DNA from: Candidatus Gemmiger excrementavium
Lineage (GTDB): Bacteria; Bacillota; Clostridia; Oscillospirales; Ruminococcaceae
NCBI GenBank assembly: GCA_019116485.1
Contig: DXBO01000121.1
Coordinates: 1 to 44,399 of the forward strand
Length of the DNA stretch: 44,399 nucleotides
Direction of reading: 5' to 3'
In this document: in pieces, positions 1-44,399 of the stretch
Numbering within the stretch: position 1 is the stretch's first letter
Layout of the letters: every line of letters starts with the position of its first letter
Notes under the pieces: generated by a model
What the model was told of the DNA's origin: nothing
Database searches by the model: none
What the model saw: only the letters and a program-made list of their open reading frames with translations
Made by a program: the position numbers and the translations under genes

Positions 1-70
1 TTGTTCGGCACCTCCATTATCGGTTAATAAGCCTCCCTCGCGCTTACGGGCTGCCCCCGAAAAAGGGCAT
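1..70. other. Window edge, probable leader of an off-window minus-strand gene
   Basis: No gene is supported here. On the minus strand a GGAGGTG ribosome-binding-like motif lies 9 to 15 bases from the window edge, with spacing that would suit a start codon just outside the window. The plus strand has a short in-frame tail ending in TAA at 25-27, which is too short to call. Confidence 0.3.
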
Positions 71-122
71 AAAAAATAAACCCGCAAAAGAGGTGCTATC
101 ATAATAGCACAACCGCGGGTTT
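71..122 (-). terminator. Rho-independent terminator after addA
   Basis: The outer stem AAACCCGC/GCGGGTTT (78-85 with 115-122) encloses a second perfect stem, GTGCTAT/ATAGCAC (93-99 with 104-110). On the minus strand it is followed at once by a T-rich run. It closes the operon that ends with addA. Confidence 0.85.
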
Positions 123-168
123 AAGTCAAGCAGGGGAACGTGATTTTTTGCAGTTTTTCGCCCTGTTC

Positions 169-3100
169 TTACCTTTCTATAAGGGGCACGTCGATCTCCG
201 CTCCCAGGGTGAAGCTGTAGAGGGTCAGCTTGTTTACCGGCACCCCCAGCCGCAGCGCAAACGCCTGGCGGTACAGCCGCAGCTGGGCGGCGTATTCATT
301 CAGGTAGTATTGCACATCCCGGCTGGTGTCAGTCTTGTAGTCCAGTATCTCGGCGTGGTCATCAAAAACCAGCACCAGGTCAGCGATTCCCTGTACCAGC
401 ACTTCGGCATCGCAGTCCCCTGCCGCCGGGGTGATCTGTGCGGCGGGCAGCGCCGTGATGAAGGGTTCCTCCCGCAGAACCCGCCGTGCCAAACCAATGC
501 GCCGCCAGACCGCACTTTCGAAAAAGGGGCGCACCGCCTCCAGGTCCAGCTTTTCGGCCAGGGCGGGGTCCAGCAGCTGCAGGTCGATCTGCCGCTGCTT
601 TTCGGTTTTCAGGTCAGGGGCCGGGCCGCCGAAAGGCACGCTCTGCATAAATGCGTGGATGGCAGTGCCCCGCTCGGCGCCGGTCATACCGCTTTTCTGC
701 AAAAAGGCGGGGCGTTCCAGCGATACCGGGCGGGAACCATGGGTGACGGCGCTGACACTGACCTTGGCAGGGATTTCCCGCAGGGAGGCCCGTGGGTTTT
801 GCCAGGCAAAGGCTGTCTGCAACGCAGCCAGCAATTCCGGGTCCGGCTCGGCTGCCGGGCGGGGTGCCGGGGGCTGGGCCGGCGGGGGCGCTTCCCGCAG
901 GGAGACAGTCAGCGGTGTACGGGTGGGCCGGTGATGAGGCAGCAGCGCCGTGCGGGCCCACAGGGCGTCGCTTTCGGGGTGGAGCAGGGCCGCCGTCAGC
1001 AGCCACCCCGCCCAGCTGTTCATTCCCTGCATGGCCTGGGGGCCGGTGGCCTCTGCCGCGGCACAGAGAGCCGGGGTCTTGAGGGATGTTTCGGTCTTTT
1101 TCAGGGGAATGGTAATGATAAGGGCATCCTGAGCACGGGTCAGCGCCACATAGAGCACCCGCATTTCTTCGCTGAGGGTCTCGGTGCGGATGGCCTGGGC
1201 CAACGCCGCGTAGGGCATCGTCTTGTAGCGCTTGGCCCCCTGGCTACCCCGCAGCATGACCCCAACCCCCAGGCGGCTGTGGGTCAGCACCGGGCGAATG
1301 GCATCACTCTGGTTGAACTGGTGGGCCGTGTTGGCCACGAACACCACAGGGAATTCCAGTCCCTTGGACCGATGTACCGTCATGATGCTGACGCAGCCAG
1401 GCCGGGTCTGGCCCGTCGCGCTCTGGTTCAGCCCGCCCCCAGCGGAGGCAGCATCCATGGCACGGACCAGGGCGGACAGCCCGGCACGCCCCGCACCGGC
1501 GGCCCAGGCCACAAAGTTCTGCAGGTCCTCCCGGCAGCGGGCACCGTCCGGCATAGCCCCCACTGCGGCCAGGTAGCCGGTGCGGGCCAGCAGTTCTTCC
1601 AACAGACGGTCCACCGGCAGCGTGCGGGCCAGGCGCCGGTATTCAGCCAATGTCCGGGTAAAGGCAGCGAACCGCTGCTGCCCGCTGTACAGCACCGCGC
1701 CGTACAGGCTGCCCCGGGGGCATGCGTTGCGCAGTGCCACCAGATCGTCCGGCGTGTAGGGGAACATGGGGCTGAGCAGCACGGCGGCCAGCGGAATATC
1801 CTGGGCTGGGTTGTCAATGACCCGCAGCAGTGCCGCGAAGGGACGGATGTGGGGCTCGTCCAGCAGGTCGGCGGCGGTATCAGAAAAAACGGGCACCCCG
1901 GCTGTGCGCAGGGCCTGTTCATACACCGCAAAATCGGCACGTCCCCGCAGCAGAATGCAGAAGTCATCGTACCGGCAGGGGCGTGTCCCCTCTTTGCCGC
2001 GCACGGTAAAGCCCTGATCTACCATCCCGGTGATACGGCAAGCGATGGCGGCAGCGTCCCCGGCAACATCAGCGCCGTCCAGCACGTCAATCTCGCACAG
2101 ACCTGGGTAGTCCTCATCGTGGCGGCCTACCACCAACCGCTGGCCATCGCCATAGTCCACGCCGCCCAGTTCCCGGGAGAAGAACACCTCGAACAGATAG
2201 TTGATTCCCCCGATGACCCGGGGCGCACTGCGGAAATTGGCGTCCAGTGCCAGGGTGGCAGACCGGGGTACCGGCTGGGGGTAGGGCTGCCAGCGCTGTT
2301 GTTTGCCCAGAAACACCGACGGGTCGGCCTGGCGGAAGCGGTAGATGCTCTGTTTGATATCCCCCACAAAAAAGAGGTTGTCCCCTTCCGGGCGGGCCAG
2401 CGCAAAGTAGATGGCATCCTGCAGGGCGTTGGTGTCCTGGTATTCGTCCACCAGCACCGCCGCGTATCGGGCGCTGACTTTTTCACACAGCGGCGTCCGC
2501 CTGCCGTCCGGCCCGATGAGCAGGTCCAGGGTCAGGTGTTCATAGTCCGCGTAATCCAGCAACTTTTCTTCACACCGGGCAGCGAAGCAGGCGTCGGCCA
2601 GCTGCCCGGCCGCCCGTACCAGCGCAGCCACCAGCGGGGCGGCCCGGCGGCGGTCCGCCTGATATTCCTCGGCAGTGCAGAGCAGGAACTCGGTGCGCAG
2701 CCCCGCCACCTGCTTTTTGGCCCGGTCCCGCAGCTCGCTGGCTGCAAAGGCCGCCGGGTTGGCGTCCTTGCCGCCTTTGACCCGACCCGCTTTGCGCCAG
2801 CTGCCGGCCAGTTCCTCCAAGGCTCCCAGCGCAGCGTCCCAATCATGCTTTTGCAGTGTCTGGCAAAGCCATTCCACCCTGTCGGCATCTTCTTGCAATA
2901 CTGCCGTGTAGGCGGCATCGGCAGCGTCGTCCCGGGCAGCGATGCGGGCACCTGCCTCCAGCAATTCTTTGGCACCCTGTGCACGGGCCAGAGCGATGCG
3001 CAGCAAATCGCGCCCCCAAGGCGTGTCCTGCGGGGGCACGTCGCCCTGCCACAGAGCGGCAAACTCTTGCAGCGCCCGGGCCGGATGAGGCAGCGCCCGG

Positions 3101-3651
3101 CTGAAATGATACAGTTCCCGCACGGCACGGCCCGCGGTCTGGTCTGTGCGGCCCCGGTCATACAAATCCGCAAAAGCACGGAAATCCGGGTCGGTGTAGG
3201 CGGTCTCCAGCACATCGGCCAGGGTCTCCTCCTCGATGCGGGCCAGCTCGGCCTCCTCACCGGTCTCAAAGTCCGGGGGAATGTCCAGCGCGGCAAAATG
3301 CTGCTGCACAAAGTGCAGGCAAAAGGCGTCCACCGTGCCGATGGAAGCCCGCTGCAACAGCAGTTGCTGGCGGCGCAGGCGCACATCATCCGGGTGAGCG
3401 CGGACTTCCTCGGCCAGGCGGGCAGAGATATCAGCCCGCAGTTTGGCCGCCGCCGCGTTGGTAAAGGTCATAATCAGCAAACTGTCTGCTTCCACAGGAT
3501 GCTTCGGGTCGGTGATGAGCCCCACCACCCGTTCCACCAGCACCCGGGTCTTGCCGGAACCGGCGGCTGCCGAAACCAGCAGACTGCCGCCCCGGGCGCT
3601 GATGGCGGCTGCCTGGGCGGGAGTAAATCGGATTTTGGGGGATTCGGGCAT
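169..3651 (-). CDS. addA: ATP-dependent helicase/nuclease subunit A (AddA)
   Basis: AddA is the UvrD-like 3'-5' helicase and nuclease half of AddAB, the Firmicutes counterpart of RecBCD that resects double-strand breaks for recombination. The 1160-aa product is near the usual length. The Walker A motif AAAGSGKT is near residues 28-35, the Walker B stretch reads VDEYQDTN, motif V is TVHRSKGLEFPVV, and motif VI is LYVALTRAQD. A C-terminal PD-(D/E)XK nuclease reads GIADLVLV...EILDYKTD. ATG at 3651 follows an AAGGAG-like site. It lies 12 nt behind addB and is surely co-transcribed with it. A terminator follows. Confidence 0.97.
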   Translation of the reverse strand: MPESPKIRFTPAQAAAISARGGSLLVSAAAGSGKTRVLVERVVGLITDPKHPVEADSLLIMTFTNAAAAKLRADISARLAEEVRAHPDDVRLRRQQLLLQRASIGTVDAFCLHFVQQHFAALDIPPDFETGEEAELARIEEETLADVLETAYTDPDFRAFADLYDRGRTDQTAGRAVRELYHFSRALPHPARALQEFAALWQGDVPPQDTPWGRDLLRIALARAQGAKELLEAGARIAARDDAADAAYTAVLQEDADRVEWLCQTLQKHDWDAALGALEELAGSWRKAGRVKGGKDANPAAFAASELRDRAKKQVAGLRTEFLLCTAEEYQADRRRAAPLVAALVRAAGQLADACFAARCEEKLLDYADYEHLTLDLLIGPDGRRTPLCEKVSARYAAVLVDEYQDTNALQDAIYFALARPEGDNLFFVGDIKQSIYRFRQADPSVFLGKQQRWQPYPQPVPRSATLALDANFRSAPRVIGGINYLFEVFFSRELGGVDYGDGQRLVVGRHDEDYPGLCEIDVLDGADVAGDAAAIACRITGMVDQGFTVRGKEGTRPCRYDDFCILLRGRADFAVYEQALRTAGVPVFSDTAADLLDEPHIRPFAALLRVIDNPAQDIPLAAVLLSPMFPYTPDDLVALRNACPRGSLYGAVLYSGQQRFAAFTRTLAEYRRLARTLPVDRLLEELLARTGYLAAVGAMPDGARCREDLQNFVAWAAGAGRAGLSALVRAMDAASAGGGLNQSATGQTRPGCVSIMTVHRSKGLEFPVVFVANTAHQFNQSDAIRPVLTHSRLGVGVMLRGSQGAKRYKTMPYAALAQAIRTETLSEEMRVLYVALTRAQDALIITIPLKKTETSLKTPALCAAAEATGPQAMQGMNSWAGWLLTAALLHPESDALWARTALLPHHRPTRTPLTVSLREAPPPAQPPAPRPAAEPDPELLAALQTAFAWQNPRASLREIPAKVSVSAVTHGSRPVSLERPAFLQKSGMTGAERGTAIHAFMQSVPFGGPAPDLKTEKQRQIDLQLLDPALAEKLDLEAVRPFFESAVWRRIGLARRVLREEPFITALPAAQITPAAGDCDAEVLVQGIADLVLVFDDHAEILDYKTDTSRDVQYYLNEYAAQLRLYRQAFALRLGVPVNKLTLYSFTLGAEIDVPLIER

Positions 3652-3663
3652 GGTCTTCTCCTT

Positions 3664-6600
3664 TTATTCTTCCTCAAAGGGATCGGCGGGTGCTTCCACT
3701 GTGCGCTCATTCTCGCCGTCCTGGTGATGGCAGGCGATGCGGAAATCGCAATAGGCGCAGGGGCTGCGCCCACCGTTGCACAGGGGGCGGGCGTCGATAT
3801 CGCCGGCATAGAGGTTCCTGGCCATCTGCACCAGCAAGCCGTCCAGATGGTCCCGGATGCGGGCCAGTTTTTTCTCGTCGGCCAGGCGGCTTTTTCCGTT
3901 GGTGATACGGCCGGTCTTGGCGTGAAAGTTGAGGGGCACGAACCGCCCGGTGGAACGGGTGTCCATGGCAGTGTACACGCTCTCGTTGTCCAGAAGCAAG
4001 CCGTTGAGGGGGTAGGCGGCGCCGTCTTGCTCCGGCGGTGCCGCAGCTTCGGCGCGGGAAACGCTTTCCGGCGCCGGGTCGGCCAGCAGGTACTCCACCC
4101 CTGCGGCTGCCGCCCCGGGGAATTGCCCGCCGCCGTTGCGCTCCAGTGTGAAGAGATACAGCAGCATCTGGCAGTCCAGCCCGCAGTAGACCTCCTTGAG
4201 CTGAAAATCCTTGCCGCCGGTCTTGTAGTCCACCACCCGCAGGTAAGTGCGTTCCCCCAGGGGCATGGCATCCACCCGGTCCACCGTGCCCACGATGCGC
4301 ACGGTATGCCCCAGGCCGTCCTCCAGTTCCACCGGGTCGATGCGGGGTGCGTCGGGGTCGTCGCCGAGGCGATCATCAATGCGCAGTTCAAACGCCGCCG
4401 GCTGGAAGCCGGACTGGCGCAGGTCCTGCTGGATGAACCCCAGCAGCCCCACCAGGTTGCGGCGGATGCGCTGAATCAGGTATTCCATGCGCACGGTAGC
4501 ACCGGGCAGGTTTTCCTGCACATATTCCTGCACCAGGGCATCTACCAGGGTTTCGATTTCTGCCCCGCTCAGGTCCCGGAAACCCTCGCCCTGGCGGCTG
4601 AGGGCCTGTTCCAGCACCCAGTGAGTCAGCGTACCGCTGATGTTGGGGGCCAGTTCGGCTTTCTGGCGGGGAGCGGCCCGCAGCACAAACTGCATAAAAT
4701 AACCGAAGGGGCAGGTCTGGTATTTTTCAAACCGGGTGGGACTGATGCGCAGGTGTACCCCCAGCAGCTTTTCCAGTTCAGCGGTGTCCCGCAGGGTGTC
4801 GGGCGCCCCTGCCCGGGCTCTTACTACCGCTTCGTAACCAGGCGCGGCATGAGGCGTGCCCTCCGCAGCCTGCAGCGCGGCCTCCAGGGCGGCCCCAGCG
4901 GCCTCCTGCCCGGGCTGCTGGCTCACCGGCCCCAGCATATCCAGGGCGGCAGCCGGGGTGGCTGCCAGGGCGGCTGTATCCGGTGCGGCAAAAGGCACTT
5001 TCAGCAACGTGCGCACAGCGGCCAGCGCCGCGGTGGCAGGGGCAGTATCCTCGCTGTGGGCGGCACCGGGCCAGCTGAGCCAGAGGAAGGACCGGGCCAC
5101 CGTCAGGGCTTTGTAAAAACAGATACCCTCCCGCAGCATCCTGTTTTCGAAACAATCGGGCAGTTCCGCCCCCTGGCGGATCATGGCGTCCCGGTCTGCG
5201 TGGGTCAGCAGTCCCTGGTCGCCGGGAGTCTGGGGAAACTCCCCTTCCACCAGACCCACCACAAAGACCGCGTCGGTCTCCGGCAGGCGCATACGGCCCG
5301 CCGTGGTCAGCGTGACGCTGTCCAGGCTTTGGGGGATATGCCCCATATCGGTGGTGCGCAGCAGCAGCGTGAACAGTTCGGCGTAATCTGCCGGGGGGAT
5401 TTCCCCTTCCCCCAGCAGCTCGGCCAGTTTGTTCAGCAATCCCATGACCACGTTCCACTCCCGCAGGGCCTCGTCGGCCTCGGGCAGACGGCCCTGGTCA
5501 CGCAGCGTTGCGGCCAGCCCATTGAGAGATTTTTCCGCCCCCAGAGATTGCAGGAACAGGTAGATCTGTTTGGTCAGCCCGGCGGCGTCGGCATGGCGGG
5601 CGCGGGCCAGAAATTTCTGGGCACGCTCCACCACAAATTGCCGGGCGGCATCGGCTTTTTTCCGCAGTTCCGCGTCCTCGGGGCGTTCCGGCCCGGCATA
5701 CCCGGCGGCACTGCGAGTAAAGGTCTCCCGCCAATCGGCGGCCTTGAGCGGCCAGGTATAGGCGTAATTTTCCAGGGCGGTCTGCTGTTCTTCGGGCAGG
5801 TCCACCAGCCCGGTCTTGAGCAGGCGCAGTACCGCCCGGCTGGACAGCCCGCCCCGGGCCAGGTCCAGCGCAGCGTGCACAGCCCGGGCAGAGGCGGTGT
5901 GTTCCGGGGTGGTGGCCTCGTCACAGAACAGCGGGATATTCTGCAGCCGGAATTCATAGCGTATGGCCGGCAGATACTGGGCTGTGTCCCGGCAGACCAC
6001 CGCCATGCGGTGGTAGGGGGTGCCGGCCCGGGCCCGGGCGGCAATCTGGGCCGCTACAGCCTTGGCCTCGGCCTGGCGGCTGGCCGCCCCATGGCAGACG
6101 ATAGCCGGTGTCCCGGGGGACACCGTGCACTGGGGGGTGTAGGTAGGGTCGGCCAGCAGCAGGTTCAGTTCCGCCAGCACCGGGGCGTCCCGGTGGCGCA
6201 GGTCATCGGTGAGGGTCTCGGTGCGGGTGGGCACCCCGGCGTCGGCTGCCATCCGTTTGAGGCTGGCCACCACCGCCTTGCTGCCGCTGAACAGACCCAG
6301 GCCTCCGTCCCGGTCCTGTTCCCCGTCACAGCACAGGCAGACCGTCACGTCGGCTACCGGCAGCATAGCCGCTAACAGTGCCCGCTTGGGTGCGTTGAAG
6401 GTATCAAATTCGTCAATGTACACGGCAGCCCCGGCAAAAAAAGCCGCGTCCACCCGCTGGGCGGCCAGCTGCTGCCGGTCTCCGGGGTCCATGGCGGTCC
6501 GGGCCAGCAGCGCCTCATAGGCGGCGTAGATCAGCGAAAGCTCACTGAGTTTTTCCCGGTCCGCCCCGGGGGCCAGGGCATAGTCTGCCAGGGCCTGGGG

Positions 6601-6996
6601 CGTGATGCCGGCACTTTTCAGTTCCTCGATGGTCTGAGCGGCTTTTTCGCAGAACGCCGCAGAACGGCGCTGGCGGTTGTAGTAGACCACCTGGTCCAGC
6701 AGCGCATCCACAGCCCGGCGCACCAGCAGTGCCCGGCCCGCCTCGTCCAGGGTGCGCACCGCCGCACCGCCGTACCGGCGCAGCAGCGTTTCGGCCAGAG
6801 AAGTGAAGGAGTAACTCTCTACATAGGCCGAAAGACTGTCCCCCAGGGTGCGGTAAAGCAGCCCCTCGGTGGAGGAGGTGAACTGTTCCGGTACAATGAG
6901 CAGACTGCGCGCTCCCCGCTGGGCGCGGGCGCGCAGTTCGGCCAACAGGCGGCGGGATTTTCCGCTGCCCGAAGGGCCCAGGAGCAGATGCAGCAT
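3664..6996 (-). CDS. addB: ATP-dependent helicase/nuclease subunit B (AddB)
   Basis: AddB is the second subunit of the AddAB recombination nuclease. It carries an inactive helicase fold, a Chi-recognition region and a second nuclease domain. The 1110-aa product begins with the nucleotide-binding loop GPSGSGKS at residues 7-14. The C-terminal nuclease shows RVVDYKTGGK. The four cysteines that bind the iron-sulphur cluster are visible: one in YQTCPFGYF, upstream of the nuclease core, and three in SPCAYC...ACHH near the C-terminus. The gene lies 12 nt upstream of addA and 78 nt downstream of spoIIR. A terminator-like hairpin separates it from spoIIR. Confidence 0.96.
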   Translation of the reverse strand: MLHLLLGPSGSGKSRRLLAELRARAQRGARSLLIVPEQFTSSTEGLLYRTLGDSLSAYVESYSFTSLAETLLRRYGGAAVRTLDEAGRALLVRRAVDALLDQVVYYNRQRRSAAFCEKAAQTIEELKSAGITPQALADYALAPGADREKLSELSLIYAAYEALLARTAMDPGDRQQLAAQRVDAAFFAGAAVYIDEFDTFNAPKRALLAAMLPVADVTVCLCCDGEQDRDGGLGLFSGSKAVVASLKRMAADAGVPTRTETLTDDLRHRDAPVLAELNLLLADPTYTPQCTVSPGTPAIVCHGAASRQAEAKAVAAQIAARARAGTPYHRMAVVCRDTAQYLPAIRYEFRLQNIPLFCDEATTPEHTASARAVHAALDLARGGLSSRAVLRLLKTGLVDLPEEQQTALENYAYTWPLKAADWRETFTRSAAGYAGPERPEDAELRKKADAARQFVVERAQKFLARARHADAAGLTKQIYLFLQSLGAEKSLNGLAATLRDQGRLPEADEALREWNVVMGLLNKLAELLGEGEIPPADYAELFTLLLRTTDMGHIPQSLDSVTLTTAGRMRLPETDAVFVVGLVEGEFPQTPGDQGLLTHADRDAMIRQGAELPDCFENRMLREGICFYKALTVARSFLWLSWPGAAHSEDTAPATAALAAVRTLLKVPFAAPDTAALAATPAAALDMLGPVSQQPGQEAAGAALEAALQAAEGTPHAAPGYEAVVRARAGAPDTLRDTAELEKLLGVHLRISPTRFEKYQTCPFGYFMQFVLRAAPRQKAELAPNISGTLTHWVLEQALSRQGEGFRDLSGAEIETLVDALVQEYVQENLPGATVRMEYLIQRIRRNLVGLLGFIQQDLRQSGFQPAAFELRIDDRLGDDPDAPRIDPVELEDGLGHTVRIVGTVDRVDAMPLGERTYLRVVDYKTGGKDFQLKEVYCGLDCQMLLYLFTLERNGGGQFPGAAAAGVEYLLADPAPESVSRAEAAAPPEQDGAAYPLNGLLLDNESVYTAMDTRSTGRFVPLNFHAKTGRITNGKSRLADEKKLARIRDHLDGLLVQMARNLYAGDIDARPLCNGGRSPCAYCDFRIACHHQDGENERTVEAPADPFEEE

Positions 6997-7020
6997 AGAG
7001 ACCTTCCCTTTCCCGGTTTC

Positions 7021-7065
7021 AAAAATACGGAAGAGAAAAGGGGGGTGTTTCCCCTTCTCTCTTCC
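7021..7065 (-). terminator. Terminator-like hairpin between spoIIR and addB
   Basis: A 15-bp stem with one mismatch (7029-7043 with 7051-7065) and a 7-nt loop is followed on the minus strand by five T. It may attenuate transcription from the upstream genes into addBA. I see no separate promoter for addB in the 32 nt that remain. Confidence 0.55.
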
Positions 7066-7074
7066 GGCAGATCG

Positions 7075-7656
7075 TCATCGGCCCCGCCATGCGTCCAGCA
7101 AGGCAAAGCGCACTTCATACCGCCCGAACACCAGCTGGTTTTCGGCCTCGGTGGGATATTCAGCGGCAGCGCCCGCCACGCACAGCGAGGGGTACAGCAC
7201 GCAGAACCAGTTATGCCCCTGGGCCGCCCCCAGTTCCACCCGCAGCGCTGTGTAGGCACCGCCGGGCAATGCAAAGGTACCGTAGTCCCGCGCCGCAAAG
7301 TCGAAAGTTTCCAGCCGCACAGCTGCGTTCTGGATACTGTGAGCCCGGCGCAGCGCCTGGTTGGCGGCATAACGCAAAGCCGGCAGAGACCGGCGCAGGG
7401 CTGCGACAGCCTGGTCGGGTGTTTCGGCAGCGCGGACACTGTCCGGCAGAGCGGCCAGGATGGCGTCCCGCACCTGCAGTTTGAGCAGCTGATCCTCCAC
7501 TGTATCGCTGTTGGCCAGCACATGCAGGCGTATGGTATCGGCCCGGACCCGGGCCGCCACCTGTTCCCGCCGGGCAGCGGCAAAAGTAAGTACCACGCTG
7601 AGGATCAGGGCCATACCCACGCCCAGTTCCAGTACCCGTCGTTTACGTTGTGTCAT
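7075..7656 (-). CDS. spoIIR: Stage II sporulation protein R (SpoIIR)
   Basis: SpoIIR is the forespore-made, exported signal that triggers SpoIIGA to process pro-sigma-E in the mother cell. The 193-aa protein has an N-terminal signal/transmembrane segment (about residues 9-27) and the family hallmarks IRLHVLANSD, LKLQVRDAIL, YGTFALPGGAYTALRV and NWFCVLYPSLC. ATG at 7656 follows GGGAGAGAGG. It sits 45 nt after ispE and before addBA, so a compartment-specific gene is placed in a housekeeping run. A forespore promoter is expected for the family, but I did not find a convincing one in the 45-nt gap. Confidence 0.95.
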   Translation of the reverse strand: MTQRKRRVLELGVGMALILSVVLTFAAARREQVAARVRADTIRLHVLANSDTVEDQLLKLQVRDAILAALPDSVRAAETPDQAVAALRRSLPALRYAANQALRRAHSIQNAAVRLETFDFAARDYGTFALPGGAYTALRVELGAAQGHNWFCVLYPSLCVAGAAAEYPTEAENQLVFGRYEVRFALLDAWRGR

Positions 7657-7701
7657 CGTCCTCTCTCCCTTCGCTGGGAGTATGGGCCGATGTTTCCCTG
7701 T

Positions 7702-8610
7702 TCAAACCGACGGCTGGGCAGATTTTTTCATGGGGCGGCGCACCGTAACCCGGGGCCCGCCCCGGGTGGGACGGCAGAGATAGGCCTGCTTGTACCCGCC
7801 TTTAAGGGCCGCCAAAGCCGTCCGGGCCTTTTGCTCCTCGTCAAAGACGCCGAACACTGCCGCGCCGCTGCCTGTCATCTGGGCGGTCAGGGCGCCGTTT
7901 TCCCGCAGCAGGGCGCAGATGGCGGGCGTTTCCACCGCGCCGGAACAGTGTTCCAGGGCATTGCCCGCCGCAGCGCAGACAGCCTGCAGGTCCCCGGCCC
8001 GCACAGCCTGTTCCTGGGCTTCGCAGTCGGGATGGAACGGACTGCCCATGGTATCGTACCGGGCAAAGGCTTCCGGCGTGGAAACGCCCACACTGGGCAT
8101 AGCCACCACAAACCAGCAATCCGGGCAGGGCGGCAACGCCTTCATCAGATCACCCACACCCCGCACCCGGCAGGTGCCTCCCAGCAGGGCAAAGGGTACA
8201 TCCGCCCCGATGCCTGCGCCAATGGCGCACAGTTCGCTCATGGACAGCCGGGCGTCGTACAGGTCATTGAGGCCCACCAGCACACCGGCGGCGTCGGCAC
8301 TGCCGCCCGCCATGCCGGCGCGCACCGGCACCCGCTTGTGAATGGTCATATCCACACCGGCCAGCAGCCCCGTATAGTGGAAAAAAGCCAGCGCCGCCTT
8401 GATGGCGGTATTTTTGTCGTTGACCGGCACAAAGCTGCCGGGCAGCGTCAGGCTCAGGCCCTCGCTGCGGCGCAGAGTGATCTTTTCGTACAGGTCGATG
8501 GTCTGCATGACCATGTCCAGGTCGTGGTAACCGTTGGGCAAGGTGCCCACCACGTCCAGCGAAAGGTTCAGCTTGGCGGGGGCCAGCACGGTGACGGATT
8601 TTTTCAGCAT
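7702..8610 (-). CDS. ispE: 4-diphosphocytidyl-2-C-methyl-D-erythritol kinase
   Basis: IspE phosphorylates CDP-methylerythritol in the MEP (non-mevalonate) isoprenoid pathway. The 302-aa GHMP kinase has the N-terminal substrate stretch APAKLNLSLDV, the ATP loop PVRAGMAGGSADAAGVL (near residue 90) and the C-terminal MTGSGAAVFGVF motif. ATG at 8610 follows a GGGAAGGG ribosome site. It lies 33 nt after the aminotransferase gene and 45 nt before spoIIR. Proximity of ispE to sporulation genes is common in Firmicutes. Confidence 0.95.
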   Translation of the reverse strand: MLKKSVTVLAPAKLNLSLDVVGTLPNGYHDLDMVMQTIDLYEKITLRRSEGLSLTLPGSFVPVNDKNTAIKAALAFFHYTGLLAGVDMTIHKRVPVRAGMAGGSADAAGVLVGLNDLYDARLSMSELCAIGAGIGADVPFALLGGTCRVRGVGDLMKALPPCPDCWFVVAMPSVGVSTPEAFARYDTMGSPFHPDCEAQEQAVRAGDLQAVCAAAGNALEHCSGAVETPAICALLRENGALTAQMTGSGAAVFGVFDEEQKARTALAALKGGYKQAYLCRPTRGGPRVTVRRPMKKSAQPSV

Positions 8611-8643
8611 ACGAATCCCTTCCCTGTGTATTGTTACGGCGGG

Positions 8644-9822
8644 TTACGCCTTGTGCCAGCCATTCTCCCGCAAAAAGGCACGGATGCGCTCCATGGCCGT
8701 CTGCAGATGGTCCAGACTGTAGGCATAGCTGATACGGGCATACCCTTCGCCGGAGGCCCCGAAAGCACTGCCGGGAATGATGGCCACTTCCTTTTCCCGC
8801 AGCAGACGCTCGCAGAATTCCTCACTGGACAGGCCGCTGACCTGAATGGAGGGGAATACATAGAACGCCCCTTTGGGTTCAAAGCAGGTCAGCCCCATAT
8901 CGTTAAGGGTCTTGACCAGATAGCGGCGGCGGCGGTTGTACTCATCCCGCATGACCTCGATCTGGTCATCGCACTGGCGCAGCGCCGTGATGGCGGCATA
9001 CTGGCTGGTGGTGGGGGCGCTCATGATGCAGCTCTGGTGAATCTTGGTCATCACCGAGATAACGGGTTCGGGGCCCACCGCATAGCCCAGGCGCCAGCCG
9101 GTCATGGCATAGGACTTGGAAAAGCCGTTGACCACGATGGTGCGCTCGGCCATACCAGGCAGCGAAGCGATGGATTTATGGCGCTGTGTGCCGTAGGTCA
9201 GTTCCGAATAAATTTCGTCGGACAGGACCATGACATCGTGCCGGCGCAGCACCTCAGCCACCGCCTGCAGGTCCTTTTCTTCCATGACCGCGCCGGTGGG
9301 GTTGTTGGGGTACGGGAACACCACCAGTTTGGTGCGGGGGGTAATGGCCGCCTCCAGCTGGGCGGCAGTCAGGCGGAACTCGTCTTCGGCCCGGGTGGCG
9401 ATAGGCACCGGCACGCCGCCGGTAAGCTGGGTGATGGGTTCGTAACAGACAAAGCAGGGTTCCGGGATGATGACTTCGTCGCCGGGCCGGACCAGGGCAC
9501 GGATGGCCAGGTCGATGGCCTCACTGCCGCCCACCGTGACCAGCACCTGGGGCACCTGGTAATGCAGGTCAAACCGGCGGGCCAGGTAGGTGCATATCTC
9601 GGCCCGCAGTTCCTTCAGCCCCGCGTTGGCCGTGTACTTGGTGCGGCCCTGTTCCAGGCTGCGGATTCCCGCATCCCGCACGCTCCAGGGGGTCTTGAAG
9701 TCCGGCTCCCCCACGCCCAGGGCGATGCAGTGGGGCATATCAGTAGCCATGTCAAAAAACTTGCGGATACCGGAGGGACGCATTGCCTTGGCGGCAGGCG
9801 CAAGCAGTTCGTTATAATTCAT
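8644..9822 (-). CDS. Class I/II PLP-dependent aminotransferase (aspartate/aromatic type)
   Basis: This fold-type I aminotransferase transfers amino groups with pyridoxal phosphate. The 392-aa protein shows GVGEPDFKTP near the N-terminus, the PYPNNPTGAV stretch, and the Schiff-base lysine in GFSKSYAMTGWRLGY (about K236). The exact substrate is not readable, and PatA/AspC-like annotation is typical. The ATG at 9822 overlaps the stop of the upstream lrp gene as TGATG, which suggests translational coupling. An in-frame GTG 15 nt earlier (9837) is possible, but the protein from 9822 matches the usual family N-terminus. A local Lrp regulator suggests amino-acid-responsive control. Confidence 0.9.
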   Translation of the reverse strand: MNYNELLAPAAKAMRPSGIRKFFDMATDMPHCIALGVGEPDFKTPWSVRDAGIRSLEQGRTKYTANAGLKELRAEICTYLARRFDLHYQVPQVLVTVGGSEAIDLAIRALVRPGDEVIIPEPCFVCYEPITQLTGGVPVPIATRAEDEFRLTAAQLEAAITPRTKLVVFPYPNNPTGAVMEEKDLQAVAEVLRRHDVMVLSDEIYSELTYGTQRHKSIASLPGMAERTIVVNGFSKSYAMTGWRLGYAVGPEPVISVMTKIHQSCIMSAPTTSQYAAITALRQCDDQIEVMRDEYNRRRRYLVKTLNDMGLTCFEPKGAFYVFPSIQVSGLSSEEFCERLLREKEVAIIPGSAFGASGEGYARISYAYSLDHLQTAMERIRAFLRENGWHKA

Positions 9823-10301
9823 CACAGGATCGTCCACTCTCTTTCATCGGTCTCTTCGGCCTGGTACAGATGGCCGCCCCGCTTGTAGGGGCGCAGCACA
9901 AAGCTGGTAGCGGTGGAGATCACATCGTCCAGCGGGGAAAGGCGCTTGGCCACAAAGAGGGCGATTTCCTGGAAGCTGCGGCCCTTGATGATGACCTGCA
10001 GGTCATAGCTGCCGCTCATCAGCAGCACGGTATCCACCTCATCAAAGCCGGCGATGATGGTGCCGATGTCGTCAAAGCCGCAGGACTTATGGGGGGTGAC
10101 CCGCAGTTCGATGACGGCTTCCACCAGATTGACGCCGGCCTTTTCCCAGTCTACCAGCGTCTCATAGCCGCGGATATACCCTTTGGCGACTGCCTCGTCC
10201 ATCATGGCTGCCACTTCCTCGGGCGTTTTGCTCAGCACAGCGGCGATATCCTCGATAGGCATGCGGGCATTTTTCTCCAGAATACGAAGCAATTCTTCCA
10301 T
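9822..10301 (-). CDS. Lrp/AsnC family transcriptional regulator
   Basis: The 159-aa protein joins an N-terminal winged-helix region (residues 1-50, with ILEKNARMPIEDIAAVLSKT) to a C-terminal RAM/AsnC effector-binding domain (about residues 65-140, with GSYDLQVIIKG). It is likely to sense an amino acid and to control itself and the coupled aminotransferase. ATG at 10301 follows AGAGGTGTG. It is the first gene of the lrp-aminotransferase-ispE-spoIIR-addBA run. Its helix-turn-helix is weaker than in classic Lrp, as is usual for this clostridial subgroup. Confidence 0.9.
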   Translation of the reverse strand: MEELLRILEKNARMPIEDIAAVLSKTPEEVAAMMDEAVAKGYIRGYETLVDWEKAGVNLVEAVIELRVTPHKSCGFDDIGTIIAGFDEVDTVLLMSGSYDLQVIIKGRSFQEIALFVAKRLSPLDDVISTATSFVLRPYKRGGHLYQAEETDEREWTIL

Positions 10302-10333
10302 AGTAACACACCTCTTTATGTATAGATGTTTTG

Positions 10334-10342
10334 ATTATACCA
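10334..10342 (-). promoter_or_regulatory. Extended -10 promoter of the lrp operon
   Basis: On the minus strand TGG precedes a perfect TATAAT (10334-10339), 33 nt before the lrp start. No good -35 box lies at 17 bp, so the TGn extension probably compensates. Confidence 0.7.
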
Positions 10343-10386
10343 CAGCCGCGTCAGCTTTGCACCTGTTTTTTTACCGCACCGGGCAG

Positions 10387-10422
10387 CAAAAGACCCCTTC
10401 GCGCCGGGGCGCGAAGGGGTCT
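10387..10422 (-). terminator. Terminator after the rfb-linked membrane protein gene
   Basis: A perfect 13-bp stem (10391-10403 with 10410-10422) with a 6-nt loop is followed on the minus strand by TTTT. It lies 12 nt beyond the stop of the 10434-11417 gene and insulates the lrp promoter behind it. Confidence 0.85.
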
Positions 10423-10433
10423 TGCGTGCTTTG

Positions 10434-11417
10434 TCAGCCTACCGCGTCCTCGGATTCGGACGTGGTTTCTTCCTCGGGGGGTGTGTCGGTATCGGTGTTG
10501 CTCTCGTCAGAGGCAGGTTCCTCTTCCGTAGATTCCGTGGATTCGGCGGGTTCTGTCTCTGCGCCGGCGTCCGCAGTCTCCTCCGGCTGGGAGGCCGCTT
10601 CCGAAGAAACGGTGGCATCCACTGTGCCTTCCACCGCGCTGCTGAGCTGGCTTTCCACCATGGACTGGGTATCCTGGGCTACCGCCGCAGTGGGTGCCGG
10701 CGTGGGGGTAGCCTCCACTTTCATCTCACTTTCCTGCAGGGCGCTGAGATACCATTCCCGGTTCTCGCCCCGGGTAAATACATAGTCCATGTACTTGACG
10801 GGGTCGGTGGGGGCGGTCAGGGCGATCTCGCCGCTGACCGAGTTGCTGGCTGTGGGGATGTAGCCCACCGTGACATACAGCTTGCCGCCAGAGGTGGTGA
10901 TCTTTTCTACCTGAGGGGTGTATTGGGCCACCGAACTGGTAACAGGCACCAGATAACACTGCTTTTCCTCGTTGTACTGGTAGACGAACTCATTGGTGCT
11001 GAAACTGCCGTCCGTAACCGAATAACCGGGCCCCAGCAGGTTGGCGATATAGGTATCGATCTCCAGTTTGGGGATCATGGCGGAGCCGGTGTCGGGATCG
11101 CGCTCGTACTGGTCCAGACTGCCGCCATCCTTCTGGATTTCATAAACGGTGCCCCAGATAGCCGCCTGCTTGAATACGCCCTGATCCACCGCGTTAACAT
11201 CATCGAAAGGCAGGGGGTCCAGCATGACCATACCGTACAGGCGGTCTGCGTAGGAGGCACGGCGCCCCGAATCGTCCAAAGCGGAACGCAGCCCGCTGAC
11301 TGCCCAGCCCAACACGGTAAACAAACCAATGAGGGCCAGCAGCAGCGCGACGGCGCCCACCAACTGGCGGGCCAGGCGGCGGCTGTCGCGGATTTGTTCT
11401 TCTCTGTAATTTGCCAT
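10434..11417 (-). CDS. Unrecognised single-pass membrane protein with acidic tail
   Basis: I do not recognise the family. The 327-aa protein has a short basic cytoplasmic N-terminus, one hydrophobic segment (about residues 18-40) and an extracellular region of about 180 residues containing GTVYEIQKDGG and YMDYVFTRGENREWYLSALQ. The last 90 residues are low-complexity, rich in Ser, Thr, Glu and Asp, and very acidic. ATG at 11417 follows AGGAGC. It is the last gene of the dTDP-sugar operon, 66 nt after rfbB. A role at the cell surface is an inference from topology and context only. Confidence 0.75.
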   Translation of the reverse strand: MANYREEQIRDSRRLARQLVGAVALLLALIGLFTVLGWAVSGLRSALDDSGRRASYADRLYGMVMLDPLPFDDVNAVDQGVFKQAAIWGTVYEIQKDGGSLDQYERDPDTGSAMIPKLEIDTYIANLLGPGYSVTDGSFSTNEFVYQYNEEKQCYLVPVTSSVAQYTPQVEKITTSGGKLYVTVGYIPTASNSVSGEIALTAPTDPVKYMDYVFTRGENREWYLSALQESEMKVEATPTPAPTAAVAQDTQSMVESQLSSAVEGTVDATVSSEAASQPEETADAGAETEPAESTESTEEEPASDESNTDTDTPPEEETTSESEDAVG

Positions 11418-11483
11418 TATGGAAAAAAGCTCCTAAAGATTTGCGGGCCGGGGGCCCGGCTGGTTTTGCGCAGGGTCGGGCAG

Positions 11484-12548
11484 TTACTTGTTCTTGTACA
11501 TCAGCTCGTAGTATTTCTGATAGTCGCCGCTGGTGACGTGGCTCATCCACTCGGGGTGGGCCAGATACCAGTCGATGGTCAGCACGATGCCCTTCTCAAA
11601 GGGGGTCTCGGGATACCAGCCCAGGTCCTGCTTGATCTTGGTGGGGTCAATGCCATAGCGGCGGTCATGGCCCAGGCGATCAGCCACATGGGTAATCAGG
11701 TCCTCACTGATCCCCTCGTCCTGCAGACGGTCATGCAGCTGGGCGATAACGGTCTTGACGATGAAGATGTTGGGGCGCTCGTTATGGCCGCCCACATTGT
11801 ACACTTCGCCGTCCTTGCCGCCGGCAGCCACCATGTCGATGGCCTTGCAGTGGTCCATGACGTACAGCCAGTCGCGGATCTGCATACCGTCGCCGTAGAC
11901 CGGCAGCGTTTTGTGCTGCTTGGCATTGTTGATCAGCAGGGGGATCAGCTTCTCAGGGAACTGGTAGGGGCCGTAGTTGTTGGAACAGCGGGTGATGTTC
12001 ATGGGCATGCCATAGGTGTCGTGGAACGCCTGCACAAACATGTCGGCGCTGGCCTTGCTGGCGGAGTAGGGGCTGTGGGGGCTCAGGGGCGTGGTCTCCA
12101 TAAAATAGCCCTCGGCACCCAGGGCGCCGTATACTTCGTCGGTGGAGACCTGCAGGTACTTTTTGCCCTCTTTCCAGGTCTTGGCCTCGGCGTCGTACCA
12201 GGCATCCTTGCAGCACTGCAGCAGGTTGACAGTGCCCAACACGTTGCTCTCCACAAAGATTTCGGGGTTCTTGATGCTGCGGTCCACATGACTCTCCGCC
12301 GCGAAATTGATGACGTAGTCGGGGTCATACTTGGCGATCAGATCGGTGACCAGCGCCTTGTCGCAGATGTCGCCCTGCACAAAGATGTGGCGGGGATCAT
12401 CTTCCACGTCCTTCAGGTTCTCCAGGTTGCCCGCGTAGGTCAGTTTATCCAGGTTGACCAGGCGAATCTCGGGGTATTTTTCCAGCATGTAGTGGACGAA
12501 GTTGGAGCCGATAAAGCCGGCGCAGCCGGTGATGAGATAGGTTTTCAT
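11484..12548 (-). CDS. rfbB: dTDP-glucose 4,6-dehydratase
   Basis: RfbB (RmlB) converts dTDP-glucose to dTDP-4-keto-6-deoxyglucose with bound NAD, the second step toward dTDP-rhamnose. The 354-aa extended SDR protein opens with the Rossmann motif TGCAGFIGSNFV. It also has FAAESHVDRSI and the catalytic YSASKASAD (Tyr-x3-Lys). I chose the ATG at 12548, 4 nt behind the rfbD stop. An in-frame upstream start at 12575 would overlap rfbD and add nine unconserved residues. Confidence 0.96.
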   Translation of the reverse strand: MKTYLITGCAGFIGSNFVHYMLEKYPEIRLVNLDKLTYAGNLENLKDVEDDPRHIFVQGDICDKALVTDLIAKYDPDYVINFAAESHVDRSIKNPEIFVESNVLGTVNLLQCCKDAWYDAEAKTWKEGKKYLQVSTDEVYGALGAEGYFMETTPLSPHSPYSASKASADMFVQAFHDTYGMPMNITRCSNNYGPYQFPEKLIPLLINNAKQHKTLPVYGDGMQIRDWLYVMDHCKAIDMVAAGGKDGEVYNVGGHNERPNIFIVKTVIAQLHDRLQDEGISEDLITHVADRLGHDRRYGIDPTKIKQDLGWYPETPFEKGIVLTIDWYLAHPEWMSHVTSGDYQKYYELMYKNK

Positions 12549-12552
12549 AGTC

Positions 12553-13455
12553 TTACTCTCCGTTCCAGTTTGCAAAAAAGTCCTTCAGGGCGTCCTGCCA
12601 GTCGCGCATCTCGTCGCCCACGGTACAGCGCAGCATACGGTTTTCCAGTGCGCTCCAGGCCGGGCGGTTGGCGCTGGCCGGATGGGCGGCGGCATACTCG
12701 GCACTGGTACAGGGGATCACCTTGCAGGCAAGGCCCGCTTGCTGCATGATGGCTTTGGCGAAATCCGCCCAGCTGCAGATGCCGTTGCCGGTGCAGTGGT
12801 AGATGCCGTAGTCGTGACTGACCGCCAGCTTGAGGATGTGGTAGGCCAGGTCTACCGCATTGGTAGGGTTGCCCAGCTGGTCGTTGACCACCGTGATCTT
12901 CTCGTGGGTCTTGCCCAGATTGACCATGGTCTTGACGAAGTTTTTGCCGTAGTAGCTGTACAGCCAGGCCGTGCGCACAATAATGTGGCGGCGGCAGTAC
13001 CGCTCCACATACTGCTCGCCCAGCAGCTTGGTCTGGCCGTAGGCGGACAGGGGCGCGGGCTGGGCGCATTCATCCAGGGGCACACCGCCGTTGGGCGTGC
13101 CGGGGAACACATAGTCGGTGGAAATATGGATCAGCCGCGCGTTGACCTTTTCGCAGGCCAGGGCCAGATTACGGGGCCCGATGGCGTTGACCTTGAAAGC
13201 GGCATCCCGGGAGGTTTCACACCCGTCCACATTGGTAAAAGCCGCGCAGTTGATGACGGTGTCTGGCTGGTGACGGCGGATATAGCTGACCGTGGCTTCC
13301 CGGTCGGTGATGTCCAGCTCGTCCACATCCACGGGGATCACCGTGGCCTTGCACAGGCGCTCCGGCAGGGCGCCCAGGGCGCAGCGTTCCTCAGCCAACT
13401 GACGCTGCAGTTCGGTGCCCAGCTGACCGCGGCACCCGGTAATCAGAATTTTCAT
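12553..13455 (-). CDS. rfbD: dTDP-4-dehydrorhamnose reductase
   Basis: RfbD (RmlD) makes the last reduction to dTDP-L-rhamnose. The 300-aa SDR protein has ITGCRGQLGTEL at the N-terminus, ISTDYVFPG, and YGQTKLLGE with the catalytic Tyr-x3-Lys. It lies between rfbA (25 nt) and rfbB (4 nt) in one transcript. Its substrate is normally produced by the RfbC epimerase, for which no gene is present in this window. Confidence 0.96.
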   Translation of the reverse strand: MKILITGCRGQLGTELQRQLAEERCALGALPERLCKATVIPVDVDELDITDREATVSYIRRHQPDTVINCAAFTNVDGCETSRDAAFKVNAIGPRNLALACEKVNARLIHISTDYVFPGTPNGGVPLDECAQPAPLSAYGQTKLLGEQYVERYCRRHIIVRTAWLYSYYGKNFVKTMVNLGKTHEKITVVNDQLGNPTNAVDLAYHILKLAVSHDYGIYHCTGNGICSWADFAKAIMQQAGLACKVIPCTSAEYAAAHPASANRPAWSALENRMLRCTVGDEMRDWQDALKDFFANWNGE

Positions 13456-13480
13456 GGCAGTTCCTCTCTGTACCGCCGGC

Positions 13481-14365
13481 TCAGTACATCAGCCTGTCGT
13501 CGGCGACGTTTTTCAGGTGCTGGCCGTAGGGGGATTTGCCGTAGCGCTCAGCGCTTTCCAGCAGCTTTTCCTTGCTGATCCAGCCGTATTTGTAGGCGAT
13601 CTCTTCCGGCGCCGAAATCTTGATGCCCTGGCGCTGCTCCACCGTCTGCACAAAGGTGGCGGCCTCCACCAGGGAGTCCATGGTGCCGGTGTCCAGCCAG
13701 GCATAACCGCGGCCCAGCAGCTGTACATCCAGTTTGCCCTCCGCCAGGTACATGGCGTTCAGGGTGGTGATCTCCAGTTCGCCACGGGCACTGGGCTTGA
13801 CCTGCTTGGCCATCCTGACCACATCGCTGTTGTAGAAGTACAGGCCGGTGACCGCGTAGTTGCTCTTGGGCTTGGCGGGCTTTTCCTCGATAGAGGTGGC
13901 ATGGCCTTCCTTGTCGAAAGCGACAACGCCGAACCTCTCGGGGTCATTGACATAGTAGCCGAAGACCGTGCAGCGGCCCGCCGCGGCGTTGGCCGCCGCC
14001 GCTTTCAGCCGCTTGGAGAAACCGGCGCCATAAAAGATATTGTCCCCCAGGACCATAGCGCAGCAATCGTCGCCGATGAACTCCTCACCCAGGATGAATG
14101 CCTGGGCCAGACCATCCGGGCTGGGCTGCACCTTGTACTGCAGATGGATGCCGTACTGGCTGCCGTCTCCCAGCAGTGCTTCAAAGCGGGGCGTATCGGT
14201 CGGGGTGGAGATGATCAGGATATCCTGGATGCCTGCCAGCATCAGGGTAGACAGCGGATAGTAGATCATCGGCTTGTCGTACACAGGCAGCAGCTGTTTG
14301 GAGGTGACCATCGTCAGCGGGTAAAGTCTTGTGCCGGCGCCGCCGGCAAGGATAATACCTTTCAT
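13481..14365 (-). CDS. rfbA: Glucose-1-phosphate thymidylyltransferase
   Basis: RfbA (RmlA) joins dTTP and glucose-1-phosphate to give dTDP-glucose and starts the pathway. The 294-aa protein begins [18 protein letters not shown] with the nucleotidyltransferase signature, followed by [17 protein letters not shown] and VEEKP-like [14 protein letters not shown]. It is the first gene of the operon and has a good sigma-A promoter about 90 nt upstream. Confidence 0.97.
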
Positions 14366-14457
14366 TGTTACAACTCCTTGTACTGGATTTCACAGTGCGC
14401 GCCGCCCATCCCAAGGGCCAGGCCCAGTGGGGCATAATCTCACACAATAGTAGAATT

Positions 14458-14486
14458 ATTATAGCGCATTTGCCGCCCCAGCGCAA
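14458..14486 (-). promoter_or_regulatory. Sigma-A promoter of the rfb operon
   Basis: On the minus strand TTGCGC (14481-14486), a 17-bp spacer and TATAAT (14458-14463) lie upstream of rfbA. Confidence 0.8.
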
Positions 14487-14562
14487 GGGGGAAATCCCGC
14501 CCATACAGCACGCTGCAGCGCCGGGAATTGTTGCCGTTTTGTTACCATTTTTTTGCACACGC

Positions 14563-14591
14563 TTGACGCAGACCCCGGCATATGGTACAAT
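14563..14591 (+). promoter_or_regulatory. Sigma-A promoter of the small surface protein gene
   Basis: TTGACG (14563-14568), a 17-bp spacer and TACAAT (14586-14591) are close to consensus. The expected transcript start leaves a leader of about 85 to 90 nt. Confidence 0.8.
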
Positions 14592-14673
14592 ATACGCGAT
14601 GTAAATTCCAGTGGTGCAACAATCCATTGTGTGATATTTTTTGTGCACTTTGATGTATGAGATTTTGAAGGAG

Positions 14674-14698
14674 GCGTTTTCGCGTTGAAACGCTTTTT
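14674..14698 (+). promoter_or_regulatory. Hairpin enclosing the TTG start codon
   Basis: GCGTTT (14674-14679) pairs with AAACGC (14688-14693), and five T follow. The stem takes the last base of the AAGGAGG site, and the TTG start (14685-14687) lies in the 8-nt loop. It may damp translation, or be a weak terminator remnant. Confidence 0.45.
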
Positions 14699-15023
14699 AT
14701 GTGCGGCCTTTTTTATTGCGCTGGTCGCCCTTTTGGCCGCCTGCGGTGTATTGAACGGCAGCAATGCCACCTCGCAGGCCACCGCCACCCCCACCAATTC
14801 CACCTCCCGCACCCAGCAGCGCAGCGAGACGGTGACCGTGGATGAGACCGCCGCCAAGGTGGATGTGGTCACCGCCCAGACCAGCCAGACCCCCTCTTCC
14901 ACAGCTACTCCCAGCCGGGCCGATACCCCTGCCACCGGCGATTTCCCGGTGATGTATCTGGCCGGTATCGTGGGTTTGATCCTGATTTGCTCCGCCGGTC
15001 TTTTGATGCTGCGCAAGATTTAA
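14685..15023 (+). CDS. Small lipobox protein with C-terminal sortase-type sorting signal
   Basis: The 112-aa protein has a basic N-terminus, a hydrophobic stretch and a lipobox LAAC (C20), so it reads as a lipoprotein signal. The middle (residues 21-80) is a Ser/Thr/Ala/Pro-rich linker. The C-terminus carries TPATGD (residues 81-86), a hydrophobic segment (89-108) and the basic tail RKI, which is the layout of an LPXTG-like sorting signal. The start is TTG at 14685, 10 nt after AAGGAGG. A class B sortase gene follows after a terminator-like hairpin, which supports a substrate relationship. No known function is recognised. The double anchoring signal is unusual. Confidence 0.75.
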   Translation: MKRFLCAAFFIALVALLAACGVLNGSNATSQATATPTNSTSRTQQRSETVTVDETAAKVDVVTAQTSQTPSSTATPSRADTPATGDFPVMYLAGIVGLILICSAGLLMLRKI

Positions 15024-15028
15024 CTGTC

Positions 15029-15050
15029 AACGCCCTGCGGGGCGTTTTTT
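15029..15050 (+). terminator. Terminator-like hairpin before the sortase gene
   Basis: AACGCCC (15029-15035) pairs with GGGCGTT (15040-15046) over a 4-nt loop and runs into six T. It probably lets through only part of the transcription, giving more of the small protein than of the sortase. Confidence 0.75.
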
Positions 15051-15079
15051 ATTTTGTACAGGAAAGGAGGGTGCCACCC

Positions 15080-16021
15080 TTGGGGAAACGCTACCGCCGC
15101 TTGCACGGCAATTCGGCTTATTATCCCTTTGCCGCCCGCACCGGTCTGCGCGCCCGTCAGCGGCGCCAGGCGCGGTGGCTGCGCCTGGCAGGCGGGGCCG
15201 CATTGGCGGTGGCCGCCGTTTTACTGCTGCGCCAGACGGTTTTCCGGGGCGGCCAGCCCGCGCCGCCCGCAGTCTCACCCCTGCCGGCAGCCACCGCCAC
15301 CGGGGAATCCGGTCGGGTCACAGTGCAGCCCCTGGCAGCCACCCGGGACGCCCTGGCCCGCACCCTGCAGGCCGACGCCGCGGCCCACGCCACACCGGAG
15401 ACCGCCGCCACCCCTGCCCCCCAGACTGCGGCCCAGGTCCTGCCCGCTTACCGGGCCCTGTACGAGGAGAATCCCGATCTGATTGGCTGGCTGCGCATCG
15501 AGGGCACCCGGATTGATCTGCCGGTGGTACAGACCCCCGGCGACAACGAATACTACCTGCGTCGGGGATTTGACCGGCTGTACGCCACCGGAGGCACACT
15601 GTTTCTGGATGAAGCCTGCTCCATCGATCCCCTGTCCCCCACGGCCAACTGGCTGGTCTACGGCCACAACATGGCGGACGGCTCCATGTTCGGTACGCTG
15701 ACCCGCTACCGGGACGAGGCTTTTTACCGGCAGCATCCCACCTTCACCTTCGATACGCTGTTTGAAAGCGGCACCTGGCAGGTGGTAGCCGCGCTGGACA
15801 CCACCCTGGGCGCCGACGAACTGCCCTACTACACCTTCTTCGACGCTGATACCAAGGTAGAATGGCAAAAGCGGGTAGATGCCATGCAGGAGCTGGCTTT
15901 GTACGATACCGGCGTGGTGCCGGAATATGGCGACCAGTTGCTGACCCTTTCCACCTGTGGAGACACCCTGCCCGCCACCGAGGCTCGCTTCGCCCTGCTG
16001 GCTGTGCGGGCGGAAGAGTAA
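15080..16021 (+). CDS. Class B sortase
   Basis: Sortases cut C-terminal sorting signals and join the protein to peptidoglycan at the outer membrane face. The 313-aa protein has a basic N-terminus, a transmembrane segment (about residues 33-52), a Pro/Ala/Thr spacer and a C-terminal catalytic domain starting near NPDLIGWLRI. The catalytic triad is visible: H196 in YGHNM, C293 in LSTC and R303 in EARFALLAVR. I chose TTG at 15080, 9 nt after AAGGAGG. An in-frame GTG at 15071 touches the ribosome site and is too close. The neighbour with a PATGD signal is the likely substrate. Confidence 0.9.
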   Translation: MGKRYRRLHGNSAYYPFAARTGLRARQRRQARWLRLAGGAALAVAAVLLLRQTVFRGGQPAPPAVSPLPAATATGESGRVTVQPLAATRDALARTLQADAAAHATPETAATPAPQTAAQVLPAYRALYEENPDLIGWLRIEGTRIDLPVVQTPGDNEYYLRRGFDRLYATGGTLFLDEACSIDPLSPTANWLVYGHNMADGSMFGTLTRYRDEAFYRQHPTFTFDTLFESGTWQVVAALDTTLGADELPYYTFFDADTKVEWQKRVDAMQELALYDTGVVPEYGDQLLTLSTCGDTLPATEARFALLAVRAEE

Positions 16022-16044
16022 AAACGGGTCGTTCCCATTTGGTC

Positions 16045-16073
16045 TTGCATTTTTAGCGGGAATCAGCTATGAT
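16045..16073 (+). promoter_or_regulatory. Sigma-A promoter of the ydbC-HD pair
   Basis: TTGCAT (16045-16050), a 17-bp spacer and TATGAT (16068-16073) lie 35 nt before the start of the 16109 gene. Confidence 0.75.
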
Positions 16074-16108
16074 GTTGCAAGACACTTGATACGAAAGGAG
16101 CCTGCAAC

Positions 16109-16330
16109 ATGGCAGAATTCACCTATGAGATCACCGAGCGCATCGCGGTGCTTTCCACCAACGCGCGCGGCTGGGAACGCCAGCTGAACCTGATCAGCTG
16201 GAACGGCAATCCCCCCAAATACGACATCCGCGACTGGTCCCCCGACGGCAGCCGTATGGCCAAAGGCATCAGCCTCACCGCCGAGGAACTGAAAGCACTG
16301 AAGGATATCCTGGACGAAATGGAACTGTGA
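16109..16330 (+). CDS. YdbC/PC4-family single-stranded DNA-binding protein
   Basis: The 73-aa protein matches the small Firmicutes YdbC group, which has the fold of the eukaryotic transcription coactivator PC4 and binds single-stranded DNA. Family stretches seen are ERIAVLSTNARGWERQLNLISWNG, split here as IAVLSTNARGW and ELNLISWNG-like QLNLISWNG, then KYDIRDWSPDG and KGISLTAEEL. ATG at 16109 follows AAAGGAG. It is 7 nt ahead of the HD-domain gene. The cellular role of YdbC is not settled, and the assignment rests on recognised sequence pattern. Confidence 0.85.
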   Translation: MAEFTYEITERIAVLSTNARGWERQLNLISWNGNPPKYDIRDWSPDGSRMAKGISLTAEELKALKDILDEMEL

Positions 16331-16337
16331 GGTCCCT

Positions 16338-16940
16338 ATGGAAGACTACCACGCCCAATTTGTGGAGATCTACACCAAAAACATCACCCGGCCCGGGGCG
16401 GACCGGCTGCTGAACTGGCTGGAGACCACCGACTTTTTCACAGCCCCGGCTTCCACCCGGTTCCACGGTGCCTGTGAGTGCGGCCTGGTCATGCACAGCA
16501 TCAACGTGTATAACGCCATGATGCAGCACTTTTTCACCGAAGGAGAAAACGCCGAGAGTTATGCCATCTGCGGCCTGCTCCACGACCTGTGCAAAGCCAA
16601 TTTCTATAAGGTCAGCACCCGCAACGTGAAAAACGACGCCACCGGCCAGTGGGAAAAAGTGCCTTACTACCAGGTAGCAGACCAGCTGCCCTACGGCCAC
16701 GGCGAAAAGAGCGTTTACCTGATCGAGCATTTCATGCGCCTGAAGACCGCCGAAGCCATCGCCATCCGCTGGCATATGGGCGGCTTTGACGACGCCGTGC
16801 GGGGCGGCAGTTTTGCCGTAAGCGATGCTTACAACACTTACCCGTTGGCCGTAAAGCTGCACATTGCCGACCTGACCGCCACCTATCTGCTGGAGCAAGG
16901 CACCAGCAACGTGGAAAACGGGCACCCTAAAACCAAATAA
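16338..16940 (+). CDS. HD-domain phosphohydrolase-like protein
   Basis: The 200-aa protein has the HD metal-site series: His in GLVMHSINVY, His-Asp in CGLLHDLCKA (near residue 80), His in PYGHGEKS and RWHMGG, and the distal Asp in KLHIADLTATYL. Such proteins hydrolyse phosphate esters of nucleotides or nucleic acids, and the substrate here is unknown. It is probably co-transcribed with the YdbC-like ssDNA-binding protein, which hints at a nucleic-acid or nucleotide role. The ATG follows GTGAGGT. Confidence 0.85.
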   Translation: MEDYHAQFVEIYTKNITRPGADRLLNWLETTDFFTAPASTRFHGACECGLVMHSINVYNAMMQHFFTEGENAESYAICGLLHDLCKANFYKVSTRNVKNDATGQWEKVPYYQVADQLPYGHGEKSVYLIEHFMRLKTAEAIAIRWHMGGFDDAVRGGSFAVSDAYNTYPLAVKLHIADLTATYLLEQGTSNVENGHPKTK

Positions 16941-16946
16941 GCACAC

Positions 16947-16991
16947 GCACCCCGCGAGGATCTGAAATTCCCGCGGGGTGCTTTCTATTTT
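16947..16991 (+). terminator. Terminator between convergent genes
   Basis: A perfect 10-bp stem GCACCCCGCG/CGCGGGGTGC (16947-16956 with 16972-16981) is followed on the plus strand by a T-rich run. It may also serve the converging minus-strand gene. Confidence 0.85.
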
Positions 16992-16994
16992 GCC

Positions 16995-18206
16995 TCAGGG
17001 CAGCGTGACGGTCCATTCGGCCAGCAGAACTTCTTCTTCAGCGTTTTTATCCAGCATCTGAACGCGCAGTTCGGTAACGCCCTCCGGCACCGCGTCAAAA
17101 TAATCTGTATGAACGGTACAGGACTGTACTTCATCCCAACGCTCACTTCCGGCTGCCGGCTGCAGTTTGGTCAAATTTTCCCCCTGCACCGCAAATGCCC
17201 GTAAAGCCGGCGCCGCGTCGCCCGGCAGCGGTCCAAACACTGCATATTCCATCTGGGTCTCACCAGGAGTAACTTTTACGCTAATCAGGCGCACGCCATT
17301 CTGCTCGCCGCCATCAATCTGTCCCACACGGGTAAGAGATGCATCCTCCGATACCGTGAAGTTCAGATTATAGGTTCCTTCCAGGGGAATTTTATCCTCG
17401 CTCTCCTCGGTTATGCCTACCAGATGGGAAAAAGTCAGCGAGGCCTGCATATCCCGGGTGTCTCCGGTGTAGTTCTGCAGATTGTACTGCATCTCACAGA
17501 AAAAGGTGTGGTCATCCTGTTTGCGGAAACAGGGCACCAGGTCCCCGCCGACAGATTCCCCGTTCAGCGTGACACCGCCGTACAGTGTGTTGGCCTCTGC
17601 CTCGGTCGTGTCCTCATACAACAGCGGCGGGTCAATGGTCACGGCGTCAAACCCGGCCAGGGTATCGTCTTCCGCCGTCAGGACCAGCCCTACCCGCAGA
17701 TAGAGTTCATCGCAGTAGACCTGGCTGAGGGTCAGCGTACAGGGATTTTCCGTCAGTATGTTTCCCGCGGCTGCCTGTACCTTTGGGGCCGTCTCGTCGC
17801 GTGCTTCCGGGGTGGGGTCCTGCTGAACTTCCGCCTCGATCTGCGTTGGTTGGGCATATTCCCCCAGATCGTTGCCCTGGAGGTAGCCTTTCGGCAGGTC
17901 GTTGAAATAGGCGAACACATCCCCCAGCAGGGGCAGCCCTTCTGCCAGAGCAGGGTTGATGCCGTTAAGCCCCACCAGCAGCACTGCGCAGGCCGCCCCT
18001 GCCGTCAGGACTTGCCCCCACGCCGGCAGACGCCGGGAAGAACGGCGGCTTTTTACTGCGTGCCCGGTGCGACGCGCCGCAGGGTTGCCGCACACCGTGC
18101 GCGTCAGTACGGCCCGGGTCAGGTGCTGCATCTCGGTATCGGTCAGTGCCGGGTCGGATGTTTCCAGCGTTTCCAGAGCATTCATCAGGTCGCGGTTGTC
18201 AAGCAT
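16995..18206 (-). CDS. DUF4179-type membrane protein, probable anti-sigma factor
   Basis: The 403-aa protein has a cytoplasmic N-terminus of about 65 residues, a transmembrane segment (about 67-82), the motif GINPALAEGLPLLGDVFAYFNDL typical of DUF4179 proteins (seen here split as NPALAEGLPLLGDVF and AYFNDL), and a large external beta-rich region. Its ATG lies inside the end of the ECF sigma gene (8-nt overlap), and an AAGGAGG site lies within that gene. Overlap, order and topology make it the likely membrane anti-sigma factor. The signal it senses is unknown. The assignment as anti-sigma is inference from context. Confidence 0.85.
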   Translation of the reverse strand: MLDNRDLMNALETLETSDPALTDTEMQHLTRAVLTRTVCGNPAARRTGHAVKSRRSSRRLPAWGQVLTAGAACAVLLVGLNGINPALAEGLPLLGDVFAYFNDLPKGYLQGNDLGEYAQPTQIEAEVQQDPTPEARDETAPKVQAAAGNILTENPCTLTLSQVYCDELYLRVGLVLTAEDDTLAGFDAVTIDPPLLYEDTTEAEANTLYGGVTLNGESVGGDLVPCFRKQDDHTFFCEMQYNLQNYTGDTRDMQASLTFSHLVGITEESEDKIPLEGTYNLNFTVSEDASLTRVGQIDGGEQNGVRLISVKVTPGETQMEYAVFGPLPGDAAPALRAFAVQGENLTKLQPAAGSERWDEVQSCTVHTDYFDAVPEGVTELRVQMLDKNAEEEVLLAEWTVTLP

Positions 18207-18753
18207 GGCTGTATCCTCCTTCTTTCAGCTGTCTGCGCAGCCGCTCCCGCCCCCGGCTGAGCCGGGTGTTGACGCTGGCCACGCTCATGCCCAGTGCTTC
18301 GGCGATTTCTCTGCCGGACTGCAGCAGGTAGTATTTACGCAGAAAAATATCCCGGTCCGGCGGGTCCATGGCTGCCACCAGTGCGCCCACCAGGTCCGCC
18401 GCGTCTCCGGTAGGGTCGGGCGGCAGGTCGGCCAGCGTCTGGGCCAGTTCCTCGGTCAATGGAATCTCCTGACGGCGCTGCAGTGCGCGGTAACGATTGA
18501 TGCCAGTGTTGCGTGCCGTCACAATAAGCCATGCCCGCACCGGTGTATCGGTGTCGTACAGGTGGCGGGCGTTGCGCCACAGCGCCACAAAGACATCCGC
18601 CATACATTCCTCCACATCCCGTTCCCGCCCGGGCAGAATGCGGCGCAGGACACCGCGCACCAGCGGGGCGTAGTCCCGCATGGCCCAGCGCAGCCCCGTT
18701 TCCGCGTCCTGCAGAATGGCCTGTGCGATGCAGGGGGCACAGGTGTTTTTCAT
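18199..18753 (-). CDS. ECF-type sigma-70 family sigma factor
   Basis: The 184-aa protein has region 2 (DYAPLVRGVLRRIL...DVEECMADVFVALW...TPVRAWLIVTARN, about residues 20-90) and region 4 (DRDIFLRKYYLLQSGREIAEALGMSVASVNTRLSRGRERL, about residues 130-178, given here in part). It lacks regions 1 and 3, as is usual for ECF sigma factors. The start at 18753 follows AAAAGGAG. An upstream in-frame extension to 18867 would cover the promoter and is rejected. It is coupled by an 8-nt overlap to the DUF4179 gene and has an ECF-type promoter just upstream, so it probably drives itself. Confidence 0.93.
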   Translation of the reverse strand: MKNTCAPCIAQAILQDAETGLRWAMRDYAPLVRGVLRRILPGRERDVEECMADVFVALWRNARHLYDTDTPVRAWLIVTARNTGINRYRALQRRQEIPLTEELAQTLADLPPDPTGDAADLVGALVAAMDPPDRDIFLRKYYLLQSGREIAEALGMSVASVNTRLSRGRERLRRQLKEGGYSHA

Positions 18754-18791
18754 TGCCTTCACTCCTTTTCGTTTTGGCGCCTTCACTCTGG

Positions 18792-18820
18792 TAGACAACG
18801 GCGGACGGGCTTTTCTTACA
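18792..18820 (-). promoter_or_regulatory. Candidate ECF autoregulatory promoter
   Basis: On the minus strand TGTAAG (18815-18820), a 17-bp spacer and TGTCTA (18792-18797) resemble the TGAAAC/TGTAAC and CGTCTA boxes known for Firmicutes ECF sigma factors. It lies 38 nt before the sigma gene. Confidence 0.6.
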
Positions 18821-18832
18821 CGCACGCAGGCA

Positions 18833-18860
18833 CAAAAAAGTCCCCCGGCAAAGCCGGGGG
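18833..18860 (-). terminator. Terminator after the DivIVA-like gene
   Basis: A perfect 8-bp stem CCCCCGGC/GCCGGGGG (18842-18849 with 18853-18860) with a 3-nt loop is followed on the minus strand by a run of T. Confidence 0.88.
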
Positions 18861-18873
18861 ATCTCATTGCAGT

Positions 18874-19854
18874 TTATTTTTTGTCACCAAGTTTGTCGAT
18901 TTCATCCTGCAAAAGCTGGGAAACCGGGCGATGTACACTGCGCAGACGGCGGTTCCGGGGCTGCGGCGGTGGCGGCGGCGTAGTACGATGAGGCCGTACC
19001 GGCTGGGCGGTGGCCTTGACGCGGAACTGCTGCGGGGCCGGTTTGGGCGGCTGCGGGGCGGGCGGCGGCTCCGGGGAATCCAGTTCCGGGGTTCCCTGGG
19101 CAAAATCCCGCATTTCAGTGCCCAGTTCCTTCAGTTCGGCCTCGGTATCGTCCAGCGCCTGGTAAATGGCCTGGGTAACACCGTCCAGGTCCAGAGTAGC
19201 GGCGCTGAGACGCCGGTCTACCCTGGCCAGCCGTTCCCGCACCAGCATGACACCCGCCGCAATGCCGCGGGCATTTTCCGCCATGCGGTTCTTCTGGGTG
19301 TCAGCTTGCTGTTTCAGCTCCCTTTCGGCACTTTCGGCATAGAGTTTGGCATCAGCCAAAATTTTGCTGGCTTCCAGCCGGGCTTCCCGCACCATCTCAG
19401 GCGTAGGCACGACGGCGGCGCCCGTCTGACGGGCGGCGGCCAGCTGCTTTTGCAGATCATCCACCTGTTGCTGCAGGTCATGACATTTCAGCTGCCAGAT
19501 GTTGGCGTTCTTCTGGCTCTCTTTCTGGCCGCTCTGGTAGGTGTCCAGTTGCTTGTGCAGCGATTCCAGTTCTTCGTCATGTTCATGGCGTTTGGATTCC
19601 GCTGCATCGGCCCGCTGATTGGCGGCCTCCAGCTCCGCTTTCAGTGTCTCGATGCGGGTCTCCCCTTCGGTACGGCGGGCACGGACTTCCTCCAGTTCGG
19701 ACTGCAGGCGGCGCAGCTTTTCCTCATACCGCATCTCCTGCTGCTGGGCCTCATCGGCCAACGCATTCATGTACGCCAGCACATCATTCTTATCAAAACC
19801 GAACAGGCTGGAACGGAATCCCTGTTCCTGTACGTTCTTCGTCTCAGACGGCAT
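18874..19854 (-). CDS. DivIVA-like coiled-coil protein
   Basis: The 326-aa protein begins with a DivIVA-type N-terminal domain (FRSSLFGFDKNDVLAYMNAL, seen here at residues 13-32). A long coiled coil follows (about 35-235) that is rich in Glu, Gln, Lys and Leu, and then a proline-rich linker (about 255-305) and a short basic end. DivIVA-domain proteins bind curved membrane at poles and septa and organise division or wall growth. It lies 37 nt behind ftsZ and before a terminator, so the two are co-transcribed, which supports a septal role. It could also be named a SepIVA- or GpsB-like scaffold. Partners are unknown. Confidence 0.82.
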   Translation of the reverse strand: MPSETKNVQEQGFRSSLFGFDKNDVLAYMNALADEAQQQEMRYEEKLRRLQSELEEVRARRTEGETRIETLKAELEAANQRADAAESKRHEHDEELESLHKQLDTYQSGQKESQKNANIWQLKCHDLQQQVDDLQKQLAAARQTGAAVVPTPEMVREARLEASKILADAKLYAESAERELKQQADTQKNRMAENARGIAAGVMLVRERLARVDRRLSAATLDLDGVTQAIYQALDDTEAELKELGTEMRDFAQGTPELDSPEPPPAPQPPKPAPQQFRVKATAQPVRPHRTTPPPPPQPRNRRLRSVHRPVSQLLQDEIDKLGDKK

Positions 19855-19891
19855 GGCGTTTTACATCCTCTCGCAGCAAAGTGGGCAAAAA

Positions 19892-21109
<1,218 letters not shown>

Positions 21110-21210
21110 GAGTGTATCCCCCTAAAATGTAAAAGTGTCACCGGACCTTTGCATCGCTGGCCCGGAATGGGCACACTGGTCCGTGAATTTTTTGCATATA
21201 ACCGATTATT

Positions 21211-21239
21211 AGAATACCAAATTTCACGGCCGATTTCAA
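21211..21239 (-). promoter_or_regulatory. Promoter of ftsZ
   Basis: On the minus strand TTGAAA (21234-21239), a 17-bp spacer ending in TGG, and TATTCT (21211-21216) lie about 100 nt before ftsZ. The 248-nt gap between murA and ftsZ holds no gene that I can support. Confidence 0.65.
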
Positions 21240-21357
21240 TACCTGTGGGGAAAATTCGCAAAAAAATGCCTGTTTCGCCGCAGATTCCACCAACCGTAGG
21301 GGCGGGTGGCAGAATTATTTGGCACAAACGTCGAAAAAACGTGGAGTTCGGGCTTTC

Positions 21358-22656
21358 TCAGATGCGGGCGGCAGCGTGCACAGGGCGGTTTCCTTCCGCC
21401 AGCACCAGTCCCCCCAGAGATGCCAGTTCGCCGGGCAGGTCGGCATAGCCGCGGCGGATATGCCCGGGGTCCTGCAGGAGCGTCGTGCCCCGGGCAGCCA
21501 GCGCCGCCACCGCCAGCGCCGCACCGCCGCGCAGGTCCGGGGCTGTGACCCGGGCAGCCTGCAGCGCCGCACCGCCGCCGATGTACAGTGCCCGGCCCCG
21601 GGCACGGCAGTCCGCCCCCATGGCAGCAAACCCTGCTGCGCAGGCAAAACGGTTGGCAAACAGGTAGTCATAGATTTCGCTGGGGGCATCGGCCTGGAGC
21701 AGTACCGCCGCCGCCAGGGGGGCGGTATCGGTGGCAAAGGCGGGCCAGGCGTTGGCGCACAGCTGCTGCCCGCCCCGCAGCGGCAGGGCCGGGTCGCGGG
21801 CAATAACCACATCCCTCTCCCCTGTTTCTATCTGCACCCCGCAGCATTCCAGAAAATCCAGAAACGCCCGGTAATACTGCGGTGCGCACCCTTGTACCGT
21901 GATGCGCCCGCCCGCAGCCGCCACAGCGGCAGCATAGGTAGCCGCCGCAATGCGGTCCGGCAGCGGCGTATGCAACGCCCCGCCCAGAGGGCGGCGGCCC
22001 TGTATGACCAGAACCGGAGTACCGGCTCCCGTGATGGAAGCACCGCAGGCGCAGAGAAAATCAGCCAGATCACAGACTTCCGGTTCACAGGCCGCGCCCC
22101 GCAGCACCGTGGTGCCCATGGCGCAGCAGGCCGCCATCAGCAGGGTCATGGTAGCCCCCACACTGGGCAGCCGCAAGGTGAAATCCACTGCCTGCAGCGG
22201 TCCGAAGCGGCGCAGCGTCGCCGCTTCCCCTTCCAGTTCCACCCGGGCGCCCATGGCCGCCAGTCCCGCCAGATGGATATCCACCGGGCGAGGCCCCAGG
22301 CGGCACCCCCCGGGCAGCGGCAGCCGTACCATACCCGCCCGGCACAGCAGCGGCGCCAGATAGAACACCGAACTGCGCATGGCTCCCGCCAGCGGGGGTG
22401 GTATCTCACCGCAGAGAGATCCCGGCGTGACGGGGCGGGTGTACAAGTCGGCTCCGCGCCGCTCTGCCGGGGCGCCCACCGCCCGCAGCAGCGCCAGACT
22501 GGTGTCCACATCGCTCAGTGCCGGTACGCCGCGCAGGCAGCAGGGGCCGCCGCACAGCAGGCTGGCCGCCAACAGCGGCAGCACACTGTTTTTGGCTGCC
22601 GCCGGGTGAATGGTTCCGTGCAGGGTCTGCCCGCCGGTGATGGTGATGGTCTGCAT
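21358..22656 (-). CDS. murA: UDP-N-acetylglucosamine 1-carboxyvinyltransferase (MurA)
   Basis: MurA transfers enolpyruvate from PEP to UDP-GlcNAc, the first committed step of peptidoglycan synthesis. The 432-aa protein keeps the key residues: Lys-Asn in AAKNSVLP (near residue 22), the fosfomycin-target Cys in PGGCRLGPRPVD, and the catalytic Asp in FATDTAPL. It is unusually rich in Ala, Cys and Gly, and it diverges in the middle. Firmicutes often carry two MurA paralogues, and this could be the secondary one. It lies between dpaAB and ftsZ on the same strand, but a terminator separates it from dpaB. Confidence 0.92.
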   Translation of the reverse strand: MQTITITGGQTLHGTIHPAAAKNSVLPLLAASLLCGGPCCLRGVPALSDVDTSLALLRAVGAPAERRGADLYTRPVTPGSLCGEIPPPLAGAMRSSVFYLAPLLCRAGMVRLPLPGGCRLGPRPVDIHLAGLAAMGARVELEGEAATLRRFGPLQAVDFTLRLPSVGATMTLLMAACCAMGTTVLRGAACEPEVCDLADFLCACGASITGAGTPVLVIQGRRPLGGALHTPLPDRIAAATYAAAVAAAGGRITVQGCAPQYYRAFLDFLECCGVQIETGERDVVIARDPALPLRGGQQLCANAWPAFATDTAPLAAAVLLQADAPSEIYDYLFANRFACAAGFAAMGADCRARGRALYIGGGAALQAARVTAPDLRGGAALAVAALAARGTTLLQDPGHIRRGYADLPGELASLGGLVLAEGNRPVHAAARI

Positions 22657-22683
22657 GATGCCCCCCTTTGCCGCAGGGCGCGA

Positions 22684-22716
22684 AAAAAATACAAAGCCGG
22701 TGGCCCGCCGCCTTTG
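22684..22716 (-). terminator. Terminator after dpaB
   Basis: An interrupted stem at 22692-22716 (CAAAG/CTTTG at its base, with inner GC pairs) is followed on the minus strand by a run of seven T. It ends the dpaAB transcript ahead of murA. Confidence 0.65.
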
Positions 22717-22764
22717 CGTTTGCGCCCCATAACTTATATGTGTCTGCCGCCCTTGGTTATGCCT

Positions 22765-23352
22765 TCACAGCAGCAGCGGCTGCAGCTGTGCCCCTCGCAG
22801 GGCGCTTTCCAGGGCGTCGGGCAGCAGGGTGAAATCACTCTTCAGACTGGTGGGTTTTTTATAGCTGTCATCCTGGCCGAAAGGCACAAAATAGTAGTGC
22901 TTGCGCTGCAGCAGCGCCGCCAGGGCCTGGGCACTGCCCGCCAGGCCGTCGTTGGTGGAGGGCGCCACCACAATAGGGCGCCCGTTGCGCAGCAGACTTT
23001 TGGCCGCCAATGCCACTGTGGTGGAACTGATGCCCGCGGCCAGCAACGCCATGGTGGTACCGGTAGCGGGGGCAATGACCAGGGCCTGGGCCAGTTTCTC
23101 CGGCCCCAGGGGTTCCACGGCCTGCAGGGTGGTCAACGGCAGGTGGCCGGTCATCTGATACAAAGTCTTCTGCAAAGATTCGGCCGTTCCGAAGCGCGTG
23201 TCCTGGGTCGCAGCGCTGGCACTGAGAATGGGCAGGATGTCCCATCCCCGCGCCTGCAGGACCCGGACCTGGGGCAGCACCGCCGAAAAACTGCAAAAAC
23301 TGCCGCACAGGGCAAAGGCCACCGTGCGCTGTGCGTCGTTATGTTGTGTCAT
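22765..23352 (-). CDS. dpaB: Dipicolinate synthase subunit B
   Basis: DpaB (SpoVFB) is the flavoprotein-like subunit of dipicolinate synthase, which makes the spore-core chelator dipicolinic acid in the mother cell. The 195-aa protein shows ALCGSFCSFSAVLPQ at the N-terminus, APATGTTMALLAAGI, VVAPSTNDGLAGSA and the C-terminal YYFVPFGQDD. I chose the ATG at 23352. It overlaps the dpaA stop (ATGA), which shows coupling. A longer in-frame start would run far into dpaA. Confidence 0.94.
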   Translation of the reverse strand: MTQHNDAQRTVAFALCGSFCSFSAVLPQVRVLQARGWDILPILSASAATQDTRFGTAESLQKTLYQMTGHLPLTTLQAVEPLGPEKLAQALVIAPATGTTMALLAAGISSTTVALAAKSLLRNGRPIVVAPSTNDGLAGSAQALAALLQRKHYYFVPFGQDDSYKKPTSLKSDFTLLPDALESALRGAQLQPLLL

Positions 23353-24137
23353 GCAAGTTCCCCTCTTTCTTCCAGAATCGTCAGCACCGTCTGGGCGATC
23401 AGTGCCCCGGCCGTGCGCGGCGCACACTTGCCTGGCAGGGCCAGAGCATGCTCGGCGTGCAGGCCCAGCGCCGCCGCCGCAGCAAAATCCGTGCCCCCCG
23501 GCAGACTGGCCAGGTCGATGATCAGTGCCTCAGGCGGCAGTTGTTCCAGCAATGGCCGGGTCAGCACCAGTGCCGGTATGGTATTGACCACCGCGTCATA
23601 GCCGGGCAGCAGCCCCGCAACGGCGTTCAACGGCGCGGCCCGATGCCCTGCACACCGGGCGTTGGCCCGCTGCTCGGCACTGCGGGCCGCCACCGTCACA
23701 TGGCCCCCCAGCAGTTCCAGCCGCCGTGCCACGGCACGCCCGATACGGCCATACCCCAGCACCAGGAAATCACTCTCCCACACGGTGCGTTCCCGCAGTT
23801 GCAGCAGCAGTGACAGGCACCCTTCTGCCGTGGGCACCGCGTTGAGGCATTCCAGTTCCGGGCGGCTGAAATAATCCACCAGCGGCAAGTCGGCTTCCCG
23901 CGCAGCCCGGCGCAGCGGTTCACCGGGGCGCCCCGCCAGCAGCAGAGTCCCGGGCCGCACCGCTTGCAGCGTGCGCGCCACCTCGTCGCTGACACGTTCC
24001 TGGGACATGGGCAGCAGTACATAGTCGGCCAGTACGGCAGCCTCCGGGCCGATAACCCGGAACCCTGCGCCCCGCAAGGTCTGCGCCGCCGCCCGCTGCC
24101 GCGCGTCGTGCCCCGTTACGCAAAAGGTTTTTGGCAT
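23349..24137 (-). CDS. dpaA: Dipicolinate synthase subunit A
   Basis: DpaA (SpoVFA) is the Rossmann-fold subunit that reduces dihydrodipicolinate-derived substrate to dipicolinate. The 262-aa protein has the dinucleotide motif VLGYGRIGRAVARRLELLG (given here as residues around 125-143), NAVPTAEG, and IDLASLPGGTDF. It overlaps dpaB by 4 nt. A sigma-K-like promoter lies just upstream, in keeping with late mother-cell expression of spoVF in Bacillus. With SpoVAC/AD/AE elsewhere in the window, the organism can both make and import dipicolinate. Confidence 0.94.
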   Translation of the reverse strand: MPKTFCVTGHDARQRAAAQTLRGAGFRVIGPEAAVLADYVLLPMSQERVSDEVARTLQAVRPGTLLLAGRPGEPLRRAAREADLPLVDYFSRPELECLNAVPTAEGCLSLLLQLRERTVWESDFLVLGYGRIGRAVARRLELLGGHVTVAARSAEQRANARCAGHRAAPLNAVAGLLPGYDAVVNTIPALVLTRPLLEQLPPEALIIDLASLPGGTDFAAAAALGLHAEHALALPGKCAPRTAGALIAQTVLTILEERGELA

Positions 24138-24159
24138 CGCTCTCCCCCCTTGTCTGCGT

Positions 24160-24189
24160 CATACTATGCCGCCGACACAAAAGGGGTGT
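24160..24189 (-). promoter_or_regulatory. Candidate sigma-K promoter of dpaAB
   Basis: On the minus strand ACACC (24185-24189), a 16-bp spacer and CATAGTATG (24160-24168) come close to the Bacillus sigma-K pattern AC-16/17-CATAnnnTA. The box lies 22 nt before dpaA. Confidence 0.45.
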
Positions 24190-24197
24190 ATGCAGCA

Positions 24198-24227
24198 GAA
24201 AAGCGCCCTGCCGCAAGGCAGAGCGCT
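24198..24227 (-). terminator. Terminator after the larger LytM-like gene
   Basis: An 11-bp stem with one G-U pair (24202-24212 with 24217-24227) and a 4-nt loop is followed on the minus strand by TTTTC. Confidence 0.82.
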
Positions 24228-24243
24228 TCGTGGGGCCATAATA

Positions 24244-26520
24244 TCAATAGTATTTCAGGGCATCGCACTGGCCGCGCCACACAGGCAGCGGGTCCACCGG
24301 CACATCACCGATGCGCAGTTCCGCCACGGTGGTTCTGCCGCAAGTCGCCAGGGTCTGTCCCTGTTTCAGGGTCTCTCCGACTTTGACTTCCAACTCATCC
24401 AGGCCGTAGAAGATGCTCTTGACACCCGCGCCGTGGTCGATGACCAGCGTGTTGCCGTACACACCGCCCAGGTCTTTGGCCAGCAGCACCGTACCGTTGG
24501 CCGGTGCGATGAGCAGTTCGCCCCGGGCTGTGTTGAGGATGGTGTTGATGGCCGTGCGGCCTCCCGCACCGGTGTTGGCACTCCGCTCGCTGTAACTGCG
24601 GCCCACATACTCTGTGGTGCCGTAGGCCAGCTCCACATCCAGCGTGCGCAGGAAAGGCTGTACGAAGTTGCTGTTGGTCCAGGCAATTTCGTCATCACCG
24701 TCGGCCAGCAGGGTCTTTACCGCCGCGGGCATGTCGGCATCGCCAATATAGGGCTGTGCCCGCTGGGATTCACTGCTGTAGTCCTTGTACTCCCAATCGG
24801 CGGCACGCACCTTGAGGGTCAGCGGTTCGGTATGGCCGCCCGCTGTAACGGTGATGGCGTAGTCCTGCGCTTTCTGGTTCCAGGGAATGGGCAGGTAGCA
24901 GACCCAGCCCACCCCGGCCGGATAAAAGCCGGTGTTTTCCAGCTCGGTTTCGATCTTGGGCGGCTGCCCGTCCAGCGTGGTGCCCACGCGAATCGCCGCG
25001 ACGCCGCCCTGGTCCACCGTTTCACTGTTCAGGTGGATGGAAGCCCGCACGCCCAGATCAAAGGTAAAGAGCCAGGTCTCACTGCCGCTTACATCCGCCG
25101 CGCCGGACACCGTACTCTGGTCAACATATACCACCAGCTTGGCGGTGTACTGCCCATTGGCGGCAAACTGATAGGCGGCGAAGGATTCCACATCGCCCTC
25201 ATAGATCACGTTATCGGCGCTGTCCGTTACAGTCAGTTCAGCCCGGTAGTCCGACGGGCTGATCTCAACGTCAGGGGAAGACTGTTCCACCGGGGATTCC
25301 AGCATAACCGGCACGCTGCTCAGCGTTTCGGCATAGGTGCGCTTGAACAGATTGCCCACCACAGGCACTTTCCACTTGTAAGCCGCGGGCTGGACCGTCT
25401 GCCCCCCGAAACTCACAGTGATGACGGGCACCATATCGGGAGTGGCGCTGCGGTACAGCCAGGCCACACCGCCGCCGGCGATGACCAGCACAAAGAACAC
25501 CACCAGCAACAGCCACTTACACATACCGGACACACCGTTGCGCAGGCGGTCCTGCAGGGTGGCGGGCTGCTCCTCAGCTTCTTCGGCCTCCTCGGCAGTT
25601 TCAGCCTCCATGTGGGCCGTGATCTGTTCCACCGAAAGCTGCACCGTGCGGGTCAGGTCGGACAGGCGCTTTTCTCCATCCGTCTCGGCGGTTTCTTCCC
25701 CGGTCTGTTCCTGCCCGGGCGCTTCGGCATCGGTATGGCCGGTCTCTTCCGTCGTCTCAGCGGAAGACATTTCCTCCTCGCCGGAAGCCGGTCCCCCATT
25801 CTCGTCTTCTGCCGCCTCCGGGGGCTCCGCTGTTTCTTCATCATCCCCGGCGTCCGTTTCGGGCTGTACCTCTGCAGAGGGTTCTTCCTTTTCCGGGTCA
25901 TGATCCTGCCCGGCAGCCTCTTCTGTTTCCTCACGGTCTGACGGCTCGGCTTCCTCTTGCTCCGCCGGGATTTCTTCCGGCTCCGCAAGGGGTTCTTCCG
26001 GGACGCCCGATTGAAGCACGGCCTTTTCCGGCGTATCCTGCATCATTTTATCCAGCGCGTCGGACAGGTCTACCTCCGATACCGCCACGCCGTCCGGCAG
26101 CGGGTCCTCCCTCTCTTCGGGCAGCGGAACGGTGTGTTCCGGCGCTGCCTGCGGGGGAGTCTTGTCAGCCGCATCCCCGGACGGTTCCGCAGATTCCGGC
26201 GCAGCAGAACTTTCGGAACGCTCCGGGCTTTCCTTTTCCTCGGCCTGTCCAGGTTCCACCTCTTGCCGGGAGACCGGGTCCTCCTGCACCGGCGGAGCCG
26301 CATTCTCGGTCTCCGCCGGCTCCGGGGCCGGCGCTTCAGGTTCCTCCTGCGGGGTATCCTGTTCCGGTACCGCAGGTTCCTTCACCAGCTGGGGCACCGT
26401 TTCCTGCGCCGTCCGCTCCCGGGACGCAGTATCCCCCTGCCCGGCAGCCGGTTTCTTTTTGCGGCGCTTTTTTCCTTTGCCCTGAGGGGGCAAGGCAGTC
26501 TTCTTCTCCTCAGTGTCCAT
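24244..26520 (-). CDS. Membrane protein with long acidic N-terminus and degenerate LytM/M23 domain
   Basis: The 758-aa protein starts with a basic patch (KGKKRRKKK) and an acidic, low-complexity cytoplasmic region of about 330 residues. One transmembrane segment follows (about 335-357), then a beta-rich region, then a C-terminal LytM/M23 fold (about 640-745) recognisable by GNTLVIDHGAGVKSIFYGLDELEVKVGETLKQGQTLA (seen in part). The metal ligands of active M23 peptidases are missing: the H-x-x-x-D stretch is replaced by TAINT, and HxH by VAELRIG. It is thus probably a binding or scaffold protein like SpoIVFA or SpoIIQ. I prefer ATG at 26520, because a GTG at 26547 abuts its ribosome site. A shorter paralogue lies upstream. 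Confidence 0.78.
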   Translation of the reverse strand: MDTEEKKTALPPQGKGKKRRKKKPAAGQGDTASRERTAQETVPQLVKEPAVPEQDTPQEEPEAPAPEPAETENAAPPVQEDPVSRQEVEPGQAEEKESPERSESSAAPESAEPSGDAADKTPPQAAPEHTVPLPEEREDPLPDGVAVSEVDLSDALDKMMQDTPEKAVLQSGVPEEPLAEPEEIPAEQEEAEPSDREETEEAAGQDHDPEKEEPSAEVQPETDAGDDEETAEPPEAAEDENGGPASGEEEMSSAETTEETGHTDAEAPGQEQTGEETAETDGEKRLSDLTRTVQLSVEQITAHMEAETAEEAEEAEEQPATLQDRLRNGVSGMCKWLLLVVFFVLVIAGGGVAWLYRSATPDMVPVITVSFGGQTVQPAAYKWKVPVVGNLFKRTYAETLSSVPVMLESPVEQSSPDVEISPSDYRAELTVTDSADNVIYEGDVESFAAYQFAANGQYTAKLVVYVDQSTVSGAADVSGSETWLFTFDLGVRASIHLNSETVDQGGVAAIRVGTTLDGQPPKIETELENTGFYPAGVGWVCYLPIPWNQKAQDYAITVTAGGHTEPLTLKVRAADWEYKDYSSESQRAQPYIGDADMPAAVKTLLADGDDEIAWTNSNFVQPFLRTLDVELAYGTTEYVGRSYSERSANTGAGGRTAINTILNTARGELLIAPANGTVLLAKDLGGVYGNTLVIDHGAGVKSIFYGLDELEVKVGETLKQGQTLATCGRTTVAELRIGDVPVDPLPVWRGQCDALKYY

Positions 26521-26613
26521 TGTATCAGCCACTTTCCTGTTTCCCACTCCTATGAATTGCCAAAGCAGCGGACGATCCGCTGTCCTTCCATATATAGCAG
26601 CACGGTGGTCTGT

Positions 26614-27846
26614 TTATTCCGATTCCCGGTATTGCAGTCCGCTGCTGCCCCGGATGGCCTGTTCCGGGTCCACCGATTTGCTGCCGATGCGCAGCTCGTA
26701 GATCAGGTCATGCTCTTCGCCGGTCACGCCCAGTGCATCGCCGGTTGCCACCGTCTGGCCCTGCTGGGCTGAGACGCTTTGCATCCCGAACAGATAACTC
26801 TTGACGCCGCAGCCGTGGTCAATGACCACCGTCCCCCCTGTCAGGGTCAGGTTACCGGCAAAAACGACCTTGCCGGCCTGGGGCGCGGTCACAGTCTCCC
26901 CGGCGGGGGCCGCGTAGGTCAGCCCGGTGGCCTGGCCGCTTCGCTGGCCGTCCACCATCTGCACCGCACCGTATTCCACCGCCACCTCGCTGGCGCTGGG
27001 GCGCTGGAAATTGCCGTTCCACAGTTTGCCTGCCTCGCTGGTGGTGTACAGCGGCCAGATGGCATTGCGGTATTCCTCCGCGCCGCCGGTACTTTCGTCA
27101 GCCTCTACGTCTATGTTATCGTACTGGGTCTGGCTGACCGACAGTGTGATCTCGCTGGTCAGGCTGCCGCAGGTCAGCGTCATCACATGATCGCCGCTCT
27201 CGGCATTGTAGGTCACGGGGATATACCCCATATACCCCGAAGCCGTTTTGCGGAACCACACAGTGCCCAGGTCCGTCTCCAACGACGGTTCCCCATCCAG
27301 AATGCCGGACAGCATAACGGCCACCACACTGCCCTGAGCCGCACGGTCTGTGCTGAGTTTGACAGTGGGGGTAAGCTGCATGGTGTACCCGGCACGGTAG
27401 GCATACCAGCCGCGGGGTTCCCCGGGCTGGTCGGCCAGCTGCTGGTATGCGGTCACCACGATCTCGTAGTCCCCGTTTTGTGTATAGGTATAGGTGTTGC
27501 AATCCTCGGCGCCGGCAGTCCAGGTGGTGCCGTCCGGCGCGGTGATCTCCACCTCGGCGCTGGTGACCCATTCAGGCAGGGCAAGCTGAGGCACCGATTC
27601 CGAAAAGGTGCCCAGCTTCTGCACGGTCAGGTTCGTGGGGCTCTGGTAGGTCTTGCTGACTTTATCGCCCAGCACAGGCACCACCCACTCCCAACCATTG
27701 GGTTCCAGCGCTGCCTCGCCGAAGGTGACCGGCTGCTGGGGCAGCGCATCCTCGCCGGTGCGGCTGTACAAAAAGGCCGCCGCGCCGCCCAGGATCACCG
27801 CGACCATCACCGCGACCATCACCAGCCAAAGCAGCAGTTTGCGCAT
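26614..27846 (-). CDS. Membrane-anchored degenerate LytM/M23 protein, paralogue of the next gene
   Basis: The 410-aa protein has an N-terminal transmembrane anchor (about residues 4-25), a beta-rich middle and a C-terminal LytM-like domain with GGTVVIDHGCGVKSYLFGM and QQGQTVATGDALG. As in its neighbour, the zinc ligands are absent: GLTYAAPAG replaces the HxGxDIAAP motif and LIYELRIG replaces HLHFEI. Regions shared with the neighbour include WVVPVLGDKVSKTYQ against WKVPVVGNLFKRTYA and SKSVDPEQAI against GDVPVDPLPVW. ATG at 27846 follows AGGGAGA. The pair lies 94 nt apart and probably forms one operon. A peptidoglycan-binding or spore-channel role is an inference. Confidence 0.8.
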   Translation of the reverse strand: MRKLLLWLVMVAVMVAVILGGAAAFLYSRTGEDALPQQPVTFGEAALEPNGWEWVVPVLGDKVSKTYQSPTNLTVQKLGTFSESVPQLALPEWVTSAEVEITAPDGTTWTAGAEDCNTYTYTQNGDYEIVVTAYQQLADQPGEPRGWYAYRAGYTMQLTPTVKLSTDRAAQGSVVAVMLSGILDGEPSLETDLGTVWFRKTASGYMGYIPVTYNAESGDHVMTLTCGSLTSEITLSVSQTQYDNIDVEADESTGGAEEYRNAIWPLYTTSEAGKLWNGNFQRPSASEVAVEYGAVQMVDGQRSGQATGLTYAAPAGETVTAPQAGKVVFAGNLTLTGGTVVIDHGCGVKSYLFGMQSVSAQQGQTVATGDALGVTGEEHDLIYELRIGSKSVDPEQAIRGSSGLQYRESE

Positions 27847-27930
27847 AGAATTCTCCCTGTTCAGGCGGCGGCCAGACGCGCCGGGCCGCCCGCAGCATAT
27901 CGCAAAGCGAGCCATCGCCCTGCGGTGACT

Positions 27931-27963
27931 AAAAAGCCGGGCGCGGTCAGGACTGCGCCCGGC
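27931..27963 (-). terminator. Terminator after the small acidic membrane protein gene
   Basis: A perfect 9-bp stem GCCGGGCGC/GCGCCCGGC (27936-27944 with 27955-27963) is followed on the minus strand by five T. Confidence 0.85.
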
Positions 27964-27992
27964 GGCTTATTCAGATAGGTTGCCGAAAGAGA

Positions 27993-28250
27993 TCAGAACT
28001 TGATCTCGTCCTTGTCGTCGGCGCTGTCGTCGTCATCCATCTGGGACTCGTCGTGGATAGGCTCATAGACGGTATCCGCGTCATACTCGTCCATATCCTC
28101 GTCATCGTCATAATCGTCGCTGAACAAAAGACGCTCGTATTCGTCCAGTTCCTTCTCGCGGCGATAGAGGTAGATGGCGGCAGCCGTCAGTGCGCCGGCC
28201 GCAGCAAACAGAAACGCCAGGATGGCGCCGAAAGTCGATTTTTTCATCAT
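27993..28250 (-). CDS. Small single-pass membrane protein with acidic tail
   Basis: The 85-aa protein has a basic start (MMKKSTFG), a transmembrane segment (about residues 8-27), a charged helix (YRREKELDEYERLLF) and a tail of about 45 residues that is almost entirely Asp, Glu, Tyr and Ser. I recognise no family. The ATGATG start at 28250 has AAAGGAG at good spacing. A longer frame to 28331 lacks a ribosome site. It has its own sigma-A promoter and terminator, so it is a stand-alone gene. Confidence 0.75.
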   Translation of the reverse strand: MMKKSTFGAILAFLFAAAGALTAAAIYLYRREKELDEYERLLFSDDYDDDEDMDEYDADTVYEPIHDESQMDDDDSADDKDEIKF

Positions 28251-28354
28251 GGGAACATTCTCCTTTCCGTGATAGAGGCCGTATATCCGCGGCCCTGCGG
28301 CTTGTGAACGTCCCGCCGCGCAGTTATGCACACTGCCCGCATCGGGTCGCTTTT

Positions 28355-28383
28355 ATTATACCCGACCGAAAAGCGGAATACAA
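28355..28383 (-). promoter_or_regulatory. Sigma-A promoter of the small acidic membrane protein gene
   Basis: On the minus strand TTGTAT (28378-28383), a 17-bp spacer and a perfect TATAAT (28355-28360) give a leader of about 100 nt. That leader contains a GGCCG/CGGCC hairpin. Confidence 0.8.
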
Positions 28384-28417
28384 CACCGCGTATGTAAAAT
28401 TTTGCCGGATCGGGTTG

Positions 28418-29443
28418 TTATTTTTGCATATAGGCAGCAAAGGCGTTGGGCACCGGGTAGGTGTGTTCCAGCTGGTCCGGGGCAGCCCAGGCCCAGCCCT
28501 CCGGCAGGTCACAGACGGACGCTTCGGCCCGCCAGCCGCCCAGGTTCCATATTTTGTGGGTAAAAACGTGCCGCGCCGGGGGCAGCGCTTCCCCCCAGGT
28601 GGCCTGCACGCCGATCTTGGCCAGTTCCGCCGCCAGTTCTGCCTGGGTCAGATCGCCTTCCCAGGCGGCGGGCTGCCAGAGCCCCGCCAGCAATCCTTTG
28701 GCCGGGCGGCGCTGCAACAGCACCCCCGCCGGACTGTGCACCAGCGCCACCGTTACAGCCACCGGTGTTTTGGCCTTGGGCGCCGGTTTCACGGGCAGGT
28801 CCCCCTGCCGCCCTGCCGCATAGCCCTGGCAGCGGTCCGCCAGGGGGCATGTTTCACAGTGGGGCGTGCCCGGAATGCAGATCAACGCGCCCAGTTCCAT
28901 CAGGGCTTCATTGTACGGGCCGGGGGCGTCCTTGGGCATTTGCTCCACCACCCGCTCCGTAAACAGCCGCTTGGTGGCAGGCTGCATAATGTCGCTGTCG
29001 TCATTATACAGGCGGGCAAAGACCCGCAGCACGTTGCCGTCCACCGCCGGCACCGGAATGCCGAAAGCGATGCTGGCGATGGCACCGGCGGTATAATCCC
29101 CGATACCGGGCAGCGCCCGCAGGGCGTCGTAGTCAGCGGGCAGGTCGCCGCCGTACTGCTGGCAGACGACACGGGCGGCCTTTTGCATGTTATTCACACG
29201 GTTATAGTAGCCCAGCCCCTGCCACAGTTTGCGCAGGGCGTCCGGCTCACAGGCGGCCAGGGCCGCCGGGTCGGGCAGGGCTGCGATAAAACGGTTATAG
29301 TACGGGATCGCTGCGGCCACCCGGGTCTGCTGGAGCATGATTTCACTGACCCAGATATGATAGGCAGAAGGCTCCTGCCGGAAAGGCAGGAGCCTTTTGT
29401 TTGCCTGGAACCATTGGAGCAGCGGCGGCGCAATGGGCCGCAT
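28418..29443 (-). CDS. mutY: A/G-specific adenine glycosylase (MutY)
   Basis: MutY removes adenine paired with 8-oxoguanine. The 341-aa protein has the catalytic Glu in SEIMLQQTRV, the helix-hairpin-helix ALPGIGDYTAGAI, the catalytic Asp in AVDGNVLRVFARL, and the iron-sulphur cysteines in CIPGTPHCETCPLADRC (C-x6-C-x2-C-x5-C). A C-terminal NUDIX-like domain follows (about residues 210-340). The ATG overlaps the asnS stop as TGATG, so the two genes are coupled. A terminator-shaped hairpin falls inside codons 16-25. Confidence 0.96.
   Translation of the reverse strand: MRPIAPPLLQWFQANKRLLPFRQEPSAYHIWVSEIMLQQTRVAAAIPYYNRFIAALPDPAALAACEPDALRKLWQGLGYYNRVNNMQKAARVVCQQYGGDLPADYDALRALPGIGDYTAGAIASIAFGIPVPAVDGNVLRVFARLYNDDSDIMQPATKRLFTERVVEQMPKDAPGPYNEALMELGALICIPGTPHCETCPLADRCQGYAAGRQGDLPVKPAPKAKTPVAVTVALVHSPAGVLLQRRPAKGLLAGLWQPAAWEGDLTQAELAAELAKIGVQATWGEALPPARHVFTHKIWNLGGWRAEASVCDLPEGWAWAAPDQLEHTYPVPNAFAAYMQK
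29368..29400 (+). repeat. Terminator-shaped hairpin inside mutY
   Basis: A perfect 12-bp stem (29368-29379 with 29385-29396) with a 5-nt loop is followed by TTTTGT on the plus strand only. On the coding strand the hairpin has no T run. It encodes residues 16-25 of MutY. Confidence 0.6.
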
Positions 29444-30831
29444 CAGCAGAAGCCTCCGCAGGTACGCGGGAAGGGGATCACGTCCCGGATGTTGGGAATG
29501 CCGGTCACATACATCAGCAGGCGCTCGAAGCCCAGGCCGTAGCCCGCATGCTTCACGCTGCCGAAACGGCGCAGATCCAAATACCAGTCGTAGTCCTGGC
29601 AGGACAGGCCCAGCTCGTCCAGACGGGCCAGCAGCACGTCCAGGCGCTCCTCACGCTGAGAACCGCCGATCAGCTCGCCGATGCCGGGCACCAGCATGTC
29701 AGCCGCAGCCACGGTCTTGCCGTCCTCGTTCTGGCGCATATAGAAGGCCTTGATCTCCTTGGGGTAATCGGTGACGAACACCGGCTTTTTGAAGATCTGC
29801 TCGGTGAGATAGCGCTCGTGCTCGGTCTGCAGGTCCATCCCCCAGGACACCTTGTACTGGAAGTTGGCATCGTTCTGCTTGAGCAGTTCGATGGCGTCGG
29901 TGTAGCTGACCCGGGCAAAATCCGAGTTGGCCACCAGCTGCAGGCGCTCCAGCAGGCCCTTGTCAAAGAACTGGTTGAAGAAGGCCAGTTCGTCGGGGCA
30001 ATTGTCCAGCAGGAAGCGGATGATGTATTTGGTCATGGCTTCGGCGGTGTCCATGTAGGTGTTCAGGTCCGCAAAGGCCATTTCGGGTTCGATCATCCAG
30101 AACTCGGCGGCATGGCGGGTGTCGTAGCTCTTCTCGGCCCGGAAGGTGGGGCCGTAGGTGTAGACGTTGCCCAGGGCCATGGCCATGGCTTCCGCTTCCA
30201 GCTGGCCGGAAACCGTCAGGTTCACCGGGCGCTTGAAGAAGTCCTTGGTGTAATCGATGGCGCCGTCCTCGGTGTGGGGAACATCGTTCAGGTCCAGGGT
30301 GGTCACCTGGAACATCTCACCCGCGCCCTCACAGTCAGAGCCGGTGAAGATGGGCGTATGCACATAGGTGAAGCCCCGCTCATGGAAGAACTGATGGATG
30401 GCAAACGCCGCCTGACCGCGGACACGGAACGCCGCGTTGAAGGTGTTGGTGCGGGGGCGCAGGTGGGTCATGGTGCGCAGATAGTCCATGCCCATCTTCT
30501 TTTTCTGCAGCGGATACTCGGGGCCGCAGGGACCCAGCACCGTGATGGTATCGGCGTTGATCTCAAAGGGCTGCTTGGCGTTTGGGGTCAGTACCAGGGT
30601 GCCGGTGACCTCAAAGCTGGTGTACAGGCCGCACTTGGCGATCTCGGCATAATTGGACAGTTTATCCGCCTGGAAAACGATCTGCACAGGCTTATAGCAG
30701 CTGCCGTCCGACAGCGAAATAAAGCCGATATTCTTAGAATCGCGCACCGTTTTGGCCCAGCCGCAGACGGTGACTTTGGTACCGTCGGCGGGGGTGGCCG
30801 TGTACAGCGATACGAGTTCGGTTCTCTGCAT
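29443..30831 (-). CDS. asnS: Asparaginyl-tRNA synthetase
   Basis: AsnS charges tRNA-Asn. The 462-aa class IIb enzyme has an N-terminal OB-fold anticodon-binding domain (residues 1-110, with [21 protein letters not shown] seen in part), motif 2 in [21 protein letters not shown], and motif 3 in [15 protein letters not shown]...[12 protein letters not shown] at 30831 follows AAGAGGAG. A short leader and a sigma-A promoter precede it, and no T-box leader is present. It is coupled to mutY. Confidence 0.97.
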
Positions 30832-30871
30832 GGATGGTCCACTCCTCTTATAAAAAACAATGATTGTTCTT

Positions 30872-30900
30872 ATTATAGCGGGTCGGGACCGAATTGTACA
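30872..30900 (-). promoter_or_regulatory. Sigma-A promoter of asnS-mutY
   Basis: On the minus strand TGTACA (30895-30900), a 17-bp spacer and a perfect TATAAT (30872-30877) lie about 40 nt before asnS. Confidence 0.75.
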
Positions 30901-30926
30901 GTATTTTTTTATTTACAAAGCGGTTC

Positions 30927-32072
30927 TCATTCCACATGGCCGCCCAGCAGCACGGCCAGCGCCTCGGCGGCATACTGCCCCGCGCGCACCGCTTCGGTCA
31001 CCGTATTGGCGTGGCCGCCGATCTCAATGAGCAGGCTGCCGGTGGTCAGGTCCTGGTTGTAGTAGCGGTAGGCGCACATCACCGGGCGGGTCAGGCCGGG
31101 GGTACGTCGCTCCATGGCTTCCTCCCAGGCTGCGGCAAACCGCAGATTGAGCCGCCAGTTGGGCAATTGGATGCTGGTGCCGTTATCGCACCCGGCAATA
31201 ATCATCACCTGGGCGGTGTCTTCCCCGTCGATGGTACACAGCGGCTTGACCCGGGTGCCGTCGGAATCCTCAATGGCGTCCCGGTGGACGTCCAGTACCA
31301 CCTTGATGGAAGGGTATTTTTCCAGGTAGGCCTGGGTGGTGGCATAGCTGCGGTCATAGCTCTCGGTATAGCTGGGAGAATCGTGGAGAGTGGTATCGTG
31401 CAGGGTGTTGATGCCCGCATCGTTCAGGACCTGGGCCATCTTCTCCCCCACAGCGCACATGTTCAGGGCAGTATTCTGGGTGCGGGCGGTAAAGTCCGGG
31501 TCGTAGACCAGGTCAGGCCAGGTCTGGTAGGTCTCGGTGGCATGGGTATGCAGGACCAGCACCTGGGGTTCGCCGCTGTTCACCTCCACCGCAAAAGGCA
31601 GACTTTCGGTGGTCACGGCGGCGCGCAGATCGGCATCCGCATGGTTGGTCAGGTTGCGCACGGTGCCGGCCCCCAGGGCGATATACCCTGTTCCGCTGCC
31701 CTGTTCGAACTGTTGGGCACGAATGGCGCCGGGGTTTTCAATCTCCGGCGCGGCGCTGGGCTGCGGCGTTACCGCTGGCGTCGGCGCAGGTTCCGCCACG
31801 GCATCCTGGGTTTCCGGTTGAGGTGACGGTGTGGGAGCCGCACTGGGTTCCGGCGTCTGCCGGGGAGCACGGGTCCCCCGCTGCACGGCGACTGCCTCCC
31901 CCGCAGGCCAGGCCAGGCCGATGGCTGCCGACGGGGCTTGGCAGAGCAGCGCCCCCCGCACCAGCCAGTCGCGCCCCGGCAGGCAGGCGGCTGCCGCCAG
32001 CGACGCCGCTGTGCCCCCCGCAAAAACCGCACAGCACAGCAAACCCGCTAGGCACCGGTGCAGTAAGGACAT
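30927..32072 (-). CDS. spoIIP: Stage II sporulation protein P (SpoIIP)
   Basis: SpoIIP is a membrane-anchored amidase and endopeptidase that, with SpoIID and SpoIIM, degrades septal peptidoglycan during engulfment. The 381-aa protein has an N-terminal signal anchor, a Pro/Ala/Thr-rich linker (about 65-115), and the zinc amidase domain with VLHTHATETYQ, VVLDVHRDAIED and LLIEIGGHANTVTEA. The start is uncertain. I use ATG at 32072, directly before the hydrophobic segment, but in-frame ATG 32087 is close and no ribosome site is strong. No sigma-E promoter with proper spacing was found. Confidence 0.94.
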   Translation of the reverse strand: MSLLHRCLAGLLCCAVFAGGTAASLAAAACLPGRDWLVRGALLCQAPSAAIGLAWPAGEAVAVQRGTRAPRQTPEPSAAPTPSPQPETQDAVAEPAPTPAVTPQPSAAPEIENPGAIRAQQFEQGSGTGYIALGAGTVRNLTNHADADLRAAVTTESLPFAVEVNSGEPQVLVLHTHATETYQTWPDLVYDPDFTARTQNTALNMCAVGEKMAQVLNDAGINTLHDTTLHDSPSYTESYDRSYATTQAYLEKYPSIKVVLDVHRDAIEDSDGTRVKPLCTIDGEDTAQVMIIAGCDNGTSIQLPNWRLNLRFAAAWEEAMERRTPGLTRPVMCAYRYYNQDLTTGSLLIEIGGHANTVTEAVRAGQYAAEALAVLLGGHVE

Positions 32073-32143
32073 CGTTCCCACCCCCATTCCCCAGAATTTA
32101 TGCGTCTTTTCGGCCCGGCATGAATATTTTTTTGCAAAAGCCC

Positions 32144-32172
32144 TTGCAACGCCGCACAAAATGTGGTAGGAT
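32144..32172 (+). promoter_or_regulatory. Sigma-A promoter of rpsT
   Basis: TTGCAA (32144-32149), a 17-bp spacer ending in TGG, and TAGGAT (32167-32172) lie 38 nt before the rpsT start. Confidence 0.7.
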
Positions 32173-32210
32173 AACTTGTACTGTTATGGGGAACCAAGGA
32201 GGTGGAACGA

Positions 32211-32474
32211 ATGCCTAACATCAAATCTCAGAAGGACCGTGTTGTCCAGGCCAAGAAAGAGGCTCTGCACAACAAGGCCATCAAGTCCAACCTGAAAACA
32301 GTGATCAAAAAGGCAGACGCTGCCATCGACAGCAATGCTGCTGACAAAGACGCCGTCATGAAAGCCGCCGTCTCTGCCATTGACTCTGCCAAGAGCAAGG
32401 GTGTCATTCACAAGAACACCGCTGCCCGCAAGGTCAGCCGCATGGCCAAGCGCGCCAACAAGGCCGCCCAGTAA
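32211..32474 (+). CDS. rpsT: 30S ribosomal protein S20
   Basis: S20 binds the 5' domain of 16S rRNA early in small-subunit assembly. The 87-aa Lys/Ala-rich helical protein has MPNIKSQKDRV at the start and the family end GVIHKNTAARKVSRMAKRAN (seen in part). ATG at 32211 is set by the strong AAGGAGG site 9 nt upstream. It is a monocistronic gene with its own promoter and terminator. Confidence 0.97.
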   Translation: MPNIKSQKDRVVQAKKEALHNKAIKSNLKTVIKKADAAIDSNAADKDAVMKAAVSAIDSAKSKGVIHKNTAARKVSRMAKRANKAAQ

Positions 32475-32489
32475 TTGATCGCATGAACA

Positions 32490-32526
32490 ATGCCCGCCGG
32501 GGAATCCCGGCGGGCATTTTCATTTA
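32490..32526 (+). terminator. Terminator of rpsT
   Basis: A perfect 13-bp stem (32490-32502 with 32507-32519) with a GAAT loop runs into TTTCATTT. The convergent spoVAE gene ends 4 nt further on, so the hairpin may stop both transcripts. Confidence 0.88.
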
Positions 32527-32880
32527 ATTCTGATCCTTGCTTTTGCCCACCAGCGCCGCCAGCAGTGCAAACAACAGGCTGGCAGCAATGCCGCCGGCAG
32601 CCGCCGTCAAACCGCCGGTAAAGACGCCGGGCAGACCACACTGGTCCACCGCCTGCCTGACCCCCTGGGCCAGCAAATGGCCGAACCCCAGCAGCGGCAC
32701 GCTGGCCCCGGCCCCGGCAAAATCCGCCAGGGGTTTGTATACCCCAGCGGCGCTGAGGATGACCCCCATAACCACATACCCGGTCAGAATACGCGCCGGG
32801 GTCAGGCTGGTATAGTCGATGAGCAGCTGCCCCACCACACAGATAGCGCCGCCCACCACAAAGGCCCACAGATAATTCAC
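32524..32880 (-). CDS. spoVAE: Stage V sporulation protein AE (SpoVAE)
   Basis: SpoVAE is a membrane component of the SpoVA channel that moves dipicolinic acid into the forespore and out at germination. The 118-aa hydrophobic protein has WAFVVGGAICVVGQLLID, LTPARILTGYVV, AGAGASVPLLGFG and GVFTGGLTAAAGGIAASL, all hallmarks of the family. The start is GTG at 32880, which overlaps the spoVAD stop as GTGA and has GGGAGGGGA upstream. Confidence 0.94.
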   Translation of the reverse strand: MNYLWAFVVGGAICVVGQLLIDYTSLTPARILTGYVVMGVILSAAGVYKPLADFAGAGASVPLLGFGHLLAQGVRQAVDQCGLPGVFTGGLTAAAGGIAASLLFALLAALVGKSKDQN

Positions 32881-33902
32881 TGCCTGTCCCCTCCCCCCAG
32901 TTCCACACAGTGGGCAATGCTGGGGATGCTCTCCCCCTGCAAAAAGGTCGTCTGGCTCATCAGCGCCCCAGTGGCTGCAAACAGTACCCGGCGGTAGGCC
33001 CCCGTCTGCAATTTGGGCAGGATGTGGGCACACAGTACAGCAGCACTGCACCCGGCTCCGCTGCCGCCCGCCTGCACGTTCTGGGCAGCTGTATCATAGA
33101 GCAGACAGCCGCAGTCCCGGTGGTTGGGCAGCGGCACCCCCTCTTTTTCCATCTGCTCCCGCAGCAGGGCGCTGCCCACCTCGCCCAGATCGCCGGTAAA
33201 GATGGCGTCAAAATCCGTCGGAGCGGTGTGGGTAGCGGTAAAATATCGCAGCAATGTGGCGGCTGCGGCGGGCATCATGGCAGCGCCCATGTTGTTGATG
33301 TCCCGTACCTGGTAGTCCTGCACCCGGCCGAAGGTCACCGACCGCACCGGAACCCCTTGCTGCCCCGGCCCCCGCAGCAGACAGGCCCCTGCCGCCGTAG
33401 CGGTCCACTGGGCGGTAGGGGTGCGCTTGGCCCCGTATTCCAGCGGAGTACGGAACTGGCGCTCCGCCGCGCAGAAATGGCTGCTGGTCATCGCCAGCAC
33501 CTGCCGGGCCATGCCGGTAGCCGCAAAGCAGGCGGCCAGGCCCAGGGTTTCGGCCATGGTGGAACAGGCCCCGTATACCCCCGCGAAAGGCATTCCCAGG
33601 CCGCGCATGGTGTAATTGCTGGCCGTGCACTGGGCCTGCAGGTCCCCGGCAAAGGCCAGATCGATTTCCTTTTTACTGATGCCCGCCTTGCGCAGACAGG
33701 CGTCGGCGGCCTTGCGCTGCAAAAGACTTTCGGCCTGCTCCCAGTTTTTGCAGCCCTCGCCGGAGAAATCCGCCTGCTGCGTCAGGCAGGCAAACCCCGA
33801 TGCCAGCGGGCCTTCACTCTCCTTTTTGCCGCCGGCTGCCGCCCAGGCCGCGATGACCGGCGGCGTTTCAAACAGCAGGGTGTCCCGTCTGCGAAGGACC
33901 AT
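32877..33902 (-). CDS. spoVAD: Stage V sporulation protein AD (SpoVAD)
   Basis: SpoVAD is the soluble, thiolase-fold, dipicolinate-binding part of the SpoVA channel. The 341-aa protein shows FAGDLQAQCTASNYTMRGL, GVYGACSTMAETLGLAA, FTGDLGEVGSALL and SGAGCSAAVLCAHILP (each seen in part), as expected for the family. It lies between spoVAC (3-nt gap) and spoVAE (GTGA overlap), so the three products are made together. Confidence 0.96.
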   Translation of the reverse strand: MVLRRRDTLLFETPPVIAAWAAAGGKKESEGPLASGFACLTQQADFSGEGCKNWEQAESLLQRKAADACLRKAGISKKEIDLAFAGDLQAQCTASNYTMRGLGMPFAGVYGACSTMAETLGLAACFAATGMARQVLAMTSSHFCAAERQFRTPLEYGAKRTPTAQWTATAAGACLLRGPGQQGVPVRSVTFGRVQDYQVRDINNMGAAMMPAAAATLLRYFTATHTAPTDFDAIFTGDLGEVGSALLREQMEKEGVPLPNHRDCGCLLYDTAAQNVQAGGSGAGCSAAVLCAHILPKLQTGAYRRVLFAATGALMSQTTFLQGESIPSIAHCVELGGGDRQ

Positions 33903-33905
33903 GGC

Positions 33906-34349
33906 TCACCCCACCTTTCCCACCAGCCAGTACAGCAGCCCCCACACAGCGGAGGCCGCCGTACCGTAGGCGATGACCGGCCCGGCAATGCCGAAGATTC
34001 TTGCCCCAACGCCGGTGACCCAGCCCTCGGCTTTGAACTCCATAGCCGGACTGACCACCGAGTTGGCAAATCCGGTAATCGGCACCAGCGTGCCCGCTCC
34101 GGCTTTGGCGGCCAGTTTCTGATACCAGCCGGGTACGGTACACACCGCCGAGAGCCCGATAAGGGCGATGCTGGTCAAAGTGCCGGCCATCGCCGGGTCG
34201 TACCAGGCAAGAAAAAATCGGCGCAGCACCTCCCCCAGCAGGCAGATACCGCCGCCCACAAAAAACGCCCACAGGCAGTCCCGCATCACCGGCGAAGGCG
34301 GCGACGCGCGAGATACCATGTGAGCATAGTCTTTCGGGTTTAATTTCAT
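33906..34349 (-). CDS. spoVAC: Stage V sporulation protein AC (SpoVAC)
   Basis: SpoVAC is the mechanosensitive membrane subunit of the dipicolinate channel. The 147-aa protein has a soluble N-terminus followed by hydrophobic segments with CLWAFFVGGGICLLGEVL, AGAGTLVPITGFANSVVSPA, and EFKAEGWVTGVGARIFGIAGP (each in part). I prefer ATG at 34349, which has AAAGGGG at 10-nt spacing, over a GTG at 34358. It is the first gene of the spoVAC-AD-AE set. Confidence 0.95.
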   Translation of the reverse strand: MKLNPKDYAHMVSRASPPSPVMRDCLWAFFVGGGICLLGEVLRRFFLAWYDPAMAGTLTSIALIGLSAVCTVPGWYQKLAAKAGAGTLVPITGFANSVVSPAMEFKAEGWVTGVGARIFGIAGPVIAYGTAASAVWGLLYWLVGKVG

Positions 34350-34372
34350 CGTTACCACGCCCCTTTGGGGGG

Positions 34373-34402
34373 TAGTATACCCTCAAGGGCCGTAAAATAT
34401 TA
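34373..34402 (-). promoter_or_regulatory. Candidate forespore (sigma-G/F-like) promoter of spoVAC
   Basis: On the minus strand TAATA (34398-34402), an 18-bp spacer and TATACTA (34373-34379) resemble the sigma-G pattern GHATR-18-CATnnTA, with one mismatch in each box. It overlaps the end of the GNAT gene and lies 24 nt before spoVAC. Confidence 0.4.
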
Positions 34403-34952
34403 CATTGCCACGGTAATAGGGTTCGGGGACCATCATGCGGTAGAGGTCCTTGAGCTGCCGCCCGATGACCGCATCGTCGGCATGGCCGCCGCAAGGCAGG
34501 CTGAGGATGTTATAACGCACCCCGAACACCCGGCTTTCCAACCGGGTAGCGCAGGCCCCGGCCCGCAGATAAAAGGCAATGCGGCGTTCTGCCACCGCCT
34601 TGTCAGGGGCTTCTTCGGGGTGTTCGCATTCCAGGATCAGATCGTCCAGCCGTTCCTTGTAATGGTCCGCCAGCGTCTGCAGTGCCTGAGTACCGATACC
34701 GCCGCCTCGCAGGTCGCCGCGCACGGCAAAATAGTCCAGCAGCGCCGCCCGCTCGCCGGGCAGCAATACCTGAAAAGCATAGGCCTGCAGGGCGCCGTCA
34801 GCCCCGCACAGCGCCAACGGCTCATAGATGCCCGCCTGCATCATTTCCCGAATGGCGGTAAAAGGTTTGAGTTCGGCAGCAGGAAAATCCTGCACCATGC
34901 GGGACTCGTAGAGTTGCTGCGCACCGGCGCAGTCCAGCAGTTGGATTTGCAT
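34383..34952 (-). CDS. GNAT family N-acetyltransferase
   Basis: The 189-aa protein has the acetyl-CoA-binding motif A in YFAVRGDLRGGGIGTQALQ (near residue 90-108, seen in part) and the flanking beta-strand pattern of GNAT enzymes. A similar layout occurs in many clostridial acetyltransferases of unknown substrate. I chose ATG at 34952 with AAAGGAG. An upstream frame extension to 35120 would run antisense into prmA. It lies 33 nt ahead of spoVAC and diverges from prmA. Confidence 0.85.
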   Translation of the reverse strand: MQIQLLDCAGAQQLYESRMVQDFPAAELKPFTAIREMMQAGIYEPLALCGADGALQAYAFQVLLPGERAALLDYFAVRGDLRGGGIGTQALQTLADHYKERLDDLILECEHPEEAPDKAVAERRIAFYLRAGACATRLESRVFGVRYNILSLPCGGHADDAVIGRQLKDLYRMMVPEPYYRGNVIFYGP

Positions 34953-34972
34953 GGAGATTTCTCCTTTCCACA

Positions 34973-35001
34973 TTGAATTGAAGGGGTCTTTCCTGTATAA
35001 T
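34973..35001 (+). promoter_or_regulatory. Sigma-A promoter of prmA-rsmE
   Basis: TTGAAT (34973-34978), a 17-bp spacer and a perfect TATAAT (34996-35001). The -10 box lies inside the palindrome at 34992-35006. Confidence 0.8.
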
Positions 35002-35006
35002 ACAGG
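34992..35006. promoter_or_regulatory. 15-bp palindrome over the prmA -10 box
   Basis: CCTGTAT and ATACAGG form a perfect 7-bp inverted repeat around one central base. Its position would let a dimeric regulator block the prmA promoter. Confidence 0.4.
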
Positions 35007-35031
35007 TAGTTTATAAGGGAGGTTCTTGCAA

Positions 35032-35952
35032 ATGGAATGGACCGATATCAGCATTACTGTGGCCAAGCGTGACGCCGACACCGCCGAAGCCATTGCCACC
35101 ATGGTGGCCAACGGCGGCATTTATATTGAGGACTACAGCGACCTGGAACAGCAGGCCTGGGAGATTGCCCATGTGGATCTGATCGAGCAGGAATTGCTGG
35201 ACAAACCCCGGGACGTGGTGATCGTACACATGTACCTGGCCCCCGACGAAAACCCCGCCGAGATTCTGCCCCTGTTTGAAGAACGGCTGAAAAACAGCGG
35301 CATCGGCTACCAGCTGAATACCACCGGCGTAGAGCAGGAAGACTGGCAGAACGCCTGGAAAAAATACTACCACGCCATGGACATCGGCAATCGGCTGGCC
35401 ATCGTGCCCGGATGGGAGGAATACGAGACTGACCGCACCGCCATCACCATGGACCCGGGTATGGCTTTCGGCACCGGCACCCATGAAACCACCAGCCTTT
35501 GCCTGGAGACACTGGACGGCCTGGTCAGGGGCGGCGAGCGGGTACTGGACATCGGCACCGGATCAGGTATTCTGGCCATTGCGGCGCTGAAACTGGGTGC
35601 CCGGGAGGCGGAAGGGGTGGACATTGACCCCATGTGTGTGCGTACCGCCGGGGAAAACGCCGCCCGCAACGGTGTACAGGACCGCTTCACCGTGCTGGTG
35701 GGCGATCTTTCGGACAAGGCCAGCGGGTTGTATGACATCATCACCGCCAACATCGTGGCCGCGGCCATTCTGTCCCTGGCGCCCCATGTACCGGCTTTGA
35801 TGGCCCCCGGCGCCCGGTTCATCGCCAGTGGTATCATTGACGAGCGCAAACAGGAAGTACTGGACGGTCTGGCTGCCGCCGGGCTGACGCCGGTGGAAGT
35901 GAAGGAAAAGCGCGGCTGGGTCTGCATCATCTGCGAAAAGAAAGAGGCCTGA
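35032..35952 (+). CDS. prmA: Ribosomal protein L11 methyltransferase
   Basis: PrmA trimethylates ribosomal protein L11 with S-adenosylmethionine. The 306-aa protein has an N-terminal substrate-binding domain (residues 1-120, with WTDISITVAKRDADTAEAIA in part), the loop DPGMAFGTGTHETTSLCLE in part, SAM motif I VLDIGTGSGILAIAA, and the catalytic-loop NIVAAAI motif in ITANIVAA. ATG at 35032 has GGGAGG at 9-nt spacing. A TTG two codons earlier is less likely. rsmE follows after 3 nt. Confidence 0.96.
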   Translation: MEWTDISITVAKRDADTAEAIATMVANGGIYIEDYSDLEQQAWEIAHVDLIEQELLDKPRDVVIVHMYLAPDENPAEILPLFEERLKNSGIGYQLNTTGVEQEDWQNAWKKYYHAMDIGNRLAIVPGWEEYETDRTAITMDPGMAFGTGTHETTSLCLETLDGLVRGGERVLDIGTGSGILAIAALKLGAREAEGVDIDPMCVRTAGENAARNGVQDRFTVLVGDLSDKASGLYDIITANIVAAAILSLAPHVPALMAPGARFIASGIIDERKQEVLDGLAAAGLTPVEVKEKRGWVCIICEKKEA

Positions 35953-35955
35953 GCC

Positions 35956-36684
35956 ATGCCGCACCGCTATTTTACCAGAGAATTGGCCAATGGGCAAGCG
36001 GCCCTGACCGGCAGCGACGCCCACCACCTTGCCAACGTTATGCGGGGCCGGGTGGGAGACGAGGTAGTGCTGTGCGGCCCCGACGGGTTGGAATACACCG
36101 GCACCGTCACCGCCATCCTGCCCGGCCGGGTGGAGTTTGCGGTCAGCGAGGGCGCGCCCAGCAAGGCGGAGCCCAATGTGGAGGTAACGTTGTTTGTGGG
36201 ATACCCCAAGCAGGGCAAACTGGAGGAGATCATCCGCCACAGCGTGGAACTGGGTGTGAGTTGTATTGTGCCGTTTTTCAGCCGCTACTGTGTGGCCGCC
36301 CCCAAAAAAGAGGACGCCAAAAACGAGCGATACAACCGCATCGCCGCCGAAGCCGCCAAACAGGCCGGGCGGGCCATACTGCCCCGGGTGGACCTGCCGC
36401 TGGAGCATTTTGCCGCCCTGTGCGGCGCGCTGAAAGACTACGACAAGGTGCTGTTTTTCTATGAAGGCGGCGGTGCCCCGCTGCGGGAACTATTGCACCC
36501 GGGCTGTGCCGGGCGTATCGCCCTGGTCACCGGCAGCGAGGGTGGCTTTTCCCCCGAAGAAGCCGCCGCTCTGCAGGCTGCCGGAGCGCTGACCGTGGGG
36601 CTGGGGCCCCGCATTCTGCGGTGTGAGACCGCCCCCCTGGCTGCCCTGACCGCCGCCATGCTGCTGACCGGCAACCTGGAGTAA
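35956..36684 (+). CDS. rsmE: 16S rRNA (uracil-1498-N3)-methyltransferase
   Basis: RsmE methylates U1498 in the decoding region of 16S rRNA. The 242-aa SPOUT-family protein has an N-terminal PUA-like domain (with HHLANVMRGRVGDEVVLCGP in part) and a C-terminal knotted SAM-binding core with VTGSEGGFSPEEA and LGPRILRCETAPLAAL. Its ribosome site lies in the end of prmA. Both products modify the ribosome. The gene ends at the edge of the palindromic non-coding block and has no classical terminator. Confidence 0.96.
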   Translation: MPHRYFTRELANGQAALTGSDAHHLANVMRGRVGDEVVLCGPDGLEYTGTVTAILPGRVEFAVSEGAPSKAEPNVEVTLFVGYPKQGKLEEIIRHSVELGVSCIVPFFSRYCVAAPKKEDAKNERYNRIAAEAAKQAGRAILPRVDLPLEHFAALCGALKDYDKVLFFYEGGGAPLRELLHPGCAGRIALVTGSEGGFSPEEAAALQAAGALTVGLGPRILRCETAPLAALTAAMLLTGNLE

Positions 36685-36721
36685 CCCATAGTATGGCGGG
36701 CAGAACCGCCGCGACACAGAA

Positions 36722-37009
36722 AATTCCCCTGCCTTGCGGCAGGGGAATTGAGACCGTCGAAAAAGTATAAAACCGTCTGCGCCGGCGGACATGCGCCGAC
36801 CGGCGCAGACCCATACAGGGAAATTTTACGGCAAATTGTGTGCGAGACGCAGGGCGTCGAGTGCGCGACTTGCCGTAAAATTTTGTCGAGGGGGTGTCCA
36901 AGAGGGGGAATAGGACCGTCAGGCAATTGCCGTGCGGGCCTGTTCCCCCTTTTGCAGCGTGTCGAGTTTCTCGACACGCTGAATTCCCCTGCCTTACAGC
37001 AGGGGAATT
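36722..37009. repeat. Composite palindromic non-coding element
   Basis: This fills the 337-nt gap between convergent rsmE and the merR-type gene. Its parts in order are: dyad 36722-36749 (12-bp arms AATTCCCCTGCC, loop TTGC); arms GTCTGCGCCGG/CCGGCGCAGAC (36775-36785, 36800-36810); 14-bp arms at 36821-36834 and 36870-36883 enclosing GACGC/GCGTC; an AGGGGGAA/TTCCCCCT pair (about 36903-36952) enclosing GGCAATTGCC; arms GCGTGTCGAG/CTCGACACGC (36957-36966, 36970-36979); and dyad 36982-37009. The first and last dyads match at 26 of 28 bases. It is not coding and lacks T runs, so it is not a plain terminator. It could be a MITE/REP-like element or a structured RNA. Confidence 0.8.
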
Positions 37010-37021
37010 TTGCGTTTGGGT

Positions 37022-37477
37022 TCAGTTTTCACCATGGCCCTGGGCATGGGTGAACGCGGCCCGATGTTCCGGCGGGATATCCTCCACAGTCTGGCCGTCG
37101 TGAATGGACGTTGTACCGGCGGCTTCCGAAGTCTCATAGTACCAGAGCTTGTAGTCCAGCATGGCCAGGGTCTTTTGCAGCTGGGCCATCTGCTGCTGCA
37201 CGGCACGGCGGCGGTTGACAAACAGCTGCAGCCGCTCCGGGATGGTGGCATCACCTTCCCGGCAAAGATCAATATAGCGGCGAATTTCCTTGATGGACAA
37301 TCCCGATTGTTTCAGGCATTCGATGACGGTGAGCCATTCGTAATCGCTCTCTTTGAACATGCGGATGCCGCCGTCGGAGCGCTCTACAAAGGGCAGCAGC
37401 CCTTCTTTGTCGTAATAGCGCAGCGTGGAGGGGGCCACCCCCAGCCGCCGGGCCATTTCACCTACGGTGTACGGCAT
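37022..37477 (-). CDS. MerR family transcriptional regulator
   Basis: The 151-aa protein has the N-terminal winged-helix domain of MerR proteins (YTVGEMARRLGVAPSTLRYYDKEGLLPF in part, residues 3-30), the RMFKESDYEWL wing, and a coiled-coil dimer helix (about 78-115). It lacks the C-terminal cysteines of metal sensors, so it is nearer to the AdhR/YraB-type aldehyde or general stress group. The effector is unknown. It follows a nucleotidyltransferase gene by 8 nt in the same operon. Confidence 0.9.
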   Translation of the reverse strand: MPYTVGEMARRLGVAPSTLRYYDKEGLLPFVERSDGGIRMFKESDYEWLTVIECLKQSGLSIKEIRRYIDLCREGDATIPERLQLFVNRRRAVQQQMAQLQKTLAMLDYKLWYYETSEAAGTTSIHDGQTVEDIPPEHRAAFTHAQGHGEN

Positions 37478-37485
37478 GGGCTGCC

Positions 37486-38415
37486 TCAGAACAGCTTGTC
37501 GGTGGGGTACAGGCCGTCGGCGCTCATCTTCTGCAGGGCTGCCACCAGTTCAGGTTTGTCTTCACGGTAGGTAATGCCAAACCATTTGTCGGCGCTGGTC
37601 AGCACATGGACATCGGCCTTGCCGCTCTGCAGGGCCGTCGTGACCACGCTGGGCAGGTAATATTCACACTTGAGAGGGTTGACCGGCAGGCTATCGCGCA
37701 GGAATTGGGCGAACCCGGCCTTGGCCTCGGCCACATAGCCGGGGGTAAAGCCCCACAGGTTCATGGAGACCACCGTATCCGCAGGCAGGTCGGTCCAGGT
37801 GGCGCCGCCGTCCTCGGTAAAATGGATGCCGCCGGCGTAGGGTTCGATGCAGGTGCGCTCGGTGACGCTGACCAGGTTGCTGTTCTCGTCGGTAACGCAG
37901 ACACCCCGGCTGACACTGCCGTTGGCGCTGACTGTGTTGCCCAGCAAGAAGCCCACCATGGACCAGGCATAGCGATCTCCGTCGGCGTGGGTACTCAGGT
38001 AGTCGTAGATCAGCCGGAAGCCCTGGGGGCCGTAGTAGTCGTCAGCGTTGATAACTGCAAAGGGCGCGTCGCCAATTGCTTCCTCCGCCACCAGGATGGC
38101 GTGGGCGGTGCCCCAGGGTTTGACACGGCCTTCAGGCACGGTGAAACCTTCGGGCAGCTTTTCCAGCTGCTGGAAAGCATAGCGCACCTCAAACCCGGCA
38201 CGCTGGGCGCGTACGCCCACAGCCTCTTTGAACGCCTGCTCGATCTCGTGCTTGATGATGAACACCACCGTCTCAAACCCGGCACGGCGGGCATCGTACA
38301 GGCTGTAATCAATGATTGCCTCGCCGCTGGGCCCCACGGGGTCGATCTGCTTCAGACCACCGTAACGGCTGCCCATACCGGCGGCCATTACCACAAGGAT
38401 CGGTTTTTTCGCCAT
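37486..38415 (-). CDS. Sugar nucleotidyltransferase family protein
   Basis: The 309-aa protein has the NTP-transferase signature VVMAAGMGSRYGGLKQIDPVGPSG in part at residues 7-30, and INADDYYGPQGFRLIYD, the metal-binding region of sugar-phosphate nucleotidylyltransferases. The sugar and nucleotide are not readable. It is distinct from RfbA. ATG at 38415 has GGAAGGAG. An upstream in-frame extension covers the promoter and is rejected. It is first in a two-gene operon with the MerR regulator. Confidence 0.88.
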   Translation of the reverse strand: MAKKPILVVMAAGMGSRYGGLKQIDPVGPSGEAIIDYSLYDARRAGFETVVFIIKHEIEQAFKEAVGVRAQRAGFEVRYAFQQLEKLPEGFTVPEGRVKPWGTAHAILVAEEAIGDAPFAVINADDYYGPQGFRLIYDYLSTHADGDRYAWSMVGFLLGNTVSANGSVSRGVCVTDENSNLVSVTERTCIEPYAGGIHFTEDGGATWTDLPADTVVSMNLWGFTPGYVAEAKAGFAQFLRDSLPVNPLKCEYYLPSVVTTALQSGKADVHVLTSADKWFGITYREDKPELVAALQKMSADGLYPTDKLF

Positions 38416-38485
38416 AAGTAAGCTCCTTCCCGGCGGCTGATCGGCGGACGCGGTCACGCCCTGCCTCAGCCGCTGCTTTGGTTTT

Positions 38486-38514
38486 ATCATACACGTTTGG
38501 CCACGACGTTGCAA
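38486..38514 (-). promoter_or_regulatory. Sigma-A promoter of the nucleotidyltransferase-merR operon
   Basis: On the minus strand TTGCAA (38509-38514), a 17-bp spacer and TATGAT (38486-38491) give a leader of about 65 nt. Confidence 0.75.
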
Positions 38515-38585
38515 GTCCCGGGGCATAAAGGGAACAAAATCCCGAAAATGTTACGCAATTCTGTGTAGCATTGCCGGCGGCAACA

Positions 38586-38594
38586 TGCTATAAT
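38586..38594 (+). promoter_or_regulatory. Extended -10 promoter of the patatin gene
   Basis: TGC followed by a perfect TATAAT (38589-38594), 42 nt before the start codon. No good -35 box lies at 17 bp. Confidence 0.65.
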
Positions 38595-38636
38595 GTATAA
38601 AAATCCGTTTTTTGTCTATGGAAAGAGGTGGGGGCA

Positions 38637-39827
38637 ATGGATCGCGCCGCCAAACCCGTGCGCGGGCTGGCTCTGGCCGGCGGGGGTGCCAAGGGCAGTT
38701 ATCAGATCGGCGTATGGCATGCGCTGCAGGAGCTGCACTGGACCCCCGCCATCATCACAGGGACCAGCGTGGGCACACTGAACGGCTGCATGTTCGCCAT
38801 CGGCAAGATCAAGGAATTGGAAGAGTTGTGGCTCTCCCTGGATGTGCACGACGTGCTGGATGTACCCTCCTCCCTGAAAGGGGAAGAATTCAACGCCTTT
38901 CTGCTGGATGTGATCCGCAGCGGCGGCATCAACGTGGAACCCCTGGCGGAGATCATCACCCGTTTTGTGGACGAGGAGGAAGTGCGCCGGGCCCCTATCC
39001 GCTTTGGGCTGGTCATGACTGAACTGGCCACCATGCGCAGCATACAGCGCAGCCTGGAAGAAATCCCCAAAGGCCAGCTGAAAGAGTACATGCTGGGTTC
39101 CACGGCCTGCTTTCCGGCGCTGCGCCCCCGGGAGATCGACGGCGTCAAGTACATCGACGGCGGCTGGCGGGACAACCTACCCCTGGACCTGGCCGCCGCC
39201 ATGGGCGCCACCGAACTTATCGGCGTGGATGTGGACGGCATCGGTTTTGTCAAACCCAACACCACCGGCCTGCCCACCCGCATCATCCGCAGCCATTGGA
39301 ATCTGGGCCCCATGCTGGACTTTGACCCCGCCCGGGCACGGCGCAATATCGCCCTGGGCTACTTTGACACCCTGCGGAACTTTGGCCGTTTCGGCGGCAC
39401 CGCTTACGCCATGCTGCCCGACCCTGACGGCTACCTGACACGCTTTGCCGAAACCTACCAGAAGCGGCTGGCCGCGGTGGTGGCCCGGGCGCCCGAAGTG
39501 GAACTGATGGAACGGGCGGCCCGCCAGAAGATGAACTATCCGGCCCCCTATGCCCCCAACCCCAGTGCCCCCACCCGGGGAGCCCTGGCCCCGCTGGAAC
39601 TGGCCGCTGAGCGGCTGCACGTGCCGGAGGATATCCCCTACACCCCCAAACTGCTGGCCGCCGCCTTTATGGGCAGCTTTGACAAGGACCCGGCAGACCG
39701 GTTCCCCGCTTTGCTGGAAGGCCGCGACAGCGGCCTGATGACCGAGCGGGCCATGGCTGCCGCCGTGCCGGAGGAATTTGTGACCGCGCTGGTCAGCCGC
39801 GTGCTGGCCGAAACGCCCCTGCTGTAA
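38637..39827 (+). CDS. Patatin-like phospholipase
   Basis: Patatin-type lipases use a Ser-Asp dyad to hydrolyse acyl esters of phospholipids. The 396-aa protein has the oxyanion loop GGGAKGSYQIG, the nucleophile motif GTSVG (near residue 43-47), and the catalytic Asp in YIDGGWRDNLP. The C-terminal 150 residues are a family extension of unknown role. No signal peptide is seen, so it acts inside the cell or at the inner membrane face. I chose ATG at 38637 with AGAGGTGG over an in-frame GTG at 38628. It is 19 nt ahead of the Enzyme I-like gene. Confidence 0.92.
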   Translation: MDRAAKPVRGLALAGGGAKGSYQIGVWHALQELHWTPAIITGTSVGTLNGCMFAIGKIKELEELWLSLDVHDVLDVPSSLKGEEFNAFLLDVIRSGGINVEPLAEIITRFVDEEEVRRAPIRFGLVMTELATMRSIQRSLEEIPKGQLKEYMLGSTACFPALRPREIDGVKYIDGGWRDNLPLDLAAAMGATELIGVDVDGIGFVKPNTTGLPTRIIRSHWNLGPMLDFDPARARRNIALGYFDTLRNFGRFGGTAYAMLPDPDGYLTRFAETYQKRLAAVVARAPEVELMERAARQKMNYPAPYAPNPSAPTRGALAPLELAAERLHVPEDIPYTPKLLAAAFMGSFDKDPADRFPALLEGRDSGLMTERAMAAAVPEEFVTALVSRVLAETPLL

Positions 39828-39846
39828 ACCGCGAAGGAGTTTTTTC

Positions 39847-41421
39847 ATGTATACATTCAATGGTGTGGCGGCCTCCACCGGCATTGTCATCGGCCCGGTG
39901 GAACAGATCGACCACGGCACCGCCGGGCTGCACCGCATCGTGTGCGACCCGTTCCGGGAGCGGGCACTCTACGATGTGGCCGTCGTCCTTGCCAAGGACG
40001 AGCTGCGCCGCCTGAGCCAGCGGGCCAAGGGACCGGACGCCGACATCCTGCTGTTCCAGATTGCTTTGCTGGAGGATGAGTCCTTCACCAACGAAATCGG
40101 CGATTACATTGCCGCCGGGGCCGGCGGTGCCGCCGCCGTGGAGCGGGCCGAACAGATTTTTGCCGGGCGGCTCAACAACGTGGACGACGAATACATCCGG
40201 GAGCGCAGCGTAGACGTGTGCGATGTCTGCCGCCGGGTGGTGGACATCCTGGACGGACGGCCCCGCCGCCGCCTGCACCTGCAGCGCCCCAGTATCCTGG
40301 TGGCGGACCGGTTTTTCCCCAGTGACCTGTTCAGCCTGGACCGGCGGATGATTTTGGGTCTGGCCTGCAATCAGGACAGCACCGTAAGCCACGCGGCCAT
40401 CATGGCCCGCAGCATGGGCATCCCCGCCGTGGTACAATTGGGTGACGGCGTGGCCGCCCTGGCTGCCGGGCATCGGGCTATCCTGGACGCGGCGGACGGC
40501 GCTGCGTCACTGATCGTGGAACCCACCGGCGTACATGTGGCCCAGGCGGACTGCAAACTGGCACTGACCCGCCTGCATGGCCGCAAGTCCGACCCGGTGG
40601 CCGCACTGCCCTGTGTGACCCGGGACGGGACCGCGTTCCGGCTGATGACCGCCACCAATATTATTTCCGAACCGGACGAGCCGCTGCCCCAGGGGGCGGC
40701 GGGCATTGGCGTGCTGCGCACCGAATCCGTCCTGCTGGACGATCTGCCGGAACAGGAACAGTTCCAGCGCATACGGGACCGGCTGCAGCATGCCGACGGC
40801 GCCATGATCGCCGTGCGCACCTGTGACACCAACGCCGACGATGATTCCCCCTGGACAGCCGACATGCGCAAGCGGCTGGGCGCCCACCGGTTGTACTGGC
40901 CCCAGATCAAAGCGCTGCTGCGGGCCGGCGCTTATGGCGACCTGCGGGTGCTGTTCCCCATGATCTCCGGCGTGGAGGACTGGCAGACCTGCCTGAACGA
41001 GGTGGAGACCTGCAAGGCCGAGCTGCAAAAGGACGGTGCCGACCTGGCGCCCCCGCCTTTCGGCTGCATCGTGGACACCCCTTCGGCCGCGCTGTTGGCC
41101 GGCGACCTGATCGACCACGGGGCACAGCTGCTGGCCATCGACCTGGAGGACCTGACCCGCTACACCCTGGGCCTTGTACAGGATGCCGCCACCGCCGTGA
41201 CCCAGGTGGGCAATCCCGCCGTGCAGCGTCTTATCCGGGAGGTGCTGGATCAGGCACTTCCTCGGGGGGTGCCGGTGTACCTGTGCGGCATTACGGTGGA
41301 AACCCTGAATTGCCTGCCCGTTTACCTACGGTTGGGTATGCGCTGGTTCAGCATGGAACCCGCCGCCCTGCTGCCCGCCAAAAAACTGCTGCTGGAACAA
41401 GACCTGCGCCAGAACGGGTAA
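39847..41421 (+). CDS. Divergent PTS Enzyme I-like (PEP-utilising) protein
   Basis: Enzyme I takes phosphate from PEP and passes it to HPr. This 524-aa protein keeps the order of domains: N-terminal GVAASTGIVIGPV, the HPr-binding helices ending ERSVDVCDVCRRVVDIL, the phospho-His segment STVSHAAIMARSMGIPAV, and a C-terminal TIM barrel with IGVLRTE, VRTCDTNADDD and LRVLFPMISGVEDW. The barrel is altered at key sites: the IGTNDLTQY motif reads IDLEDLTRY, the next DR reads QD, and CGE reads CGI. It is about 50 residues shorter than typical EI. It is probably not the main EI. It follows the patatin gene after 19 nt. Confidence 0.82.
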   Translation: MYTFNGVAASTGIVIGPVEQIDHGTAGLHRIVCDPFRERALYDVAVVLAKDELRRLSQRAKGPDADILLFQIALLEDESFTNEIGDYIAAGAGGAAAVERAEQIFAGRLNNVDDEYIRERSVDVCDVCRRVVDILDGRPRRRLHLQRPSILVADRFFPSDLFSLDRRMILGLACNQDSTVSHAAIMARSMGIPAVVQLGDGVAALAAGHRAILDAADGAASLIVEPTGVHVAQADCKLALTRLHGRKSDPVAALPCVTRDGTAFRLMTATNIISEPDEPLPQGAAGIGVLRTESVLLDDLPEQEQFQRIRDRLQHADGAMIAVRTCDTNADDDSPWTADMRKRLGAHRLYWPQIKALLRAGAYGDLRVLFPMISGVEDWQTCLNEVETCKAELQKDGADLAPPPFGCIVDTPSAALLAGDLIDHGAQLLAIDLEDLTRYTLGLVQDAATAVTQVGNPAVQRLIREVLDQALPRGVPVYLCGITVETLNCLPVYLRLGMRWFSMEPAALLPAKKLLLEQDLRQNG

Positions 41422-41429
41422 GAATACGA

Positions 41430-41466
41430 AACAGGCCCCGCCGGGCAATGCCCGTCGGGGCCTGTT
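41430..41466 (+). terminator. Terminator between convergent genes
   Basis: A long stem (41430-41447 with 41451-41466, nearly perfect) lies between the Enzyme I-like gene and the PASTA gene. T runs are short on both sides, so it may act in both directions. Confidence 0.7.
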
Positions 41467-41482
41467 GTATCTGTGGTATAGT

Positions 41483-43147
41483 TCAGGAATCCGCGCTTTC
41501 TGCAGCGTCTGTATCTTCCGAGGAAGTGCTGTCCGCGCTGTCGCTGTCCGAGGCGGCGGTGGAAGCCACCAGGGTGTCATCCCGCTCTCCGGCGATAAAA
41601 ACGCTGACGATAGTCTTGCCCGCGTCAAACTTTGTACCGGCCAGCACATCGGTTTTGGCCACACAGCCTGCTGCCATGGTGCCGTCGTTCTCAATGATCT
41701 GCATCTTGTACTGGATGCCCCGCTCGTCCAGCTGTTTGCTGGCGTTGGACTGGGTGAACCCCAGGATGTCCGGCATTTCCACCAGGTTGGGACCTTTGCT
41801 GACCACGATCTGCATAATCTGGTCTTCCTCGGTTTTAAGGGTGCCGGCCACCGGGTCCTGGCTGATGACGATCCCCGCCGCAATGTCGGAACTGTTCTGT
41901 TCGGTCATGACGATGCGATACCCGGCGTAGAGGTCGTTGCCTTTGATCTCGCTGGTATAGCGTTTTCCCACCAGGTCGGGAATAGTTTCCACCGTGTCCG
42001 AGACCGCCTGGGAGGCGGATTCACTGGCCGTGGTGGAAGAGGGTTCCGTATCGGGTGTCTCACCGCCGCCCGCTTCCAGCAGGCTCCACAGCAGCAGAAT
42101 GGCCAGCACCGCGATGACCACCAGCGACACCGCCATGATTTTGCGGGTGCTGATCTGGTTATCCCCCCGTTCAAACATGGCGTTGGCCACGTTGGGGTCC
42201 GTCAGAGCGCTCATCAACTCGGGCACCGTCTGCATGCGGCGGGCAGGGTCCAGCCGCAGGGCACAGGCCAACACCTGCGAGAACCAGGTAGGCACCCCGG
42301 CTTCCAGGCTGTGGGCAGATTCCAGGCTGTCCCGTACTTTGCGCTGAGGCGCGGCCACGGGGGTCTGGCCGGTGACCAGGCGGTAACACACAGCAGCCAG
42401 AGCGTATACATCGGTATAACGGCCACTGAATTCCGCCGCCGAATACTGTTCCGGCGCGGCATAGCCGGGGTAAAGCTGACTTTTCAATTCGCTCTGGCCG
42501 GTACGCAGCGCCAGCGTTCCGTACCCGGTAAGCCGGGCCGTGCCGTCGATGGGCAGCAGAATGTTGTCCGGGCAGATACCCCGGTGGATCAGCCCCGCCT
42601 TGTGCAGCTGGGCCACCCCTTCCATGATAGGCTGCAGCAGGGTACGGGCCTCGGCGGGGGTCAGGGTGCGGCTGCGCAGACTCAGGTAATGGGTCAGCGT
42701 CATGCCTTTTTCGCTTTCCTCGATGGCGTAGACGGTGTTATTCTCCTCCATCACGTCCAGAATGGTACTCAGGCCGGTGGCGGGCGTCAGTCCCCGCAGG
42801 TCGTCGTACAGGTCCTTGAAGTCCATCCGGCTGGTCTTGAACAGCACTTCTTTTCCCTCTTTGGGCATCAGGGCACCGTCGGCACTGCGGCCATTGCACA
42901 GCGTGACTGGGAAATACTCTTTGATGAGTACAAAACGCTTTTCTTCATTGAGTACACCCCGGTAGGCCAGGCCGTCGCCGTCGGCGCTGAGATACGCCCC
43001 CACCGTGTAGCGCCCGGCCAGTTGGGTTCCCAGGGGCAGCGCCCCCTCGGGGTTCTGGTTCTGCAGCGAGCGCCCGCAGTGCGGGCAGTCGCCGCCGTAG
43101 CCGCCGGGCAGCGGCTGCAGGCAGTGAGGGCAAAGTAGTTCAGCCAT
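41483..43147 (-). CDS. Zinc-ribbon, kinase-fold and PASTA-domain membrane protein (pseudokinase)
   Basis: The 554-aa protein starts with a zinc ribbon (CPHC...CPHC, residues 5-30). A protein-kinase fold follows (about 45-310), then a transmembrane segment (about 337-358), two PASTA domains (about 387-450 and 455-518) and an acidic Ser/Asp tail. PASTA domains bind peptidoglycan fragments or lipid II. The kinase fold keeps the ATP-lysine (K76 in LIKEYFP) and the loop Asn (N195). The catalytic HRD is HRG (188-190), the loop Lys is Cys192, and DFG is GYG (208-210). It is thus likely to be inactive. ATG at 43147 follows GAAAGGA. It is not the classical PrkC. Confidence 0.88.
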   Translation of the reverse strand: MAELLCPHCLQPLPGGYGGDCPHCGRSLQNQNPEGALPLGTQLAGRYTVGAYLSADGDGLAYRGVLNEEKRFVLIKEYFPVTLCNGRSADGALMPKEGKEVLFKTSRMDFKDLYDDLRGLTPATGLSTILDVMEENNTVYAIEESEKGMTLTHYLSLRSRTLTPAEARTLLQPIMEGVAQLHKAGLIHRGICPDNILLPIDGTARLTGYGTLALRTGQSELKSQLYPGYAAPEQYSAAEFSGRYTDVYALAAVCYRLVTGQTPVAAPQRKVRDSLESAHSLEAGVPTWFSQVLACALRLDPARRMQTVPELMSALTDPNVANAMFERGDNQISTRKIMAVSLVVIAVLAILLLWSLLEAGGGETPDTEPSSTTASESASQAVSDTVETIPDLVGKRYTSEIKGNDLYAGYRIVMTEQNSSDIAAGIVISQDPVAGTLKTEEDQIMQIVVSKGPNLVEMPDILGFTQSNASKQLDERGIQYKMQIIENDGTMAAGCVAKTDVLAGTKFDAGKTIVSVFIAGERDDTLVASTAASDSDSADSTSSEDTDAAESADS

Positions 43148-43163
43148 AACGATTCCTTTCGTT

Positions 43164-43209
43164 GGATAAAAGAGAAAAGAGAGCAAGGTCCTGCCTCCGC
43201 TCTCTTTTC
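43164..43209 (-). terminator. Terminator after yebC
   Basis: An 11-bp perfect stem (43174-43184 with 43199-43209) is followed on the minus strand by TTTTCTCTTTTA-like T-rich sequence. Confidence 0.78.
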
Positions 43210-43218
43210 GGCTGGGCC

Positions 43219-43956
43219 TCAGCGGTCCAGGTCTTCCTCGTTTTCCAGGGTATGCCAGGCGTTCTGCACGTCGTCATCGTCGTCCAGCGCATCCAGCAAT
43301 TTCCCCATCTGCACCAGCTGATCGGGGTCGGTCAGGGTCGTGGTGGTACTGGGCACCTGCGCCACATCCGCAGAGATAAAGGTGTAGCCTTTCTTCTCCA
43401 GTGCCTCGCAGACGGCGGTAAAGTTTTCCGGCGTGGTGGTGACCTGGGCGGCCTCTTCCCCGGCGTCGAAGTCCTCCGCACCGGCATCCAGGGCATCCAT
43501 CATCACTTCGTCGGGGTCCTTGTCCTCCAGATCGATGACAATGACGCCTTTCTGGGTGAACATAAAGCCCACGCAGCCCATCTGGCCCAGATTGCCGCCG
43601 AACTTGTCGAAGTAATGGCGCATATTGGCCGCGGTGCGGTTGCGGTTATCGGTCAGAGTCTCCACCATGACCGCCACACCGCCGGGGCCGTAGCCCTCGT
43701 AGGTCATGGCTTCGTACTCGGCCTTGTCGCCGCCCTCGGCGCGCTTGATGATGCGCTGGATGTTATCGTTAGGCACACTGTTGGCCTTGGCCTTGGTGAT
43801 CAGGGCCGCCAGCTTGGAGTTGGAGGCAGGATTGGCGCCGCCCTCCTTGACAGCCACGGCGATCTCACGGCCGATCTTGGTGAATACCTTGGCGCGGGCG
43901 CCGTCGGTCTTTTCCTTCTTGCGTTTGATGTTGTTCCATTTGCTATGTCCAGACAT
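43219..43956 (-). CDS. YebC/PmpR family DNA-binding or translation-associated protein
   Basis: The 245-aa protein has the family N-terminus MSGHSKWNNIKRKK, GGANPASNSKLAALITKAK, YEGYGPGGVAVMVETLTDNRNRT in part, and the acidic C-terminal domain. YebC proteins are annotated as transcription regulators, and more recent work on the family ties them to relief of ribosome stalling at proline tracts. ATG at 43956 is the conserved start; an extension to 43983 adds nine unconserved residues. It has its own promoter and terminator. Confidence 0.95.
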   Translation of the reverse strand: MSGHSKWNNIKRKKEKTDGARAKVFTKIGREIAVAVKEGGANPASNSKLAALITKAKANSVPNDNIQRIIKRAEGGDKAEYEAMTYEGYGPGGVAVMVETLTDNRNRTAANMRHYFDKFGGNLGQMGCVGFMFTQKGVIVIDLEDKDPDEVMMDALDAGAEDFDAGEEAAQVTTTPENFTAVCEALEKKGYTFISADVAQVPSTTTTLTDPDQLVQMGKLLDALDDDDDVQNAWHTLENEEDLDR

Positions 43957-44022
43957 GGATGGTTCCCCCTCGTTTGTATTCATGCAGGCTTTTGACTTTG
44001 AGCCGATAATTACCAGTTAAGT

Positions 44023-44051
44023 ATTATAGCACAACCAGACGTCCTTTTCAA
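44023..44051 (-). promoter_or_regulatory. Sigma-A promoter of yebC
   Basis: On the minus strand TTGAAA (44046-44051), a 17-bp spacer ending in TGC, and a perfect TATAAT (44023-44028). Confidence 0.85.
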
Positions 44052-44071
44052 GTACCGGTGCGCCGGCAAAA

Positions 44072-44104
44072 CAAAAAAGCGGCTCCCGCATCTGCGGGAG
44101 CCGC
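44072..44104 (-). terminator. Terminator after the PucR-type gene
   Basis: A perfect 11-bp stem (44079-44089 with 44094-44104) with a 4-nt loop is followed on the minus strand by TTTTTTGTTTTG. Confidence 0.9.
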
Positions 44105-44111
44105 CGCTTCC

Positions 44112-44399
44112 TCAATATTTGGCCGGGTTCGCGGACAGGTACTTCTTGACCATCAGGGCCACCTTGAAGACGATGGCATCGTCGAAGTTGCGCAGGTCCA
44201 GGCCGGTCAGCTTGCGGATTTTTTCCAGACGGTAGACCAGGGTGTTGCGGTGCACAAACAGGCCGCGGCTGGTCTCGGACACGTTGAGGTTGTTCTCAAA
44301 GAACTTGTTGATGGTGAACAGCGTCTCCTGATCCAGGGAATCAATGGAGTTCTTCTTGAACACCTCCGAGAGGAAGATCTCACAGAGGGTGGTGGGCAG
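44112..44399 (-). CDS. PucR/CdaR-type transcriptional regulator, C-terminal part only
   Basis: The frame is open to the window edge, so the N-terminus lies outside. The visible 95 residues hold the PucR-type helix-turn-helix: TLFTINKFFENNLNVSETS, LFVHRNTLVYRLEKIRKLTGLDLRN (each in part) and FKVALMVKKYL. This domain ends regulators that often carry a sensor or GGDEF-like region ahead of it. The effector cannot be told from this part. Confidence 0.85.
   Translation of the reverse strand: MPTTLCEIFLSEVFKKNSIDSLDQETLFTINKFFENNLNVSETSRGLFVHRNTLVYRLEKIRKLTGLDLRNFDDAIVFKVALMVKKYLSANPAKY

Follow-up and report, generated by a model that had tools for sequence, protein, structure and literature searches.

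A probable IS1182-type MITE between two copies of a terminator-like hairpin in Candidatus Gemmiger excrementavium

Introduction

The convergent genes rsmE and merR of Candidatus Gemmiger excrementavium are separated by a gap in which positions 36722-37009 consist almost entirely of inverted repeats. What is this palindromic stretch, how did it come to lie there, and how might the neighbouring genes keep their transcript ends? We addressed these questions in the window, i.e. the whole 44,399-nucleotide stretch that was analysed (contig DXBO01000121.1 of assembly GCA_019116485.1, forward strand), and by comparison with the genus and its wider family. The original prediction, made from the letters of the window, described one composite element of six palindromic modules with matching ends, and suggested either a mobile MITE- or REP-like family or a structured non-coding RNA.

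Entry into hairpins has been described within the IS1182 family of insertion sequences (ISs). In their passages on target choice, Furi et al. (PMC4923244) and Wan et al. (PMC5678879) report that IS1272 enters hairpins and deletes or replaces all or part of them. Duplication of the whole hairpin is drawn by Wan et al. as the alternative pathway b of their model, for which the legend of Fig 13 and its accompanying text give no example.

Results

Layout of the locus

The predicted inverted repeats were all recovered when we recomputed them (36722-36733/36738-36749, 36775-36785/36800-36810, 36821-36850/36854-36883, 36899-36926/36927-36954, 36955-36966/36970-36981 and the end dyad 36982-37009, the last being contained in the longer arms 36976-36992/36999-37015). 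The predicted folding energy of the + strand was -186.9 kcal/mol, against -108.65 +/- 5.37 for shuffled sequences (z -14.6), and that of the - strand was -166.2 (z -12.0); on either strand, none of 100 shuffles folded as low. The palindromes are therefore genuine and far above chance. The two 28-bp end dyads differ by two mismatches, i.e. the identity of 26/28 that had been reported for them is correct. They had also been said to lack the T run of a terminator, which is half right: AA immediately precedes the left dyad (AAAATTCCCC) and TT immediately follows the right dyad (GGGGAATTTT), so that a single ancestral hairpin would have been bordered by a short A tract at its left and a short T tract at its right.

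In the same genome most of the other copies match only what lies between the end dyads, and the flanks examined show other border hairpins. The end dyads are thus a duplicated target that lies outside the element, rather than two of six modules of it, and the layout of the locus is target hairpin, element, target hairpin (Table 1). The 28-bp target itself looks like a two-way terminator of rsmE and merR. The commonest form of the left terminal inverted repeat in the family is CAGACTGTCGAAAAA; the window copy has G in place of C as its first base.

Table 1. Features of the rsmE-merR region, in window coordinates
Feature	Position	Strand	Remarks
rsmE (RsmE family 16S rRNA methyltransferase), upstream convergent gene	35956..36684	+	
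Left target copy, 28-bp terminator-like hairpin AATTCCCCTGCCTTGCGGCAGGGGAATT	36722..36749	.	26/28 direct repeat with 36982-37009; outside the part common to most other copies
Element, probable 232-bp IS1182-type MITE	36750..36981	+	Borders set by the flanks of other copies
Left terminal inverted repeat GAGACCGTCGAAAAA	36750..36764	+	Common to IS1182-family ISs
Predicted core hairpin H1, conserved apical GGACAUG	36775..36810	+	13 pairs, 8 with double-sided changes; 99.4% of cells paired
Predicted core hairpin H2, several pairs G-U in nearly all copies	36818..36886	+	25 pairs, 11 with double-sided changes
Predicted core hairpin H3 (AGGGGGA...UCCCCCUU)	36900..36953	+	21 pairs, 9 with double-sided changes
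Terminal hairpin CAGCGTGTCGAGTTTCTCGACACGCTG, includes the right terminal inverted repeat	36955..36981	.	Common to several MITEs otherwise unlike
Right target copy, hairpin AATTCCCCTGCCTTACAGCAGGGGAATT, TT after	36982..37009	.	Direct repeat of the left dyad
MerR-family regulator gene, downstream convergent	37022..37477	-	Best NCBIfam match NmlR, under its cut-off

Copies in the genome, the genus and the wider family

At E<=1e-5, 28 stretches of the organism's own assembly (G000; 2.5 Mb in 177 contigs, a 94% complete draft) match the element, although some of them belong to one and the same copy. Among the 35 genomes of the genus that were searched, the own genome included, 28 hold at least one matching stretch. 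A mobile MITE-like family, as originally proposed, is therefore indicated by its many copies. In the wider family the nucleotide search gave matches in 5 of 119 genomes, and the terminal hairpin with up to three mismatches was found in 7 of 197. Among the named records listed as matches, the terminal hairpin occurs in many Gemmiger and uncultured Oscillospiraceae and in some Anaerofilum, Faecalibacterium UBA1360, Subdoligranulum and Anaerotruncus colihominis. The copy number in the own genome is likely to be an underestimate, because several of its contigs (C68, C76, C77, C102, C108, C134 and C146) have a terminus within or close to a copy, and the draft is probably broken by this repeated element. 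The 3' end of a gene faces the element in 38 of 39 copies, a value that is no more than indicative, since the reading of gene context was crude and went wrong on the merR side for the window copy.

The left part is missing from some copies that retain the right end. One locus of the own genome (L124, G000:C118:4830-4856) consists of a 27-bp terminal hairpin by itself, next to a terminator-like hairpin and with no adjoining element, and may be an excision trace or an end-only remnant.

The gap in relatives that lack the element

In six relatives (G021, G008, G034, G025, G026 and G002) the rsmE-merR gap is 87-123 bp long and free of the element. Each of these gaps has a single strong hairpin towards merR; towards rsmE there is a weaker palindrome, in all six as well as in the window. 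However, the sequence of the strong hairpin varies between species and differs from that of the window's hairpin, so the six gaps show the state of the gap without the element and not the exact ancestral target.

Duplication of the target hairpin

We carried out a census of target duplications, starting from at least 130 copies whose two ends lie 60-520 bp apart and for which 60 bp of sequence was available beyond either end. Removal of repeats and opposite-strand doubles gave 124 copies, among the matches listed, with copies broken by a contig end left out; a repeat was called when the direct repeat between the flanks scored >=13. By this rule 75 of the 124 listed copies have a direct repeat at both borders, compared to 7 of 4000 pairings of flanks taken from different copies. 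The 75 repeats are 13-42 bp long (median 25), and include exact repeats of 39 bp (L274), 36 bp (L206), 33 bp (L028) and 25 bp (L022, L038 and L095). They are largely hairpins: 69 of the 75 fold below -4 kcal/mol, against 59 of 124 control 28-mers, and in 63 of 74 no more than 3 nt separate the hairpin from either end of the repeat. The 8 nt before the repeats are 49% A and the 8 nt after them 41% T, which fits two-way intrinsic terminators.

In three copies (L002, L222, whose element is 221 bp, and L249) the loop is reversed between the two repeats, and the same reversal is seen at the contig ends L290 and L292 of another Gemmiger genome (G030), provided that both belong to one IS. Inspection by eye showed that in L037 and L098 the repeat covers only one arm and the loop. 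No repeat was found by the rule in the other 49 of the 124 listed copies, 30 of which have a strong hairpin in the right flank and 30 a strong hairpin in the left flank.

Ends and habit common to IS1182-family insertion sequences

Nine ISs of the IS1182 family from the same bacterial family, taken as two-ended where end motifs on both strands surround a match to the transposase (L345 was omitted, as one of its motifs lies elsewhere), have ends identical to the left end of the MITE at 12-14 of 15 positions. Four of the nine lie between hairpin repeats, i.e. L333 (1583 bp; 29-bp repeat), L337 (1562 bp; 39), L338 (1510 bp; 31) and L343 (1504 bp; 20-21). The other five are without matching hairpins, L341 having an 8-bp repeat and L336, L339, L340 and L360 a different hairpin on each side. 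A hairpin nevertheless stands against both ends in eight of the nine, and against the end in all 12 of the one-ended ISs (about 20 have the end motif) that were picked by eye and folded. The proteins of L333, L337, L338 and L343 score 389-423 bits with NF033551 (cut-off 270), by which NCBIfam classes them as IS1182 transposases, and contain Pfam DUF772 and DDE domains. Repeats of 0-60 bp are reportedly given for this family in ISfinder. The IS1202 family, which was our first guess on the ground of its long target repeats, was dropped, as both the ends and the transposase point to IS1182.

Two of the two-ended loci with different hairpins on the two sides, L339 (756 bp between the ends) and L360 (639 bp), combine IS1182 ends with a partial transposase and are possible intermediates between IS and MITE.

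In G030, fragments of IS1182 elements begin with the same end motif directly after a hairpin, and such fragments co-occur there with a related MITE. A relative of the G030 transposase was found in 27 of 297 genomes of the wider family (E<=1e-20). Within the genus, searches with NF033551 and with the G030 transposase each gave matches in 6 of 35 genomes, one match being above the family cut-off; neither query found an IS1182 transposase in the own draft genome (94% complete).

A search for partner elements by unmatched ends yielded further MITEs only. Among these was a second, unrelated family of about 152 bp in uncultured Gemmiger sp. Lapin-028 bin58 (L205, L214, L222, L182 and L248), which isolates the short ends as the common feature: all that it has in common with the main MITE is CAGACCGTCGAAAAA / TTTTTTGACACGCTG. 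Its copies are 95-100% alike, and the family looks recently active. Four of the five have hairpin repeats, of 17, 18, 32 and 39 bp, and the copy in L222 has no flank repeat. As elements that are nearly identical are flanked by repeats of 17-39 bp, the length of the repeat follows the hairpin.

The element at 36750-36981 thus shows most of what would be expected of a MITE, being too short for a transposase at 232 bp, present in many copies and equipped with IS1182-like ends and with the hairpin duplication of its parent type; a parent IS was not found in the same draft genome. The ends and the hairpin-duplicating habit that it has in common with IS1182 ISs indicate a non-autonomous MITE of IS1182 type, and the REP-like alternative of the original prediction fails on those same ends, which are those of DDE insertion sequences.

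The conserved core

The interior was aligned from 39 sequences, i.e. the window copy together with 38 cores that were left when 95 distinct ones had been thinned at ~90% likeness. The alignment gave three hairpins, in which 98.8% of 2301 cells are paired, compared to 41-50% in slid controls, and 28 of the 59 pairs have double-sided changes, a result reached in none of 500 shuffles. A structured RNA had been among the original suggestions, and this strong covariation supports it for the interior, as far as the modelled fold goes; the single copy with no covariation in relatives that was named as the refuting case is not what the copy search and the alignment gave. There are 322 G-U cells against 15 A-C cells, and at six of the pairs G-U is seen in 35 or more of the 39 sequences. 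This excess points to one folded strand, although the asymmetry is partly built in by the use of that strand for the structure prediction. At the apex of H1, GGACA hardly varies, its common form being GGACAUG. On the opposite strand of the window copy the covariance model matched weakly (40.6 and 26.5 bits, against 197.6), as expected from palindromes.

Of 297 genomes from 126 genera, the core model matched 33 genomes in 21 genera at E<=1e-3 and 18 genomes in ten genera at E<=1e-6, these E-values being rough and calculated per single genome. Matches between 1e-6 and 1e-3 were left out of membership, as they may be ordinary hairpins. At least five of the 14 listed loci at E<=1e-6 (L368, L370, L371, L372 and L379) lie, by eye, between duplicated hairpins. 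Also by eye, L166 and L238 have extra hairpins inside the apical region of H1, so the core seems to grow by hairpins set within hairpins.

No Rfam family was matched: for positions 36000-37800 the six matches up to E 5 were all far under their gathering scores, and ten core loci gave none at the gathering threshold. The core model had no match at E<=0.01 in 15 IS1182-bearing loci, so the core does not form part of the ISs concerned.

In some species cores occur without the terminal repeats (L126-L145 are mostly of this kind), some of them at the same place in several species. Five orthologous sets of such end-less cores, defined by their flanks, showed compensatory changes in two sets, one-sided changes that kept the pair in three and broken pairs in three, with seven broken pairs in all (4, 1, 2, 0 and 0). 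Template switching within palindromes could produce part of the core covariation, but fits the lasting G-U pairs less well. On the modelled structure, the core is probably kept as a folded strand, and our most economical guess is that it is a structured RNA or a transcription-blocking array that travels with the element.

These features could also be read as those of a chromosomal structured RNA gene that lies by chance between two terminators, one for each convergent gene, with mobility being secondary or ancient. The near-complete pairing and its covariation, the excess of G-U over A-C cells, and the end-less copies at the same place in several species, with compensatory changes in two of five orthologous sets, all suit an RNA gene. 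However, each flanking hairpin nearly repeats the other, at this locus as in 75 of the 124 listed copies, the six relatives have one strong hairpin and no core at the locus, MITEs of unrelated interior share these ends and likewise lie between hairpin repeats, and seven of the compared pairs are broken in the orthologous sets. We regard an RNA gene placed in this way by chance as unlikely.

Discussion

The stretch 36722-37009 is very probably one insertion of a non-autonomous MITE with the ends of the IS1182 DDE family, for which a whole terminator hairpin would have been duplicated by an IS1182 transposase acting in trans, which would leave the neighbouring genes their transcript ends. What was observed is a repeat family, target duplications of variable length that are flush with hairpins, a gap with one strong hairpin and free of the element in six relatives, and ends and a target habit common to complete IS1182 elements; from these we infer a hairpin that works as terminator, its cruciform, mobilisation in trans and a benefit of kept termination. 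In the proposed mechanism, a transposase of the IS1182 family would act in trans on the ends of the element; its target would be the foot of a hairpin, here an intrinsic terminator, probably extruded as a cruciform; and the element would come to lie between two complete terminators, so that both neighbours would retain a transcript end. Against this stand the searches that found no IS1182 transposase in the own draft genome, the 49 of 124 listed copies without a repeat, the five of nine ISs without matching hairpins, the two mismatches in the 28-bp repeat, the G for C at the left end, and the differing hairpins of the relatives.

It is very unlikely that the target was instead handled as in IS1272 and TnSha1, in which case the hairpin would have been removed and the flanking dyads would be unrelated terminators. 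Those elements belong to the same family and, in the passages of PMC4923244 and PMC5678879 on target choice, enter hairpins, often terminators, with no sequence preference, and the 49 copies without a repeat would be as expected; in the same passages, however, IS1272 loses the stem-loop and makes no duplication, whereas the present MITE duplicates the whole hairpin, both copies being present here at 26/28 identity, and repeats are found in 75 of the 124 listed copies and, at 20-39 bp, in four ISs. Most of the copies in the census already contradict a replacement of the stem-loop.

Retro-insertion of a structured RNA, in the manner of the group IIC introns, which like the present MITE favour sites beside terminator hairpins, would agree with the RNA-like core, the terminator target, the variable repeat length and the copies that lack the left part and keep the right end. 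It is nonetheless highly improbable: the inverted repeats are of DDE type, ISs with DDE transposases have the same habit, group IIC introns, unlike the MITE, have a ribozyme and a reverse transcriptase, and group II introns are not known to make target duplications. Movement of a REP/BIME-like palindrome array by a RAYT-type (HUH, IS200/IS605-like) enzyme can be practically dismissed, since, although the element is small and, like REP/BIME and BOX sequences, intergenic, palindromic, present in many copies and near 3' ends, its ends match a DDE family, those sequences are not known to have IS1182 ends or a duplicated target hairpin, and IS200/IS605 enzymes are not known to make terminal inverted repeats or long target duplications.

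The preferred reading, an IS1182-type MITE between two copies of its target hairpin, has partial counterparts among described elements. MITEPye1 of Paracoccus yeei is likewise non-coding, intergenic, predicted to fold and bounded by IS1182-type inverted repeats (18 bp), but is described with 4-bp direct repeats and 1-3 copies in chromosomes (PMC11578231, in its account of this element), whereas the present MITE has hairpin repeats of 13-42 bp and a core with covariation, and matches 28 stretches of a single genome. ISCaa15 (PMC3196728) and ISPse1 (PMC3281130), as characterised in the corresponding parts of those papers, are also members of the IS1182 family, with inverted repeats of 16-18 bp, but have 4-bp repeats. 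At the level of titles and abstract openings, we found no description of hairpin-duplicating MITEs in the literature on IS1182/MITE target sites and on Faecalibacterium MITEs, which is weak evidence of novelty. With that reserve, an IS1182-type MITE that doubles terminators and has an RNA-like conserved core appears to be new, while MITEs of IS1182 type and the hairpin targeting of IS1272 are known.

A joint reading of core and ends can be offered tentatively and with some doubt. The core would be a structured RNA family, new and widespread among these gut bacteria, which IS1182-type ends move from one terminator to the next and which some species have fixed without ends under selection for the RNA fold; the transposase would spread it by a stem-loop insertion that duplicates its target through a closed-hairpin intermediate, leaving the flipped loop of L002, L222 and L249. 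The fold of the core, found in ten genera at E<=1e-6 and in no Rfam family, poses the separate question of why a transposon without genes keeps an RNA-like fold.

The hairpin-targeted insertion described for IS1272, in the parts of the published accounts cited above, loses the hairpin, and the opposite outcome is seen in 75 of the 124 listed copies. The length of the repeat would be set by the hairpin and not by a fixed stagger, and the duplication branch of the hypothetical model drawn by Wan et al. (PMC5678879, Fig 13 and Discussion) becomes testable. The finding also suggests how an element can occupy the terminators of its neighbours and yet leave their transcript ends intact.
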